Shown here piece after piece: positions 1-64,000 of a stretch of DNA of 64,000 nt. The notes under the pieces are model-generated. The model was not told the DNA's origin. It searched no databases and saw nothing but the letters and a program-made list of their open reading frames with translations. The stretch is from Lachnospiraceae bacterium. Its GTDB lineage: Bacteria > Bacillota > Clostridia > Lachnospirales > Lachnospiraceae. How positions within the stretch are numbered: position 1 is the stretch's first letter; each line of letters starts with the position of its first letter. The position numbers and the translations under genes were made by a program. The stretch lies in the NCBI GenBank assembly GCA_017936885.1, contig JAGBEO010000001.1, positions 220,358-284,357 on the forward strand, read 5' to 3'.

Positions 1-280
1 AACCGAATTTTCCGATGAAATCATGTGTGATACTCTTATTTTCATCAAGTGCAACAGAAACTAAATTCTTGATTGCATCTTCTTTACCTTTACGAATTGC
101 ATCAGGGATTTCAGTTGCTTTACCTAAGCCTGCGCCTACATGACCATTGCCATCACCGACTACTACAAGAGCAGTAAAGCGCATGTTACGACCACCTTTA
201 ACAACCTTAGTAACACGTTTGATTGTTACAACTTTTTCAGTCAACTCTAACTGACTTACATCAATGATTGTACGTCTCAT
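1..280 (-). CDS. rpsE: 30S ribosomal protein S5 (partial, 3' end outside window)
   Basis: The minus-strand frame opens at an ATG at 280 with [18 protein letters not shown] and continues through [19 protein letters not shown] and [13 protein letters not shown], which are S5 signatures. S5 is a small-subunit protein needed for translational accuracy and assembly. The gene follows rplR by about 20 bp in the usual spc order (L6, L18, S5). The window edge cuts off the C-terminal part. About 93 codons are visible and nothing looks damaged. An upstream start inside the rplR gap is not excluded, because S5 often has a longer N-terminus, but the stop codon of rplR limits it. Confidence 0.93.
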
Positions 281-299
281 GTGATTTTCTTCTCCCTTC

Positions 300-668
300 C
301 TAGAATTCTAAGCCAGCTTCTCTGGCTGCATCAGCTAATGCTGCGATCTTACCCTGGTAAATAAAGCCGCCTCTGTCAAAGACAACAGTCTTAATACCTT
401 TTTCGATTGCTCTCTTAGCGATTACTGTTCCTAAATATGCTGCTGCATCAACGTTATTGGTCTTTTCAATCTCAGACTTAACACTCTTCTCAAGAGTAGA
501 TGCTGAAACTAAAGTATTTCCAACTGTATCGTCAATAATTTGAGCATACATATGATTATTGCTTCTGAACACAGCTAAACGTGGTCTCTCAGCAGTGCCG
601 CTGAAACGGTTACGCATTCTGTTGTGTTTTTTTACACGAACTTTTTGTCTAGATTCTTTACTAACCAT
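300..668 (-). CDS. rplR: 50S ribosomal protein L18
   Basis: This is a 122-residue L18, which binds 5S rRNA together with L5 and attaches it to the central protuberance. It begins [17 protein letters not shown] and carries the family motif [19 protein letters not shown]; the C-terminus AAREAGLEF is complete. Two ATGs lie two codons apart (674 and 668). The AAGGAGAG ribosome binding site is too close to the first and correctly spaced for the second, so 668 is chosen, which also gives the usual family length. It sits between rplF and rpsE in the spc operon. Confidence 0.97.
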
Positions 669-688
669 TTTCATACTCTCCTTATCTA

Positions 689-1231
689 TTATTTCTTACC
701 AGTCTTACCAACTTTACGTCTAATTGTCTCATCAGCATACTTAATACCTTTACCCTTATAAGGCTCCGGTCTTCTCTTGTCTCTGATCTCAGCCGCAAAT
801 TGACCAACTTTTTCTTTATCAATACCTTTAACGATGATGATATTCTGTCCGTCCATAACAGTCTCGATACCCTCAGGATCTGTCATCTCTACCGGATGGG
901 AATAACCTAAGTTCAGAGTTAAAGTCTTACCGGACTTAGATGCTCTGTAACCTACACCGTTTACTTCCAATTTCTTTTCAAAGCCTTCTGTTACACCGAC
1001 TACCATGTTGTGGATCAGTGTTCTAGTAAGACCGTGGAAGGATTTCATTTTCTTTAAGTCGTTAGGTCTTGTTACTACAACCTGATCGCCTTCTACTTTG
1101 ATATCCATCTCTGCAGGAAGCACTCTCTCAAGTGTTCCCTTAGGACCTTTTACAGTCACTTTATTATTTTCTGCAACTTCTACAGTTACGCCTGCAGGAA
1201 TTGCGATTGGCATTCTTCCTATACGTGACAT
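689..1231 (-). CDS. rplF: 50S ribosomal protein L6
   Basis: A 180-residue L6 of normal length, located near the factor-binding site of the large subunit. It opens [17 protein letters not shown], contains the hallmark KGPKGTLER and ends in [16 protein letters not shown] followed by a lysine-rich tail. AGGAGGT lies 7 bp before the ATG. The 167 bp gap on its 5' side, towards rpsH, is large for this operon and holds one of the three structured repeats described separately. Confidence 0.98.
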
Positions 1232-1310
1232 GCCCGTACCTCCTATATTATTTGTAAAATCAATAGTTTCTGAATTGATTGCAGTGATATCTCAACCGAC
1301 ATCACCCGCG

Positions 1311-1396
1311 GGAAGAATGGCTTTAGACATTCTTCCGGACGAAACTTAGCATTTCTTAGTCAGCGTACTTTGCTGACTTAGAAATCCTTTTCGTCC
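1311..1396 (-). repeat. Two-hairpin RNA repeat, copy 1 (rpsH-rplF gap)
   Basis: Read on the minus strand, the element starts 2 bp after the rpsH stop codon. Hairpin I has an outer stem GGACGAAA/TTTCGTCC (1389-1396 with 1337-1344) and an inner stem around AGTCAGC/GCTGACT with loop AAAGTAC. Hairpin II is GGAAGAAT/ATTCTTCC (1329-1336 with 1311-1318). The same architecture recurs at 1894-1977 and 3473-3554, with paired base changes that keep the stems. It lies upstream of rplF. I do not recognise a named RNA family; a processing, stability or regulatory role is inference. Confidence 0.85.
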
Positions 1397-1398
1397 TT

Positions 1399-1800
1399 TT
1401 ACCATACAAAGGCTAACACTTCGCCGCCAACCTGAAGTTCTCTTGCCTTCTTATCTGTTACAACACCCTGGTTTGTAGAAATAATTGCAACACCAAGACC
1501 ACCAAGTACTCTCGGTAAATCTTCTTTGCCGGCATATACACGAAGACCCGGTTTGGAAATTCTCTTGATACCGGAAATGATCTTGTCATTCTTATCCTCG
1601 CCATATTTCAATGTAATATGGATTGTCTTGAAATTACCGTCTTCGATCACATCGAATTTCTTAATATAACCTTCATCTAAAAGGATCTGTGCGATAGCTA
1701 ATTTCATTTTAGATGATGGAACATCAACTGTATCATGTTTTGCAGTATTTGCATTACGGATTCTTGTAAGCATATCTGCGATTGGATCGCTCATTGTCAT
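1399..1800 (-). CDS. rpsH: 30S ribosomal protein S8
   Basis: A 133-residue S8 that binds helix 21 of 16S rRNA. It begins [18 protein letters not shown], carries [13 protein letters not shown] and ends with [15 protein letters not shown] and GGEVLAFVW, the conserved C-terminal S8 block. AAGGAGG stands 8 bp before the first ATG; a second ATG two codons in is possible. In gammaproteobacteria S8 is the autogenous repressor of the spc operon. Here both flanking gaps contain a copy of the structured repeat, so S8 is an obvious candidate ligand, but that is inference. Confidence 0.98.
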
Positions 1801-1893
1801 TTGAATTGCCTCCTTCTATAATAATAATGTGTTTCCGCACTCTGGAATAATGGCCTCAGGCATTCTTCAAAAATATCCTTGATACCACCAACG

Positions 1894-1977
1894 GGAAGAA
1901 TCGCCTGCGATTCTTCCGGCTGAAACTTAGTATTTCTTAGGCGGCGTACTTTGACGCCTTAGAAATTCTTTTCAGCC
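1894..1977 (-). repeat. Two-hairpin RNA repeat, copy 2 (rpsZ-rpsH gap)
   Basis: On the minus strand the element starts 2 bp after the rpsZ stop. The outer stem is GGCTGAAA/TTTCAGCC (1970-1977 with 1918-1925), and the inner stem includes AGGCG/CGCCT with loop region AAAGTAC. Hairpin II is the long perfect stem GGAAGAATCGC/GCGATTCTTCC (1907-1917 with 1894-1904). Compared with copy 1, both strands of the outer and inner stems change together. A weaker GAAGAATGCC-type hairpin remnant lies further downstream at about 1842-1868, before the rpsH ribosome binding site. Confidence 0.85.
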
Positions 1978-1979
1978 TT

Positions 1980-2165
1980 TTACCAACTAGCTTTCTTAAC
2001 GCCAGGGATCTGACCTTTATATGCTAACTCACGGAAGCAAATTCTGCAAATTCCGTATTTTCTTAAATAAGCATGTGGACGACCACAAATTTTGCAACGA
2101 TTATACTCTCTTGTAGAGAATTTAGGTTTGCGCTGCTGTTTAATCTTCATTGCTGTCTTAGCCAT
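1980..2165 (-). CDS. rpsZ: 30S ribosomal protein S14, zinc-binding type Z
   Basis: A 61-residue S14 of the short zinc-containing (C+) type. Two CxxC pairs are visible, in [15 protein letters not shown] and [11 protein letters not shown], as expected for one structural zinc. It is a late-assembling head protein of the 30S subunit. AAGGAGG precedes the ATG by 8 bp. Zinc-free paralogues in other Firmicutes replace this form under zinc limitation; none is visible here. It lies between rplE and rpsH in standard order. Confidence 0.97.
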
Positions 2166-2179
2166 GAATTTACCTCCTT

Positions 2180-2719
2180 CTATTTAGCGAATGGCATGTT
2201 AAATAATCTTAACAACTCACGAGCTTCTTCGTCCGTTTTAGCAGTAGTAACGAAGATGATATCCATACCTCTTACTTTATCTACCTTATCGTACTCGATC
2301 TCAGGGAAGATAATCTGCTCTTTAATACCCAGTGCATAGTTACCTCTGCCGTCGAATGCGTTAGGATTAACACCTCTAAAGTCACGTACACGAGGAAGTG
2401 CAAGGTTTACAAGACGATCAAGGAACTCATACATTTTTTCGCCACGAAGAGTTGTCTTACAGCCGATTGCCTGACCTTCTCTTAACTTGAAGTTTGCGAT
2501 AGAATTCTTTGCCTTTGTAAGCACTGCCTTCTGGCCTGTGATTGTTTCCATATCACTTACAGCTGTTTCCAAAACCTTTGCATTTTCTTTTGCTTCACCA
2601 ACGCCCATGTTGATTACGATTTTGTCAAGCTTCGGAACTTCCATAATATTTTTATATCCAAACTTTTTGATCATAGCGTCTACGATCTCGTCCTTATACA
2701 TATCTTTCAGTCTACTCAA
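2180..2719 (-). CDS. rplE: 50S ribosomal protein L5
   Basis: A 179-residue L5, the 5S rRNA-binding protein of the central protuberance. It begins [13 protein letters not shown] and carries [35 protein letters not shown] and the [19 protein letters not shown] block. The initiation codon is TTG at 2717-2719, with AAGGAGG 8 bp upstream; the next in-frame ATG (MYKDEI) has no ribosome binding site and would remove conserved residues. The gene lies 25 bp after rplX. Confidence 0.97.
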
Positions 2720-2744
2720 CGTTTTAGACCTCCTTTCTTACGAA

Positions 2745-3056
2745 TTAATCGATGATGTCACCTGTGGATTTTGCAAAACGAACCTTCTTGTCATTCTCGA
2801 ACTTGAAGCCGATTCTGGTAGGTTTGCCCTTGTGAACATACATAACGTTGGAAGCGTCGATTGCTGCTTCCTTCTGAACAATACCACCGTTCTGGTTAGC
2901 TGCTGAAGGCTTCTCATGCTTTGTAATCATGTTGATCCCTTCTACTACAACTTTATTGTTCTTTCTATCTACGGAAATAACTTTGCCTTCTTTGTCTTTA
3001 TCTTTACCGGCGATAACCTTTACAGTATCACCTTTCTTAATCTTAAATGTTGACAT
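2745..3056 (-). CDS. rplX: 50S ribosomal protein L24
   Basis: A 103-residue L24, an assembly initiator of the 50S subunit near the tunnel exit. The N-terminal KOW motif reads [20 protein letters not shown], followed by [16 protein letters not shown] and a C-terminal [25 protein letters not shown] is 7 bp before the ATG. It is 11 bp after rplN, consistent with translational coupling. Confidence 0.97.
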
Positions 3057-3067
3057 CCCGGCACCTC

Positions 3068-3436
3068 CTATAATACTTCCGGAGCCAGTGAAACAATTTT
3101 CATAAACTGTTTATCACGAAGCTCTCTTGCTACTGGTCCAAAAATACGGGTTCCTCTCGGAGTCTTGTCATCTTTGATGATAACAGCAGCATTTTCGTCA
3201 AATTTGATATAAGAACCGTCTTTACGACGAGCACCTTTAACACTACGAACAACTACGGCTTTCACAACATCGCCTTTTTTTACAACGCCGCCTGGTGTTG
3301 CATCTTTGACCGTAGCAACAATCACATCACCAATACGTGCATATCTTCTTGTAGATCCGCCCATTACCCTGATGCAAAGAAGCTCTTTCGCACCGGTATT
3401 ATCAGCGACCTTAAGTCTGCTTTCCTGTTGAATCAT
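3068..3436 (-). CDS. rplN: 50S ribosomal protein L14
   Basis: A 122-residue L14 of exact family length, part of an inter-subunit bridge. It begins [19 protein letters not shown], with [26 protein letters not shown] and [22 protein letters not shown] precedes the ATG. The gap of about 120 bp on its 5' side towards rpsQ is occupied by the third structured repeat. Confidence 0.98.
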
Positions 3437-3472
3437 GCTAATTTTTCTCCTTATCTTAATATTATCAAGCTG

Positions 3473-3554
3473 GGAAGAATGCTCGCATTCTTCCGACTGA
3501 AACTTAGATTTTCTTAGATGCCGTTCTTTGGCATCTTAGTAAATCTTTTCAGTC
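3473..3554 (-). repeat. Two-hairpin RNA repeat, copy 3 (rpsQ-rplN gap)
   Basis: This minus-strand copy starts 1 bp after the rpsQ stop codon. Outer stem GACTGAAA/TTTCAGTC (3547-3554 with 3495-3502); inner stem with AGATGCC/GGCATCT and loop AAAGAAC; second hairpin GGAAGAATGC/GCATTCTTCC (3485-3494 with 3473-3482). The stem sequences differ from copies 1 and 2 on both arms, while the unpaired AAACTTAG-type linker (plus-strand reading) and the loop stay conserved. It ends about 35 bp before the rplN start. Confidence 0.85.
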
Positions 3555-3555
3555 T

Positions 3556-3810
3556 CTACTTAGCTCTCTCAACGATTTCAACAAGTCTCCATCTCTTATC
3601 CTTGGATAACGGTCTTGTCTCCATCACCTTAACTGTATCACCGATGTTACATTCGTTGTTCTCATCGTGTGCTTTCAATTTATAGGTTCTCTTTACAATC
3701 TTGTTGTAAAGCGGATGTTTTACATGGTCTTCAATTGCAACAACAATTGTTTTGTCCATCTTATTACTGGTAACTTTACCAGTACGGGTTTTTCTCAGAT
3801 TTCTTTCCAC
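3556..3810 (-). CDS. rpsQ: 30S ribosomal protein S17
   Basis: An 84-residue S17, a primary 16S rRNA binder. It begins [20 protein letters not shown] and carries [19 protein letters not shown] and the conserved end [18 protein letters not shown]. The start codon is GTG at 3808-3810, with AAGGAGAG 6-7 bp upstream; there is no better ATG. It lies 33 bp after rpmC. Confidence 0.97.
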
Positions 3811-3843
3811 GACTGCCTCTCCTTTCTCAGTTCAATACATTCA

Positions 3844-4053
3844 TTAGTTAGCTGCTTTTGCTTTTTCAGTGATAACGGTCTGAATTCTTGCGATATTTCT
3901 TCTAACTTCTTTGATTCTTGCTGTATTGTCTAACTGATTTGTTGCGTTCTGGAATCTTAAATTGAAAAGTTCTTTCTTAGCGTCTGTCAATTCCTGTGCT
4001 AATTCTGCATCTGATTTTTTCTTTAAATCTTCTACATACTTATTAGTTTTCAT
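3844..4053 (-). CDS. rpmC: 50S ribosomal protein L29
   Basis: A 69-residue L29 at the polypeptide exit tunnel, where it helps dock SRP and trigger factor. The helical hairpin signature is visible as [20 protein letters not shown] and [14 protein letters not shown]. Its start overlaps the end of rplP by 11 bp, so translation is probably coupled. Length and order (L16, L29, S17) are standard. Confidence 0.96.
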
Positions 4054-4480
4054 TTACTGCACCGCCTTCCAAGTCTGCTTTAGAAACGATTTTACATTTA
4101 CATGGAAGCTTATGTGTTGCAAGACGTAACGCTTCTTTAGCCACTTCCTCGGCTACGCCTGAGATCTCGAACATTACGCGTCCTGGCTTAACAACTGCTA
4201 CCCAACAATCAACTGCGCCCTTACCGGAACCCATACGTGTTCCTAAAGGTTTAATTGTTACCGGTTTATCGGGGAAAATCTTAATCCAGACTTTACCACC
4301 ACGCTTAATATGACGAGTCATAGCTACACGGGCTGCCTCAATCTGGTTAGATTTGATCCAACATGGCTCTAATGCTACAATACCATATTCACCGTATGTG
4401 ATCGTATTGCCACGGCTTGCTTTACCAGCCATAGAACCACGGAACTGTTTACGACGTTTTACTCTTTTTGGCATTAACAT
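4043..4480 (-). CDS. rplP: 50S ribosomal protein L16
   Basis: A 145-residue L16, which organises the A-site tRNA region of the 50S subunit. It begins [17 protein letters not shown], contains RQIEAAR-like [20 protein letters not shown] and [17 protein letters not shown], and ends with the [16 protein letters not shown] region. The ATG overlaps the rpsC stop as TAATG. The MLM start resembles the MLLPKR start of Bacillus L16, so the first ATG is kept. Confidence 0.97.
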
Positions 4481-5136
4481 TATTTATCGCTCCCTTCCTT
4501 GTTAGATTTAGTAGGAAGTACCTCGCCTTTGTAAATCCATACTTTGACACCAACTTTACCATAAGTTGTATCTGCTTCTGCGAAACCATAATCGATATCT
4601 GCTCTTAATGTCTGAAGCGGAATAGTACCATCGCTGTAGAACTCTGTACGAGCCATATCTGCACCGCCGAGACGTCCTGATACGGATGTCTTGATACCCT
4701 GTGCGCCAGCCTTCATGGTTCTGCCCATGCAGGACTTCATAGCACGTCTGAAGGATACACGGTTCTCTAACTGCTGTGCAATATTCTCTGCAACAAGCTG
4801 TGCATCTCTGTCAGGTCTCTTGATTTCTTTAATGTCTACGAGAACCTTCTTGTTTGTTAACTTGGAAAGTTCTTTCTTAGTAACTTCGATTTCTGCGCCG
4901 CCCTTACCGATTACAACACCCGGTTTAGCAGTATAGATGATTACCTTTACTCTGTCAGATGCTCTTTCGATCTCGATCTTAGCGATACCGGCACTATATA
5001 ATTTCTTCTTTAAGAATTTTCTGATGTTGTAATCTTCTACTAAGAAATCAGAAAACTCTGCATCAGCATACCATTTGGAATCCCAATCTTTAATAACACC
5101 GACTCTTAAGCCGTGTGGATTAACTTTCTGTCCCAT
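4480..5136 (-). CDS. rpsC: 30S ribosomal protein S3
   Basis: A 218-residue S3, part of the mRNA entry channel. It begins [20 protein letters not shown] and has the KH-domain GxxG as [14 protein letters not shown] and the C-terminal domain signature [29 protein letters not shown] precedes the ATG. Its stop codon overlaps the rplP start. Confidence 0.98.
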
Positions 5137-5159
5137 GTTGTTCTCCTTCCTATATGATC

Positions 5160-5546
5160 CTATCTCTCATCAAGAACGATGGTGATGTGGCTCATTCTCT
5201 TTTCGATTCTATAAGCTCTACCCTGTGCTCTTGGTCTTACTCTCTTCATGGTCGGTCCTTTGTTTGCATAACACTCAGCAACATAAAGGTTCTCCACATT
5301 CATGCCGTTGTTGTTCTCTGCATTTGCGATAGCAGATTCCAATAACTTCTTAATAATGCTTGATGCATATCTCGGATTGTATTCCAGAATAGCAAGTGCT
5401 GTCTCTACATCCTTTCCTCTGATGGCATCTAATACGAAACAAGCTTTCTGTACAGACACTCTAGCGTAAGATAACTTAGCTGAAGGTCTTGTATCTTTGT
5501 TCGCATTTCTTTCTCTCTTTATCTGGGATCTATGTCCTTTAGCCAT
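5160..5546 (-). CDS. rplV: 50S ribosomal protein L22
   Basis: A 128-residue L22 lining the exit tunnel. Signature segments are [36 protein letters not shown] and the tunnel beta-hairpin [17 protein letters not shown]. The basic N-terminal extension ([17 protein letters not shown]) is slightly longer than in some relatives but typical of Lachnospiraceae. AAGGAGG lies upstream of the ATG. Confidence 0.97.
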
Positions 5547-5567
5547 AGATTAAAACCTCCTTTCAAA

Positions 5568-5849
5568 TTAGCGAACCTTGGACTTTCTCTCGTCCTTATC
5601 ATGTCCTCTATAAGTTCTGGTTGCTACGAACTCTCCGAGTTTGTGTCCAACCATATCCTCTGTAACATATACCGGTACGTGCTTTCTTCCGTCATGAACA
5701 GCAATTGTGTGTCCAACGAAGGAAGGGAAAATTGTAGAACGACGAGACCAAGTCTTAATAACCTGTTTCTGTCCTGCTGCATTCATAGCATCTACTTTTT
5801 TCAGTAAGCTCGCATCTGCAAATGGTCCTTTTTTCAGTGATCTAGCCAT
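5568..5849 (-). CDS. rpsS: 30S ribosomal protein S19
   Basis: A 93-residue S19 that forms a complex with S13 in the 30S head. It begins [19 protein letters not shown] and carries [20 protein letters not shown] and [25 protein letters not shown] precedes the ATG. Normal length and position between rplB and rplV. Confidence 0.98.
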
Positions 5850-5861
5850 GATCTTTCCTCC

Positions 5862-6704
5862 TTATTTGATTGCTCTACCGTCTCTTCTTCTTACGATCAG
5901 CTTGTTAGAAGCTTTCTTCTTCTTACGTGTCTTCAAGCCGAGTGCAGGTTTGCCCCAAGGTGTACATGGACCCGGACGTCCGATTGGTGCTCTACCTTCA
6001 CCACCACCGTGCGGATGGTCGTTAGGGTTCATAACGGAACCGCGAACTGTAGGGCGAACGCCCATGTGACGCTTACGGCCTGCTTTACCGATCTTAATAA
6101 GGTTGTGATCTACGTTACCAACTGTACCGACTGTTGCTCTGCACACGATCGGAACCATTCTCATTTCACCGGATGGAAGTCTTAATGTGGCATATTTGCC
6201 TTCTTTAGCCATCAACTGTGCGCTGTTACCCGCGGAACGAACCATCTGTCCGCCCTTGCCAGGATATAACTCAATGTTGTGAACCAGTGTACCTACCGGA
6301 ATACTGGATAACGGCAGGCAGTTTCCTAATTTTACTTCTGCCTCAGGTCCGTTCATGACCTTCATGCCGTCTGTTAATCCTTCAGGAGCCAGAATATAAG
6401 ATTTCTGACCGTCTTCATAACAAATCAGTGCGATATTTGCTGTTCTGTTAGGATCGTACTCGATACCGATTACTGTAGCAGCAATACCGTCTTTCGTTCT
6501 CTTAAAATCTACGTTTCTATATAATCTTCTGCTTCCGCCGCCGTGATGTCTGACTGTGATCTTACCCTGATTGTTACGTCCGGCATTCTTCTTAAGAGAA
6601 GTACAAAGTGCCTTTTCAGGAGTCTTCTTTGTAATCTCGGAGAAATCGGAACCAGTCATGTTACGTCTGGAAGGTGTATATGGGTTATATGTCTTAATTC
6701 CCAT
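5862..6704 (-). CDS. rplB: 50S ribosomal protein L2
   Basis: A 280-residue L2, required for subunit association and peptidyl transferase assembly. It begins [20 protein letters not shown] and shows [18 protein letters not shown] and the C-terminal [20 protein letters not shown] with the conserved histidine. AAGGAGA precedes the ATG. It is 12 bp upstream of rpsS. Confidence 0.98.
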
Positions 6705-6775
6705 GATTGTATCTCCTTTTCTTATAGATTTTTGCGCGGCTCGTTTCTATGCCGCATACCTAACCGATTTTCACC

Positions 6776-7075
6776 CTAAAGGCCTGCGAAAATCTCAATA
6801 TCTTTGCTGTCTGCTGTTAAGGTTACGATAGCTTTCTTGGTCTTAGCTGTCTTGCCGTATACCATGCCACGTCTCTTAGTCTTACCGTCTAAGTTCATTG
6901 TGTTAACATTTGCTACCTTTGTTCCTTCGAACATTTTTTCAACAGCTTCTTTGATCTGTGTCTTATTTGCTTCCGGATGAACTAAGAAAGTATATTTTTT
7001 CTCGCTCATGCCAGCCATACTCTTTTCCGTAATAACCGGTTTGAGGATTACATCATAATACTGAATTGCTGCCAT
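6776..7075 (-). CDS. rplW: 50S ribosomal protein L23
   Basis: A 99-residue L23, the exit-site docking point for trigger factor and SRP. It shows [20 protein letters not shown] and [20 protein letters not shown]. The start overlaps the rplD stop as TAATG. The 71 bp that follow, before rplB, hold no gene. Confidence 0.97.
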
Positions 7076-7695
7076 TATGCATACACCTCCTCGATCTTTG
7101 CTACGGCACCCTTAGTGAGCACTAATGTGTCACCCTTTAAGATGTCATATACGTTAATGTTATCTGCTACTGCTGTAGAAACCGTAGGAAGATTTCTTGC
7201 GGAGATGATTACGTTGTCATCCTTCTCGCCAAGCACTACGATTGCTTTCTCTACTTTTAAGTTATCCATAACGTTCTTGAAATTCTTGGTTTTGATCTCG
7301 TCGAATTTCAGCTCGTCAACTACGATTAACTTGTTCTCCTGAACCCTGCTTGTTAAAACAGATTTCAGGGCTGCTCTCTTCTCTTTCTTGTTCAGTTTAA
7401 AAGAGTAATCTCTCGGAACCGGAGCGAATACAACACCGCCGCCTTTCCACTGGGGAGCTCTGATGGAACCCTGTCTGGCGTGACCTGTTCCTTTCTGTCT
7501 CCAAGGTTTTCTACCACCACCGGATACTTCGGAACGTGTCTTCGCTTTCTGTGTTCCCTGACGTTTATTAGCAAGTGTCTGAACAACTGCCATGTGTACA
7601 AGGTGCTCATTGATTTCTACACCAAACACCGCATCGTTTAAGTCCATCTTGCCGACTTCTTTACCTTCCATATTATAAACAGATACTTGTGCCAT
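7075..7695 (-). CDS. rplD: 50S ribosomal protein L4
   Basis: A 206-residue L4 with the exit-tunnel loop rich in basic and glycine residues ([20 protein letters not shown] and [20 protein letters not shown]). In several bacteria L4 represses its own S10 operon at the leader; the long foldable leader in front of rpsJ here would be the place to test this. AAGGAGG precedes the ATG. The stop overlaps rplW. Confidence 0.98.
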
Positions 7696-7730
7696 CTGAA
7701 TGGTCCTCCTTTCATCTGTGACTCATGTCA

Positions 7731-8417
7731 CTATTTCGCATCAACCTTAGTTGTCTCTTTGATGGTTACTAAGGCTTTCTTAGGTCCCGGTACAGCACCT
7801 TTTACAAGAAGCAGATTCTTCTCTGCATCTACTCTTACCACTGTAAGATTCTGAACTGTAACCTTTACGCAACCCATGTGTCCCGGCATGCCTTTTCCTT
7901 TAAATACTCTGCTAGGTGAGGAACATGCACCGTTGGAACCCTGATGACGATGGAATTTAGAACCGTGAGCCATAGGTCCTCTATGCTGACCGTGTCTCTT
8001 GATAGCACCCTGGAATCCTTTACCTTTAGAGATTGCAGTTGCATCAACTCTGTCGCCAGCTTCGAAGATATCAGCTTTGATCTCGCTTCCGAGTGTGTAC
8101 TCCTCTGCGTTCTCTAACTTGAATTCTCTGATAAATCTCTTGCAGGAAACGCCAGCCTTATCAAAGTGGCCTTTCTGTGCTTTGTTTACACCGTGTCTGT
8201 GAATTACTTCTTTCTTACCGTTTTTGTCTTTGTTGACAATCTTTTCTTTCTTGTCTACAAATCCAACCTGTACAGCACTATAACCGTCATTCTCAACAGT
8301 CTTAACCTGTGTTACTGCACAAGGGCCAGCCTGAAGAACGGTAACCGGTGTTAATGTACCGTCTTCGTTGAAGATTTGAGTCATTCCGACTTTTGTTGCT
8401 AAAATAGCTTTCTTCAT
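7731..8417 (-). CDS. rplC: 50S ribosomal protein L3
   Basis: A 228-residue L3 with [20 protein letters not shown] at the start and the central loop [20 protein letters not shown] plus [20 protein letters not shown]3 initiates 50S assembly and its loop reaches the peptidyl transferase centre. AGGAGGT precedes the ATG. The gap to rpsJ is 57 bp. Confidence 0.98.
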
Positions 8418-8474
8418 TTCCTTTACCTCCTGTTATTCTACAGCGGACCCTTTGGGGTCATACTAGTAGGGGTC

Positions 8475-8792
8475 TTATTTGTTTTTCATCTTGATGTCGA
8501 TATAAACACCTGCAGGCATCTCTAATCTCTGTAAAGCATCAACCGTCTTGGGTGTAGGTGTGATGATATCGATGAGTCTCTTATGAGTTCTCTGTTCGAA
8601 CTGTTCTCTGGAATCTTTGTATTTGTGAACCGCTCTAAGAATCGTAACTACTTCCTTTTTGGTAGGAAGCGGTACAGGTCCACTCACCTGAGATCCGTTC
8701 TTCTTTACTGTTTCGATGATTTTTTTTGCAGATGCATCAACCAACTGATGATCATAAGCCTTAAGTGTAATTCTCATTACTTGACTTGCCAT
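8475..8792 (-). CDS. rpsJ: 30S ribosomal protein S10
   Basis: A 105-residue S10, first gene of the operon and also known as the transcription antitermination factor NusE. It begins [20 protein letters not shown] and carries [17 protein letters not shown] and [22 protein letters not shown] precedes the ATG. tuf and fusA, often found upstream in other genomes, are not here: a promoter and a divergent methyltransferase gene follow instead. Confidence 0.98.
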
Positions 8793-9040
8793 AAAAAAAG
8801 TCGCCTCCTTTTCGCACTTTTAAGTTCTAAGTACGACAAGCGGTGACTGTACACTCTCCCGTGTGTGTCCTAAGTATTCACGTTTCGGATCACTAACCAC
8901 GTTGTTTCTGGCATATGCCAGACATTATTGCTTGTACAGTGACTTGTCGTCAGTTTCCTAACTTGACATTCGCTCCACGGAAAACCTGCCACATTGGGCA
9001 GCAACCTCACGCTTCATCGCTATCATGCCACAGCAATGAT
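8793..9040 (-). promoter_or_regulatory. Structured 5' leader of the S10 operon
   Basis: About 240 nt lie between the predicted transcription start (around 9035) and rpsJ. A long-range stem is visible: 8833-8852 (ACGACAAGCGGTGACTGTAC) pairs with 8934-8950, with a small bulge. It encloses other helices, including the perfect palindromic hairpin TCTGGCATATGCCAGA at 8907-8922. No start codon with a ribosome binding site is seen in it. A role in L4-type feedback is inference; the Escherichia coli S10 leader is not recognisable here. Confidence 0.6.
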
Positions 9041-9041
9041 T

Positions 9042-9070
9042 AGTATATATGATGTTTCACATAAATGCAA
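9042..9070 (-). promoter_or_regulatory. Predicted sigma-A promoter of the S10 operon
   Basis: On the minus strand a -35 hexamer TTGCAT (9065-9070) and a -10 hexamer TATACT (9042-9047) are separated by exactly 17 bp, pointing towards rpsJ. It is the only strong promoter-like pair in this intergenic region in that orientation. Confidence 0.65.
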
Positions 9071-9204
9071 TAGGAGATTTTTAAAAAAGATTGTTTTTTT
9101 TTCAATACAATGCAGGCATTCTTATAAGTTGTTTCCCCGCCGAAAATATGATATACATATAATATACATTATATATAGAAGAAAGACAACTAAGGAGACA
9201 CATT

Positions 9205-10077
9205 ATGTGGATTGCAGATAACTGGAAAGATTATGAAGTCATAGATACCTCAGACGGTGAGAAACTGGAACGCTGGGGCGATTATATTTTGGTGCGCCCG
9301 GACCCACAGGTCATCTGGCATACGCCGAAGAAAGCGCCCGGATGGAAACACAGAAACGGACATTATCACAGAAGTTCCAAAGGCGGCGGTGAATGGGAAT
9401 TCTTTGATCTGCCGCAGGAATGGCAGATCCGCTACCGGGAACTCACCTTCAACCTGAAACCCTTCAGTTTTAAACATACAGGGCTTTTCCCGGAACAGGC
9501 AACGAACTGGGATTGGTTTTCTTCTATAATAAAGGGTGCCGTACAGGAAACCAACAGACCTGTTAAGGTACTGAACTTGTTCGCCTATACCGGCGGTGCC
9601 ACCCTTGCCGCTGCCAAAGCCGGAGCCAGTGTAACCCACGTAGATGCTTCTAAAGGCATGGTCACCTGGGCGAAGGAAAACGCTGTTGCTTCAGGGCTTT
9701 CAGATGCGCCGATCCGCTGGCTGGTAGATGACTGCGTCAAGTTCGTGGAACGGGAAATCCGCCGGGGCAATACCTACGATGGCATTATTATGGACCCACC
9801 CTCCTACGGCAGAGGGCCTAAGGGAGAAATCTGGAAAATAGAAGAGAGCATCTTCCCCTTTATTGAACTTACGTCCAAAATTCTGGCAAAAGATGCTCTG
9901 TTTTTCCTGGTCAATTCTTATACTACCGGTTTACAGCCTGCCGTACTGACTTATATGATCCATACTGCCCTGATCCCGCAGTTCGGCGGACATGTAGAAG
10001 CCTCCGAGATCGGCCTTCCGGTCAGCTCTAACGGACTGATTCTGCCCTGCGGTGCGTCCGGCCGCTGGATGCGCTGA
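9205..10077 (+). CDS. Class I SAM-dependent rRNA methyltransferase (RlmI/RlmK-like)
   Basis: A 290-residue protein with the SAM-binding motif I VLNLFAYTGGATLAAA (about residues 122-137), an acidic residue after the second strand (VTHVDASKG) and the catalytic-type IIMDPPSYGRGPKG. This combination is typical of the Methyltrans_SAM (RlmI/RlmK C-terminal) family, which methylates 23S rRNA cytosine or guanine. The N-terminal PUA domain of RlmI is absent. AAGGAG lies 8 bp before the ATG. The gene is divergent from rpsJ and converges on the next gene with a 4 bp gap. The exact rRNA target cannot be read from sequence. Confidence 0.85.
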   Translation: MWIADNWKDYEVIDTSDGEKLERWGDYILVRPDPQVIWHTPKKAPGWKHRNGHYHRSSKGGGEWEFFDLPQEWQIRYRELTFNLKPFSFKHTGLFPEQATNWDWFSSIIKGAVQETNRPVKVLNLFAYTGGATLAAAKAGASVTHVDASKGMVTWAKENAVASGLSDAPIRWLVDDCVKFVEREIRRGNTYDGIIMDPPSYGRGPKGEIWKIEESIFPFIELTSKILAKDALFFLVNSYTTGLQPAVLTYMIHTALIPQFGGHVEASEIGLPVSSNGLILPCGASGRWMR

Positions 10078-10081
10078 TACG

Positions 10082-10600
10082 CTATGAGGCAATGGCTGCC
10101 ATGAACACGATTGCCATTCCGAACAGAAATGTCAATGCAAACACAATCGCAAAATAAATCAGATATGCTTTGAAGAAGTTTGATTTGCTCTTCTTCTCTG
10201 TCTTACTGAAAGCAAACACGAACATCATTATAATGTTGACACAGGGGATCATCATTAACACAAGCGCCAATACCCACTCACTGATCTTCACCGGCTCTTC
10301 CAGTTCCAGCCCCGAATTATTCATCGGATTCAACTGCTGGTAGGGCTGGTAATTATTATAGTTCTGGAAGTTGTTATTGGCATACTCATTCTGATAATTG
10401 TTATTGCCGTATCCATTATGATAACCATTGTTCTGATATGTATTATTCTGAAAATTGCCGGTGTTCTGCCCGGCGTCTGTTCCCTGATACTGATCAGCAG
10501 CATATCCTATATTGCCATTGTTTTGCTGATATTCGTTCTGTGAATTCTGCTCCGTTCCCATCATATCATTTTGATTCGGATACATGTTATTTCCGTCCAT
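10082..10600 (-). CDS. Gln/Asn/Tyr-rich membrane protein
   Basis: A 172-residue protein in two parts. Residues 1 to about 105 are extremely rich in Asn, Gln, Tyr and Gly, with degenerate repeats of the type YQNNGYHNGYGNNNYQNEY. Residues about 115-170 contain two hydrophobic segments (WVLALVLMMIPCVNIIMMF and YFAIVFALTFLFGMAIVF) separated by a basic loop. No signal peptide and no catalytic motif is seen. Related Clostridia proteins often have a disordered cytoplasmic head followed by a two-helix anchor. Function unknown. Confidence 0.75.
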   Translation of the reverse strand: MDGNNMYPNQNDMMGTEQNSQNEYQQNNGNIGYAADQYQGTDAGQNTGNFQNNTYQNNGYHNGYGNNNYQNEYANNNFQNYNNYQPYQQLNPMNNSGLELEEPVKISEWVLALVLMMIPCVNIIMMFVFAFSKTEKKSKSNFFKAYLIYFAIVFALTFLFGMAIVFMAAIAS

Positions 10601-10727
10601 TTTTCCTCCATTTCAAAGTGTTATACCAAGAAGCATTCTTTCTTCTTGCGTTTACACTCTTGTACATATTCATCCTGTTGCTCTTTCTCATTCCATAGCT
10701 AAATCTATGAATTTCTGCCTTATTGTA

Positions 10728-11210
10728 TCACACTATCCCCCATTCGTGTAGTATCTGTTTATAAAACGGAAAGGTTCTATCCAATATATTGTCTTCCAGA
10801 TAGACACAAGGTGTTTTATACGGGAAATACAAATACATACGAATACAAAATACTCCACACAGAAGAATAAACACTATAATGAGCAGCCCCTTGATTCCCC
10901 TGACCCTTCTGCCAAGCAGATACCGGCATATCCCAAAATAAACCGCTGTCACGACAATCGGAAAAATAACCGGATTCATCTCCCATGCCTGTCTTGTTCT
11001 GCCGGTGATCAAATATCCTGCGGCACGGGTCAGCCCGCATCCCGGACAAGGAAAACCTGTTATCACAACCGAAGGGCAGAACGCGTGGAACAGCAGATTC
11101 ACCACAGCCATATACACAAGGAATATCACCCCTGCCATACCATATTCTTTTATGTCTGCCCACAGCCTTCCTGCGACCGCTTTCATATATCGTCTCATCC
11201 TTGTCCCCAC
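10728..11210 (-). CDS. DUF2752 family membrane protein
   Basis: A 160-residue membrane protein with the DUF2752 signature: a helix ending in GFPCPGCGLTRAA (cysteines near residues 54 and 57) and, one helix later, AWEMNPVIFP. Three to four hydrophobic segments are visible. The cysteine pair suggests metal or redox chemistry, but no activity is established for the family. The frame opens with GTG at 11210; an ATG four codons later (11198) is an alternative. It lies downstream of the TraX-family gene, with about 95 bp between. Confidence 0.8.
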   Translation of the reverse strand: MGTRMRRYMKAVAGRLWADIKEYGMAGVIFLVYMAVVNLLFHAFCPSVVITGFPCPGCGLTRAAGYLITGRTRQAWEMNPVIFPIVVTAVYFGICRYLLGRRVRGIKGLLIIVFILLCGVFCIRMYLYFPYKTPCVYLEDNILDRTFPFYKQILHEWGIV

Positions 11211-11306
11211 TTTGAAACCTTACTCTATTTCCGCCATGCCGGATACTGTCTGGCTGCTACTGCTGCGTCACTCGCAGTCCTCCCATAACCTCAGTAATTC
11301 TGTCGC

Positions 11307-12101
11307 TCACAGCACTCTCATAAATCCGGCAATCCCATACAACAGTAATATATGGGCCGGATAGAATCCATACCAAAACCATTTCGGTAACTGCCGTCCT
11401 CTGCTTCCGTCATATAAAGCAATCGGGAAAAATGCCGCGATTCCATACATCTCCCGCAGCGAAAAACGAAACAGGTATTTTATGGAAAAACTCTCCCCAT
11501 ACCGAAGACAATTCATACTCCATGTCCCCAAAAGAAGTACAACAGCCGCCACTGCCATTTTATAGACCAAACGGATATCATGCATTAAATACAACACGAA
11601 TATCAACAGTACTCCCGTATAAAGATAATCTGTTTTCATGTAATAGGCTGCCAGACCGCACACCACAACTGCAATACACTGACACCATTCCCCTGCATAC
11701 TTGCCGATCCATTCCCACACCGTCAGCGCTGTCACTCCCAGAAACAGGGTAAAGAATACATTCTGGCTGCTCCAGTCGAAGCATTGGCCGCCAAAGGCAA
11801 GGTCATACGGTATTTCCGAAATCAGCGCAAACACCCCAAGCCGCAGCAGGAATTTCCCTCTGCTCCTTGTATGCAGAAACCCTTCCACAATCAGATAAGC
11901 GAACAAAACAAAGGCAATCCTTCCGATTGCCCTTCCCACATGATAGATATGTTCCAACTGTGCATTTTGACCGCCCGCCGCTGCCGATTTCTGTATATAG
12001 TTCCACAGCACAATCACAGAAAAGTGGTCAATTAACATGGACACACAGGCTATCACCTTCAGCACTGCGCCACTTATAGAACTTCTGCCTGTTTTACCCA
12101 T
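11307..12101 (-). CDS. TraX family membrane protein
   Basis: A 264-residue polytopic protein. The N-terminal VLKVIACVSMLIDHFSVIVL and GRIAFVLFAYLIVEGFLHTR match the TraX family, named after an F-plasmid pilin N-acetylase but common as chromosomal proteins in Firmicutes. About seven hydrophobic segments follow. The start has AAGGAGAAGGAG just upstream, inside the 15 bp gap after deoC, so the two genes are probably cotranscribed. A link to conjugation is not implied. Confidence 0.8.
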   Translation of the reverse strand: MGKTGRSSISGAVLKVIACVSMLIDHFSVIVLWNYIQKSAAAGGQNAQLEHIYHVGRAIGRIAFVLFAYLIVEGFLHTRSRGKFLLRLGVFALISEIPYDLAFGGQCFDWSSQNVFFTLFLGVTALTVWEWIGKYAGEWCQCIAVVVCGLAAYYMKTDYLYTGVLLIFVLYLMHDIRLVYKMAVAAVVLLLGTWSMNCLRYGESFSIKYLFRFSLREMYGIAAFFPIALYDGSRGRQLPKWFWYGFYPAHILLLYGIAGFMRVL

Positions 12102-12116
12102 GTGAGCTCCTTCTCC

Positions 12117-12782
12117 TTAATATCCCTCTGACTGCTCCTGCTTTACAATCTTAATAATGCGGCTGGTTCCCAGTCTATCTGCTCCCAATGACAGGAATTT
12201 TTCTGCATCTGCCATTGAAGCGATGCCGCCTGCCGCCTTAATCTTAACATCAGGTCCCACATTCTTTGCAAAAAGCTCTACATCTTCAAAGGTTGCCCCC
12301 ATGGTAGAGAATCCGGTAGACGTTTTAATATAATCTGCGCCTGCGTTCGTCACAATCTGACACATTTTCACTTTCTCTTCGCCAGTCAGCAGACAGGTTT
12401 CGATAATAACTTTTAAAATCTTATCCCCGCATGCTTTTTTCAAGGTACGGATTTCCTCTTCCACCGCATCATATTTTCCATCTTTTACCCAACCGATATT
12501 GATCACCATGTCGATCTCATCCGCACCGTTTGCCAGGGCATCCTTCGTCTCAAACTCCTTACATGCAGTGGTCGCATAGCCATTCGGGAATCCGATTACG
12601 GTACAGACAGCCATCTTATCCTGCACATAGTCCTTGGCCTGTTTTACATAGGCTGCCGGTATGCATACCGATGCTGTTCCATAACTTACCGCATCATCGC
12701 AAATCTGTTTAATTTCCGCCCATGTCGCTGTTTGTGTTAACAGGGTATGATCTACATGTTTCAATATTTCTTTGTTATCCAT
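12117..12782 (-). CDS. deoC: Deoxyribose-phosphate aldolase
   Basis: A 221-residue class I aldolase that cleaves 2-deoxyribose 5-phosphate into glyceraldehyde 3-phosphate and acetaldehyde. Family motifs: [48 protein letters not shown], the Schiff-base lysine in [11 protein letters not shown] and the phosphate-binding KAAGGI. Normal length. No other nucleoside catabolism gene is adjacent; it shares a transcript direction with the TraX-like gene downstream. Confidence 0.96.
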
Positions 12783-12959
12783 TCTCTTACCTCTTTTCGT
12801 GTTTCCTTACGTTGTCCACGCTTATTTATATTTTCCATGCTCTCTATATAAACATCATATGCCAGACGGCAGCGTACATAGAGCTTACTTTTTATATCCT
12901 ACCATTAATACACAAAGAAAGAAAGTATCTTTTATACAAAAGCCTCCCCTTTGGGGATA

Positions 12960-14561
12960 CTATTTGGCTAATTGTGACAGGATAGACTCCAGATTCAATC
13001 CGTATCTGGCGGCAATATCTCTGGCATAGCTTAGTCCATCCGGTTTCGTTCTGGCTATCCGGTAGCTTCGCACTCCGTTTGCTTTATCCTCCATCAAGGC
13101 CACCAGATTATCAATCTTTCCTTTATTATCAGGATGTGCATTATATTTCTCTACCTGCTGGGGCAGATCATGGATATGTGTCACGAAGATACCGCCGCAT
13201 CCTATGATGCCGATTCCCATCAATACCTCAGATGCAATATATCCCGCTTCCAGCCCGCTGGTACTGGAAAAAGACTCATCCATCAGGAGTAAATCAGTTT
13301 CTGACAACCATGTCATAATCTCTCCAAGTCTTGCACATTCGCTTTCCAACCGTCCTTTGCCGTAATTGTTTTCATCCGATGCCGGAAAATGCGTAAAAAT
13401 GCCCGTCACCGGACTCATATGTGCACTTTTCGCCGGCACGTACAACCCCAGTTGGAATAAGGCCTGCGCCATTCCCACCGAATAAGCAAAAATCGACTTA
13501 CCACCGTGATTGGGACCTGTCACCAGATAGAACCGCCCTCTCTCATCAAAGGTAAAGCTGTTGGATACAATGGTGTGCTCAATGCTCTTGCGCGCTAAAA
13601 TCGGATTGTACACCTGCTCCAGATCACACTTCTTCTCCGCCACCTCTGCAATCGTCGGACAGCACATAGGAAATCCCTGCTCTATCATAGAACGGATAAA
13701 CCCGACTCCCGCCGTGAGAAAGCGGATATCATCCAACAGCGCCACGAACACCGAAGTATTCGCCGTATAATAATTGCGTATCATAGGTTCAAAGCTTCGA
13801 AGTGCCTTGGCGAATACCGTATAAAGCGCCCCGTTGAGCGCATGATTCACAGCCTTCAGTTCTTCTCCCCGAAGTCCTTTGGCAAGCGGATACAAGGGTG
13901 CCATCAAAACATCCGGCTCGTTTTGTTTTCTGATCAGCCTATCCATGATACTGCCCGGCCGGAAAGCTTCCTTGTTGACAGACAGTATCCCCGCTTCTTT
14001 TGGACGCAGATTCTCATCCAGATTGACCCCGATTGTCACACTTTTCAGATAACCGAATTTAACTTCCATTTTAGACAGTTCCGTATCCAGCGTCTGAAAT
14101 TCTTCGCTCTCCGCAATGGATAAAATCTGCTCCTTGAAATACCGCATTCCCTCAGATTTGACTTCACAGCTTTTCAGGGTATCCGCAAAGAGATTCACGA
14201 TCTCCTGATACATTTCCAGATAACGCACGGAACTGAGGGCTGACTCTACCGTGAAATCACTGTTGATTGATTTACGCAAGTCACTGATATTATAAATCAC
14301 CGAAACTGCCTGACAAAATGCCCTGTATAGTTCATCCTTCTCCACCAGATCCTGTACCACCGACAGACGATACCGCAGCACTGCAGGATCTGCCGTATAG
14401 AAATTCTCTAATGATAAATCCGCAAACCCTCTGTAGCTTTCCTTAATCAACACCACCATATCATCAATCTGTAACGAATGAATGAATTTATAATCTTTCA
14501 TGGGAATCACTGCTGACCGGTCATATCCCGGCGGATACAATAAACTGAGCTCTGCTGCCAT
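12960..14561 (-). CDS. MutS-related ATPase
   Basis: A 533-residue protein whose C-terminal third is the MutS ATPase: Walker A TGPNHGGKS (about residue 350), Walker B LLLMDESFSSTSG and the switch IFVTHIHDL. The N-terminal part is a helical core and lever. There is no mismatch-recognition domain I and no C-terminal Smr nuclease, so it is neither a full MutS nor MutS2 but one of the short MutS-like proteins common in Clostridia. The substrate is unknown. It lies upstream of deoC and transcribes the same way. Confidence 0.85.
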   Translation of the reverse strand: MAAELSLLYPPGYDRSAVIPMKDYKFIHSLQIDDMVVLIKESYRGFADLSLENFYTADPAVLRYRLSVVQDLVEKDELYRAFCQAVSVIYNISDLRKSINSDFTVESALSSVRYLEMYQEIVNLFADTLKSCEVKSEGMRYFKEQILSIAESEEFQTLDTELSKMEVKFGYLKSVTIGVNLDENLRPKEAGILSVNKEAFRPGSIMDRLIRKQNEPDVLMAPLYPLAKGLRGEELKAVNHALNGALYTVFAKALRSFEPMIRNYYTANTSVFVALLDDIRFLTAGVGFIRSMIEQGFPMCCPTIAEVAEKKCDLEQVYNPILARKSIEHTIVSNSFTFDERGRFYLVTGPNHGGKSIFAYSVGMAQALFQLGLYVPAKSAHMSPVTGIFTHFPASDENNYGKGRLESECARLGEIMTWLSETDLLLMDESFSSTSGLEAGYIASEVLMGIGIIGCGGIFVTHIHDLPQQVEKYNAHPDNKGKIDNLVALMEDKANGVRSYRIARTKPDGLSYARDIAARYGLNLESILSQLAK

Positions 14562-14660
14562 ATATTTTCCCTTTCTGTTTCAATTTTCTATTCAGGCTTC
14601 GTATTTTCCGCAAGCCAATTATTCTTACAAAATCAACTGCTTTTATTATGCCAACTAATC

Positions 14661-15149
14661 TTATTCAGTCAAATATTCTTTCATCACCTGCCACTCTCCA
14701 ACCAGTCTGTCCAGAGAAAAAGCTGCGTTGGCTGGACTGGTGGAGGGAAGCTTCACGATCTTGCGTCCATTCTGCGGATAAATATATTTCTGATACATTT
14801 CATAGGATTTGCTGCCGTTGGCATATACCGCCCGAATCTGGGCATGTTCAAAGATCGGAGACAGATCATTAGGCACCACATCCTGGATACTGGCATCAGA
14901 AGATCCTGTGATATTGCAGCTCCCAATGACATCCCAAACCGCAACATGATGCCCCAGCAGCATTGATCTCTTCTCTTCGATCGTCTCCGGCACCGGACAG
15001 GACAAAATACTTGCCATTACCTTCCAGAACCGGTTCTGTTTGTGTCCATAGAAAAACTGCTGCTCCCGCGATTTGACCGATGGGAAACTGCCTAAAATCA
15101 AAATCCGGGATGCTTCGTCATACAACGGCGGAAAGGGATGCACGATCAT
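14661..15149 (-). CDS. DNA-deoxyinosine glycosylase
   Basis: A 162-residue protein of the uracil-DNA glycosylase superfamily. ILILGSFPSVKSREQQFFYG and HKQNRFWKVMASIL form the active-site block seen in hypoxanthine (deoxyinosine) DNA glycosylases, and VKLPSTSPANAAFS is the C-terminal DNA-contact loop. It would excise deaminated adenine during base excision repair. Assignment to this subfamily is by remembered motif; another UDG-superfamily specificity is possible. Confidence 0.85.
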   Translation of the reverse strand: MIVHPFPPLYDEASRILILGSFPSVKSREQQFFYGHKQNRFWKVMASILSCPVPETIEEKRSMLLGHHVAVWDVIGSCNITGSSDASIQDVVPNDLSPIFEHAQIRAVYANGSKSYEMYQKYIYPQNGRKIVKLPSTSPANAAFSLDRLVGEWQVMKEYLTE

Positions 15150-15247
15150 ATAGGTAACCTCTTTTCTTATTCTCTGTAAATATCTGTAAGCTTCTTCTTG
15201 TCCGGTGTCTTCTTTCTACAGCCCACACTGATTTTTGCAAACCGCAC

Positions 15248-16627
15248 TTACTGCAGGCTTTTTATCCACGTTCTCTTGCGGAAAATCACTGCGGCAATCA
15301 ACAGTCTTACTACCTCTTCTAATGATAACACAAAATACACGTAAGGAATGTCTAATTTCCATAGAAATGCTGCTAATAGTCCAAGTGGTACACCAAACAG
15401 CCATGTACCGATCAAATCAATCCACATCACATACTTCGTCATACCGCCGCTTCTGATGATACCGCCGCCCAATATCATATTCTGTACTTTAACCGGAGAT
15501 ATCACGGCAAACGCGATCAGAATCTGATAGGCAACCGCCTGTACCTGCGGCTCCACATTATAGATCTCCACATAATATCTGCCAAGCAGGATAAGCAGAA
15601 CCGATAAAACTACGGAACCTGTCAGTCCGCACTTTATCAGCTTCTTAGAATCTTCATATGCTTTCTCATATTCTCTTCTGCCTAAAGACTTGCCGATCAT
15701 GATGCCGGCCGCCTGCGAAATACCGCTGAGCGCACCGATCATAAGCCCCTGTATCGGTCCGGTCATCGTCATGGCGGCACAGGGATCTGTCCCAATATTG
15801 CCATAAATCGCTGCGTACACATTTTCTCCCAGGCTCCATGCGAACTCACAAATCAGAATCGGTGCTAAAATCCCGAGATACTGCTGCCTGCTTGCCTTAC
15901 TCAGTCCAATAGAAAAAGATAAATCAATTCCTTTCTTATGAAGCTGCCATAGGAAAATACAAAGTGTCAAGACACAAGCCGCCGCCTGCGCTATCACACT
16001 GGCAATGGCAGCACCGCGAACACCAAGCGTAGGACAGCCAAGCTTACCGAAAATCAGCAGATAATTCAGTCCCGTATTCAAAATTACCGACAAAAAGCTT
16101 GCCACCAAAGGCACAACTGCCGCTTCCACACATCTAAGCAACACCGCCATCATGGTTGTAAGCGCCATCGGAAGAAAAGAAATCGAATAAATTCTAAGAT
16201 AACTGACCGCCAACGCGCCGGTTCCTCCATCCTTTGTATATAATGCCATAATTGCCTGCGGGCAGAAATTGCACACTGCCATAAAAAGAGCCGCTATCAC
16301 GATACTGACTAACAGATTGACATGAAAACTTTTCGCCAGTTCCTTATCGTTCTTCTGTCCTATGTACTGGGCAATCAGAATTCCCGCCGCCACAGCAACC
16401 GCACTTAATACTACCGAATAAATCGAAGCGAATTTGCCGCCCAGACCGATGCCCGCTATGCTGTCGCTGCCTAACTGCCCGATCATGACCTGATCAATCA
16501 TACTAAAAGAAGACTGCAGCAATGACTGCAGCGTAACCGGCAGCGCAATGCGAAACAAATTGTTTCTAAAACTGTTTTCTTTCTGTAATATCCTTTCTTT
16601 CTCCAAACCATTCTCTTTATCTTTCAT
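15248..16627 (-). CDS. MATE family efflux transporter
   Basis: A 459-residue, twelve-helix transporter. The N-terminal half has LFRIALPVTLQSLLQSSFSM followed by IDQVMIGQLGSDSIAGIGLG, and the second half repeats the fold (LAPILICEFAWSLGENVYAA), as in MATE drug/sodium or proton antiporters. An ATG at 16654 exists, but the AGAGGAGGAG that follows it is evidently the ribosome binding site for the ATG at 16627, so the shorter start is used. The regulator gene 115 bp upstream may control it. Confidence 0.92.
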   Translation of the reverse strand: MKDKENGLEKERILQKENSFRNNLFRIALPVTLQSLLQSSFSMIDQVMIGQLGSDSIAGIGLGGKFASIYSVVLSAVAVAAGILIAQYIGQKNDKELAKSFHVNLLVSIVIAALFMAVCNFCPQAIMALYTKDGGTGALAVSYLRIYSISFLPMALTTMMAVLLRCVEAAVVPLVASFLSVILNTGLNYLLIFGKLGCPTLGVRGAAIASVIAQAAACVLTLCIFLWQLHKKGIDLSFSIGLSKASRQQYLGILAPILICEFAWSLGENVYAAIYGNIGTDPCAAMTMTGPIQGLMIGALSGISQAAGIMIGKSLGRREYEKAYEDSKKLIKCGLTGSVVLSVLLILLGRYYVEIYNVEPQVQAVAYQILIAFAVISPVKVQNMILGGGIIRSGGMTKYVMWIDLIGTWLFGVPLGLLAAFLWKLDIPYVYFVLSLEEVVRLLIAAVIFRKRTWIKSLQ

Positions 16628-16651
16628 GATGCCTACTCCTCCTCTTTTTTC

Positions 16652-16736
16652 CACGCTTCACAATATCTGTTCTTCTTCTTTTTACTATCCTTCGCAATAT
16701 CTGTTCTGCCTCTTTTCACTATCCTTCGCAATATCT
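16652..16736. repeat. 34-bp tandem repeat, about 2.5 copies
   Basis: ACTATCCTTCGCAATATCT occurs at 16684-16702 and again at 16718-16736 (period 34 bp), and a diverged copy (CACGCTTCACAATATCTGT) starts at 16652. The block fills the gap between the LacI-type regulator stop and the MATE ribosome binding site, so it would be in the leader of the transporter message. It could be a simple duplication or a repeated operator. Confidence 0.7.
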
Positions 16737-16742
16737 TCCCTT

Positions 16743-17771
16743 TCAAGTAACTTTATCCCCCGCAGTACTTCCTATCCTCTTTACACTGTCCCGTACCACA
16801 AGGCGGACCGGTAAGATTTGTGCCGCCATTTCACAAGTTCCCTTCTTTAAATTCTGTAAAGCCTGTACAGCCGCATATGCCCGCTTTGAGGCATCCTGTC
16901 CCACTGTGGTAAGCCTTGGGTAGCTGTTCTCACACAATCTGATATTATCAAATCCTATCACTGAAATATCCTCCGGTACACCGATCCCCTGTTCCTGCAA
17001 AAAGTGCATCAACTCCACTGCATAAACATCCGACACGGCAAAAGCTGCCGTATGGCGTAATATCATCTGTATGTTGGCTTTATAAAACCGCTGCCTTTCT
17101 TCCTTCTGCATAGGCACCTGCAAAAAATCAATTGTTCCTTCCATAAGCCCTGCTCCGCAGCCGTCAATTCTCTCTTTGTCTACGCAGACGTAATTATCGG
17201 AAATACAAAGCACCCTGCGATGTCCCATCCGATACAGATAATCTCCCACCTGACGGCCGCCGTCAAAATTATCTATCGTAAGATTACAAATCCTCTCATT
17301 GTTCTCAAAATATCCATCGTAAACCACAAAAGGGATATGCATTTTCTCCCGCAGTTTCTCATACTCAGCGTCACAGAAACCGATCAGTACCATACCATCC
17401 ATATTCCACATGGATGCCAGACGCACTATCTCATTCCAATCTGCAGTCGCTTTTACCATCATGAAATAATCATTCCGTTCCAACTCAAACAACAACGCAT
17501 TAAGGGCTGAGGCCACAAAGGCATCCTCCAGCACTTTCCCTTCATATTTTATGTGATCATTAATCACAACTCCCACGATGCGTGAATCATTCTGCGATAA
17601 TAAAATCCCTGCCATGCTTGGGATATACTGCCGCTCTTCCAACAATTCCTGTACTCTTTTGACTGTGGCATCGGAAATCTTCTTCGTCTTGCCATGGATC
17701 ACATTGGAAACCGTAGCACTGCTTACCCCCAGTTCCTCCGCGATATCCGCAATTCTTACCCGTTGTGCCAT
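16743..17771 (-). CDS. LacI family transcriptional regulator
   Basis: A 342-residue regulator. Residues 1-50 are the LacI helix-turn-helix and hinge (RIADIAEELGVSSATVSNVI, then ISDATVKRVQELLEERQYIP), followed by a periplasmic-binding-like sensor with VIGFDNIRLCENSYPRLTTV near the end. The open frame extends further upstream, but GGGAGGG is placed 7 bp before the ATG at 17771, which gives a canonical N-terminus. The ligand is unknown. It precedes the MATE gene in the same direction. Confidence 0.9.
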   Translation of the reverse strand: MAQRVRIADIAEELGVSSATVSNVIHGKTKKISDATVKRVQELLEERQYIPSMAGILLSQNDSRIVGVVINDHIKYEGKVLEDAFVASALNALLFELERNDYFMMVKATADWNEIVRLASMWNMDGMVLIGFCDAEYEKLREKMHIPFVVYDGYFENNERICNLTIDNFDGGRQVGDYLYRMGHRRVLCISDNYVCVDKERIDGCGAGLMEGTIDFLQVPMQKEERQRFYKANIQMILRHTAAFAVSDVYAVELMHFLQEQGIGVPEDISVIGFDNIRLCENSYPRLTTVGQDASKRAYAAVQALQNLKKGTCEMAAQILPVRLVVRDSVKRIGSTAGDKVT

Positions 17772-17956
17772 ACTCTCCCTCCCTGCTCTTATGATCTGTA
17801 CCTTAAGTGTAACGTCAACATGGCGCAAACACAATAGGTTAAACGCATAACCCATTCCAAAAATAAGCACTTTATCTGCTCCGTTTTTTAGAACTGTTGA
17901 TCAAAAATTCAAACCAACAGTCCTACTGTAACGTCTTTTTCATAAAACCACTCCCG

Positions 17957-17989
17957 AAAAAAAAGATCTCTGCCCAACAGCAAAGATCT
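17957..17989 (-). terminator. Predicted intrinsic terminator
   Basis: On the minus strand AGATCTTTGC and GCAGAGATCT form a stem (17964-17989) followed by eight T residues. It lies about 60 bp downstream of the TrmH-type gene and would end the chemoreceptor-methyltransferase transcript. Confidence 0.7.
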
Positions 17990-18048
17990 CATCTCTCTTA
18001 ACCTATATATACTTTTCAGATTCCCAATTCTGTTCTCTGTCTTTTTCC

Positions 18049-18912
18049 CTATACGGATCTCCCCAGCTCCCAGAAAGCCACTGCACCGGCTGCCGCCACG
18101 TTCAAAGAATCCACTCCATGCGACATAGGAATACGCACCGTATAATCACAGCTTTCAATGGTAGCGTCAGTCAGTCCATCCCCTTCCGTTCCGAGAATAA
18201 TTGCCAGCTTATCTTCTGCCTTAAGCCTCGCATCATCAATATTGACGGAATCTTCCCGAAGCGCCATGGCAACAGTCTTAAATCCCAGCTCATGAAGCAG
18301 ATCTATGTTATTTTGGTACCGCCGCTTTCCATATTGTGGTGCACTATCCCACTTCTTTCCATCCTGAATTTCCAGATAAGTCCAAGGTATCTGAAATACC
18401 GTTCCCATACTGACACGGGCGGCACGGCGATATAAAGGATCACTGCAGGCAGATGTCAACAGTACCGCATCCATATTCAGTGCCGCGGCAGACCGGAAAA
18501 TCGCCCCTACATTGGTAGGATTCACAATGTCCTCCAGCACGGCAATCCTGCGTGCATGAGCGCACACTTCCCCAGCCGTCGGCAAGTCACGGCGATACAT
18601 CGCACATAACATCCCGCGCGTTAATGCAAATCCTGTAAGCCGCATCAGAACATCATAGGGTGCTCTGTACACAGGAACCTTTTCGCATCTTGTTAGCAGC
18701 GGCTTAGCCTGCGTTTCGATCTGCTTATCTTCCACCAGAAAGGAAATCGGCTCATATCCCGCATTCAGCGCCCGCTCAATAACCTTGGGACTTTCCGCAA
18801 CGAAGATGCCACGCTCCGGCTCATGGATATGCAGAAGCTGTACTTCTGACAGCCTGGCATAAATATCTAATTCCGGAGCATTGAAGTCTGTTATATCTTT
18901 TATATCAGGCAT
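18049..18912 (-). CDS. TrmH family RNA 2'-O-methyltransferase
   Basis: A 287-residue SpoU/TrmH-type enzyme. The C-terminal SPOUT domain has motif 1 LEDIVNPTNVGAIFRSAAAL, motif 2 IILGTEGDGL and motif 3 RIPMSHGVDSLNVAAAGAVA, which form the knotted SAM site. The N-terminal roughly 100 residues look like a substrate-binding domain of the L30e type. The target RNA is not identifiable. It starts 2 bp after the chemoreceptor gene, so the two are probably cotranscribed. Confidence 0.92.
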   Translation of the reverse strand: MPDIKDITDFNAPELDIYARLSEVQLLHIHEPERGIFVAESPKVIERALNAGYEPISFLVEDKQIETQAKPLLTRCEKVPVYRAPYDVLMRLTGFALTRGMLCAMYRRDLPTAGEVCAHARRIAVLEDIVNPTNVGAIFRSAAALNMDAVLLTSACSDPLYRRAARVSMGTVFQIPWTYLEIQDGKKWDSAPQYGKRRYQNNIDLLHELGFKTVAMALREDSVNIDDARLKAEDKLAIILGTEGDGLTDATIESCDYTVRIPMSHGVDSLNVAAAGAVAFWELGRSV

Positions 18913-18914
18913 AA

Positions 18915-20456
18915 TCAGTCTCTCTTCAGCAGCCTGCTGATTTCATCAACCATTTCGTTAATATCACTCGCCTGAGTTGCCACATCCGCCGTATCACTGG
19001 CATTGCTCTCAGCCATGGCATTAATGGAATCAAACTGCTCTTTCGCACTCAAAACGCTTTCCGCAATATCCTGATTGATCGTGACTGTCTTTTTAATCAC
19101 TTCGGATTGCTTACCATGTGCTTCGCCCATTGTATTGATTGCATTAACTGATACATGAAGCAGCTCCGTCATATCCTGCATACTTTGGAATACATTAGCA
19201 AAATACTGGTTCTGCGTACCAAGCTTATTAGAGTTTTCCTCTACCTGCATCGTGATTTCCCTGACGTTATTCTGTACCCGCTCAATTACACGCTCTACTT
19301 CTCTAAGGGACTCCTGCGTACTGTTTGCAAGATTGCCTACTTCCGTCGCAACTACCGCAAACCCTCTTCCGGCTTCCCCGGCTCTTGCCGCTTCAATCGA
19401 AGCATTCAATGCCAGCAGATTTGTGGAAGAAGAAATATCGCTGATCAGCTTCAATGTCACACCGATTTCCTGTACTGCGTCTGACAGCTTTTGGGCTATG
19501 TCAGTGGTAGCCTTCATAGACTCTGATACTTCGCCGTTGATGGTATGTAAATCATTGAGAAGCTTCTCATTTTCCTTAGATTTATCAAGCAAATCTTTGG
19601 AAGTGCTTTCTACTTTTTCCACATTATCGGCAACAACACCTTCCCACTCACTCAGCTCACTAAGATTTGTCATACTTTCATCGGTTTTCGAACTGAGTAT
19701 GTCACTGCTCTTTACCAACTCCTCACTTGTTGCGGCTAATTCCTCAGCCGAAGCACTCTCATTTTCAGAAATCTGTGACAGGGAAGTTCCTGCCACATAT
19801 AATCTTTCAGACAATGCCTGCACCGAATCCAGAACCTTCATAACCTGTTCATTATTCTTCTCTAATTCGTCCCTCTTGGCATTTACCAAGAAATGCGCCA
19901 CAAAATAAACGAAAATAAGTAGTCCTGCCAAGGATAATACAAGCGCTATCAAGCATAACAGAATATCCGTAAGAAACAAGTCATCTTTTACCGGCATAAG
20001 ACTTGTGCCGCGCACACCCCACCCGATAAACAGGGATACCGTGCAAATCAGCCCGGTAGTTAATACCAGTTTAATATCAAGGAAAAATGCCATCAGAATT
20101 AAGAAGAAGAATAAAAATCCCCAAAATGTTCTGGAAGGAATCAAATACAAAATATAATTCCACTGTATAATCAGAATAACTGCGGAAAATAATTTGCCGG
20201 CTTTCAATCTTCCTTCTTTTAAATATCCTTCTTCATCATATGATGTTTTTACAATCAATAATGCAGTGGCGAAGAAAAGGACATCCATAACTGTAAACAA
20301 AATTAAAGCCATCCATGGAACATTCGAATAAAGACCAAACATCTTTTCCACATTAAATGTAACTGCTGCACACATACATGCACTTACCATGATGATAAGT
20401 CCCCACTTAAATACCGCGGATAAATACACCTCAACCGTAGTTTTTTTCTTTCCCAT
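18915..20456 (-). CDS. Methyl-accepting chemotaxis-type receptor
   Basis: A 513-residue protein with six hydrophobic segments in residues 10-195 and no periplasmic sensor domain, followed by a long coiled-coil signalling region. The hairpin tip is [20 protein letters not shown] then [20 protein letters not shown], the CheA/CheW-binding signature. The N-terminal bundle resembles membrane-embedded sensors. The frame opens with TTG at 20465, but GGAGG favours the ATG at 20456. No other chemotaxis gene is in the window. Confidence 0.92.
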
Positions 20457-20661
20457 AAAACGCAACCTCCTGTGGCAAACTCTTTCTGCCTTTTTTTACA
20501 TTTTTTATGGGATTATCATATCATTATTGTATACCTTTTTCAATCGGGTGATCTATAATCTTAACTGTTTTTGTATATTATTAACATTATTATCAGATTT
20601 CAGCATCTGTAAACTGTTTATTACAACCATTTTATTATACAATTCGTACTTTAAATGCAAT

Positions 20662-21222
20662 TTATAGTTTTTTATATGCTGACAGTTCCCCGCAATTTTT
20701 CCTATGCGCTTTCAGCTTTTTGACAGCCCAAATATAATGGCTCGCCGTAGCGCTGACAAAATAGGAACCTACCGTGCTGTTTCCAGCCCAGGGATATACG
20801 CCTTTTGAAAACAATTCTTCGTTTGTAAAGGTATCTGTCAGATGCATGACTTCCTTATGGGATTTCTCCAGCATTTCTTTTGCTTCTTCTAATGTGGTGT
20901 TTTGATGCTTTTTCCAGAACATCACATTCAGATCACCATAGGTTTTCCAGTTATAAGGTCTTGGAAGAAACGGCTGGTTATCGCCTTTTTGGTTTACCGC
21001 AACCCAGTGAAGCAAAAGCTGATGCCACTCATAGAGATGGACTAAAACATCCCGGAGATTTTTATCTCTTTGCCAATGCGCTTCTTTCTTTTTCTCGTCT
21101 TCTGAGAAATCAAAGGGTGTCGATAACTCTTTATCAGTCATCGAAGAAATAAACCCGTTCAATGCCTCATAGTTTTCGTTTGCCGCACTGATCAAGTCCG
21201 ATTTTGTAGTAGGTCTGCCCAT
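20662..21222 (-). CDS. ClbS/DfsB family four-helix protein
   Basis: A 186-residue protein beginning MGRPTTKSDLISAANENYEA, typical of ClbS/DfsB, with WQRDKNLRDVLVHLYEWHQL and the C-terminal SYFVSATASHYIWAVKKLK. ClbS protects against the genotoxin colibactin as a cyclopropane hydrolase; most relatives have no known substrate. The GGAG before the second in-frame ATG decides the start at 21222. No colibactin-like cluster is visible, so the function is left open. Confidence 0.88.
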   Translation of the reverse strand: MGRPTTKSDLISAANENYEALNGFISSMTDKELSTPFDFSEDEKKKEAHWQRDKNLRDVLVHLYEWHQLLLHWVAVNQKGDNQPFLPRPYNWKTYGDLNVMFWKKHQNTTLEEAKEMLEKSHKEVMHLTDTFTNEELFSKGVYPWAGNSTVGSYFVSATASHYIWAVKKLKAHRKNCGELSAYKKL

Positions 21223-21377
21223 ATTTTTCTCCATTCCGAAGTGTCTTATCCTTTTGGAATCGACATGCTTCTTTTTCTATTTGCATTTTTCACACAGCCT
21301 TTTCTACTTATTTAGAATCGCTCTGTATACACTTCATGCATATATCCATTCTATCAGAAAAATATTGACATTCTATG

Positions 21378-22274
21378 TCAGTGTTTATTCTTTTCATATA
21401 TCAGCTTTGCTTGTCTGGCTATCACGTCTCGTAAATAGGCGGGAGAAATGATCTCAACCTGCGTTCCGAAAGAAAGCAAAAAAACTGTCAGCCACGCATC
21501 TTCCGGCATCTGCGCTGAGACAATAATATCTCCGTTTTCCTGCTGTACCACCTGCGCCGGGCTAAACTCATCATAAACACGGTACGCCATCTCTTTCGGA
21601 AAGCGAAGTGTTATGGTGTTGTATGTCTGCTTTGATTCTGTCTCCCGCTCCGGCAAGGCATGGGGAGCAAAGCATTCATCCAGAATCTTCAAATCTAAAA
21701 TACGGGTCAATTTAAAGCTGCGATAGTCCTGCTTCGCTAGGCAATATGCCTTCAGATACCATGACCTTGCTTTATACATCAGCTTAAGCGGCTGTATGAC
21801 CCTTTCGCTGATGGCTTCATAAGAGCCGGCATAAGTGATTTTTACACATTTACGGTGGATCACTGCAGATTTCAGCAATTCAAACTTTTCATTATCATCC
21901 TGCTCATTGCCCCATCTTGAGAAATCTACCTCAAGCCAGTTTTCCGAATCGACACGGAAAAGTGCGGAAAGTTTATTAAGCGTCTCGCTGATATTGACGC
22001 ATTCTGCTGCACTTAAACTCTGTAACGCAGTCAGGATTTCCTGTTTTTCCTGTTCCGACAATACGGCTTTGTCCAGAATAAATTCATTCATGATGCGAAT
22101 CCCGCCGTTTCGCCCTGTCTCTGTGTAGACCGGAATGCCCGCTTCGCTCAAGGCGTCAATATCTCTGTAAATTGTTCTGACGGAAACTTCAAATTTTTCT
22201 GCCAGTTCGGGAGCTGTTACGTGTCCTTTATCCAGCAGATAATATACAATTTTAAATAATCTGCTTTCCTGCAT
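21378..22274 (-). CDS. WYL-domain transcriptional regulator (YafY-like)
   Basis: A 298-residue regulator. Residues 1-60 are a winged helix-turn-helix (HTH_11) with APELAEKFEVSVRTIYRDID and a wing ending GRNGGIRIM. Residues about 140-230 form the WYL domain (VIQPLKLMYKARSWYLKAYC), followed by a C-terminal extension. WYL domains sense small ligands or nucleic acids. It lies upstream of the ClbS-like gene in the same direction with 155 bp between, so it may regulate it. Confidence 0.92.
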   Translation of the reverse strand: MQESRLFKIVYYLLDKGHVTAPELAEKFEVSVRTIYRDIDALSEAGIPVYTETGRNGGIRIMNEFILDKAVLSEQEKQEILTALQSLSAAECVNISETLNKLSALFRVDSENWLEVDFSRWGNEQDDNEKFELLKSAVIHRKCVKITYAGSYEAISERVIQPLKLMYKARSWYLKAYCLAKQDYRSFKLTRILDLKILDECFAPHALPERETESKQTYNTITLRFPKEMAYRVYDEFSPAQVVQQENGDIIVSAQMPEDAWLTVFLLSFGTQVEIISPAYLRDVIARQAKLIYEKNKH

Positions 22275-22346
22275 TATCCTTTTCCCCTAATCCTCCACAA
22301 CCATACTGCAAATAGTTCTTTCCGCATTTTCCCACCAACCAGAATA

Positions 22347-22377
22347 GGACTGCCACTATTTGAAATTGTGGCAGTCC
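22347..22377. terminator. Perfect 10-bp hairpin between genes
   Basis: GGACTGCCAC (22347-22356) and GTGGCAGTCC (22368-22377) form a perfect stem with an 11 nt loop just past the stop of the gene ending at 22400. The T-run after it on the minus strand is poor, so it may act as a mild terminator or stability structure. Confidence 0.5.
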
Positions 22378-22399
22378 ATGACTCACTCTTTATCTTACA

Positions 22400-24091
22400 T
22401 TATCCAATCAGCACTGTCTTTCCCTCAAACGCAAACCCATACTTCTTAATCCGCTGCGCCGGAATCCCTTTCGCTTCCAGTGTGACCTCATACTGCTTCT
22501 CTTCAATCTGCGCAAGCGCCGCAGCTACAGTATCCTCAAGTGAAGAATCTTTTCGCGGATTAAACACCTTGAACTCTATCACAATAGCATCCGCTTCCTT
22601 CGATTTCGGCTCCAATATAATATCATACCTGCCGAATCCGCTTTCTCTATTTGAAGTAATCACATATCTGTCCTCTAACGCTACCAAAAGCCCCAGCACG
22701 AACCCGTGGTAGAACCTCTCCGGCTCTGCCCTTCCTGCCGAATATTTCCCGGTGTCGAAGAAACTAAAGGTTTCCATAACAATGCGGCTCATGTACTCAT
22801 TCATGGCATCCAAATCACCCAAAAGCAATGCCTTAAGAAAATCATTGTAATCTGATGCGTTACCCAAAAACCAACCGTGCACCATGCTTCGGAACATACG
22901 GCTTACTTCATAGTTCGTAAGCGCCAACTCATATTTGGGTGCCGTCACAATACCGGACTCATACTCTTCATAGCTTAACACTTTCAGGTAGCCGCTTGCC
23001 ACCAGCAGGCTCCAGATTGCATATTCGTTGTCATCCAGTTGGTTATAGACGATCTGTTCATCTATCGGTATGAAAAGGTGTTCGCCTTGAAGCAATGCCT
23101 CAAAAGATGCCTTGATGTTCTTGTTTCCCTCCCGTATCAGTTTACCTACCAAACTGTTAGAGCTGGTGTTAGCCCAGTAGGTAGTAAATTTCTTCTTATC
23201 CAATAAATTCAGAATAGACCAAGGATTGTAGATATCTTTCCATTCTCCGAAAACAAAACCGTCATACCACTGTTTCACTTTCTCTCTATCCTCACTCATT
23301 CCATATTCATCCAGCGCAGCAAACACTTCCTCTTCCGTAAATCCGAATGCTGTTCCATATTTACTGGATGTAGTCGTCACTACTTCCAAATTATTCAGAT
23401 CTGAGAAAATAGATTCCTTACTGACCCTTGTAATGCCGGTCATAATAGCGCGTTCCAGCCACGGATTTGTCTTAAAAGCAGCATTAAACATACTTCTTGT
23501 AAAAGTCACCAACTCTTCCCAATACCCGTCCACATAGGCTTCCTGCATGGGCGTGTCGTATTCGTCCAAAAGGATAATAACTTTCTTGCCGTAATATCTG
23601 CTTAAAAAATCCGATAATCTATAAATCGCAATGGTTGCCACGACCTCCGGCATATCCATGGAAACACTCAGGAAATACTGTTTCTCTTCCTCGGTCAGCA
23701 GACCACTCTCCAGGAGAAAATAATTCTTATTATACAGTTCTGTGAGAAGCTGCCCGATCCTTTGCTTAGTCTGTTGATATGTTTTTTCTTTCACATTAGC
23801 AAAAGAAAGGCTGATCACCGGATAAGTTCCCTGTAAGGCACGGTATTTTTCCTCCTGCCAAATGGACAATCCCTCAAACAAATCGCTCCGTCCGGCATAC
23901 TTCACAGAAAAAAACTGCTCGGTCATACTCATGGTCAGTGTCTTGCCAAACCGTCTCGGTCTGGTGATCAGAGTCACTTCATCCTGGCTCTCCCACCATT
24001 CCTTTATAAAATTTGTTTTGTCCACATAAAAGCAATGATTTGTTATTATTTTACCGAAATCCTGTATACCGATTCCTACTGTCCTTGCCAT
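22400..24091 (-). CDS. AAA-ATPase-like / PD-(D/E)XK nuclease family protein
   Basis: A 563-residue protein of the widespread AAA-ATPase_like plus DUF1703 family. It starts with FYVDKTNFIKEWWESQDEVT and the ATP-site segment ITRPRRFGKTLTMSM, has the Walker B-like VIILLDEYDTPM and ends with a PD-(D/E)XK fold (GRYDIILEPKSKEADAIVIE then FKVF). These genes occur in many copies in gut Clostridia and Bacteroidia. Mobility or defence roles have been guessed, but none is established. It stands alone here. Confidence 0.85.
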   Translation of the reverse strand: MARTVGIGIQDFGKIITNHCFYVDKTNFIKEWWESQDEVTLITRPRRFGKTLTMSMTEQFFSVKYAGRSDLFEGLSIWQEEKYRALQGTYPVISLSFANVKEKTYQQTKQRIGQLLTELYNKNYFLLESGLLTEEEKQYFLSVSMDMPEVVATIAIYRLSDFLSRYYGKKVIILLDEYDTPMQEAYVDGYWEELVTFTRSMFNAAFKTNPWLERAIMTGITRVSKESIFSDLNNLEVVTTTSSKYGTAFGFTEEEVFAALDEYGMSEDREKVKQWYDGFVFGEWKDIYNPWSILNLLDKKKFTTYWANTSSNSLVGKLIREGNKNIKASFEALLQGEHLFIPIDEQIVYNQLDDNEYAIWSLLVASGYLKVLSYEEYESGIVTAPKYELALTNYEVSRMFRSMVHGWFLGNASDYNDFLKALLLGDLDAMNEYMSRIVMETFSFFDTGKYSAGRAEPERFYHGFVLGLLVALEDRYVITSNRESGFGRYDIILEPKSKEADAIVIEFKVFNPRKDSSLEDTVAAALAQIEEKQYEVTLEAKGIPAQRIKKYGFAFEGKTVLIG

Positions 24092-24257
24092 GAGCCACCT
24101 CCGCTGCCGGATATCACAATACTATATTTATTGTAAATCCTCGCACACAATACATCTTTTTTCCTACATATAAATATCGTACCATGAACAAAACGCATGG
24201 TCAACATTCGCCATCCGCCACTCCTACTGGTTCATTCGGAAAATTCTATCTTTTCCC

Positions 24258-24854
24258 CTAATCCTCTTTCCATACACAGCGGACAGCATAGACATAACCA
24301 AAATAATCCGACAGTTTAGTCAGATCATCCTCCAACGGGTCCATGCATACATAATCGCCATCCTCTGCTCCGACGATCAATACAAAGTGATAATTTCCGA
24401 TTCCATGCATTCTGACACGCACAATCGGATAATGCCCATCTGACAGGCATTGTGCAATATCTGCTTCTGATACGCCATCGTATACTTCAACCGAGTAACC
24501 TTCCATATCCGCAATATAAGACCACTGAATATTTCCGTCTGTATCATATATCCCATTTTCCGCAAAAACATGGTTCAGTTCTCCCGGCGTCACTTTGTCC
24601 CCGCTGCTAGATATGGCAGAAGCGATGCAGGTCACAAGGCAGCCGGATGACTTCATCGTGTAAGGTGAATCGCCTAAATGATCCGGCGCCCATTCTGCGT
24701 CATCCTGCCGATAGGAGATCACTTCTTTTGATATCACATGTTCACTGGTGGGTTTTATTTTGATTCCATTATGTATTCTTAAGAACAGATAGCCGCCCGC
24801 CATCAAAACAATGCATACGACGATAAGCATTGCTGTTATTTTCCATTTTTTCAT
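24258..24854 (-). CDS. Membrane-anchored C39-like peptidase
   Basis: A 198-residue protein with an N-terminal membrane anchor or signal (WKITAMLIVVCIVLMAGGYL) and an extracellular papain-like domain: YRQDDAEWAPDHLG, the nucleophile region SSGCLVTCIASAISS, and the histidine in GNYHFVLIVGAE followed by MDPLED. This matches peptidase_C39_2. The upstream ATG at 24941 lacks a ribosome binding site, while GGAGAAG precedes the ATG at 24854. Substrate unknown; cell-wall or secreted peptide processing is likely. Confidence 0.85.
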   Translation of the reverse strand: MKKWKITAMLIVVCIVLMAGGYLFLRIHNGIKIKPTSEHVISKEVISYRQDDAEWAPDHLGDSPYTMKSSGCLVTCIASAISSSGDKVTPGELNHVFAENGIYDTDGNIQWSYIADMEGYSVEVYDGVSEADIAQCLSDGHYPIVRVRMHGIGNYHFVLIVGAEDGDYVCMDPLEDDLTKLSDYFGYVYAVRCVWKED

Positions 24855-25062
24855 CTTACACTTCTCCGTTATGTAAAAACCTTTATATTTCTTTCCTGTC
24901 AACTTCTCCGCTATGCATCTGCTTAAGCCAACAGAAATCATTCCGTTTCGCTCATTATATCAATTTCTACCTCTTTCCTCAACTCATACAATGCATTTTC
25001 ACAAATAATTTTTATCGGTTTATAATGTATACCCTATGTTCTCTTACCGCCACAGACAAAAA

Positions 25063-25088
25063 TATCCCACTGATTTCTCAATGGGATA
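25063..25088 (-). terminator. Predicted intrinsic terminator
   Basis: The minus strand has TATCCCA and TGGGATA pairing around a 12 nt loop, followed by TTTTTG (complement of 25058-25062). It lies 55 bp after the RNHCP gene stop. Confidence 0.65.
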
Positions 25089-25143
25089 GTCTGAATCAAT
25101 AAAAAGCATGTCCAACTTCGCCGGTTTGATCATTTTACAATTC

Positions 25144-25569
25144 TTACCTGATACTGCCTTCGCCGCCCATAAGTCTCGTCATCTCCTCGATTCGCTCAAT
25201 CGGGAACGGCGGCGCTGTCAGCGGCTTCATTGCAATGGACATAAGCTTCATCGGGTTATCATCGGCTGCCACTCTGTTGGAGCTCATATCACCGCATTGT
25301 CTGCATCTGTGAATGATCGCCCACTCGCCGTTCTTCCGGACCCATACCGCAATGGCGTCCATATAACCGCCACAGTCACTTGCCCTGTCTCCCGGCTCAT
25401 TGTCAACATGAAGACTGGATAAACAGTTCGGACAGTGATTCCGATGCTGGCTGCCGGCTCCTTCGGGAACAACCTCTCTTCCGCATACCTTGCAGATAAA
25501 TGTCTCATTGCAGGCATGATTTTTGTAATAACCCTTTTCGTATAACTTTCTTTTATTTTCTCTATTCAA
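25144..25569 (-). CDS. RNHCP domain zinc-ribbon protein
   Basis: A 141-residue protein with cysteine pairs in CKVCGREVVPEG, HRNHCPNCLSSLH, DRASDCGG and HRCRQCGD; the RNHCP motif is visible as QHRNHCPNC. The family probably binds zinc; its role is unknown. GGAGGAAG lies directly before a TTG at 25567-25569, so a TTG start is preferred over the in-frame ATG at 25605, which would put the ribosome binding site inside the gene. It is 12 bp downstream of the CD3324-family gene. Confidence 0.8.
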   Translation of the reverse strand: MNRENKRKLYEKGYYKNHACNETFICKVCGREVVPEGAGSQHRNHCPNCLSSLHVDNEPGDRASDCGGYMDAIAVWVRKNGEWAIIHRCRQCGDMSSNRVAADDNPMKLMSIAMKPLTAPPFPIERIEEMTRLMGGEGSIR

Positions 25570-25580
25570 TTTTCTTCCTC

Positions 25581-25883
25581 CTAAAGATGATTCTTCTGAT
25601 CGCAAATCTCCCCGGAGGGTTTATAATTCCTGATAATTCTCTGTACGCTTTTTTCCGTAAGGAAATATTCTTCCGCTAAAGCTTTCACGGAGATTCCTTC
25701 CTGAAATTTTGCGTACATACAAGCGTTTCGAAGTTCTAAATTCCTCTTGGTACCGGTACAGGCTCCCCACATTCTCTTATGATCTGTCTTTCTCGGAATG
25801 TAGATCATCTGTCCGTCCACATATTGCTGAACGATCGCCAGCACTTCTTCCGGAAGAACTTCTTCTGCTCTACTATAGCTCAT
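25581..25883 (-). CDS. CD3324 family HTH protein
   Basis: A 100-residue protein beginning MSYSRAEEVLPEEVLAIVQQ, with QMIYIPRKTDHKRMWG and a C-terminal helix-turn-helix (GISVKALAEEYFLTEKSVQR). This is the CD3324 family, related in fold to the Mor transcription activators of phage Mu. It probably binds DNA. It forms a two-gene unit with the RNHCP protein. Confidence 0.85.
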   Translation of the reverse strand: MSYSRAEEVLPEEVLAIVQQYVDGQMIYIPRKTDHKRMWGACTGTKRNLELRNACMYAKFQEGISVKALAEEYFLTEKSVQRIIRNYKPSGEICDQKNHL

Positions 25884-26169
25884 ATCGCCCTCCTAATTGG
25901 TATTTCTCTTAGGAATGCAATGGCTATAACGTTTTCTCAATTCGTGATAGCCATCGCGCTATCGAGCCGTGGTCTCATTTCTCTTCATGCAATTCACCAT
26001 ATAACCTTTCTAATCATTAATCGGCGATTATCTTATCGTCTTATCCATTTTAACAGATGACATTCCGAATGCCAACCGCACAAACAATTTAACTCAAATT
26101 TGTTCCGGCAGTATGTTCCTGCAGATTGTTGAAAATTTTTCACTAAAATTCTGATTTGCCGATTAATCG
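25884..26169. other. Intergenic region, no gene seen
   Basis: 286 bp without a supported gene. It contains an 8-bp inverted repeat ATGGCTAT/ATAGCCAT near 25920-25953. The rest is AT-rich, with no RNA gene recognised. Confidence 0.6.
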
Positions 26170-26934
26170 TTATAAATATTTTTCTATCGTTCCTTGATCT
26201 ATCACTTTTTTGCCAAGCAATGTAATCGCCTGCTTCGGGCAACTGTTAATACATCTATAACACATCGTACACTTGTCTTGCGCCTTCGCCAAGCCATTGC
26301 TCATCGTAATATTTTCCATAGGGCACAAGCCTGCACATTTGCCGCATCCTATACACTCTTTTGTATTTATTTTCAGCTTGTCTGTGTACTTCTTGGTTTT
26401 ATTTATAAAATATAAACGCTGACCAAAGAGACCTGCCATTCGGTATAATAATCCGATTCCTTCTTGCGGCGGGTTTCCTTCTTTAATATTTCCAACTGCC
26501 AAACTTATTTTAGTCTTTGCCTGCTCCACAAGCTTTATATTTTTATCTAACGGACGCTTTAAAGCTTTTACATCTGCAATGCTGTCAGGCATCTTCAAAT
26601 GCAGACCGCCTATAATATCCGCACCGTACTTATGTAGCAAACGCGCCAAAATACCTGCTCCATCGCCGCTAAATAACGCCATAGTAGCGATCACAAAAAT
26701 CTTTTTTCCTTTCCATAAAGCTTTATTTTCAACAATAAAATCTCCCAATATCAGGGGAATATTGCTATACTGTACCGGATAACAGAAAATAATTTCTCTA
26801 TTTGCTTCTATTTTATATGCAATATCCTTATCTTCTATGGATACCAGTTCTGCTAAATTATCGTATTCCTGCATGAAGGTTTCCAGAGCATATCTGGAAT
26901 TTCCCGTACCGCTAAAATATATACCAATCATCAT
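26170..26934 (-). CDS. EFR1 family flavodoxin-ferredoxin fusion protein
   Basis: A 254-residue protein with an N-terminal flavodoxin-like fold (IGIYFSGTGNSRYALETF, FMN phosphate loop SGTGNS) and two C-terminal 4Fe-4S motifs, CIGCGKCAGLCP and CTMCYRCINSCP. Such EFR1 proteins carry electrons in anaerobes; the partners are unknown. The start at MMIGIYF is the only sensible one. It stands apart from its neighbours. Confidence 0.9.
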   Translation of the reverse strand: MMIGIYFSGTGNSRYALETFMQEYDNLAELVSIEDKDIAYKIEANREIIFCYPVQYSNIPLILGDFIVENKALWKGKKIFVIATMALFSGDGAGILARLLHKYGADIIGGLHLKMPDSIADVKALKRPLDKNIKLVEQAKTKISLAVGNIKEGNPPQEGIGLLYRMAGLFGQRLYFINKTKKYTDKLKINTKECIGCGKCAGLCPMENITMSNGLAKAQDKCTMCYRCINSCPKQAITLLGKKVIDQGTIEKYL

Positions 26935-26976
26935 AAACCTCTATCGCAATCAAGTCCTTGTATACAACATCCATTA

Positions 26977-27417
26977 TCAGCACCTATAAAATAAACCTAC
27001 TCTTTTTAATAACAAACATCCCAGCACAAACACCGCACCGCCCATGACAACAAATCCGCCCCAGAGCAAATTCCAGTATGATGCCGTCACGTCAAACATC
27101 GCCAGAATCAAATCACGCCAGAATCGTAATCCTGTCGCAATGGCAAATAAATCGAATAACAGGTATCCGCCGCCGAATATGTAAATCCATCTCCACCAAT
27201 AATTCCACCGTAAATTCGCAAAGAACGTTATCATGCCCAATACACAAAGCGCTGCCAATATTCCCATTAACAGGAAATAAAATACGCCTCTGTTTTCCAT
27301 CACGCCAATCCAGAATACGGCATAAGCTTGTCTGTCTATAAGTCCCCATATTCTATGCAAGTGAAACAAACCAAAGAAAAGGAAAAAACATGGCTCAAAA
27401 CTATATATTTTCTTCAT
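26977..27417 (-). CDS. Small polytopic membrane protein
   Basis: A 146-residue protein beginning MKKIYSFEPCFFLFFGLFHL, with four hydrophobic stretches and many aromatic residues (RWNYWWRWIYIFGGGYLLFD). No catalytic motif is visible. AGAGGAAG precedes the ATG at 27417; the in-frame ATG at 27453 lies upstream of this site. Function unknown. Confidence 0.7.
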   Translation of the reverse strand: MKKIYSFEPCFFLFFGLFHLHRIWGLIDRQAYAVFWIGVMENRGVFYFLLMGILAALCVLGMITFFANLRWNYWWRWIYIFGGGYLLFDLFAIATGLRFWRDLILAMFDVTASYWNLLWGGFVVMGGAVFVLGCLLLKRVGLFYRC

Positions 27418-27493
27418 TATCTTTTCACTTCCTCTGACCAATGCTTTCGCCATAAGTTAAAAGTTAAGAATCGCAGTTCAAGACTCATCCCGC

Positions 27494-28753
27494 CTACAAC
27501 GTCCTGATCACATCAATCGTCCTGTCAATATCCTCATCACTGTGCACCGCCGAGACAAACATTGCCTCGAACTGGCTCGGCGCAACATAAATCCCCTGCT
27601 CCGTCATTTTCTTAAAATACTCAGCAAAAGCTTTCGTATCCGAAGTCTGCGCACTGGCGAAGTCTGTCACTCTCTTGTTTGTGAAGAAACAGCTGAGAAG
27701 CGAACCCACTCTATTCACGGAATACCCCTTGTCCTCATAAGCCTTTGCAAGGCGCTCTCCGTTTGCATCGATTTTCTTATAATATTCCGGATGCTCCCTC
27801 AATATCATCAATGTCTCTATTCCTGCCGCAGTCGCCACCGGATTTCCGGATAGTGTTCCCGCCTGATAAACTGCGCCAAGGGGCGCAACCACTTCCATGA
27901 TATCGCGTCTTCCTCCGTAGGCTGCCAAAGGCATTCCGCCGCCTACGATCTTGCCAAGGGTCACAAGGTCCGGCTCTACGCCATAGTATTCGCCCGCTCC
28001 GCCATAGGCGATCCGAAAACCGGTGATCACCTCATCAAAGATCAACAGCGCATCATATTTCTTCGTAATCTCCCTGAGCCCTTCTAAGAAACCTTCTTCC
28101 GGCGGCACCACACCCATATTGGCTGCCACAGGCTCCACTACGATCGCTGCGATCTCTTCGCCGCACGTTTCAAAAAGGGCTTCCACCGAGGAAAGGCTGT
28201 TATAATCGGCAAGCAGAGTATTTTCCGCATAACCCGCAGGTACGCCTGCACTGTCGGGAATGCTTTCTGTCAAAAGTCCGCTTCCCGCCTTGACAAGAAG
28301 CCCATCGCTGTGTCCGTGGTAGTTTCCGCGGAACTTTACGATCTTGTCTCTTCCGGTAAAACCTCTGGATACTCTGATCGCGCTCATAACTGCCTCTGTA
28401 CCGCTGGACACAAGTCTTACCTTCTCAATCGCAGGCACCGCATCGATAATAAGCTTTGCAAGCTGAGACTCCCGTTCTGTGGGCGCGCCAAAAGTAAGAC
28501 CATCTTCGCAGACTTTCTTCACCGCTTCAATTACTCTTGGATTTGCATGTCCTAAGATCAATGGTCCCCAGGAGCAGACATAGTCAATATATTGATTATC
28601 ATCTACATCGTAGATATAAGCCCCTATTCCTTTTTTGATAAAAATAGGATTCTGCCCTACGGCACGGAAGGCTCTTACCGGGCTGTTGACACCTCCCGGA
28701 ATCAACGCTTTTGCTTCCTTAAAAAGTTCCACCGATTTTTCTGTCTTATTCAC
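27494..28753 (-). CDS. hemL: Glutamate-1-semialdehyde 2,1-aminomutase
   Basis: A 419-residue PLP enzyme converting glutamate-1-semialdehyde to 5-aminolevulinate, the second step of the C5 pathway. Visible are PGGVNSPVRAFRAVG, VSSGTEAVMSAIRVSRGFTG, LIFDEVITGFRIA and the PLP lysine in TLGKIVGGGMPLAAYGG. The start is GTG at 28751-28753 with AAGGAG 6-7 bp upstream. It is the last gene of the riboswitch-controlled operon. Confidence 0.97.
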   Translation of the reverse strand: MNKTEKSVELFKEAKALIPGGVNSPVRAFRAVGQNPIFIKKGIGAYIYDVDDNQYIDYVCSWGPLILGHANPRVIEAVKKVCEDGLTFGAPTERESQLAKLIIDAVPAIEKVRLVSSGTEAVMSAIRVSRGFTGRDKIVKFRGNYHGHSDGLLVKAGSGLLTESIPDSAGVPAGYAENTLLADYNSLSSVEALFETCGEEIAAIVVEPVAANMGVVPPEEGFLEGLREITKKYDALLIFDEVITGFRIAYGGAGEYYGVEPDLVTLGKIVGGGMPLAAYGGRRDIMEVVAPLGAVYQAGTLSGNPVATAAGIETLMILREHPEYYKKIDANGERLAKAYEDKGYSVNRVGSLLSCFFTNKRVTDFASAQTSDTKAFAEYFKKMTEQGIYVAPSQFEAMFVSAVHSDEDIDRTIDVIRTL

Positions 28754-28827
28754 GACTGTCTCCTTCTTACTCTATAACCTTCAATGTATATTTCTATTTA
28801 GTCAATTGCAAAGCTCTTCACAATGTT

Positions 28828-29796
28828 TCAATCTTTCTTCTTAATCCATTCGGCAACATCAAGCGCATGATACGTAATGATCCGGTCTGCCCCGGCACGC
28901 TTCATTCCCACCATGTTCTCCATGACGATGCGTTTCTCGTCGATCCAGCCGTTGGCTGCGGCAGCCTTGACCATGGAATATTCTCCGCTGACATTATAGG
29001 CAATGATCGGCACGGACACATTTTCCCGCGCACTCTTTAAGATATCCAGATAAGCCAGCGCAGGTTTTACTATGACCATATCCGCGCCCTCATCCAAATC
29101 GTCCAAAATCTCCCGCATGGCTTCTCTGCCGTTGGCGGGGTCCATCTGATAGGATTTCCGGTCGCCGAAATGGGGCGCTGATCCTGCCGCATCACGAAAC
29201 GGCCCGTAATACCCCGATGCATATTTCGCACTGTAGCTTAAGATCGGCACATTGCAAAATCCGTTGGCATCCAATGCCTCTCTGATCGCCCCGACTCTTC
29301 CGTCCATCATATCGGAAGGAGCCACGATATCCGCCCCTGCCTGCGCCATAGTCAACGCCATTTGCGCCAAAAGCGGCAGCGTCTCGTCATTCAATATTTC
29401 TTCCCCATGCACCAGACCACAATGCCCATGGGAAGTATACTCGCAAAGACAAACGTCTGCAATAACAAGCAAACTCGGATATTTTTCTTTAATCATTCTG
29501 ATGGCACGCTGAGTAATGCCTTCGGGATCGTATGCACCACTGCCTTTTTCGTCCTTATGTGCCGGAATCCCGAAAAGCAATATCGCCGAAATCCCCGCCT
29601 CGGCTACTCTTTCCAGTTCTTCCTCCATACGGTCTAAAGAATACTGGTATATATTCGGCATAGACGGCACAGGATTTTTCAAATTCTCTCCCTCTGCCAC
29701 AAACATCGGGTAAATCAAATCCTCAACCGTTACCCTGTTTTCACGCACAAAGCTTCTCATAGCCTCACTTGTTCTCAGTCTGCGAAATCTTTTCAT
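28828..29796 (-). CDS. hemB: Porphobilinogen synthase (delta-aminolevulinate dehydratase)
   Basis: A 322-residue enzyme condensing two 5-aminolevulinate molecules. Visible are [32 protein letters not shown] (metal-binding region), [20 protein letters not shown] with the first active-site lysine, and [15 protein letters not shown] with the second. Of two ATGs, the GGAGG spacing favours 29796. It sits between cobA-hemD and hemL. Confidence 0.97.
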
Positions 29797-29841
29797 GTTC
29801 ATCCTCCATTCATAATCTTTTACAGATTCCGTATTTCTGCA

Positions 29842-31296
29842 TCATAACGCATGATAATCCTGCACAATAACGTCTACGATCGCTTCCGCCGTATGTTCCT
29901 TTGGCAGCAAAACGTTTCTGCCTTTCAGCACCTGCGCCGTTGCTCCTCCGATGCATACCACTCTGACCGAATCCGGCAAAGCATGCTCTTCCAGGTATGC
30001 CTTTGCTCCAAGCGCGCTTGCAAAAACAATGTAATCCGTCTCTTCTTTATTCTGATTTTCTATTACTTGTGAAACCGGTTTTGTATCATATATCTTACAA
30101 TCCCTGTAAGTCACTCCGCATCGGTCAAGCTCCCTATTTAAAAGTTCGGAACCATTCTGCGCGCGCAGGATTAGAAGCTTTTCCTCTGGTTCTATCGTTG
30201 CTGCAAGTTCTCTCCCCAAGGCTTCGGCTGTATAATCCTGCGGGATGAAATCGGCTTTGAATCCGTAACTTTTCAGCATCTTAGCAGTACCGCTGCCGAT
30301 ACAGGCAAATTTAAAATGCGCAAGCTGCCTAAGATCAATCTCCTTTTCCTGCACATAAGAAAAAAAGCATCTGATCCCATTGGCGCTTGTAAAGACAGCC
30401 CAGTCATACTCCGCCAGATTCTCCGGTATCTGTGCATAATCCGGATAAATTTCAATTCCCGGTTTTTTCTCTACATACGCACCTTGTTCTATCAGTAGTT
30501 TTTCAAGTTTATCCGTAAAATATCGGGTGCCCGTCACTGTTACGGAAGTGCCTTTCAACGGTTCATACATCGTACCAGTAAGAGCAAGCCTCGCGACCTC
30601 TCCCACAAGGAAAATTGCGGGGGTCTCGGCTTTTTGTACCATTTCTGCCGTATCCTTTAAGGTGCCGTTAATTCTCTTTTCCTTTGCACGAAAGCCATTA
30701 CATAAAATAGCGGCAGGCGTCATCGGGTCCTTGCCGTATTTCATCAGTTCCGCCGCAATATTCTCTGCGTTATGTAAACCCATAAAAAAAACAAGAGTTC
30801 CTTTCAATTTCGCAAGTGCTTCATAGTCCTCATGAATTTCCGATGCAGTGTGCCCTGTAATAAAAGTAACAGACTGCGCCATCCCTCTGTGCGTGACAGG
30901 AATACCGAGGTTTTCGGGCACGGCAATGGCAGAGCTGATTCCCGGTATGATACGGACGGGGATTTTCTGCTCACGCAGCGCAAGCATCTCCTCTCCGCCT
31001 CTTCCGAATACAAATCCGTCGCCGCCTTTCAGACGTACAACCGCCTTGCCTTCTCTTGCCTTCTTTGCTAAAATCTCATTGATTGTTTCCTGTTTTTCGC
31101 TGTGATTTTCGAAGCGCTTCCCTACATAGATCAGTTCACAGTTTTCCTTTATCTCAAGGAGAAGGTCTGTATCGATCAGGTCATCATAGACAACCACATC
31201 CGCATTTTGCAAAATCGTCAGCCCTTTCGTGCTGATCAGACCCTTTCCGCAGCCTGCGCCAAGCAGGGTTACGCTTCCTGTTATGTTTTCTTTCAT
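29842..31296 (-). CDS. cobA-hemD: Uroporphyrinogen-III C-methyltransferase / uroporphyrinogen-III synthase fusion
   Basis: A 484-residue fusion. Residues 1 to about 240 are the SAM-dependent methyltransferase SUMT (TLLGAGCGKGLISTKGLTIL, VVRLKGGDGFVFGRGGEE, VIPGISSAIAVPENLGIPVT-like RIIPGISSAIAVP, SQSVTFITGHT). Residues about 250-484 are HemD, which cyclises hydroxymethylbilane (DWAVFTSANGIRCFF, RAQNGSELL). Together they turn the HemC product into precorrin-2. Such fusions are common in anaerobic Firmicutes that make B12 but not heme. Confidence 0.95.
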   Translation of the reverse strand: MKENITGSVTLLGAGCGKGLISTKGLTILQNADVVVYDDLIDTDLLLEIKENCELIYVGKRFENHSEKQETINEILAKKAREGKAVVRLKGGDGFVFGRGGEEMLALREQKIPVRIIPGISSAIAVPENLGIPVTHRGMAQSVTFITGHTASEIHEDYEALAKLKGTLVFFMGLHNAENIAAELMKYGKDPMTPAAILCNGFRAKEKRINGTLKDTAEMVQKAETPAIFLVGEVARLALTGTMYEPLKGTSVTVTGTRYFTDKLEKLLIEQGAYVEKKPGIEIYPDYAQIPENLAEYDWAVFTSANGIRCFFSYVQEKEIDLRQLAHFKFACIGSGTAKMLKSYGFKADFIPQDYTAEALGRELAATIEPEEKLLILRAQNGSELLNRELDRCGVTYRDCKIYDTKPVSQVIENQNKEETDYIVFASALGAKAYLEEHALPDSVRVVCIGGATAQVLKGRNVLLPKEHTAEAIVDVIVQDYHAL

Positions 31297-31436
31297 TTTT
31301 CTCCATTCCAGTATAATTTATTGTTGAGTTTGCGGACATTTCCCGAAAATCACAAACTAACAGTCACCAACTTCCAACAAATCTGCTGGCGAAATCAACA
31401 TAGCAATATGATCTTCTTATCATGATACATACCAAA

Positions 31437-32291
31437 TCATATCAATTCTTTCCTAATTTCTTCTATCAACCGTTCTGCATCCTTCAACTTCCCGCTACAG
31501 GAATATCTCTTCCCATGATACATAGACATAAGACGCACTTCATCGCCTAACACCTCGGCATGCACCCCTACCGCCATAGAACAGTCCGCCTGTAGACCAC
31601 AGAAAATCCTTCTCTCAAGTTCGAACCGCATTCTCGCCTCAGGGTCCGATATCTGCTGCAGCAAAGAGACTACCTCTTCATCCGCACTGCGGCACTCTAC
31701 TGCCAGGATTCCCTGACAGGCAGCCGGGATAAATTCCTCTGCTTCAAACACCCGAAGTTCCAAATCTTCCATAGAGATGCCGAGCCGGTCAATCCCTGCC
31801 TTGGCAAGAACGATCGCATCATACTCACTCTCCATAAGCTTTCTGATCCTTGTATCGATATTTCCGCGAATATCCTTAAAATCTGCGTCCGGATAGAACT
31901 TCCTGCACGCCTCGATCCTTCTGGGACTTCCGGTGCCGATAACCGGCTTCCCAGGCAGTTCCCTGTTTTTACAAAAAATCAGGCAATCCCTTGCATCTGC
32001 CGCCTTCGGGTTTGCCGCGATAGTCATTCCCTTCATAAGCACATAGGGCAGATCCTTGCCACTGTGAACCGCCAGATCCGCCTGCCCGCTTTGCAGCTGT
32101 AGCTCTATTTCCTTCACAAAAAGCCCCTTGCCCCCGATCTCTCTAAGCGGCGAGGTTCTGTCCCGGTCTCCTCTTGTCTTAACGATCTTCTGTTCCACCG
32201 TTACGCCAAGCTTTTCAAGCTGCGCCTGCACCGCATCTGCCTGTGCGAGTGCAAGCCTGCTGCCTCGGGTTGCCAGTATCAGCTTTCTCAT
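31437..32291 (-). CDS. hemC: Hydroxymethylbilane synthase (porphobilinogen deaminase)
   Basis: A 284-residue enzyme that polymerises four porphobilinogens. It begins MRKLILATRGSRLALAQADA, with GDRDRTSPLREIGGKGLFVK, AVHSGKDLPYVL and IPAACQGILAVE. The dipyrromethane cofactor cysteine is in GLQADCSMAVGVHAEV. GGAGGAAATT precedes the ATG at 32291, so this start is preferred over the upstream one at 32303. Normal, slightly short length. Confidence 0.96.
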   Translation of the reverse strand: MRKLILATRGSRLALAQADAVQAQLEKLGVTVEQKIVKTRGDRDRTSPLREIGGKGLFVKEIELQLQSGQADLAVHSGKDLPYVLMKGMTIAANPKAADARDCLIFCKNRELPGKPVIGTGSPRRIEACRKFYPDADFKDIRGNIDTRIRKLMESEYDAIVLAKAGIDRLGISMEDLELRVFEAEEFIPAACQGILAVECRSADEEVVSLLQQISDPEARMRFELERRIFCGLQADCSMAVGVHAEVLGDEVRLMSMYHGKRYSCSGKLKDAERLIEEIRKELI

Positions 32292-32385
32292 AATTTCCTC
32301 CATTTATGAACATTTCACACACAAGAAAACAAACAAAATCCTAAATTCCGTTGTTGCATCAATACCATCCTATGATTATCGTCTC

Positions 32386-32985
32386 TTATTCCTGCGCTTC
32401 TTTTATCATTTCAAGCAATTCCTCATCTGTTACTCTGTTTTCCGTCTCAAGCATCCTCTCTAAGAGTTGTTTATACAAGTTTCCACGCGTTCTCTGTTCT
32501 ATAATATATTCCGGCACAATTCCTCTCAACTTCTCCATGCGGTCTAAAATATCCTCGATATGTTCCGGCAAAGCCGCCTCTATCTCCCGTCTCAACTTTT
32601 GTGCATAAGCGGGACTTTTTCCTGCTGTTGTGATACTGACCGTGAGATCGCCGCGTTTCACAATACTTGGGAAAATAAAACTGCAAAGATTCCTGTCATC
32701 TACCACATTTACCGGGATGCCCTGCTTTTGACAAAGCGCTGCAATATGACTGTTCAACTGCCTGTCGGGTGTCGCCACAATACAAATATCCCCCAACGCA
32801 AGGTCGCTGTCTTCAAATGCCTTCTGCCGCACATCCGCATCCCTGATATCCGTTTCCTTCGCAACGACTATGATCTTATCTGTAAAAAGCCTGAGCCTTC
32901 CTATTTTCTCCTTTGCGACTTTTCCGCCTCCGATCACAAGAAAAGTCTTACCCTCAATATCCTCATAAAACGGAAAAAGTGTCAT
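32386..32985 (-). CDS. Precorrin-2 dehydrogenase / sirohydrochlorin ferrochelatase-like protein
   Basis: A 199-residue protein of the SirC/Met8/CysG N-terminal type. The NAD-binding Rossmann motif is VIGGGKVAKEKIGRL, followed by IPVNVVDDRNLCSFIFPSIV and SITTAGKSPAYAQKLRREIE. It oxidises precorrin-2 to sirohydrochlorin, the entry to siroheme and the anaerobic cobalamin branch. The ATG overlaps the hemA stop (ATGA). Whether it also chelates metal cannot be seen. Confidence 0.92.
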   Translation of the reverse strand: MTLFPFYEDIEGKTFLVIGGGKVAKEKIGRLRLFTDKIIVVAKETDIRDADVRQKAFEDSDLALGDICIVATPDRQLNSHIAALCQKQGIPVNVVDDRNLCSFIFPSIVKRGDLTVSITTAGKSPAYAQKLRREIEAALPEHIEDILDRMEKLRGIVPEYIIEQRTRGNLYKQLLERMLETENRVTDEELLEMIKEAQE

Positions 32986-34094
32986 GCATCCGCCTCCATT
33001 CTCCGAAGGACCTTCAAAAAGCTCACAAATTCCTCTGCCGTAGCGACATCGCGGTAATGATAGATAAATTTAGACAGAACATCCTTATTTTCATGCTTCA
33101 CCAAATCGAACTCTGACAGGAATTCATGAAAATACAGCGTCTTTAAAAGCTCATCTACCGCTTCTTCTATGATTTCCTCCGCCACCACGATCTCAGCCTT
33201 TTTTATTTCGTTGTTTTCCTTTGCCAGTGCTTCTATATCATTTATGGTAATAAGCTCACTTTGACCAAGCTTTAAAACATTTTCGTCAATATCCCTCGGA
33301 ACAGCCAGATCCACAAATAACCTCGGCTTTTCCTCCAGTTCTTCACTTTTTAACTTAGAATATGTAACCGTATAATGCGGGCTCCTGGTACAGCTTATGA
33401 TCACATCCGCGCAGGCTATATAATGATAGCGCTCCGCGTAAGGCACTAACGTAAGTTTTCTGTCCGTCACATGACTGTTTCTGACTGTCGCATAGATCGT
33501 GCTGTCATGATAAGAAAGCAGGTTCTTCACAAGCTTACCGCCTGTGTCTCCGCTTGCTCCTATGACGAGAATCTTCTTATGACCATCCTTAAATTTATGA
33601 CATTTACTCGCCGCGATCGTTGCCACACTGACAGACCTCTTAGAAAGCTCCGTATCTGTCTTTATCTTCTTAGCCGCTGCAACCGCCGCCTGAAACACCT
33701 TATTAAAAGAAAAATCCGTGAACCCATGCTCCCTCGAAAAGTCATACGCCGCCTTCATCTGACCGAGCACCTCATCCTCCCCGATAACCATGGATTCTAT
33801 ACCGGCTGTTACCCGGAAAAGATGGCGGATTGCAGACTCTCCTTCATAGATAAAAGCATCCTCGCGCAAGGAAGACGGCTCTGCGCCGCTAAACTCTGCC
33901 ATCGCTTTCACTGCCGCTTCATAATCGCCGTTGCCATATACCTCGGCACGATTACAGGTATTCAGGTAGACCGCTTCCGTAAGCCCGATATTCTTTAATG
34001 TTTGTAAAAAAAGGAGAGTTGTCTCTTTATCAAAAGCATATTTCTCCCGGATATCTGTTTTTGCATTTTTATAGTTGATTGATATTGCAAACAT
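32982..34094 (-). CDS. hemA: Glutamyl-tRNA reductase
   Basis: A 370-residue GluTR that reduces glutamyl-tRNA to glutamate-1-semialdehyde. The catalytic cysteine region is EAVYLNTCNRAEVYGNG, then IESMVIGEDEVLGQMKAAYD and the NADPH domain ILVIGASGDTGGKLVKNLL. It is shorter than the usual 420-450 residues: the C-terminal dimerisation helix bundle is reduced. The glycine-rich motif GASGDTGG is also atypical for GluTR (usually GAGEMG). The next gene overlaps it by 4 bp. Confidence 0.92.
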   Translation of the reverse strand: MFAISINYKNAKTDIREKYAFDKETTLLFLQTLKNIGLTEAVYLNTCNRAEVYGNGDYEAAVKAMAEFSGAEPSSLREDAFIYEGESAIRHLFRVTAGIESMVIGEDEVLGQMKAAYDFSREHGFTDFSFNKVFQAAVAAAKKIKTDTELSKRSVSVATIAASKCHKFKDGHKKILVIGASGDTGGKLVKNLLSYHDSTIYATVRNSHVTDRKLTLVPYAERYHYIACADVIISCTRSPHYTVTYSKLKSEELEEKPRLFVDLAVPRDIDENVLKLGQSELITINDIEALAKENNEIKKAEIVVAEEIIEEAVDELLKTLYFHEFLSEFDLVKHENKDVLSKFIYHYRDVATAEEFVSFLKVLRRMEADA

Positions 34095-34336
34095 CTCTGC
34101 CTCTTATCCCTTATTTAATCCTTGCTTTATCGCTTATTTATCATTTGCCTATCTCTTTCTTACCCCTCGCTTATCTTTTTCTATCTCTTCCCGACCCATC
34201 ACATGTCTTTCAGCAGTCCATGGACACGAAGCTGCAGTATTTTAAAATCTGCTTCTCTGATAAGCTTGCTCCGGCATATCTTACGTTTTCATGCGATTTG
34301 CATTGGCACAATACCTTACAAGATCTGTTGTGCTCC

Positions 34337-35029
34337 TTACTCCTTCACAATGATCAAAGACAAATATCCCGCATTCTCATTGATCTCTTCCGCACTTCTG
34401 AAAATACGCTCATTTTCCAAACCGCAGTTTTCCACCATATATACCTCACCGTCATGCTCTAAAAGACTTTCTTTTACGTCCTTCGTTTTACTTGCCGGCT
34501 TCATAAGTATCTTAGTCCCAGTGAGAGAAAGTACCTCTTCTATTTTATAGGAAGCCGGTACAACATGCAACATCTGTGACCGCTCCGCAAGACTGATTCC
34601 AAGTTTCGCCGCGGCCGCACAAAAAGACGGCACGCCGCTTATGATTTCAGCCCGGTATCCTGCCCTTTTTACCCTGTCATGCACATAGATATAAGTGGCG
34701 TAAACGGTTGGATCTCCCAATGTAAGAAATACAACATTTTCGCCTTTTTCCAATATCTCTATAATGCTTGCTGCCGCAAGATCATAGTTTCTGTCCAGAA
34801 TTTCTCTGTCCTTTGTCATCTGCACATGACAACTGATATAGATTTTTTCCTGCGGTTCTTGGATAACCGGTTCTGCAATTTTATAGCAAAGAGTTTCTTC
34901 CTTTACTTTTCCCGGATATGCAATGTATTTGTTTTCGTTTATGATGCGGCACGCTTTCAGTGTCAGAAGCTCCGGATCGCCCGGACCTACTCCTACACCA
35001 TAGAGCACCCCTGTTTTTTTCTCAGCCAT
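34337..35029 (-). CDS. cobI: Precorrin-2/cobalt-factor II C20-methyltransferase
   Basis: A 230-residue tetrapyrrole methylase. GVLYGVGVGPGDPELLTLKA is the N-terminal signature, followed by VVFLTLGDPTVYATYIYVHD and IISGVPSFCAAAAKLGISLA. It adds the C20 methyl group on the path to cobalamin (CobI/CbiL). First gene after the riboswitch, with CAGGAG before the ATG. It directly ties the upstream hem genes to B12 synthesis. 242 bp without a gene separate it from hemA. Confidence 0.94.
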   Translation of the reverse strand: MAEKKTGVLYGVGVGPGDPELLTLKACRIINENKYIAYPGKVKEETLCYKIAEPVIQEPQEKIYISCHVQMTKDREILDRNYDLAAASIIEILEKGENVVFLTLGDPTVYATYIYVHDRVKRAGYRAEIISGVPSFCAAAAKLGISLAERSQMLHVVPASYKIEEVLSLTGTKILMKPASKTKDVKESLLEHDGEVYMVENCGLENERIFRSAEEINENAGYLSLIIVKE

Positions 35030-35069
35030 GTTTTCTCCTGTTACAGCCTGCTCAAGACAGACAAATTAC

Positions 35070-35097
35070 AAAAAGCCCTATGCCAAAAGGGCATAGG
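35070..35097 (-). terminator. Riboswitch-linked intrinsic terminator
   Basis: On the minus strand CCTATGCC and GGCATAGG pair around a short CTTTT loop, followed by GCTTTTTG. It lies between the cobalamin riboswitch and the cobI start, so it is the likely expression platform: B12 binding should favour termination here. Confidence 0.8.
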
Positions 35098-35169
35098 ACT
35101 CCCTATAAAATCAGATGTATCAATCGGTACGACTAAGCCCTCGTAATCTGAAGGTTCATAACCTTCTGT

Positions 35170-35350
35170 ACCACAGCTCTGGCAGGTCTCCTGGCTTAAG
35201 GCTAAAACGCAGACAAGCCTTCCCAACTTTCGTCAGTGACATATATGCCTGCTCACCTATTACAGTGACGAGATCGTGCAGGATTTCCACCTGCTTCCCT
35301 ATTATGCCATGCGCAGCATACCTTCGCTTCCATGGTCACCAGACTGTCTA
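35170..35350 (-). promoter_or_regulatory. Cobalamin riboswitch
   Basis: The minus strand carries the complete adenosylcobalamin aptamer pattern. The B12 box AAGCCAGGAGACCTGCC is at 35181-35197, preceded by the GGGAAGCAGGTGGAAATCC core, the GATCTCGTCACTGTAA segment and GTGAGCAGGC. It lies upstream of cobI, with an intrinsic terminator between. It controls the cobI-hemA-sirC-hemC-cobAhemD-hemB-hemL operon by the order and spacing seen. Confidence 0.95.
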
Positions 35351-35369
35351 TTAAATTTCCGTCTTATTT

Positions 35370-35395
35370 ATCTTATCATATATTGCAGTTTTTAC
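35370..35395 (-). promoter_or_regulatory. Possible promoter of the cobI operon
   Basis: TTGTAA (35390-35395) and TAAGAT (35370-35375) on the minus strand, separated by about 14-16 bp, stand just before the riboswitch and overlap the stop of the kinase gene. The match is modest. Confidence 0.35.
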
Positions 35396-36555
35396 AAGCC
35401 TTTGGACGGGTTTGCCAGTCTAAAATCCGCATCCCTTGAACCACAGGCATTAATAATGGCACTCATCTTTACCCATTTCTTCTCCATATCCGCCACCAGC
35501 TTAAACTGGGTTCTTGTCCGATCCAGATTATGCCCTTCTCTATGAACTTTGAAGTAAACATCTCCCTCCAGATAATCTGTAAGAAAACGGATACCACATT
35601 CATATGTCATCAGCTTAGCGCCCATAGGGAGCATCTCGATTTCTTTGTCTGTCAAACTTCCGCTGCAGCCCTCCAAATACCCTTTGGCAAAAGCTTCAAA
35701 CAGGGATAAATCCAGTTCCACCTTATCTAAATCCCGCTCATCCTCCGCTCCCGTGCTGGCTCCGAAGCGAATGGAATCGCCGAAATCATAATGAGAGAGC
35801 CCCGGCATTACCGTATCTAAATCAATGATACAAAGTGCCTTTTTCGTTTCCGCATCAAATAAAATGTTATTCAGCTTCGTATCGTTATGAGTTACCCTAA
35901 GCGGCAGTTTCCCCTCCCTTAGAAGATCCGTCAATACCGACGTATCCTTTTCTCTTTCCAGTGCAAAAGCAATCTCCTTTTGCGCCAAATCCACTCTTCC
36001 CATACGGTCCTCTTTTATTGCCTTTTTTAAATTTTGGAACCGAACAACCGTATTGTGAAAGTCAGGAATGGTTTCATGCAGGGTTTGGGCAGGATATTCT
36101 GCAAGCATTCTCTGAAAATTGCCAAAGGCAACCGCACTGTCATAGAAATCCTCAGGGCTTTTGACCTGTTCCAGGCATATGGTCTGCTCAATAAACAGAA
36201 ACATTCTCCAAAAGTTACCCATACTGTCCGTATAATAATTCTTCCCGTTCCGGGTTTTTATCACATTCAGTGTTTCCCTGTCAGGGTTGCCTCCCTGTTT
36301 TACAATCACCTGTCTCAGGTACTCCGTGACACCTGCCACATTTTCCATAAGCTCTTCCGGCTTTTTGAAAATCGAATGATTCATTCTCTGCAGAATATAC
36401 CGTTTTCTTTCTCCATTCGGCAACTGATACGTAAGCAGAAAGGTATCGTTAATGTAACCGTTTCCATAAGGCTGCTTAGTAAGAAGCCTGCCCTTTATGC
36501 CAAAGGCTTCTATGGCTTCGTCTATTTTTCCGCACTTCTCATTTACTGTACTCAT
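35392..36555 (-). CDS. N-acetylhexosamine 1-kinase-like phosphotransferase
   Basis: A 387-residue APH-fold kinase. It begins with GRLLTKQPYGNGYINDTFLL and has the Brenner motif LRVTHNDTKLNNILFD and the metal-binding ALCIIDLDTVMPGLSHYDFG. The gene overlaps the stop of the GH112 phosphorylase gene by 4 bp. In the lacto-N-biose pathway a kinase of this fold (NahK/LnpB) phosphorylates the N-acetylhexosamine released by phosphorolysis, and the gene order strongly suggests that role. Without context it would only be called an aminoglycoside phosphotransferase family protein. Confidence 0.88.
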   Translation of the reverse strand: MSTVNEKCGKIDEAIEAFGIKGRLLTKQPYGNGYINDTFLLTYQLPNGERKRYILQRMNHSIFKKPEELMENVAGVTEYLRQVIVKQGGNPDRETLNVIKTRNGKNYYTDSMGNFWRMFLFIEQTICLEQVKSPEDFYDSAVAFGNFQRMLAEYPAQTLHETIPDFHNTVVRFQNLKKAIKEDRMGRVDLAQKEIAFALEREKDTSVLTDLLREGKLPLRVTHNDTKLNNILFDAETKKALCIIDLDTVMPGLSHYDFGDSIRFGASTGAEDERDLDKVELDLSLFEAFAKGYLEGCSGSLTDKEIEMLPMGAKLMTYECGIRFLTDYLEGDVYFKVHREGHNLDRTRTQFKLVADMEKKWVKMSAIINACGSRDADFRLANPSKGL

Positions 36556-38723
36556 AAGTTCTCCTTATAGTCTACCCACCGCATTTCCATAGGCGCCAGT
36601 TCCAAATGATACTTCAATATCCCTTCAATATAGAGGTCTGTCCGGCGCGGCTCCTTAGAATTATTAATAACTGCAATTTTCTTACTTTGTTCAAATACGG
36701 CAACCTCTGTGTCCACATTGGTAACATAGAACTTCTTCATTTCTTCTTCCTGATGCGCCGCATAATAGATGGCACGCAGAAGAATACGGCAATTCTGCGG
36801 AGAATAAGGAAGTCCTGTAAAATAAACGCTCCTTCCCTTCCCATATTCATTCACCACCAGACGGCTGTACTTTCCGTCCATATTCAAGATCTGATAATGC
36901 TCGCCTTGCGCATAAATTCTGCTTTTTCCTTCTCCGAAGTCAATCTCCTGATCAATGTCTTCCAGAATAAAGTGTCTGCTGTCCATTTCATTATATTTGT
37001 CCGTGCTCATGGAAAAGCCAAGTTCTCTGTCCACTCCCAGCACATCGCTAAGCTGGAAGAAGCGCCCCTGATACTGGCAGGCACTGGGCTCTCCTACACC
37101 GATAAAACCACCGCCCTCGTCTACGAACTTACGAATGGCACATACTACCCTTTCGTCCTTCCAGTTATCTGCACCACTCCATGACGTGTATGCATCTCCC
37201 GCATTGATGATGACCTTAATCTCAGGATCAATTCCGTTTCTTATTTCATCAAAAGTAATAAACTCCACATCCACCGGCATTCCGCTTAAGCATTCAATCA
37301 CACCCACGTAAGAATAAATCTCCCGGTACCACAAAGCATGATGCACCTGATTTGCCATCCACCTTCTGAGGTTTCCCCAGCAATTTAGAATCCCTACCTT
37401 AAAAGGCGCTGTGTATGCCTTTGTTCCCTGCATATTTTCGTGTATCTGCCGAAACTCATCCACTACCTTCTGAACCTGTTCGATAAAACCCGGCCATTCC
37501 GATGCCAGTTTCAAATAACCGCCGTATCCGATTCTGTCCAGAGGGGAACGCAGGATTGCTCTCCTTGCCTTCATCCAATTATCCTGTGCCTCTCCGATCG
37601 GATCTCCTCCTTCGTTAAATACATCCGGGAAAAAGTAGGGAAGCAGCCTTCCTTCCGTATATTTCACCCCTTTGATATCTGAAATCATGCGCAGCGTTAC
37701 ACCGTCTCCCACAGAACCTACTACCGCATCCAGCCCGATATTGGCGAAATATTTCCCGAACGGCTCTGTGCCAATCCAGTGATCTCCTAAAAACATCATA
37801 GCTTCCTTGCCGTAGCTGTGCACAATCTCAACCAGTTCCTTAGCCAGTTTACTGACTTCTATCTGCTGAAATTCAATGAAATCCATAAATTCCTTGCTGG
37901 GAATGCGGAAAATAGAGTTATGATATCCTTCGTCCACTATATACTCCGGTCTGAAAGGATAACCTGCCCACTTCTCAAACTGCTCTAAAATATAAGGACT
38001 GACACTGGCGCTATACCCGAACCACTCCACATATTTTTCTCTTTTCTGATCATCAAAAGTCAGCGTAAACTGATGAAAAAACGTAGTAAAACGCACCACA
38101 TCCACATGCGGGTTGTCCTCACACCATTTTTTCAGCTTATCCTTTACATAGGCCTGGGTCTTAGGCTGCCGCACATCATAGGTAAGCTGATGCGGCGCAT
38201 CCTTCCAGTCATTGGTAATATAGTTATACATATGAACCGGATCCCAGATCAGAAAGGCAAGAAAACTGACCGTATACTGATGATAAGGTATGGTTTGAAT
38301 GACCACCTCTCCCGACGCTTCCTCATATTCCCATCGATCCGGCTCTACCACCTCTCCCGTGGTTCTGTCTACCACTTCCCACCAGCGCTTGGGCGAATCA
38401 ATCGTATTTACCTTTAACTGCTCCGTATGGAAACCCTTCATAAGTTCTATCCGCAGGCTGCTTCCCTTCGCGGTGACACGGTCGCTTATTAAATATTCCT
38501 GCTGAATCTCCTCCGGGTTTTGCATAGCCCAGTCATTATCTTTTCTGGTAGTATAATAAGTCGCATAAATTTTAGCATCCTGCGATAAAAGTTCCTCCGG
38601 CATGGTAGTTCCGTCACAATCCCGCAGTGCATCTGCTCCAAGCAGTTCTTTTAATCGTATGGTTTCCTCCACCATATCCACATCTGTAGGCAATGTCAGC
38701 CTTCCGGTATTTTTCACATTCAT
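36552..38723 (-). CDS. lnpA: 1,3-beta-galactosyl-N-acetylhexosamine phosphorylase (GH112)
   Basis: A 723-residue GH112 enzyme that splits lacto-N-biose or galacto-N-biose with phosphate into galactose 1-phosphate and N-acetylhexosamine. It begins GRLTLPTDVDMVEETIRLKE, with WWEVVDRTTGEVVEPDRWEY, FLAFLIWDPVHMYNYITNDW and VRFTTFFHQFTLTFDDQKRE near the catalytic region, and KVGILNCWGNLRRWMANQVH later. There is no signal peptide, so the substrate is used inside the cell; the transporter is not in the window. It lies next to the kinase gene and a divergent AraC regulator. Confidence 0.95.
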   Translation of the reverse strand: MNVKNTGRLTLPTDVDMVEETIRLKELLGADALRDCDGTTMPEELLSQDAKIYATYYTTRKDNDWAMQNPEEIQQEYLISDRVTAKGSSLRIELMKGFHTEQLKVNTIDSPKRWWEVVDRTTGEVVEPDRWEYEEASGEVVIQTIPYHQYTVSFLAFLIWDPVHMYNYITNDWKDAPHQLTYDVRQPKTQAYVKDKLKKWCEDNPHVDVVRFTTFFHQFTLTFDDQKREKYVEWFGYSASVSPYILEQFEKWAGYPFRPEYIVDEGYHNSIFRIPSKEFMDFIEFQQIEVSKLAKELVEIVHSYGKEAMMFLGDHWIGTEPFGKYFANIGLDAVVGSVGDGVTLRMISDIKGVKYTEGRLLPYFFPDVFNEGGDPIGEAQDNWMKARRAILRSPLDRIGYGGYLKLASEWPGFIEQVQKVVDEFRQIHENMQGTKAYTAPFKVGILNCWGNLRRWMANQVHHALWYREIYSYVGVIECLSGMPVDVEFITFDEIRNGIDPEIKVIINAGDAYTSWSGADNWKDERVVCAIRKFVDEGGGFIGVGEPSACQYQGRFFQLSDVLGVDRELGFSMSTDKYNEMDSRHFILEDIDQEIDFGEGKSRIYAQGEHYQILNMDGKYSRLVVNEYGKGRSVYFTGLPYSPQNCRILLRAIYYAAHQEEEMKKFYVTNVDTEVAVFEQSKKIAVINNSKEPRRTDLYIEGILKYHLELAPMEMRWVDYKENL

Positions 38724-39051
38724 TCCGTTATTACCCCCTTTTCAATATTTTCCTGCTCCGATTCTGTCTGTTTTCTTAACGTATTTTTCTGTTTAACGTA
38801 TGTTATTTTTTAATCTATTTTAATCATATAAAAAGCCATTTTTGTTATCAATCCTATTATTGCTTGAAATTTTAGATATCTTGCTTCATTCTGTAGAATC
38901 GACAAAATTTCTAAATTCTGATATACTGATTGATAACTAAATCAACGGTCATTGCGGACCTTCTGCACCATGATTGAAAGCTGCACAATTAGTCAAACGC
39001 TGTGATGCGTCTCGCAATGACCCGAACTTAAAACAGACAGAGAGGAAAAAT
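38724..39051. promoter_or_regulatory. Divergent control region with inverted repeat
   Basis: 328 bp between lnpA and the divergent AraC gene. The left part is AT-rich and should hold both promoters. A perfect 10-bp inverted repeat GGTCATTGCG (38947-38956) / CGCAATGACC (39013-39022) encloses 56 bp in the predicted leader of the regulator gene. No gene is seen. Confidence 0.6.
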
Positions 39052-39921
39052 ATGGGTAATATCAGGCACCGTATCGAAAATGCAAAACCGTCAGTTTTTG
39101 AACAAGCTAAACTTCTATATGTATCGACTTCCAAATATGAAGGCGACTGGCAAAGCATCCCCCACTCTCATCCTTTCAGCGAACTTTTCTATGTGGTTAA
39201 CGGAAACGGCTCCTTTATCGCGGAAGGCAGGGAATTTCCCGTCTCCAAAAACGATATGGTCGTTATCAATCCTCAAGTGGAACATACCGAAAAATCCAGA
39301 AGCACCTCTCCTCTTGAATATATTGTACTGGGTATCGACGGTCTGTCTTTTTCCTTTGAAAACATGACCGGCGTTCCCAATGCCATTTCCGTTCAGAACA
39401 CCTTTGGAACTATACATAAATATAATGTACAAAACACAAATGCCTGTTCCTATCTGAATATTATGCTGGAAGAAATCTCCGCTAAGAAAGAGAATTACGA
39501 AACAGTATGTCAAAGCCTTTTGGAAGTTCTTTTAATCTGTATGTTGCGAAACGATAACTTATCTATTATCCAAAACAGCAGCACCGTATTAAACAGAGAA
39601 TGCATGCAGATTAAAAATTATCTGGATTCTAATTATTCCGAAAACATCACCTTGGACAGCCTTGCTGCCCTTACCCACATGAACAAATACTATTTGGCTC
39701 ATGCTTTTACAAAATATACCGGGATTCCCCCTATCAATTATCTGCTTCAGAAAAGAATACAGGAAGGAAAATCTCTTTTGGAATCCACTGCTTATTCCAT
39801 CGCGCAGATTTCCTCCATGCTTGGTTTTTCCTCCCAGTCTTATTTCTCACAGGCATTTAAGAAGGCTACAGGAAAGACACCTATTCAGCATCGGAATGCG
39901 TATCGGAAAGAAACTCAGTAA
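39052..39921 (+). CDS. AraC family transcriptional regulator
   Basis: A 289-residue regulator. The N-terminal half is a cupin-like sensor (IPHSHPFSELFYVVNGNGSF, NPQVEHTEKS). The C-terminal 100 residues are the double helix-turn-helix: LDSLAALTHMNKYYLAHAFT and IAQISSMLGFSSQSYFSQAF followed by KKATGKTPIQHRN. The frame runs further upstream, but GAGAGGAAAA before the ATG at 39052 decides the start. It is divergent from lnpA and probably controls it in response to a host-glycan sugar. Confidence 0.93.
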   Translation: MGNIRHRIENAKPSVFEQAKLLYVSTSKYEGDWQSIPHSHPFSELFYVVNGNGSFIAEGREFPVSKNDMVVINPQVEHTEKSRSTSPLEYIVLGIDGLSFSFENMTGVPNAISVQNTFGTIHKYNVQNTNACSYLNIMLEEISAKKENYETVCQSLLEVLLICMLRNDNLSIIQNSSTVLNRECMQIKNYLDSNYSENITLDSLAALTHMNKYYLAHAFTKYTGIPPINYLLQKRIQEGKSLLESTAYSIAQISSMLGFSSQSYFSQAFKKATGKTPIQHRNAYRKETQ

Positions 39922-39927
39922 AAAGGA

Positions 39928-39982
39928 AGCGCCCTTCTAAGGTAACAAGTTTTATTTTACTTGCCTCCCTAGAAGAGCGCTA
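39928..39982. terminator. Bidirectional hairpin between convergent genes
   Basis: AGCGCCCTTCTAAGG and CCTAGAAGAGCGCT form an interrupted stem between the AraC gene (plus) and the next gene (minus), with T- and A-rich flanks and loop. It is a likely shared terminator. Confidence 0.55.
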
Positions 39983-40004
39983 TCCCTTGAAGACTAACAG
40001 AAGC

Positions 40005-40628
40005 TTATTTTACCGGATAGAATTTGCCAATACTTCCATCATACTCAATCGAATGCACGTTTTCTCCCTCGCCATATGTTACGGGAAGTGCAACGCTCAT
40101 AATGTGGCTGATAACAGTTCCATCATCAACATCCTTACGAAGATAAACATCTACTTTTTCGATCGGTGTCATGTTGGCACTCTGTCCATAAGGAATGCTG
40201 ATAGCATTGATCGGGTTATTGGCAAATGCCCGTCCATTGACAGTTACATCCTGTGCAAGTCCAAAAGTGAGTAATGGATAACCAGCCATATCATTTTTGA
40301 TACCATAGGAATTTTCCTCCAGATCATTGCAAGGAGTCGCAGTACCAAAATAGCCTTTATCAAAGCCATAAACGACCTTTGTTGCAGCTTCTTTATCAGA
40401 CAGCTTGTTGATAGCCGCACCACCCTGAAGTTCCGTATCGGATGCATACACGGCATAATTTTCCTGCCACTGGATGGTGTTGTGTGCAAATGGCTTGAAG
40501 GTAAGCCATGCAACCTGTTTGTCCTGATCTCCGGCGGTATGTTTCACAACCACTACCTTTTCACCAGCAGCATAGATCATTGACAGATCACTTTCCTTAA
40601 AATCAATATTCAATTCATAATTTGACAT
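40005..40628 (-). CDS. Uncharacterised 207-residue protein
   Basis: No family is recognised. The protein is soluble (no signal peptide or membrane segment) and looks beta-rich, with WLTFKPFAHNTIQWQENYAV and TFGLAQDVTVNGRAFANNPI. The composition (many aromatics, Asn and Gly) is reminiscent of lectins or secreted beta-sandwich proteins, but that is only an impression. A good ribosome binding site (AGAGAGGTAAAAGTT) precedes the ATG. It is the last gene of the sigma-like cluster, 62 bp after the cysteine-peptidase-like gene. Confidence 0.75.
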   Translation of the reverse strand: MSNYELNIDFKESDLSMIYAAGEKVVVVKHTAGDQDKQVAWLTFKPFAHNTIQWQENYAVYASDTELQGGAAINKLSDKEAATKVVYGFDKGYFGTATPCNDLEENSYGIKNDMAGYPLLTFGLAQDVTVNGRAFANNPINAISIPYGQSANMTPIEKVDVYLRKDVDDGTVISHIMSVALPVTYGEGENVHSIEYDGSIGKFYPVK

Positions 40629-40690
40629 AACTTTTACCTCTCTTTTTTATTATTCTTTATAAGCGCTTACATTTATTATAAGATGATAAT

Positions 40691-41596
40691 TCATTGAAAA
40701 TCAGGCATCTTATTATTTTCTTCGAAAAACTTAACAGATTGATTCACCGTATCGAACACATAAGGACATACATTCCACTTATGAATTACCAAAGGTCCCG
40801 GTCCCCACTTAGATATAACAAATTGTCCATTACAATCATACACAATTCCTGAATGCTCATTATTTGTACCAGGATAGTAAATCCTTTGAAAATCAGCGGT
40901 AGCGCTATCCCCAATAAAATAATAACTTTCATCCATCCAATATGCCGAGGGATCATTCATCCAATAAGTGTTTCGCTTGCTATGCTCATACCAGGCGAAA
41001 GAATGGCAGTTATATTTCAGTGTCGGTTCCCCCATGATAACGATTCCCTGATAAGTATCCAGCATTTTCTTGCAAAACTCCTTTTTCTTATCCTCACTCA
41101 AATCCTCCTGGCTACTTCGATCATATACAGGCACATTGGTCCCTCTAGGCGTTTGGACATTTGTGATAATTTCATTAAATTCATCATTAGTGGGAGCGAA
41201 CTCTTCTAGGAGACATCGCATTATGCTCTTTTTTAAAAAAATTTCCCATGAATCAGAATCGGATATTTCCTGTCCATAATTATTGAAAAAACTTTGAATA
41301 GCCACAGCACTATCATTGCGATTAAGAAATGCCCGTAAAGTCGGATTGTATGTTGCAATATTTCTAATTCCGTCTGCCATGGAAGTATACAGAAAAATAT
41401 TGATATTGAGCGGATAATCCAATACCAACTCCAATAATTCTTCTGTAGGCAATTCCTGTATGATGTAATCCGGCACAGCGCACGCTTCAATTTTATCGGT
41501 GAGTGTTTCCAAGGTCTGCCATCTCGCAGATGCCTGATTAACCGGATACAAATATTTGCCCATTTGAGCATTTTTAGTCCATGTTAATTCATTCAT
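40691..41596 (-). CDS. Putative cysteine peptidase-like (NlpC/P60 or papain-like) protein
   Basis: A 301-residue protein. The first 150 residues are helical with no match. The second half has KYNCHSFAWYEHSKRNTYWM, then NNEHSGIVYDCNGQFVISKW and GPGPLVIHKW. The Cys in NCHSFAW, the His in EHSGIV and a following polar residue are the pattern of NlpC/P60- or CHAP-like cysteine enzymes (peptidase, amidase or transferase). There is no signal peptide. It lies between the sigma-like/small-protein pair and the unknown protein, all in one direction. The functional call is inference from motif only. Confidence 0.6.
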   Translation of the reverse strand: MNELTWTKNAQMGKYLYPVNQASARWQTLETLTDKIEACAVPDYIIQELPTEELLELVLDYPLNINIFLYTSMADGIRNIATYNPTLRAFLNRNDSAVAIQSFFNNYGQEISDSDSWEIFLKKSIMRCLLEEFAPTNDEFNEIITNVQTPRGTNVPVYDRSSQEDLSEDKKKEFCKKMLDTYQGIVIMGEPTLKYNCHSFAWYEHSKRNTYWMNDPSAYWMDESYYFIGDSATADFQRIYYPGTNNEHSGIVYDCNGQFVISKWGPGPLVIHKWNVCPYVFDTVNQSVKFFEENNKMPDFQ

Positions 41597-41686
41597 TTTG
41601 ATCCTCCAATTAAGTTTAAGTTTTATTAAGGTGAAAACAAACCTCCGGATAATCTGTTTTCATAGATCTATATAAAACAGCTTAAG

Positions 41687-41911
41687 CTATGAATTTACCT
41701 TTTCATGCAGCGAAATATATTCCTTGTACTGATCCTTGAAATACTTTTCATTAAAACGAAAATTACGAATACAGACAAAAAGCGCAATTTTACATTCACT
41801 ATATAAATCCATATCCAAGTGCCCGTAAACGTAACTATACTTATACAATAGCCGATCATATTTTTGATACATAACAAGTAAATTTTCATAAGACATTTTA
41901 TTTTCTGACAT
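41687..41911 (-). CDS. Small protein downstream of the sigma-like factor
   Basis: A 74-residue protein starting MSENKMSYENLLVMYQKYDR, rich in Tyr and Lys, predicted helical, with CKIALFVCIRNFRF near the end. Its start overlaps the sigma-like gene by 14 bp, and AGAAAGGA lies 11 bp upstream, so translation is coupled. Conjugative elements of Firmicutes carry similar small helical regulators next to sigma-like genes. Function unknown. Confidence 0.65.
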   Translation of the reverse strand: MSENKMSYENLLVMYQKYDRLLYKYSYVYGHLDMDLYSECKIALFVCIRNFRFNEKYFKDQYKEYISLHEKVNS

Positions 41912-42320
41912 AACTTGAAAATTCCTTTCTAAGTGCTTTAAGAGCTGCAATTTTAATATCATAAACAGACTGTGGGCGGATTCCCATACAGAGCGCTATC
42001 TGTCGATCAGAATAGCCTTTTTGGAAAGATAATTTCAAGTATTGCTTTTGGCGTTCTGTCAGATGCGAAATAATATCGTCAAAATGATATTCATAGATAT
42101 CTTCCTGACCACACTCCTGAATTCCTTCCTGAAAATCGGTTATGATTTCGGATTGTGTCTGTTTTGCGAAATGAATAATATATTTTTTCCGTGTTTCCTT
42201 AAGTGTTTTAGATAAATATGCTAAAAACATATGCTCCTTAGCAAGATCCAAAAACTCACTTTCGTTGAGAGAACCTTTTTTTTGAAAATAATATTCTGCC
42301 AAGGTCTGTTCTTTTTCCAT
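41898..42320 (-). CDS. Sigma-70 region 4-like transcription factor
   Basis: A 140-residue protein. Its C-terminal 60 residues fit sigma region 4: ISHLTERQKQYLKLSFQKGY, SDRQIALCMGIRPQSVYDI and KIAALKALRKEF. The N-terminal half could be a reduced region 2. Proteins of this size are found in Tn916-type elements and as small extracytoplasmic or toxin-locus sigma factors. It heads a four-gene minus-strand cluster that ends just left of the first attachment-like region. Confidence 0.8.
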   Translation of the reverse strand: MEKEQTLAEYYFQKKGSLNESEFLDLAKEHMFLAYLSKTLKETRKKYIIHFAKQTQSEIITDFQEGIQECGQEDIYEYHFDDIISHLTERQKQYLKLSFQKGYSDRQIALCMGIRPQSVYDIKIAALKALRKEFSSYVRK

Positions 42321-42590
42321 ATTTGCCCCTTTCTCGACAATTTTAGTTTCTATTATTATTAAAGAATAAAATTGTCAAAAAATAAGGTGATATAGAAAAA
42401 TAGTTTTTAGTTTATGCTATTGTACTAAAATTTCAATCAATCTTTTGCTTTCCATACGCTTCAACACTTCACTACATTTTTGTCGTGTCCCATTCCAAAA
42501 GAACCGTCAAGCAAAGGAAATCACGAGTGGACTCCATATTTTTGTAGTCGTTTTGAAGTTACTTTAGTTCGTTAAAGTGTTTTTCTATGT

Positions 42591-42623
42591 AAAAAGGCTT
42601 CCAAGGAAAACCTTGGAAGCCTT
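42591..42623 (-). terminator. tuf-type intrinsic terminator (left copy)
   Basis: AAGGCTTCCAAGG/CCTTGGAAGCCTT is a perfect 13-bp stem (42594-42606 with 42611-42623), followed on the minus strand by TTTTT. It stands 23 bp after the tuf remnant stop. The second copy at 59096-59128 has a different stem sequence with the same position. Confidence 0.85.
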
Positions 42624-42645
42624 GAATTTACTGTCATTCTATTAA

Positions 42646-42702
42646 TTACTCGATGATTGTAGCAACCCTACCAGAACCTACAGTACGTCAACCTTCACGG
42701 AT
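42646..42702 (-). pseudogene. tuf (EF-Tu) 3'-end remnant, decayed copy
   Basis: The minus strand encodes IREG, a TGA stop, then RTVGSGRVATIIE and TAA. This is the C-terminus of elongation factor Tu with a stop where Gly belongs. Upstream sequence is unrelated to tuf. Only the last 18 codons are present, which is what an integrase acting at the 3' end of tuf leaves behind. Confidence 0.85.
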
Positions 42703-42888
42703 TAGGTTGAGAGAACCTTGCGTGACAGATGGCATGTTTTCGGGGTTTTCTGTTATCGTATTTTCGATAAATATTGATTTTCTCTGTAATTTCAAATTTT
42801 TTGTAGCTATTTTGTAGCCACTCTAAATTATCCCACTCCGATAATGCATTTATTGTTCTCTGTAAATACTGCATCAATTTGATACAGC

Positions 42889-45800
42889 TTATGTACTTTC
42901 TTTTCGAAACCTTGCAGATGTTTTTGCTATTTTTAACTCATGGTCTGCAAATAGTTTCTTCTCATTTTCATAGACTTTACCTTTGTCAAATTCTAAATAT
43001 TCTTGAATTTTTTTATCAAACTTCATTTTTTCTTCTTTCTGATATTTTCTTACTTTTCCCAATTCGATGGTTCCCACAATTATATCATCTTTATCCCCAC
43101 CTTTTATTTGTATAACATTTCTATCATTTCTACCATACGGTCCGGTTATTCTTGAGTCACCATAAATTGATGTGTTGGCTTGAACAATAAACACATGTAA
43201 ATCCCTAGCAGTGGTTTCGATTATATTTGCAAAATAAGATGTATCTTTATTATGCTCTGGCGTAAATATTATATCAACCTTATCCTTATACAAACTTCTA
43301 GCCATAATATCTGTAAATTCATAACACAAAAAAATACCGTATCTTATTCCATTACAATTAATTACTTGATATACTGGCTCTATTTGATCATTGCATTTAT
43401 ATTTTTCTATTGCCAGCAATTCACATTCCATTGGGGCATAATCATTCTTTTCTCTCACTAACAGTACCGCATTCGAATAACGTCCCGTTTTAACAGGTGA
43501 AAATAAAGCTACATTATTATATGCCTGCCTATTATATGTAACATATTGTAATCCCGAAATTACTGTGATTCCACTTTTCCTTACAAATGCCAAAACATCC
43601 GATACCCACTGCAACGGCATATAAAACTCTGGAAACACCAGAAAATCTACTTTCTCCTTTCCATCGGCATAAGCTCTTTTCATAAACGAAATAAGATCTA
43701 ATCTATTTAAGGTTACATCTTCAGCGCATTTTAAGCCAAAGCAACACCGCTTAGTATTTAGTTTAATATTCGCAATGGCTATTTTGACCTTTTCTTTTGC
43801 GCCACACACATCACCTAATTCTACTTTTTGTAAAATGTATCCGTTATTTTTTATATTGTCAATTGATAGTGCTATATGACCCGCTTTACTTTTATTAATT
43901 TGATTAACGTCATAAAAATAATCCTCTATATAATATAATTTTTCACTTACCGTCATATTTTCAGAAGCTTGATAATAATTTCCTCCTTTAGTGCACTGTG
44001 TCAAAAATACAAATTGGTATATCTCATCTAAATTTATAAATCTTGGCGAAAATTTTGTTTTATTACTTTTTTGTATTTTCAGTTCCATATTACGTATTTG
44101 TTCTGGGGATATACTTGTTAAATCACAATTTTCATCTAAATTATCTGAATAATTAATTAAAGGAAATGATACTAAATAGTGATTAAACAAATTTGCTTTT
44201 CTTAATTGAATAGCAAGTTTAATAACCTCTCTTTTTTCTTTTCTGCTAAACTGCGGGTATAATGCTAAAACCGTTGCGGTACATATATCAAAGTGCAATT
44301 CCAGATTTCTTTTTAATCTTGCCACAATTGTTCTTTTTTTCCCTTTTTTCAAATTCTCAATCTGGCTTGCATTTAACTCCCTAATTGCACCCCGTATATT
44401 TCTTTCAAACTGTTTCCAAGCATTTCTATTTGTCTCTGCCGTTAACAAAAAGTAATACATCACATTTATCCAATTACTCGAATATTCCAATGCTTTACTT
44501 CCTGTAAAGAATCTAAGAATACTGTCACCCTCATTTTGTCTTTGCACTTTCTCATCTCTTGTAATATAGCGTTTCTTAATCCTATTGTTCATGACAATTT
44601 GAGACATGTGCCATCCTAATTGAAATCTATCAATTTCCATATTTCCAATGTCTCTTATTTTTGTTGCAGTGCCAATTCCTGTTTTTGCATATGCAGCTTC
44701 TTCAAACTCTACTAAACTCAATTCCGTATCTGGTATAACATTCATCTGACTTGGATATGTAATAGCCCTTTTCATCTGATTAATCAATACAGTTGAATCA
44801 TTCTTATCAAAATATATTATTTTAACTTTTTCTTTTTGAATAAACAAAGTTGGGTAGTTACATAGTACATACTTGTCATCATTAACATGTTCCAAGATAT
44901 GGTTATCCTTAACTAAACATTTCTCAAATACTGTTTTGTCACTAATTTCTTTTTCATCTCCTGAAACATTTATAACAATTATGATATCATCAACATATCG
45001 ACCATAATGCAATACTTTAGAATTACTCCTCATTAATTTATCAAATTCAGTCATATATATATTCGCTAAAAGCATTGAGCTAAATAACCCAATCGGCAAA
45101 ATATACTCCTGTTTTTCTATTTTCTGATCAACTACGCGATAAGCCCCAATAACATCTGTATACCGTTCAAATATTCTTTGAATAATATCTGTTAAAAATC
45201 TTAATTCTTGATATCGTGTATCTTCTCCAAATATATTATCTAAGATAGTGAATTTCCAAAAAACAGAGTAATAAAATCCTTTGATATCAAGAGAAAACAT
45301 TACTTGACTAACCTTAAAACGATTCAAAGTTTCTACCTTCTCTATTGCATCATTTTTCCATTTACAATATTGAGGAAAGTATATTTTAAACAACTTATTT
45401 TTGCTAAAATTAATTGAAGATAAATAGTCCTCCTGACGATTATATAAAACATAATTATCAATACAATTTCCATAACTGTCTGAAGATATTAAGCTTTTTT
45501 CAAATACAAATTTTCCTAGCAAAACCATCCAAAGTGTATCTAATAAATGTAACTCTATTGGCATATCAATAAAAAAATTCACTTTATTCATGGCTTTATT
45601 CTCTTTTAAGTCACCTGTGATAAACAAATCATTACTTTCTGCATTATTTATAAACGATTTAGGCATAACATAAAAACTTATCTTCTCAATCCAATCATTC
45701 ACTAATTTATTATTACTCGCCTCATTTGGAGATGCTAATATTTGGGCAAGTATATCAATAGTATGTTGCATATGCTGAAAATCATATTCTAACTCCGCAA

Positions 45801-45906
45801 TTTTTTGCTTCATAAAAACGAAATTTTTATTATAGTGATAATAACTTTTTATTTTCTTATATGCACCCAACAACATCTCTCTATTTTTATCCAGATTAGT
45901 AAACAT
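42889..45906 (-). CDS. Reverse transcriptase-nitrilase fusion (DRT type 1-like, UG1-type)
   Basis: A 1005-residue protein. Residues about 195-315 are a reverse transcriptase: motif A MFSLDIKGFYYSV (Asp207), motif B-like PIGLFSSMLLANIY and motif C YGRYVDDIIIVI (YVDD 304-307). Residues 320-700 are a long helical region. Residues about 707-955 are a carbon-nitrogen hydrolase domain with a complete candidate triad: Glu760 in VFPEFYMP, Lys820 in VREKN and Cys861 in IFLCYEFTD. This RT-nitrilase layout is that of the unknown-group RTs behind type 1 defence-associated reverse transcriptases. It has no maturase or retron features. It lies 132 bp after the AAA+ gene and ends the operon. Antiphage activity is inferred. 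Confidence 0.9.
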   Translation of the reverse strand: MFTNLDKNREMLLGAYKKIKSYYHYNKNFVFMKQKIAELEYDFQHMQHTIDILAQILASPNEASNNKLVNDWIEKISFYVMPKSFINNAESNDLFITGDLKENKAMNKVNFFIDMPIELHLLDTLWMVLLGKFVFEKSLISSDSYGNCIDNYVLYNRQEDYLSSINFSKNKLFKIYFPQYCKWKNDAIEKVETLNRFKVSQVMFSLDIKGFYYSVFWKFTILDNIFGEDTRYQELRFLTDIIQRIFERYTDVIGAYRVVDQKIEKQEYILPIGLFSSMLLANIYMTEFDKLMRSNSKVLHYGRYVDDIIIVINVSGDEKEISDKTVFEKCLVKDNHILEHVNDDKYVLCNYPTLFIQKEKVKIIYFDKNDSTVLINQMKRAITYPSQMNVIPDTELSLVEFEEAAYAKTGIGTATKIRDIGNMEIDRFQLGWHMSQIVMNNRIKKRYITRDEKVQRQNEGDSILRFFTGSKALEYSSNWINVMYYFLLTAETNRNAWKQFERNIRGAIRELNASQIENLKKGKKRTIVARLKRNLELHFDICTATVLALYPQFSRKEKREVIKLAIQLRKANLFNHYLVSFPLINYSDNLDENCDLTSISPEQIRNMELKIQKSNKTKFSPRFINLDEIYQFVFLTQCTKGGNYYQASENMTVSEKLYYIEDYFYDVNQINKSKAGHIALSIDNIKNNGYILQKVELGDVCGAKEKVKIAIANIKLNTKRCCFGLKCAEDVTLNRLDLISFMKRAYADGKEKVDFLVFPEFYMPLQWVSDVLAFVRKSGITVISGLQYVTYNRQAYNNVALFSPVKTGRYSNAVLLVREKNDYAPMECELLAIEKYKCNDQIEPVYQVINCNGIRYGIFLCYEFTDIMARSLYKDKVDIIFTPEHNKDTSYFANIIETTARDLHVFIVQANTSIYGDSRITGPYGRNDRNVIQIKGGDKDDIIVGTIELGKVRKYQKEEKMKFDKKIQEYLEFDKGKVYENEKKLFADHELKIAKTSARFRKEST

Positions 45907-46038
45907 TATAAACCTTCTCTCTTTTATTGGATATTTCTCTCTGCATTTTAGTTATCCATAATCAGTATTTCACCCAATTTCCTTGTTCACACTATTAATG
46001 ATTATTTAAAACATTTCAATCCCTATTTCAGTTTAATT

Positions 46039-47145
46039 CTAGCAATCACTGTCACAGATTTGTTTTATATAATACAATGCAAAAGTATCACTAACCAAAT
46101 GATGTATTTCTCTGGCACTTCTGCATTTAACTACTACTCTTTTTAAATTGTTCAAATATTGTTCTGACATTTCTATGCCCTTTTCCTCTTTATATTTCAG
46201 CTGTATCTCTAATATGAACATTTCCGCAATTTTTAATTTTGCCTCTTCACTTAACTCATTAAATCCTATAACAACATCAAATCGATTAAAAATTGCATCT
46301 CCTAACTCTCTTCTAATTTCATCTTCATCTCTATAATTGGATGTACAAATAATAACTGATTTTTTTAGTTGTACTATATAATTCTGATCCTCAAAAATCC
46401 CTTCGTCAAACAACTGATAAAATGCACTATGAAATATAGGATGCGCCTTATCAAATTCATCTAACAGAATCACATTAGATTCCCGATCCAGCAAATCTTT
46501 TGCAAAACTCTTCTCATAATGTGCTCCGCCAAACAAATATGTCGAAAACTGATTATTTTGAAACATTGAAAATTGTTTTCTAAAGATTTTTTCTTCTAAA
46601 CACGTGCTAATAAAATTAGCTGTTTCTGTTTTTCCAATTCCAGAACTCCCATAAAATAACATTACTACTGGCTTTTCTCTATCATTTAAAGTTAATGGTA
46701 ATAACGCTTTCAGCAATTGTGTTTTTACCCTACTTTGTCCAATGACTATATCATTATAATTTTCATGAATAACTTTTATAGTTTCTTCTGTAACTGTTTT
46801 ATACTCCTGAGCTTCCACTATTGTGTCAGGATATAGGCGTTTTATCTGCTCACTAATCTGAAGTGGCGGATTATGTAAATATATATTTTTAACATCCATT
46901 TTCGCGAGAAAATTAGCAAAATTCAATATCACATGTTCTCTAACTCCAGCATACTCTTGAGAACCTGCTACAAAATTTTCTACTTTTACTTTCTCTACAT
47001 TATTTTCCTTATGTTCTTGCCCCTCTATTTGCACTAACATTTTACTAACATCCAATTCCATTACCAAATCTGTCAGTGTTCTGTAATGTTTTGGTATTTT
47101 CTTTTGAAATTCTACCTTTGAACCATAAAAAATATAACTACTCAT
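46039..47145 (-). CDS. Clp/ClpB-like AAA+ ATPase
   Basis: A 368-residue protein. After a divergent N-terminal 125 residues comes one AAA+ module: DIVIGQSRVKTQLLKALLPL, Walker A FYGSSGIGKTE, Walker B VILLDEFDKAH, sensor 1 IICTSNYRDED and an arginine-finger region FNRFDVVIGF. The arrangement is that of the second ATPase domain of ClpA/ClpB, but alone. The start at 47145 (spaced from GGGAG) overlaps the upstream gene as ATGAGTAG, so the two are translationally coupled. Its place between an unknown protein and an RT-nitrilase suggests a remodelling or sensing subunit of one defence system; this is inference. Confidence 0.85.
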   Translation of the reverse strand: MSSYIFYGSKVEFQKKIPKHYRTLTDLVMELDVSKMLVQIEGQEHKENNVEKVKVENFVAGSQEYAGVREHVILNFANFLAKMDVKNIYLHNPPLQISEQIKRLYPDTIVEAQEYKTVTEETIKVIHENYNDIVIGQSRVKTQLLKALLPLTLNDREKPVVMLFYGSSGIGKTETANFISTCLEEKIFRKQFSMFQNNQFSTYLFGGAHYEKSFAKDLLDRESNVILLDEFDKAHPIFHSAFYQLFDEGIFEDQNYIVQLKKSVIICTSNYRDEDEIRRELGDAIFNRFDVVIGFNELSEEAKLKIAEMFILEIQLKYKEEKGIEMSEQYLNNLKRVVVKCRSAREIHHLVSDTFALYYIKQICDSDC

Positions 47146-47911
47146 GTGATACTCCCGCAATTACAACATCATACACTGTACATTTTTCTACTGTCTCTTC
47201 TACAGTATCTCCCAATACCGTTTCTGCCGAAATCTTTTCAGGTTTATTTATATAATTAAATTCATTCTCAATTTTCAAATTCTCCAAGTTTAATATCCCA
47301 ACTGGTACACCATAATATGTCAATTTCATTTTCAAAAAATCTGCTAAATTATAATTATTTCTAAAAGCATTAATATTAAAACGCAAAATGGATTTTTCAT
47401 TTCCATCATCAACAATCATTTCATAGTATCCTCGTTCTCCTAAAATTGCCTGATTCAACTTTTCCATATCAATAGGCATTTGTTCTTTAGGTACAATCGT
47501 CAAATAAGAACTAAACATTTTATACATAGTAAAGGAATTAGGATACGGAGCCACAGTGACACTTTCAAACTTATAAACATTGTCATCTCCATTTGCTCTT
47601 GCAAGATAATCTGTCAACAAAGTATTCTGCAATTTACTATCAACAACTTTAGAGACTATAGAAGAATACCCCATATCACCTTTACCTTGAAAAGCCGCTT
47701 TTAGCATCGCTAAAACATTAATGCCGCCGCCAACCTCAGCCTCAATCTCTCCAATTATTTTCCCTAATCGTTCTTTATTTTCATCTGTAGACCAGTCAAG
47801 ATGCCCTCCGTTACACATGTCCAAATAATCCTGTGCAGCTTCTTCATCAAAATATGGGATTTTAACCAAATTATCTATCCTAAGCTCTTTACCCTGTTTC
47901 TTATCTGTCAT
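47138..47911 (-). CDS. Uncharacterised protein, first gene of the RT-nitrilase operon
   Basis: A 257-residue soluble protein beginning MTDKKQGKELRIDNLVKIPY. Visible segments are EVGGGINVLAMLKAAFQGKG, YKFESVTVAPYPNSFTMYKM and a C-terminal acidic tail. The layout weakly recalls DUF6414-type proteins seen near defence genes, but I cannot confirm it. GGTGGAGGA lies 8 bp before the ATG at 47911; the in-frame ATG at 47935 precedes that site. It overlaps the AAA+ gene by 8 bp. It is probably a sensor or effector partner, which is a guess from context. Confidence 0.75.
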   Translation of the reverse strand: MTDKKQGKELRIDNLVKIPYFDEEAAQDYLDMCNGGHLDWSTDENKERLGKIIGEIEAEVGGGINVLAMLKAAFQGKGDMGYSSIVSKVVDSKLQNTLLTDYLARANGDDNVYKFESVTVAPYPNSFTMYKMFSSYLTIVPKEQMPIDMEKLNQAILGERGYYEMIVDDGNEKSILRFNINAFRNNYNLADFLKMKLTYYGVPVGILNLENLKIENEFNYINKPEKISAETVLGDTVEETVEKCTVYDVVIAGVSHE

Positions 47912-48099
47912 ACAAACTATCCTCCACCATTTCATAATTCCTATGGATTACAAATCTTTTTCCGCAAATACGGGATTTCAAAATATATGTGAAAATTACA
48001 CAAGTACAAAAACCTCGTCCAAAATTACACTATTCATGTTTTTTTCTATCCCCATACGGTACTGATGCTTCCGCCACCATAGACAAATTCTGCGGCATA

Positions 48100-51000
48100 T
48101 CATATGTATAACATCCCCGAGTTCTCCGAAATCTTAGTTCCCTTCTTTCTCATCTCCCGATACACAACCTCCGCCAACGCACTCATAATCGCATTATATT
48201 TAGCCGTATCCTCAAACAAACTCTGATACGATTCTTGCGCTTCCATATATCCATCTTGCGCTGCCGTACCAAACGCTTTAGGGAAAATACTTTCAACAAA
48301 AATCTGCGGTTCAGAGGATTGCGCCATCTTTTTCAATTTCTTATCAGAAAGCAACTTATCCCGCAGTGCTGACAGAATAACTTTATCTCCCTCTGTGAAA
48401 TTGCCCTTGAACTTCTCATTAATCTTTGCAATCACCTCATCCAAAGGCGTTTTTTCATCCATTCCCTTGACACCTTTGTGCTTTGCTGGAACATAAACCG
48501 TCTTTGCTTCTTCCAACGTAATTTCACCTTGAAATGTCTTTTGCAGCTTATAATATTCCAGTTTCAGTTTACCCTCCAAATCAATCAACTCTACAGAGTC
48601 TTTGGGCAATAATCCAATCAGATAAGAGCAGAATACATACTCCTTCTGTAACTCTTTATCAAACATTCTCAATATCTGCGATATGTAGCTATACCATTTA
48701 ATCAGATTGCGAACATGTCTGCGGAATTGGTATCTTTCGTTCTGCGTCTTTTTGTTATAACGGTTGGAAACAGGAAGTAAAATGCTGCTCATTCGTCCCA
48801 TTGCCCTGTCATCCTGCCTGCCTTTTTTATAATACTCCTTTGTAAAGGCTTCAATATCCTCATCTGAGTAAATACCATAAGCCCGCAATTCCCGTTGCGT
48901 CTGGTACAACAAATCTGCATTTACTTCTTCCTGTAAAAATGTTTCCTGATAGAACGGCTGAAATGCGTCCTTTATATCCTCCGCTTTATTTACAAAATCC
49001 AGCACAAAAGTATCTGTCTTGCCCTCGCAAGTGCGATTCAGCCGGGATATAGTCTGTACTGCTTTCACATTCCTTAACTTCTTGTCCACGATCATCGTAT
49101 GTAAAAGCGGCTCATCAAACCCTGTCTGATACTTTTCCGCTACAATCAGCACATTAAAATTGTCATGGAACTCCGCTTTCGTCTGATTCTCCGAGATATG
49201 GGAACCGTCTTTGCGTACATTCAGCTTTGATTCCGTATATTCTTCGCCCTTATCATCAATTGCACCGGAAAAAGCCACCAGAATATCCACATCATCATAC
49301 TTCTTTTCTTCAATGTACCGTTTGATTTCATGGTAATAACGGACAGCCGCCAGTCTGGACGATGTAATCACCATCATCTTTCCTTTGCCGTCAATCTTAT
49401 GCCTCGTTGTATCCCTAAATGTCTCCACGATAATCTGCGATTTCTGACTGATATTATAAGGGTGCAATTCCTGATATTTACGAATGACCTTTGCAGCCCT
49501 GCTGGAAGGGACATCCGGATTATCCGTCATGGTCTTTGCAATTCGGAAACAGGTATTGTAGGTCATATAATTCTGAAGGACATCAAGAATAAATTTCTCC
49601 TCAATCGCCTGTCTCATACTATACACATGAAACGGATGGAAAGAGCCATCCTCCTGCTCCTGCCCAAACATTTCCAGCGTTGTAGCTTTTGGCGTTGCTG
49701 TAAATGCAAAAAAGGATAAATTCTTATGTTTGCCTTGGGCAATCATTTCTTTGACAAGCCTGTCCTCCGGATCAACTTCTTCCTCCGCCAAACCTTCGCG
49801 CTCTGCATACTCCCGCAAGGCTTCTTCCGTATCTGCCAGCGCAGTCTTTAATTTCAATGCTGAACTACCCGTCTGAGAAGAATGTGCTTCATCTACAATA
49901 ACCGCAAAGCATCTGCCATTTGCCTTATCAACCTCCGTGTAAATGACCGGAAATTTTTGCAAGGTTGTAACAATAATACGCGCCCCTTCATTGATTGCAT
50001 CTTTCAAATCTTGAGAATTTTTTTCCTCTCCTATGGTCTCTACAGCACCTAACTTATGGTCAAATCCCGCAATTGTCTCCTGAAGCTGTGCGTCTAATAC
50101 AGTACGATCTGTCACAACAATCACACTTGAAAATATCGGCTTGTTATTTCCATCAAAAAGTGATGCAAGGCGGTATGCTGTCCATGCAATAGAATTGGAT
50201 TTGCCTGAACCGGCACTATGCTGAATCAAATAATTCTTCCCCGCTCCATTTGTCCGTACATCTTCAATAAGTTTCCGAACAACATCTAACTGATGATAGC
50301 GGGGAAATATCAATGTTTTCCTTTTCTGCAAATTGATAAACTTCTGGATAATATCCAACATGCTGTCTTTCTTAAATACATTTTCCCAAAGATATGCCGT
50401 AGGATACCCTTCCGGATTGGGTGGATTACCAGCTCCACCATCAAAGCCAGCCCCATTAGAACCTTGGTTAAAAGGTAGGAAATAGGTATCTTTTCCTGCC
50501 AGTTTCGTTGTCATCCAGACGTCTGTATGGTCTACACAAAAATATGCCAAAATCCTTTTATTGAACTGAAAACATATCTCTCTCGGATCCCTGTCATACA
50601 TCCATTGGGTTTTGGCATGATCTACATTCTGCCCTGTGTACTGGTTTTTCAGTTCAAAAGCAAACACCGGAATACCATTCACTACAAGCACCATATCCAC
50701 TGACTTTTTCGCAGCCGCAGAATAATACCATTGTCTATAACACTCTACTTCATTTTCCGCATACTGAATTCCTGCTGTATCGTTCAATGCAGATTCAGGT
50801 TTAAAATAGCAGACTTTAAAGGTAATACCTCTGTGCTTAAATCCATTTCGCAAGACATGAAGCACCCCATCCATATCACAGGCATTGTTAAAAGCAACAC
50901 AGAATTTGCGCATAGGGTCTATATCATTCTGCCGTTCAAATGCCGCCCACTCCCTCGGTTGGGTACGTTTAATAAAAGAAATCAGTTTATCCGAATATAA

Positions 51001-51114
51001 ACCCAGCTTTGGATTGTATGTTCCATTTCCCTTTGTATATCCGCCCTCAGCGGATATGAGAAATGCCTCAATGTCCGATTCAAACTGTTTTTCTGTAGTA
51101 ACTGTTATGCTCAT
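48100..51114 (-). CDS. hsdR: Type I restriction endonuclease subunit R
   Basis: A 1004-residue HsdR, the translocase and nuclease of a type I system. The N-terminal PD-(D/E)XK nuclease has [16 protein letters not shown]. The SF2 helicase motor has Walker [11 protein letters not shown], motif Ia VVTDRTVLD, the DEAH box [12 protein letters not shown], motif [12 protein letters not shown] and motif [11 protein letters not shown]. The start at 51114 overlaps the stop of the DUF1016 gene (ATGA), with GGAGGAAG upstream. All motifs look intact. With hsdM frameshifted, restriction would be harmful or inactive unless the shift is corrected. Confidence 0.95.
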
Positions 51115-52202
51115 GATTCTTCCTCCGCAATCCATTGTCTGAGCTTATCCTGTAATAACTTTTTATCCGGTAAATAAAGTTTATATTGAGAAGCATAAAT
51201 ATTCGCATCTTTGGGCAGAGTAATCTCTACTAGTGCATCATTCGCTTCCCTACACATCAAAATGCCAATTGTCGGATTTTCTTCATCAAGTTTTTCATAT
51301 CGGTCATAGTAATTCACATACATCTGCATCTGTCCGATATCCTGATGCGTCAGCTTGTCTACTTTTAAATCAATTAAAACATAACAACGTAAAAGTCGAT
51401 TATAAAAGACCAGATCCACATAATAATTGTCTTCATTAAAAGTAAATCGTTTCTGTCTTGCCTCAAAGAGATAACCTTTACCCAACTCAAGCAAAAACTT
51501 TTGAAGCTTATCAATGATAGCGGTTTCCAAATCGCTTTCAGAATATTCTGCTTTTTCCTCCAAGCCAAGAAACTCTAATACAGTAGGTTGTTTCACAATA
51601 TCCTTTGGATTAGCAATTACATTTCCTTCTCTTGCCAATCGCATTACAGCATCCTTATCTCTGCTAAGTGCCAGTCTTTCATACAAGCTGGAATTATATT
51701 GCCTTTGCAATGTTCGGATTCCCCATCCGGATTTAGCAGATTCTATCTCATAAAAATTTCGTTCCTCTTTATTTTCAATTCGCATAAGCTGTAAATAATG
51801 CGACCAAGACACAATAAACGGCGGATTTTCTTCCAATTGCCTAAACACTGTTTCAGTTTTTTCGATTGCAAATTGCCTAAACACTGTTTCGGCAATTCGA
51901 TCTTCATAATTCAAGTAAAAACGTCTGAAAAATTCTAAATTTGCCTTTGAAAAACCTCTGCCAAACTTTTCTGTTAAGTGATCAGACAAAGCTTTTATAA
52001 CTTTTTTTCCATATTGAGCGCGCTCCTGCCCTTCCTGCTGTACCTCTACAATCCATTTGCCAAGGGAATAATATGTCATAAGCTGCACCAAGTTTACCTG
52101 TTTTGCAGCAAGTTGTCTTGCATATTGTATTAAATCAATCGAATTTGCAATCAATGTATCCAACGACTGATTTGTTTCTATCATTTCATTTTTGTTGTCC
52201 AT
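51111..52202 (-). CDS. DUF1016 (YhcG-like) PD-(D/E)XK nuclease family protein
   Basis: A 363-residue protein. The N-terminal DUF1016_N domain has [20 protein letters not shown] and [20 protein letters not shown]. The C-terminal nuclease has [20 protein letters not shown] and VDLVFYN with VLIDLK (the D-x-n-DLK pattern). Such genes are frequently embedded in type I RM operons. A direct duplication gives two copies of ETVFRQ (from 20-bp repeats at 51835 and 51871). AAGGAG before 52202 decides the start; the frame further upstream contains an hsdR-like scrap. It overlaps hsdR by 4 bp. Confidence 0.9.
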
Positions 52203-52321
52203 CCAGTCTCCTTCCAATCTAATCCCTACTATACACACGCTTCTGTATAAATCAATATAATCGACTTGCGCTGTATCGTTCAATGCTCCTTCGCAATCTA
52301 TTATCTTTATAAAATCAATCC

Positions 52322-53224
52322 CTAGACTTCTAACGAATCTTTTAACTTATACGGACAATGCAAGATTTTTTTCCAATCTTCCGTTTCTTTGTTAGTGCTC
52401 TTGTTATATATAAATATTGTTACAGATTTTAATTGATTGATAATATTTACTAAACTGCTATCCCCATACGGCGATACTCCAAATATATCAAGTTCATCTA
52501 CATCTTCAAGTCGCTTGTACAATTCTTTTCGCCGATGAAGGAACAAATCATCCGCAGGATATAGATTATTTGATGTGAATATACCAGACGCACAGATTAG
52601 TTTCTCCTTTGGAATGCCGTTTGGTGCAAATACAATATCCGATGTATTTATCAATTCTATATTATTAGTTTTTTCAATAACCTTTATTGCTTCCTTGTAT
52701 GCTTGAAGCTTATTTCTTTCGCTACTCAGTAATAACATATTCTGTTGATTTTCCAAAGTATCAAAGTCAATTTTTCCATGTAAGTAAATACAACTTTGCT
52801 TTTTATCCCAAAATTCTACGTAATTAAGGCTAAAAATTCTATCGTATGCGCTTATATCCAATAATTTCTCTGCATCATAAGATGTATCAATTTTTCCTTT
52901 TTTATCATAAAAAATAGATGTTAACGCAATACAGCTTACAGTATCTTGCAGACGAATCTCATCATTAACCGTCCATTTCTTTTGTTCATGCTTCTTTACA
53001 TATTCATATAAAGAACCTGCTAATGATTCAATTCCATCTGACTCTGATTCCTGAATAATATTGTTGCATGTATCTCTTGAAAGTATTATTTCAAAAAGTG
53101 CTTCTAACACGGGAGCAGACTTATACATATTATATCGAAATCTTTCTTTTATTTCAGATATAGTCAAACCATGTATGCCTATCCTTGTATTTATTCCATT
53201 TCCCAACAAAAGACCTTTAGCCAT
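52322..53224 (-). CDS. AbiH/SIR2-like putative abortive-infection protein
   Basis: A 300-residue protein with a Rossmann-type start MAKGLLLGNGINTRIGIHGL, a central IFSLNYVEFWD, the dyad-like CIYLHGKIDFD and a C-terminal LDIFGVSPYGDSS. The order GNG, LNY, LHGK, G-x-S is that of AbiH-type and other SIR2-like phage-defence proteins. No sirtuin zinc ribbon is seen. GAGGGGAG lies 6 bp before the ATG. It is inserted between hsdS and the DUF1016 nuclease in the RM operon. NAD-binding or NAD-degrading activity is inferred, not shown. Confidence 0.7.
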   Translation of the reverse strand: MAKGLLLGNGINTRIGIHGLTISEIKERFRYNMYKSAPVLEALFEIILSRDTCNNIIQESESDGIESLAGSLYEYVKKHEQKKWTVNDEIRLQDTVSCIALTSIFYDKKGKIDTSYDAEKLLDISAYDRIFSLNYVEFWDKKQSCIYLHGKIDFDTLENQQNMLLLSSERNKLQAYKEAIKVIEKTNNIELINTSDIVFAPNGIPKEKLICASGIFTSNNLYPADDLFLHRRKELYKRLEDVDELDIFGVSPYGDSSLVNIINQLKSVTIFIYNKSTNKETEDWKKILHCPYKLKDSLEV

Positions 53225-53256
53225 TTTCTTCTCCCCTCTATCAATGCCAAATATAT

Positions 53257-54546
53257 CTACAACACTTGCTTTTTCCCTGTTACATATTCGTATATCATAG
53301 ATTTTTTGTAATTTTCTACTTCGGAAAGATACTGCTCCTTCTTAGCAATTAATTTATCTATTTCCTCACATTTATTCTTTAGATAACTCACTATTTCCCT
53401 TTGCTCTTCTATTGGTGGAACTGGTATTACAATACTTTTTAAGTCTTCCTTGGATACCTTTAATCTGCAAGTATTCACTCTGTCATCTCCCCGAGCAATT
53501 GCATAGATACCCTTTCCTAAACTGTATAGCACTCTCAACATAGTCTTACTTCTAAATATATACTCACAGTATTTTGCTGTTACATGGTCCTCTAACTCAT
53601 CATAAAATGTGTAATAAACCGGACTTACACAGCCAAAGTAATCAGATACTCCTGTTGCTCCCACAATCATATTCATACTGTTCATAACTAAATCGCCTTT
53701 ATAGGCTAATTTATACTGTTCAAAATCATCTTTAAATCTATCCAAATTTGTAGTCTTCTCTGCATAAAGAGTCACTCCCAAATCAATGGACAAAGATAAT
53801 CTTTCTACTGATTTTATAGGACTATTTTTTTCTTGACGCTCTTTAAGTACATGCCGAAAAGGAATAAGTTTCCACCCAATAGGCGTATTCCCAATCCACT
53901 CAACCCCACTATCTTTCATTTCTCTGTCACCCCTTATTCCTTTTGTAACAGCTTGGGTAATGACAGCTTGCTTAAGCTTTTTGTATTCCTCAATACTTGC
54001 ACGAGTTTTAATCAATATATTATCAATTTCTTTACTCTTATTATCAAGAAATCGAGAAATAACACTTTGTTCAATTATTGACGGTATAGGTATGCGCATA
54101 TTTTTAATAAAATCAGTATTGGCTCTTGGCATTTTTGTTCCATAAGTAGAACGATTAACTGTATCAATAAAAGTTGGAGAGATTAAAAGATACCAAAAAA
54201 ACCTAATATCATTCATTTTATCAAGACTTATTACACAAAACTCACTTGAACAGCAACCCATATTAGTACAGTAATATACCTTAGCTAAATATGGTCTCAA
54301 TTTCCCCCATAAAATATCGTTTTTCTGAAAAATAATTGATTGTCTCTTATCATATACCGAATCTGTTCCTATATAAGTTCCATTCCAACTTTCAACATTT
54401 TCTAGTCCAATATAGACTAAATCTCCATAAACCTCATCATATTTTTCTTGTCGAAACAAGGATAGATATTTAAGTCTTTTTATATCCCAATTTTTCGGTA
54501 TCTCCCCAATCCACTCAATCCCACTATCCTTCATCTCTCTAGCCAT
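53257..54546 (-). CDS. hsdS: Type I restriction-modification specificity subunit S
   Basis: A 429-residue HsdS with two target-recognition domains, each introduced by the same block: MKDSGIEWIGEIPKNW at residue 5 and MKDSGVEWIGNTPIGW at about residue 208. Each half ends with the conserved helix (SIEEYKKLKQAVITQAVTKG; IAKKEQYLSEVENYKKSMIY). The duplicated block is a natural site for domain shuffling. It starts 2 bp after hsdM, with GGAGGAGAAAT upstream. The recognised sequence cannot be read. Confidence 0.94.
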   Translation of the reverse strand: MAREMKDSGIEWIGEIPKNWDIKRLKYLSLFRQEKYDEVYGDLVYIGLENVESWNGTYIGTDSVYDKRQSIIFQKNDILWGKLRPYLAKVYYCTNMGCCSSEFCVISLDKMNDIRFFWYLLISPTFIDTVNRSTYGTKMPRANTDFIKNMRIPIPSIIEQSVISRFLDNKSKEIDNILIKTRASIEEYKKLKQAVITQAVTKGIRGDREMKDSGVEWIGNTPIGWKLIPFRHVLKERQEKNSPIKSVERLSLSIDLGVTLYAEKTTNLDRFKDDFEQYKLAYKGDLVMNSMNMIVGATGVSDYFGCVSPVYYTFYDELEDHVTAKYCEYIFRSKTMLRVLYSLGKGIYAIARGDDRVNTCRLKVSKEDLKSIVIPVPPIEEQREIVSYLKNKCEEIDKLIAKKEQYLSEVENYKKSMIYEYVTGKKQVL

Positions 54547-54548
54547 AC

Positions 54549-55868
54549 CTATTTCTCCTCCGCAAACAACTTATCCAAAGAAGCAAAAATATCAGCCTCC
54601 AACGTATGAATCCGAGCCACAATATCCTCTACCTTTTCTGGTGCCTGATACTCATAGAAATATCTTGTCATAGGTATTTCATACCCTACCTTAGTCTTTT
54701 TCTTATCAATCCATGCATCTTCCGCATAGGGGCGCACTTCTCTCTCAAAGTACCTATCAATATCCTGTGTGAGCGGCACATTCTCCGTATCACGCAGACT
54801 TGCATCCGCAATAGGTTTTCCTTTTTTCAGAATGATTTCCCCACTTTCATCCCTCATTGGTTTTTCTACAATAATTTTGTTATATCCAAACTCTACCGTT
54901 TCAAATATTTTACTCTCGCAATAAATTCCGTCCTTATTTCCGTACACAGCACAATTTTCAAAGGAACCATAAGCCTTAACAATCAGTTCCCGACATTTGT
55001 CTGTGATGTCATTTCGTTTCGTTCCAATACTTTTTCTTCTAGCCTCATAACAATGTGAAGCATCTATAAGCTGCACTTTTCCTTCCCTATATGCCGGTTT
55101 ATTCTTAGAACATATCCAAATATAGGTACTGATACCCGTATTCATGAACATATCCGTAGAAAGCTGCACAATACAGTCCAGCCAGTCATTTTCCAAAATA
55201 TATCTTCTAATCTCTGACGAACCGCTTCCTGCATCTCCTGAAAATAAAGGAGAGCCATTTTGTATAATTGCCATTTTCCCATTTGGCGCAAGTTTAGAAA
55301 GCCCATTTAATACAAACAACTGCTGACCATCACTGATTTTAGGTAGTCCTGGCGCAAATCTGCCCTGCTCCCCTTTTGCTGCTTCTTCTTCTACCTTTTT
55401 TTGCTCGCGTTTCCAGTCGATTCCAAAGGGTGGATTAGAAATACAATAGTCAAAAGTAAACCCTTCAAACTGATCATCTGACAATGTATCTCCGAACCGC
55501 ATATTATCCGGATCTCCACCGCGAATCATCATATCTGCTTTTGCGATCGCATAGGTGGACGGGTTGAACTCCTGCCCGAAACAGGTAACCTCTATATCAC
55601 TATTCAGATCATGGATTCTCTCCTCCATACAGGAAAGCATTTGGGATGTTCCCATCGTCATATCATAAACAGTCATTCCACCTGTGTTTAAATTGGCATC
55701 AGCAAGGAGCAAATCTGTCATAAGATATATAATATCTCTACTGGTAAAATGTGCTCCTGCTTCTTCTCCAAAGGACTCTGAAAAACGTCGCACTAAATCC
55801 TCAAAAATATAACCACAATCCACAGCGCTGATTTTATCTGCGCCTAAATAACCTTTTTCAGAATTAAA
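54549..55868 (-). pseudogene. hsdM: hsdM, C-terminal fragment after frameshift
   Basis: This frame encodes the catalytic part of the type I DNA adenine methyltransferase: VDCGYIFEDLVRRFSESFGE, AGAHFTSRDIIYLMTDLLL, FGQEFNPSTYAIAKADMMIR and the catalytic ISNPPFGIDWK. Motif I reads VYDMTMGTSQM, unlike the usual DPxxGTGG form. A GTG at 55823 could start a short product, but the homology reaches back to about 55868, where the upstream fragment runs out of frame. One missing T in the run at 55872-55874 (plus strand) explains both fragments. Confidence 0.88.
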
Positions 55869-56305
55869 CTCTTTAATAATGAGTATAGTGTATTGCTCTC
55901 CACCATTCTTTTAATAATACTATCAAAATCAAACTTAGAAAGAACGTCCTGTGCATTTGCAGAAAAACCGGCTAAATAGTCTTTAAAATTCATCTCTATA
56001 TTATCCGGATCAGCCAAAAGCGTTTCAAATGTAAACTTGCTTGTATTATAAAACTGATAGCCTGATGCTCTTGTCAAAAATCCATCAATAACTGCCAAAT
56101 GCTTCACTTTTTCGTACTGCTCAAGCACGTTATCATGAGTAGGAAGTAGGCAATCATGAAATCTCTTGACCACTGTCATAGGTAAAATGACAAGTCCATA
56201 TTCATGCGGCTTAAACGGTCCCCGAAGCATATCTGCCACATTCCAAATGACAGTCGCTTTTTCCGCTATATTGATTCCAACATCACTGATTTTATTGTTT
56301 CTCAT
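55844..56305 (-). pseudogene. hsdM: hsdM, N-terminal fragment ending at the frameshift
   Basis: 153 residues matching the HsdM N-terminal helical domain: EKATVIWNVADMLRGPFKPH, YGLVILPMTVVKRFHDCLLP and VLSKFDFDSIIKRMVESNTL followed by YSLL. Then the frame reads KSLILKKVI and stops. One extra A in the AAAG run (plus-strand CTTT at 55871-55874) would restore the expected LLKEFNSEKGYLGADKIS and join the next fragment. It overlaps the XRE gene by 14 bp. It may be a real inactivation, a slippage-based switch or a sequencing error. Confidence 0.85.
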
Positions 56306-56525
56306 TCTTGTCAGCTTCCTCCTGCGTTCTTTTATAATTTACCAAATCTGCAAAATCACAATCCAGTTTTTCACATATACGCTCCAAAACAGATAAATTC
56401 ACAGACTCTCCGTTTGTCATTTTCGCCATAGTACTGGAACTTAGCCCCGTGCTTTTACATAAATCGCCCTTTTTCATACCCTTATCGATCAATAACTTCC
56501 ATAGTCCGTTATAACTGATTGCCAT
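56292..56525 (-). CDS. XRE-type controller protein of the RM operon
   Basis: A 77-residue Cro/C1-type protein: LWKLLIDKGMKKGDLCKSTG and LSSSTMAKMTNGESVNLSVL form the helix-turn-helix. Small XRE proteins directly before RM genes act as controller proteins that delay restriction. The stop overlaps the hsdM start by 14 bp. It heads the operon XRE-hsdM-hsdS-AbiH-like-DUF1016-hsdR. Confidence 0.88.
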   Translation of the reverse strand: MAISYNGLWKLLIDKGMKKGDLCKSTGLSSSTMAKMTNGESVNLSVLERICEKLDCDFADLVNYKRTQEEADKNEKQ

Positions 56526-57117
56526 AATATAGTTCCTCTTGCTTTCTACAAATCAGCGTTTGATAATATATTTTAAATCATAACATCATTTTGCCAAATA
56601 TGCAATTTGAATATTCGAATATTGTAATTTAAAAATCAAATATTTGTCTATTTCAACGTCTCAATCAAAAGATTTAATGCTACCGCTATTTCTTCATTTA
56701 ATTTCTTTTCACCTTCGCTCTTAGCATGTATGTCAGCTATCTCATGCATTCCTCATTGAGCTGACGGATAATGCGATACCCTTTCTGTTTTGACACCCCC
56801 AACTCCTGAGCAACATCATCAACAGTCATCATATAGTTTGTCTTTGCCATGTTAATTTTCCTTTCGCATTATATTTTCTCTTATTACGCTTTTCGTATTT
56901 TGATTGATCTAATATCATTACTCATTGCGTATTTTGTCAATACTATTTTAAAAATATTTTTACTTATTTACGAATTGCATAACATCTTTGGCAATGTTAT
57001 AATATATTAAGGTCTCTTTTATATATAAGATGCGGGTAAGACAAACTGAAAATTTATACAACTAATTAGATTGGCGATATTTTTCAATAATTGATAGTTA
57101 TGTTTAAAGAGGGTAAT
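56526..57117. other. Divergent intergenic region
   Basis: 592 bp between the minus-strand RM operon and the plus-strand exonuclease. It is strongly AT-rich and should hold both promoters. Apart from the truncated excisionase-like gene at 56737-56850, a second short frame follows it on the minus strand (about 34 codons, MHEIADIHAKSEGEKK and on), which may be a scrap of another gene. Nothing else is seen. Confidence 0.6.
56737..56850 (-). pseudogene. Truncated excisionase-like helix-turn-helix gene
   Basis: 37 codons starting MAKTNYMMTVDDVAQELGVS, then KQKGYRIIRQLNEECMR and a stop. The first 33 residues match the small HTH proteins of integrative elements, such as the one at 63002-63190 here (CSKQKAYLIIRQANEEL). 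The C-terminal wing is missing. GGAAAATTAAC precedes the ATG. It shows that the island once carried its own recombination module. Confidence 0.75.
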
Positions 57118-57121
57118 ATGA

Positions 57122-57718
57122 TTGATTTACGGTATATTAGATATTGAAATGACTTGCGATGGCAAGCAGGAGAACGGAAAATTTATTGATGATGGAAGAA
57201 TGAAGCACTCACAGAGGGAAATTATATCGGTAGGATTTGTTGTGTGCGATGACAAATATAATATAAAAAACAGATATTCATCATTTATAAAACCTGTTAA
57301 TAACACCACCATTACAGATTATTGTGAGAATTTAACCGGGATTACACAGAATGACGTCAACAGCGGAAAAAAGTGTAATAATGCTTTTCGCGATATTAGA
57401 GAAATGTGCAAAAAATATTCCATAGATTATATTTTTACATTTGGTAACGCAGATAAAGACGGAATTATAGTATCTGCCAAATGGATTAGAAAAAAGAGGG
57501 AAAAAGTAAATAACTTGTATTTTATCTCAGAGAAAATTATTGATGTAAGACCCGCAATTCTAAAAGGGATAAACTGTAAAAATTATAGAAGAAGTCCAAG
57601 CTTATCCAAAATTGCCGAAATGTTAAGCGTAAAAATAAAAGGTAAACACCACAACGCATTAAATGATGCTGTTTTGCTATATAAAATATGCAGAGAACTT
57701 AATATACAGGTGGTTTAG
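57122..57718 (+). CDS. DEDDh 3'-5' exonuclease
   Basis: A 198-residue DnaQ-like exonuclease. Exo I is GILDIEMTCDG, Exo II lies in FTFGNADKDGIIV, and Exo III is KGKHHNALNDAVLLY, with the His five residues before the Asp (DEDDh type). The ERI1/KapD-like spacing suggests activity on RNA or short DNA ends. The start is TTG at 57122 with GAGGG 8 bp upstream; the ATG at 57118 is out of frame and stops after nine codons. First gene of a plus-strand trio. Confidence 0.88.
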   Translation: MIYGILDIEMTCDGKQENGKFIDDGRMKHSQREIISVGFVVCDDKYNIKNRYSSFIKPVNNTTITDYCENLTGITQNDVNSGKKCNNAFRDIREMCKKYSIDYIFTFGNADKDGIIVSAKWIRKKREKVNNLYFISEKIIDVRPAILKGINCKNYRRSPSLSKIAEMLSVKIKGKHHNALNDAVLLYKICRELNIQVV

Positions 57719-57803
57719 GCAACTTACTACTTCTGGTTTATCATAGGAACATATTTGAAAAATAAAGCAAATAATAACATTTAGTAGAAAGGAACATAAA
57801 TTC

Positions 57804-58268
57804 ATGGGATATGGTCAAAATTTAAAAGATATCTTGGACAACAAAGGGATGACAGTAAAAGAACTTGCACTAAAGGCGAAGATTGCGCCAACTACGCTTT
57901 ATTCCATTATTCAACGGGACACTGCTATCCGCTTTGACACTGCACTTAGAATTTCTAATATATTGGATATTCCTATCAGTTCTATCTGCAAGGATAATCC
58001 TTATGACGATATTGAGACCTTACCAGCACTTCCATCTGACCGTGAAAAACGGAATATTGACAATCATAAAAATAGTTATATATCAGATCGCACTGCCCGT
58101 ATCCTGAAAAAATTTGATTACACTGAGCTTCCTATGGTGGATGAATTGATTGCTGATCTATATGTGTTAGATGACACTACAAGACGAGACCTATTTGAAT
58201 ATACAAAAATGTTAAAGAAGAATCATACTTCTCCTGAAAGAGTTGCTGACTTAAAAGATATAAAATAG
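57804..58268 (+). CDS. XRE family transcriptional regulator
   Basis: A 154-residue protein with a Cro/C1 helix-turn-helix in residues 5-60 (LKDILDNKGMTVKELALKAK, IAPTTLYSIIQRDTAIRFDT) and a C-terminal helical part with VDELIADLYVLDDTTRRDLF. AAAGGA lies 11 bp before the ATG. It probably controls the trio or the island. Confidence 0.88.
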   Translation: MGYGQNLKDILDNKGMTVKELALKAKIAPTTLYSIIQRDTAIRFDTALRISNILDIPISSICKDNPYDDIETLPALPSDREKRNIDNHKNSYISDRTARILKKFDYTELPMVDELIADLYVLDDTTRRDLFEYTKMLKKNHTSPERVADLKDIK

Positions 58269-58341
58269 CAAAAAATTACATTTAAATCTCTAAATAAATT
58301 GGGGAAGGATAACATTATATTTTGTTATGGGTATAAACATA

Positions 58342-59036
58342 TGAATGAGCATTTAAATTTTCTTTATAATTGGTTTTCAAAAACTGATAGTCACCCTCAG
58401 TTTCCTAATCAGCAATTTTCTCCGTCATCCGTTCTTACTATAAAGCAAAAGCTGAATCAGTTAAGCCAAGATATAAGCCAGACTGAACCTTTTTATAGCA
58501 AAGAATTATTTCGCTTAAAAGAACGCCTTTTCAATCCAATTGGCGTAAATCCTGCCGTTTTCGGAATGACTTTTGGTTATATCACTTCTTTATATGAAAA
58601 TCAAAAACAACCATTAAATAATATTTGGAATTATACACATCCAAAAATTCAAGAAGTTTCCAAAGGTCAATATCTCGCTGGATTCTATGCTGACGCTGCC
58701 GAAAATGCTTTTAAAGAAATCAACGCACGGACAAAACGCATATATGCAAATGCGTGTCCAAATACTCCTATTCCAGATGGTGCCGCTGCAATGACAAGAG
58801 TATATTCTTCAAACAATCCTATTGTAGAATTTTGTGATAGACACACCGAGAGTGGACAAAATACTCAATTAGGTTTTATGAAAATGGCAGAAGGTGCCAT
58901 GATTGCTTTAAGAAATCCTGTCGCACATGAAAATCTAAACATGTCCCAAGATGATGCAATGCGTCAGCTCATGTTTGCAAGTATGATAATGTATAAGATT
59001 GACGAAGGTGTTATTCATTCAGGAATTACTGAGTAA
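58342..59036 (+). CDS. TIGR02391/Ymh family HEPN-like protein
   Basis: A 231-residue protein whose C-terminal 120 residues match the Ymh (TIGR02391) family: GQYLAGFYADAAENAFKEIN and AMIALRNPVAHENLNMSQDD. RNPVAH fits the RX4H ribonuclease motif of HEPN domains. The frame extends to TTG at 58299, and GGGGAAGGA at 58301-58309 leaves an ATT at 58314 as another possible start; the ATG at 58342 is conservative. It stands next to an XRE regulator and an exonuclease and may be a toxin-like defence effector. Confidence 0.75.
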
Positions 59037-59095
59037 AAATAAAATATCGTAGCCAATTTGTAGCCACTTTAGTCCTCTAAAGTGGCTTTTCATGT

Positions 59096-59128
59096 AAAAA
59101 GGCTTTCGGAGAAATCCCCGAAAGCCTT
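59096..59128 (-). terminator. tuf-type intrinsic terminator (right copy)
   Basis: AAGGCTTTCGG/CCGAAAGCCTT (59099-59109 with 59118-59128), followed by TTTTT on the minus strand. The plus-strand Ymh gene ends 60 bp before it, so it may also stop that transcript. Confidence 0.85.
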
Positions 59129-59153
59129 GATTTTACTGAATAAATTATAATTA

Positions 59154-59214
59154 CTCAATGATAGTAGCAACCCTACCGGATCCAACTGTTCTACCACCTT
59201 CACGGTTCAAGCCT
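59154..59214 (-). pseudogene. tuf (EF-Tu) 3'-end remnant, intact reading frame
   Basis: The minus strand encodes GLNREGGRTVGSGRVATIIE and a TAA stop, the uninterrupted EF-Tu C-terminus. Upstream of it the sequence is AT-rich and unrelated to tuf. Only about 19 codons are present, so this is an attachment-site copy rather than a gene. Confidence 0.88.
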
Positions 59215-59333
59215 TTGATTTTATATCATATATTGGCTATTTTTAACTCTAAAATCATCTTTTTTCATAGCAAAATATTATTATTTATATGCCACTTCAA
59301 ATTTTTTGTTACCAAATTGTTACCACGGACTCC

Positions 59334-60338
59334 TTATCTTTCTTTTTCATGTCTTTGATTTTTCTCTTTTATTGTAGCATTTGATGTTTTATTGGTTTGT
59401 TGCTTATAACTATCCAGTCTTTTTCTGATTGAGGCTGGCGTGGATTTATATGCCTCTATAAGCTCATCCGAGGCTCTTTTAGCCGTTTCTTTCTCAATTT
59501 TTGATAACTTATTCCATTCTTTCAAAATTTTCTCTATTTCATCCTTTGATAGCGTCCTTTTTAAGACCAGCATCATTTTATCCAAAAATTTTATATTCTT
59601 AGCTTTTGCTACTGCCCTTTCCTTTTTTTCTAAATCTTTGATTCGTACAAGACAATCTATTTCATTCTGAATCTCCTGCTGTAGCTTATATAACTCTGTA
59701 TTCAAATGACTTTTTCCCTCTTTTGGATGTTCCACTATAATTTCCTGCCTTGCACATAGGGATTCCAAATATTGATTCTCTCTGCGTTCCCATAGTATTT
59801 GTGCTGTATCTTTACCCTTTTTCTCGAATCCCATCTCAGACAAAGCCTTAACTAAGCCTGTCTGAGTTTCCATCCCACGTACATACCCATGTGCAACTGG
59901 AATATAATCTATATGTACATGAGGAACCCCTTCTTCATCAGCATGATAGTAAGCTCCTATCAATTCCAAATTTTGATTTCTTTTCTGCCACGTATCTACA
60001 AATTCGCGCATAATTTTTTTGCCAATTATATCTGATACAGAATTTTCCCTATTCCCGATACTAATAATCATTTCATATACCGGATGCTTTCTGGAATCCT
60101 TATTGACTTCTGCATAATAATCTTCTATTCGCCTATCTGATCTCGATTGTTTTTCATTGTATTTCGCAACCGCATCATCAAATAATCTATGATATGCATC
60201 TCTGACCTTTTCATCAATCCATATTTCATAAATCCCATCTTTGCGTATATGTTTTTCCTTACTCACTACCTTTTCATTTCTGATGTTATGTTCTCTTGCT
60301 ACACTACTTCCATTATGTGTAGCTATCGTCACTCCCAT
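59334..60338 (-). CDS. MobV family relaxase (plasmid recombination/mobilization protein)
   Basis: A 334-residue relaxase. The metal-binding motif III is YYHADEEGVPHVHIDYIPV (HxDExxPHxHxxxxP), followed by HGYVRGMETQTGLVKALSEM. The C-terminal third is a coiled coil rich in Lys and Glu. MobV relaxases nick oriT and need a helper conjugation machine. AAGGAGG lies 8 bp before the ATG at 60338, while the earlier ATGs at 60359 and 60344 are too close to or before it. A candidate oriT lies just upstream. Confidence 0.9.
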   Translation of the reverse strand: MGVTIATHNGSSVAREHNIRNEKVVSKEKHIRKDGIYEIWIDEKVRDAYHRLFDDAVAKYNEKQSRSDRRIEDYYAEVNKDSRKHPVYEMIISIGNRENSVSDIIGKKIMREFVDTWQKRNQNLELIGAYYHADEEGVPHVHIDYIPVAHGYVRGMETQTGLVKALSEMGFEKKGKDTAQILWERRENQYLESLCARQEIIVEHPKEGKSHLNTELYKLQQEIQNEIDCLVRIKDLEKKERAVAKAKNIKFLDKMMLVLKRTLSKDEIEKILKEWNKLSKIEKETAKRASDELIEAYKSTPASIRKRLDSYKQQTNKTSNATIKEKNQRHEKER

Positions 60339-60384
60339 TGGCATACCCTCCTTTGCCATACTAATTTTTTAATTTCTGTTTTTT

Positions 60385-60490
60385 CTCTACTCCCACCATG
60401 CCAATGGTAGTAACTCAATACTAATAGTGGCAGAGCCACTATGTATTTCGCCCTTGCAGGGAGCTTAGGCTGTCGCCCTAATAAAAAACA
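60385..60490. other. Candidate oriT
   Basis: The gap before the relaxase gene holds a perfect 8-bp inverted repeat ATAGTGGC/GCCACTAT with a 3 nt loop (60424-60442), a CCCTTGCAGGG palindrome (60451-60461) and an imperfect CCATGCCAATGG (60398-60409). Clustered short palindromes directly upstream of a MobV gene are where its oriT is normally found. The nick site is not identified. Confidence 0.5.
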
Positions 60491-60498
60491 CCTTGCCA

Positions 60499-60885
60499 TT
60501 AAATACTTTGCGAATAAATCGTAATAAGAAATTTTCCAAACGCATTAAATAATTGATCATCCTTTATTTGTTCCGCATAGCCAAATATATAGGCGGCATA
60601 CATATATTTATCTGAAAAACTGTCTCTTGTAGACCATTTATCTATACTCTCATCCACCAACTTATTCATTGTCTCTACAAATTCATCTTCTTCTGTCAGA
60701 GGATTTTTTAGCAAACCCGCAAACATTAAAGCATCTCTCATATACGCAAAATAAATATATTCCAAAGCATTTTCCATTCTTGTAACACATTTTAAAAAGT
60801 CTTCTCGGTCATTTCCCAAAGTGGAGAGAAACTTTTCGTTATATTTTATATAGTTAATTACATCCATATCACTTCTAAACGTCAT
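60499..60885 (-). CDS. Uncharacterised small element protein
   Basis: A 128-residue, mostly helical protein starting MTFRSDMDVINYIKYNEKFL, with RDSFSDKYMYAAYIFGYAEQ. No family recognised. AGAGAGG is 9 bp before the ATG at 60885 and only 3 bp before that at 60891. The start lies within the last codons of the upstream gene, indicating coupling. It sits between the relaxase and integrase modules of the element. Confidence 0.65.
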   Translation of the reverse strand: MTFRSDMDVINYIKYNEKFLSTLGNDREDFLKCVTRMENALEYIYFAYMRDALMFAGLLKNPLTEEDEFVETMNKLVDESIDKWSTRDSFSDKYMYAAYIFGYAEQIKDDQLFNAFGKFLITIYSQSI

Positions 60886-61183
60886 ACTCATGAACCTCTC
60901 TTTCTTGAGATTCCAAGATTTTTTCTTCACTCTCAAACTCACTATGTCTCTTTTCAAAGTCCCATATATTACATAAATCCCATAACGGTTCTATGACCAT
61001 ACCCAGATAATCATCTACTCCCTGCAGAGCATGCCACAATCTATCTACACCGATTCTTACATTTGTACTGTTACCCTCACTTAAATCTGCACATGTATTA
61101 GCACAACTGTAAATGATGCATCTAATAGAATCAATTTTTTCAACACTGGCAAGTATAATTTCTTTTTTTTGATTTTCATTCAT
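60875..61183 (-). CDS. Uncharacterised small element protein
   Basis: A 102-residue helical protein beginning MNENQKKEIILASVEKIDSI, with a cysteine-bearing CIIYSCANTCADLSEG and an acidic C-terminus. GAAATGAGG precedes the ATG, with a TATAAT-like box before it. It overlaps the next gene by about 11 bp. Function unknown. Confidence 0.65.
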   Translation of the reverse strand: MNENQKKEIILASVEKIDSIRCIIYSCANTCADLSEGNSTNVRIGVDRLWHALQGVDDYLGMVIEPLWDLCNIWDFEKRHSEFESEEKILESQEREVHEYDV

Positions 61184-61239
61184 GATTTATACCTCATTTC
61201 TCCCGAAATATGGTATAATAAATTACCGCTTTCGGGTGG

Positions 61240-61290
61240 TGTTTGGGTGTTCCCTGAGCTTTAGTCGGTGTAGGGGAACACCCTTTTGGT
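61240..61290. terminator. Long hairpin downstream of the integrase gene
   Basis: GGGTGTTCCC and GGGGAACACCC (about 61245-61288) form a strong stem around an 18-20 nt loop, followed by TTTTGG on the plus strand. It lies 15 bp past the integrase stop and may insulate the integrase from the small genes downstream. Confidence 0.6.
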
Positions 61291-61305
61291 TATTAAATTG
61301 CTATT

Positions 61306-62376
61306 TTAAAAATAATTTAACATAAGACCATCCAAAATTTCCGCTATTTCTTTTTGCTTATTAGGGTATAAGTGTCCATATACATTCATCGTGGTATTGA
61401 TTGAATCATGACCTACCCTCTGTGCTATTGCTAATGGTGAAATTCCTTTTTCAATAAGCAATGCAATATGGGAATGTCGAAGATCATGTACTCTGATTCT
61501 CTTGACTCCTGCCACTTCCGCATGTTGTACAATTTTCTTCTGTACTACTCTATCCGTGATCTGAAACAAGCGTACATCTTCATCTAATCCGCCATAAAAC
61601 ATACTTTCATATATTTGTAGCATTTCACTCAAATGTAAAGGCATACTGATTGTTCTGATAGATGCTTCTGTTTTAGGGCTTGTAATGACATCTTTTCTAT
61701 CATGACGATAATAAGTCTTGTTAATAGAGATTGTCAGATTTTCAAAATCAAGATCATGCTTGGTCAGTGCCAATGCTTCCCCGATTCTACAGCCTGTCCA
61801 AAACAAAAGAGCAAATAGTGTTTTATATATTGTCTCTGCATCAGAAAACGATGCTTCAAACACCTTATATTCATCAATCGTCCAGAAATTAAGTTCCTGA
61901 GCATTAGATCGTCCTATTTTGCTAACTTTCTTACAAGGATTATCAAATAGACCATACAGTCTTTCGGCATGGTTAAATATTGCACTGACCTGATTCTGAA
62001 GCATACGAAGATATGTAGCCGAATATCCTTGTTCAAGCATCTTATTTTGCCATTGAATAATATCTGCTGGTTTGATCAAGTTCATAGCTTTGTTGCCAAA
62101 AAACGGTACTACCTTGGCATCAATCATATATTTTTTATTCTTGATCGACCGCTCTTTCAAGCGTGAACTCATGTCATTGAAATATACATCAACAAATGCC
62201 TTGAAAACCATATTCATATTCGCAGATTGCTTTTGCAGGAACTCCCTTTCCCATACCACGGCTTCTTTCTTTGTCAAAAATCCCCTCTTTTTCTTCTGTT
62301 TGCGTTCTCCTGTCCAATTCTGATACCTCACAATCACGTACCACGTATTTCGTTCCTCATCTTTGTAAACAGACAT
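61306..62376 (-). CDS. int: Tyrosine recombinase / integrase
   Basis: A 356-residue phage-type integrase. It has an N-terminal arm-binding domain (MSVYKDEERNTWYVIVRYQN), a SAM-like core-binding domain, and a catalytic domain with Arg in TGCRIGEALALTKHD, His-x-x-Arg in RVHDLRHSHIALLIE, a GH in AQRVGHDS and the nucleophile Tyr in TTMNVYGHLYP. All catalytic residues are present. It starts 2 bp after the Rep-like gene. By position it should act on the tuf-3'-end sites, including those flanking the defence island. Confidence 0.95.
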   Translation of the reverse strand: MSVYKDEERNTWYVIVRYQNWTGERKQKKKRGFLTKKEAVVWEREFLQKQSANMNMVFKAFVDVYFNDMSSRLKERSIKNKKYMIDAKVVPFFGNKAMNLIKPADIIQWQNKMLEQGYSATYLRMLQNQVSAIFNHAERLYGLFDNPCKKVSKIGRSNAQELNFWTIDEYKVFEASFSDAETIYKTLFALLFWTGCRIGEALALTKHDLDFENLTISINKTYYRHDRKDVITSPKTEASIRTISMPLHLSEMLQIYESMFYGGLDEDVRLFQITDRVVQKKIVQHAEVAGVKRIRVHDLRHSHIALLIEKGISPLAIAQRVGHDSINTTMNVYGHLYPNKQKEIAEILDGLMLNYF

Positions 62377-62378
62377 AT

Positions 62379-63011
62379 TTACTCTTCATCTCCTGTTAAT
62401 TGATTACTTTTAAGTAATTCCATTTCCAGTTGCTTAAAATCATAATCCTGATGCATAAACTGATTAAACTGGTTCTGGAATTTTGTCGGGCTATTGCTGA
62501 TTATATTATTACTTTTTTTATTTATATTAATAATATTATTATTAATATTGTTACCCCCTTGACCGTATATACCGTGACCGTTACTACGGTTAAGGGGGTA
62601 ACGGTCACGATTCTGTTTACGAGTCAAATTCGTCGTTCCTGTTTCTGCCCCATTCTTATCTCTGTATATGGTATGAATACCATCTTTTCTGGGCTTTTCC
62701 AGTATTTCATACTCTTGATACCACCCTCTTCCGGTTGCCTTTGGTTGCAGATATTGTGTGATATATCCTTTTTCCTTTAACTCATTCCATGTAGCATCAA
62801 ACGCTTTCTCTTTTTCTCGGCAATTATTCTTAATAATCGCTTTTGTCAGCGGTACATTAGGAATGCTTGCCAGTCTAACGATTCTCGAATACAATCCCGA
62901 AGCTGATAGCGAAAGATCTTTGCTCAATCCGGCGTTTGGTATTTGTGTGAAATTTGCAGTAAATGCAAGTTTAACTCTCCCATTTTCTACATTCATTTCG
63001 TTTATTGACAT
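62379..63011 (-). CDS. Replication initiator-like / helix-turn-helix protein of the element
   Basis: A 210-residue protein. The N-terminal 110 residues look like a winged helix (LSASGLYSRIVRLASIPNVP, AFDATWNELKEKGYITQYLQ), as in RepA/DnaD-like initiators of integrative elements. Then comes an Asn/Ile-rich low-complexity stretch (NNINNNIININKKSNN) and a short helical tail. The DNA of residues about 135-165 forms an AT-rich tract next to symmetric repeats, a possible origin inside the gene. It overlaps the HTH gene upstream by 10 bp. Confidence 0.7.
   Translation of the reverse strand: MSINEMNVENGRVKLAFTANFTQIPNAGLSKDLSLSASGLYSRIVRLASIPNVPLTKAIIKNNCREKEKAFDATWNELKEKGYITQYLQPKATGRGWYQEYEILEKPRKDGIHTIYRDKNGAETGTTNLTRKQNRDRYPLNRSNGHGIYGQGGNNINNNIININKKSNNIISNSPTKFQNQFNQFMHQDYDFKQLEMELLKSNQLTGDEE
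62505..62606. other. Possible replication origin inside the Rep-like gene
   Basis: An almost pure A/T tract (62505-62549) adjoins an inverted repeat GTTACCCCCTT (62550-62560) / AAGGGGGTAAC (62592-62602). The hexamer GACCGT occurs at 62561 and 62576 and inverted (ACGGTC) at 62601. An AT-rich unwinding tract beside iteron-like repeats is the usual look of a Rep-driven origin. Confidence 0.45.
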
Positions 63012-63190
63012 AAATTGCCTTCTCCATAAATCATTTCAAAGAAATATTTCCTAGGGAGTTTTCCCATTTGTGTAAGATAGCCTTTTGCTTTCAATTCCTC
63101 ATTGGCTTGTCGGATAATTAAATATGCTTTTTGCTTTGAACACCCACAGGCTTCTGCAATTTCTTCCACATTTAAAAATAATTTTTCCAT
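63002..63190 (-). CDS. Excisionase-like helix-turn-helix protein
   Basis: A 62-residue winged-helix protein: LNVEEIAEACGCSKQKAYLI and IRQANEELKAKGYLTQMGKL followed by PRKYFFEMIYG. Size and sequence fit the Xis-like/MerR-like HTH proteins of Firmicutes integrative elements. AAGGAGA lies 7 bp before the ATG. It is coupled to the Rep-like gene. The truncated relative at 56737-56850 aligns over its first half. Confidence 0.82.
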   Translation of the reverse strand: MEKLFLNVEEIAEACGCSKQKAYLIIRQANEELKAKGYLTQMGKLPRKYFFEMIYGEGNLCQ

Positions 63191-63211
63191 GTCGTTTTTC
63201 TCCTTTCATAT

Positions 63212-63268
63212 CAGTCCAAAAAACAGACTGTTTTTCTTTTAAATTATACAGTCCTTATTTTGGACTGT
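63212..63268. promoter_or_regulatory. Operator-like inverted repeats in the divergent control region
   Basis: ACAGTCC/GGACTGT with a 7-bp spacer (63248-63268) and a related half-site pair CAGTCC/CAGACTG (63212-63230) stand between the divergent XRE repressor and the Xis-Rep-Int operon. Two spaced dyads between divergent genes are typical for a Cro/C1-type switch, with the XRE protein as likely ligand. Confidence 0.65.
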
Positions 63269-63345
63269 CAATATTCTTTTTGTAATTGTGTTTTATTTAA
63301 TATTCTTATGTGTTAAAATATATTTATAATTTTTGAGGTGGCGTG

Positions 63346-63864
63346 ATGATGACTGTTGGTGAAAATATAAAAAGAATAAGACTTCAAAGAGGATTAACAC
63401 AAGATGAATTGGGATATCTTGTTGGTGTTGCGGATACAATGATTCGTAAATATGAGCTAGGAATAGCTAATCCTAAACCTTCAAAGCTTGAAGCCATCGC
63501 TTATGCTTTAGGTGTAAATGTTGAAGTATTAAAAAACTCTGATTTTGATAATATCTCTGCCATGCACCGACTTTTTCAATTATTTCGGCAATATGATGGA
63601 TTTTTTGATGGTAAAGGAAACCTCCAATTCCACAAGCTAGATTTATCTTCATGGCGTGATCGTTGGGAAATTTATCAGGATGATCTTAAAAAGGCACAAG
63701 AAATCCCTGACGATCAGGAACGCCAATATGCCATAGAAGATGCCGAAGATAAATTTAATTGGTGGATGGACACATTCCCCAAATCAGATGCTTTTAATAT
63801 AAATTTTGATGAATCGTTGGAGAACTATCGAAAATTAAAGAATAAAAGGCGAAATCAAGGTTAG
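63346..63864 (+). CDS. XRE family repressor of the element
   Basis: A 172-residue protein. The Cro/C1 domain covers residues 1-65 (NIKRIRLQRGLTQDELGYLV, VADTMIRKYELGIANPKPSK). The C-terminal part is acidic and aromatic (QFHKLDLSSWRDRWEIYQDD), similar to element repressors without a peptidase domain. The frame opens with GTG at 63343; GAGGTGG favours the ATG at 63346 or 63349. It is divergent from the xis-rep-int genes across an operator-like region. Confidence 0.88.
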   Translation: MMTVGENIKRIRLQRGLTQDELGYLVGVADTMIRKYELGIANPKPSKLEAIAYALGVNVEVLKNSDFDNISAMHRLFQLFRQYDGFFDGKGNLQFHKLDLSSWRDRWEIYQDDLKKAQEIPDDQERQYAIEDAEDKFNWWMDTFPKSDAFNINFDESLENYRKLKNKRRNQG

Positions 63865-63920
63865 TGTATAATTTTTATTGGCAAGAAAGGCAACAAGGAA
63901 TAGTTATGTAAACGAAAAGA

Positions 63921-63947
63921 GAAAGCAGGGATGAAAATCCCTGCTTC
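63921..63947 (+). terminator. Predicted terminator after the XRE repressor
   Basis: AAGCAGGGAT and ATCCCTGCTT form a perfect 10-bp stem with a GAAA loop. The T-rich tract follows about 15 bp later, so termination may be moderate. Nothing else is seen between 63865 and the window end. Confidence 0.6.
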
Positions 63948-64000
63948 CCAATCATACAGTTTTTCTTTATGATGTTAATTGTCCAGAAAAACACGTAAAG

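Follow-up and report, generated by a model that had tools for sequence, protein, structure and literature searches.

Three double-hairpin elements in the S10/spc operon

Three copies of a double-hairpin element lie on the minus strand of the window (the whole stretch of 64,000 nucleotides analyzed here), each starting 1 or 2 nt after the stop codon of a ribosomal protein gene. Copy 1 (1311-1396) starts 2 nt after the TAA stop codon of rpsH (S8; 1399-1401) and is composed of a 60-nt core hairpin (1337-1396) and a second hairpin, GGAAGAATG..CATTCTTCC (1311-1336); the core contains segments of 8, 9, and 7 bp, an A.A mismatch between the latter two, the loop AAAGTAC, and the 3-nt bulge AAG. Copy 2 (1894-1977; core 1918-1977, second hairpin 1894-1917) starts 2 nt after the TAA of rpsZ (S14 type Z; 1980-1982), and copy 3 (3473-3554; core 3495-3554, second hairpin 3473-3494) starts 1 nt after the TAG of rpsQ (S17; 3556-3558). 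The identities of the three genes were assigned by NCBIfam, and the coordinates, the stems, and the positions 1-2 nt after the three stop codons are all as described in the first-pass annotation.

Each copy is predicted to fold into the core hairpin and an adjoining GGAAGAAT...ATTCTTCC hairpin, for which GGAAGAA...TTCTTCC is the usual sequence in the source genome. The folding energies of copies 1, 2, and 3 are -41.5, -39.4, and -38.3 kcal/mol (z values of -9.64, -7.42, and -8.59), and for each copy none of 200 shuffles is as stable as the real sequence. The opposite strand of the three copies folds equally well, with z values of -6.3 to -10.1 (sense strand, -7.4 to -9.6).

No Rfam family overlaps the three copies, even at E values up to 5, which bears out the earlier remark that no named family matches them. 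The S10-Clostridia ribosomal leader (RF03136) is found at 8944-9025 of the window on the minus strand (95.9 bits). Both are structured RNAs of the same operon, but RF03136 is an operon leader with a conserved sequence that includes G.U pairs and normally occurs once per genome, unlike the element, which is dispersed. A cobalamin riboswitch (RF00174) lies at 35164-35358 on the minus strand (96.5 bits), and two diverged copies of one stretch, at 42544-42821 and 59049-59326, form direct repeats 16505 nt apart and may be end portions of a duplicated gene.

Strong hairpins beside stop codons might suggest transcription terminators or attenuators between the cistrons. However, none of the four terminator-like sites detected in 1200-3700 overlaps any copy of the element, the second hairpin is not followed by a T run in the operon copies or in the flanked copies, and essential genes lie downstream in the same operon. 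This explanation is very improbable, and a terminator was rejected on the missing T run.

Distribution in the genome and in Lachnospiraceae

The search of related genomes with a covariance model that the first-pass annotation had suggested was run with a model (R1) built from 15 source-genome copies; all R1 copy numbers are lower bounds, as the scoring of candidates was capped and strict filters were applied. In the source genome, at least 54 matches are obtained at E values up to 1, the weak ones of which include antisense shadows, and at least 42, a few of them partial, at E values up to 1e-4, with loci taken from the genome. At E values up to 0.1, R1 matches occur in 34 of the 36 other genomes of the genus sampled and in none of 24 genomes from other families of the order, and at E values up to 0.001 they occur in 26 of the 298 sampled genera of the family, the source genus included. 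Among the 80 best S8 loci, which are titled contigs, many of them from uncultured organisms, 24 matches (E up to 0.1) are present in 13 loci, all on the sense strand of the operon; the operon stretch of Parablautia muri, a culturable species, contains one of these matches.

The element is dispersed genome-wide and is not specific to the ribosomal operon in which the first-pass annotation had placed it: 36 of the 42 source-genome matches lie outside the ribosomal cluster, behind unrelated genes, and six lie inside (locus L078). Many species have several copies in their S10-spc-alpha cluster, which could point to an operon-specific binding site for S8 or another ribosomal protein that sets the stoichiometry between cistrons. 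Nevertheless, the 36 matches outside the cluster, the lack of a copy at any given junction in most species, and the absence of an Rfam leader match at the copies leave this explanation scarcely tenable. The proposal of S8 as the binding partner is not supported, with copies genome-wide behind genes such as secA, dnaN, polA, uvrB, and purB, and an S8 or other operon-specific site was rejected on the same ground.

Copies are anchored at translation stop codons

In 26 of the 30 best of the 42 source-genome matches, an ORF of 60 codons or more on the same strand terminates between -6 and +30 nt from the element start, compared with 2 of 30 mirrored antisense controls and 629 of 6000 random positions (10.5%). 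The same test gives 27 of 31 for other species of the genus (mirrored antisense, 1/31; random, 690/6200 or 11.1%; one antisense shadow was removed from 32 matches) and 23 of 28 loci for other genera (mirrored antisense, 4/28; random, 521/5600 or 9.3%; two partial matches were removed from 30 loci). The copies are anchored at translation stop codons, in sense orientation to the upstream gene. A mobile short repeat at random genomic positions had been named as the finding that would speak against a structured operon element; the genome-wide dispersal agrees with such a repeat, but the placement is not random.

Most often, the stop codon ends 2 nt before the element or takes the TA|G form; a stop codon at element positions 6-8 is also among the commonest offsets in the other species of this genus. 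As named by NCBIfam on C-terminal fragments, for which 9 of 10 score under the whole-protein cut-off, the genes upstream of source-genome copies include those of SecA, a SpoVD-like PBP, DnaN, PolA, UvrB, and PurB, as well as DnaK and ThrS, at which the element matches are weak; CarA and TsaD are found upstream of copies in other species. The stop codon is located inside the stem in the SpoVD-like, CarA, and TsaD copies. In the SpoVD-like PBP genes, it forms the sixth to eighth bases of the element, within the outer stem, and is TAA or TGA depending on the species, with the opposite arm altered to match.

Ribosomal operons of related species

Across the ribosomal operons of 44 congeneric species, some of these operons being incomplete, 95 matches are assigned to junctions and one further match is unassigned. 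The upstream genes are those of L23 (11 matches), L2 (10), S17 (15), S14 (16), S8 (22), S5 (7), S11 (9), S4 (2), and SecY, Adk, and IF1 (1 each), and no match follows any of the remaining ribosomal-operon genes tested in these species. All but one of the 95 matches are in sense orientation, and the exception overlaps a sense match. Seventy-seven begin -1 to +3 nt from the stop codon, and the remaining 18 are located 4-170 nt downstream. Counted by junction and species, one begins within -1 to +3 nt in 77 of the 84 cases with any match, and a count of one match per case leaves 11 over.

This precision, together with the stop codons located within the stem, raises the possibility that the target of the structure is the terminating ribosome, through readthrough, stalling, or rescue, and not RNA decay. 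Stop-proximal REPs of Escherichia coli are said to stall ribosomes (PMC12306157). However, all three stop codons are used at the copies, and the offset ranges from -5 to +27, which makes such a stop-codon reader unlikely.

The junctions with a match are longer than those without one, with medians of 161 versus 33 nt for S14-S8, 188 versus 40.5 nt for S8-L6, and 125 versus 25 nt for S17-L14. In relatives without the element (loci L095, L097, L099, and L106), other repeat-like structured stretches fill the S8-L6 junction. The presence of the element is patchy, with matches in 7-16 of 34-42 species at each of the seven commonest junctions and in 13 of the 80 S8 loci, and no single copy can therefore be indispensable.

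Copies at the same site in different species show a mean similarity of 0.65, compared with 0.542 for copies that differ in both site and species. The same-site similarity is reached in none of 500 shuffles, whereas the similarity of copies within the same species is 0.561, which is reached by 147 of 500 shuffles. Because the ribosomal copies are closer to same-site copies elsewhere than to copies at other sites of their own genome, most of them appear to be old and inherited, and losses to have been numerous. Were the element spurious, copies would have been expected to be absent from related genomes; instead, related species carry them at the same junctions. A search for empty versus filled sites yielded no clean gain; the best pair (L209/L210) looks like a loss that left a remnant in L209, and fragments remain where copies appear to have been lost.

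Geometry of the fold and covariation

The geometry of the 60-nt core is fixed (8 bp, 9 bp, the A.A mismatch, 7 bp, a 7-nt loop, and a 3-nt 3' bulge). Forty of 42 distinct same-site cores have A.A at the mismatch; 39 carry one of the bulges AAG, ATG, and ATA, and 21 carry one of the loops AAAGAAC, AAAGTAC, and AAAGGAC. A scan of all loci yields 88 distinct cores with a 3-nt bulge, a set that overlaps the 42 cores; A.A is present in 84, of which only the 3' A counts as a result since the scan demanded CTA on the 5' side. In seven cores of the scan, the bulge is either absent or 2 nt long.

In the 15 source-genome copies, 96.4% of cells pair and 108 cells are changed on both sides, and the covariation score of 0.545 exceeds those of shuffles (0.184) and of slid structures (0.082 at most). 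Two further alignments, of 32 and 21 matches that come mainly from other species, were fitted to the covariance model and also show covariation. The earlier view that structure rather than sequence is kept thus holds both in the 15 copies and in the wider alignments.

The paired changes had also been taken as proof that RNA structure is selected, and this does not follow. RNA under selection is expected to favor G.U pairs. Across 4681 cells, obtained from 139 of 218 aligned rows after exclusion of window duplicates, identical rows, and rows with fewer than 30 filled pairs or less than 80% Watson-Crick pairs, 4346 are Watson-Crick, 67 are G.U, 71 are A.C, and 197 are other combinations. A filter symmetric for G.U and A.C gives 28 versus 27 (85 cores), 41 versus 45 (99 cores), and 47 versus 50 (102 cores). 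In cobalamin riboswitches of the genus under the Rfam structure, by comparison, 289 cells from six of eight riboswitch alignments contain 197 Watson-Crick, 39 G.U, 11 A.C, and 42 other combinations. The S10 leader control shows 82 G.U and no A.C among 374 cells, under an RNAalifold structure that is biased against A.C by construction and with few variable positions; under Rfam's structure, none of the five leaders shown contains a non-standard pair.

The two classes are unevenly distributed in the element. G.U exceeds A.C in the outer stem (22:7 in the 139 rows, 13:4 in the strictest symmetric set, and 28:21 in the loosest), and A.C is ahead in the inner stems (19:42 in the 139 rows). One-sided states between same-site copies are Watson-Crick/G.U in 30 instances and Watson-Crick/A.C in eight, counted over 88 non-independent pairs, which would favor a constraint on RNA. 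Overall, G.U is not preferred over A.C, and this disagrees with constraint on the mRNA strand alone. Because G.U is no commoner than A.C and some copies look perfected from a template (see below), covariation alone does not prove selection for mRNA structure; this caution about strong covariation applies whatever the function of the element.

Sequence turnover

The same-site comparison comprises 88 non-independent pairs with at least 70% core identity, in which Watson-Crick double changes (325) outnumber other double changes (36) and one-sided changes (119). The number of changes per site is lowest for the A.A mismatch (0.08), followed by the middle (0.14), the bulge (0.19), the outer stem (0.21), the inner stem (0.26), and the loop (0.27, more exactly 0.266). 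The mismatch is the most constant part of same-site copies, and the loop is no better conserved than the stems. A near-constant mismatch suggests that something may read the fold.

Two copies bear on how the arms remain complementary. L267 lacks exactly the 3-nt bulge that is present in the near-identical L265, for which a plain deletion would also account, and L058 has lost both the bulge and the mismatch, leaving a perfect stem. Template switching can create and repair hairpin stems in a single step, as described in PMC8794818, and at least these two copies look as if they had been perfected in this manner. Hairpin-templated DNA synthesis and selection may each partly keep the arms of old copies complementary. 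At L024:1448-1589 and L130:1702-1845, nested or tandem copies are observed, in which the second core begins inside the outer stem of the first or at its end.

Flanks and a possible mobilizer

The 5' flanks of 61 copies have the consensus T-A-A-N-A, in which only positions 0 (A in 54 of 61) and -2 (A in 52 of 61) stand out, and this flank is also present at some copies without a long ORF. At the consensus level, the 3' flank of the 61 copies does not repeat the 5' flank, as a target-site duplication would. The two ends of the element, GGNNATGA and (on the opposite strand) GGAAGAAT, resemble each other only loosely. Eleven of the 42 source-genome matches and none of 32 from other species begin with GGGAATGAAG, and five of the 32 and none of the 42 begin with AGACATGA.

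Inspection of the 15 aligned and 61 flanked copies reveals no GTAG or CGTC tag at the ends or in the flanks. Terminal inverted repeats tagged with TA, as in ERIC or MITE elements, are likewise absent; T stands at position -1 in 25 of 61 copies, and no TA follows the 3' end. A Y1 transposase (PF01797) is missing from the source genome (93.6% complete) and is present in 24 of 60 genomes of the genus. Among copy-rich genomes, G034, G027, G001, G002, G013, and G016 have none, and G003, G015, G023, and G025 have one or more. A RAYT-driven REP was rejected on the lack of a Y1 transposase in the source genome and its mixed occurrence in relatives. The attC sites of integrons are folded single-stranded sites that follow a cassette gene and go with an integron integrase.

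These features make it possible, at an appreciable but lesser probability, that the element is a selfish or passive DNA repeat without a role in mRNA, which would be mobilized with a TAANA-like directional target, would survive mainly where genes are left unbroken, and would owe its hairpin to the mobilizer or to hairpin-templated DNA synthesis. The T-A-A-N-A flank at copies without a long ORF, the lineage-specific starts, the tandem and nested copies, and the perfected copies L058 and L267 are consistent with this explanation, as are the strand-symmetric mismatch classes compared with 39:11 in the cobalamin riboswitches. However, an inserter with a TAANA target should also hit other intergenic and opposite-strand sites, and only 2 of 30 mirrored antisense positions follow an ORF end. 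Additionally, the ribosomal copies group by site and not by species, perfecting from a template would remove the A.A mismatch and the bulge while A.A is retained in 40 of 42 cores, and the Y1 transposase is missing from the source genome and six copy-rich relatives, though four others have one.

Related repeats and a possible role

A comparison with known repeats reveals likenesses to three families. Efa-1 of Enterococcus faecalis is an intergenic repeat of two adjacent stem-loops, and Efa members lie preferentially near the 3' ends of genes (PMC1590033, PMC2267715). The present element shares the low-GC Gram-positive host, the intergenic location, the two adjacent stem-loops, and the position at gene 3' ends. 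The comparison is one of descriptions; the Efa-1 model has 163 nt and a host of a different order, and the available text on Efa-1 does not mention the stop-codon precision, the A.A mismatch, or the bulge of the present element (PMC1590033, PMC2267715). ERIC/YPAL repeats of enterobacteria are non-coding hairpin repeats that are co-transcribed with their neighbors, and ERIC destabilizes the upstream mRNA in an orientation-dependent manner (PMC2229807). As far as described there, ERIC has terminal inverted repeats with TA termini, whereas the present element lacks TA-tagged ends.

REP/PU sequences are, like the present element, palindromic, dispersed, and near stop codons, some of them within 15 nt downstream (PMC12306157, PMC3733652). 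According to the same excerpts, REPs are 20-40 bp in length and GTAG- or CGTC-tagged, and the GTAG types are tied to Y1 transposases. In E. coli, 446 of 4,072 REPs lie no more than 15 nt from a stop codon according to PMC12306157, which also cites an earlier figure of 260 of 496; this 15-nt window and its definitions differ from those of -6 to +30 nt used here (26/30, 27/31, and 23/28). The element appears to behave most like these mRNA-acting or stop-proximal repeats, without the tags of REPs or TA ends. No paper on this double-hairpin family was found in a literature in which subscription journals are sparsely covered, and the family may stand unnamed in the supplementary motif tables of PMC8040213; a new family, similar to ERIC, Efa-1, and REP, is the best reading.

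The explanation favored here, which is given close to an even chance, is that this stop-anchored repeat acts in sense on the mRNA 3' end of the upstream cistron. Copies between co-directional genes would be transcribed, and once the terminating ribosome departs, the mRNA would fold into a very stable structure at the stop codon or 1-3 nt after it. The main effect would most likely be on the 3' end of the upstream cistron, as a barrier to 3'-5' decay or as a processing point, and a brake on termination may act instead or in addition, on the model of ERIC and stop-proximal REPs. Old copies would persist at their sites. Because the loop is not conserved above the stems and the A.A count in the 88 cores is partly imposed by the filter, this explanation has been given less weight and the passive repeat more.

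A further and rather doubtful proposal is a hairpin code, in which an RNA-binding protein, an RNase, or a termination factor of Lachnospiraceae would read the fixed geometry (8+9+7 bp, the A.A mismatch, and the 3-nt bulge) across a single post-transcriptional regulon that includes SecA, DnaN, PolA, and ribosomal proteins, or a mobilizer would target stop codons; the sequence turnover would be partly template-switched, with covariation restricted to Watson-Crick pairs. If the element does act on mRNA, Lachnospiraceae would possess a repeat-borne marking of the ends of essential cistrons.

Variants of the fold are also present. In L042, L044, L045, and L047 (at least four source-genome copies), the inner hairpin is swapped for another one, with the outer stem and the second hairpin retained, and the copy at L048:1501-1607 carries an extra small hairpin within the bulge region.
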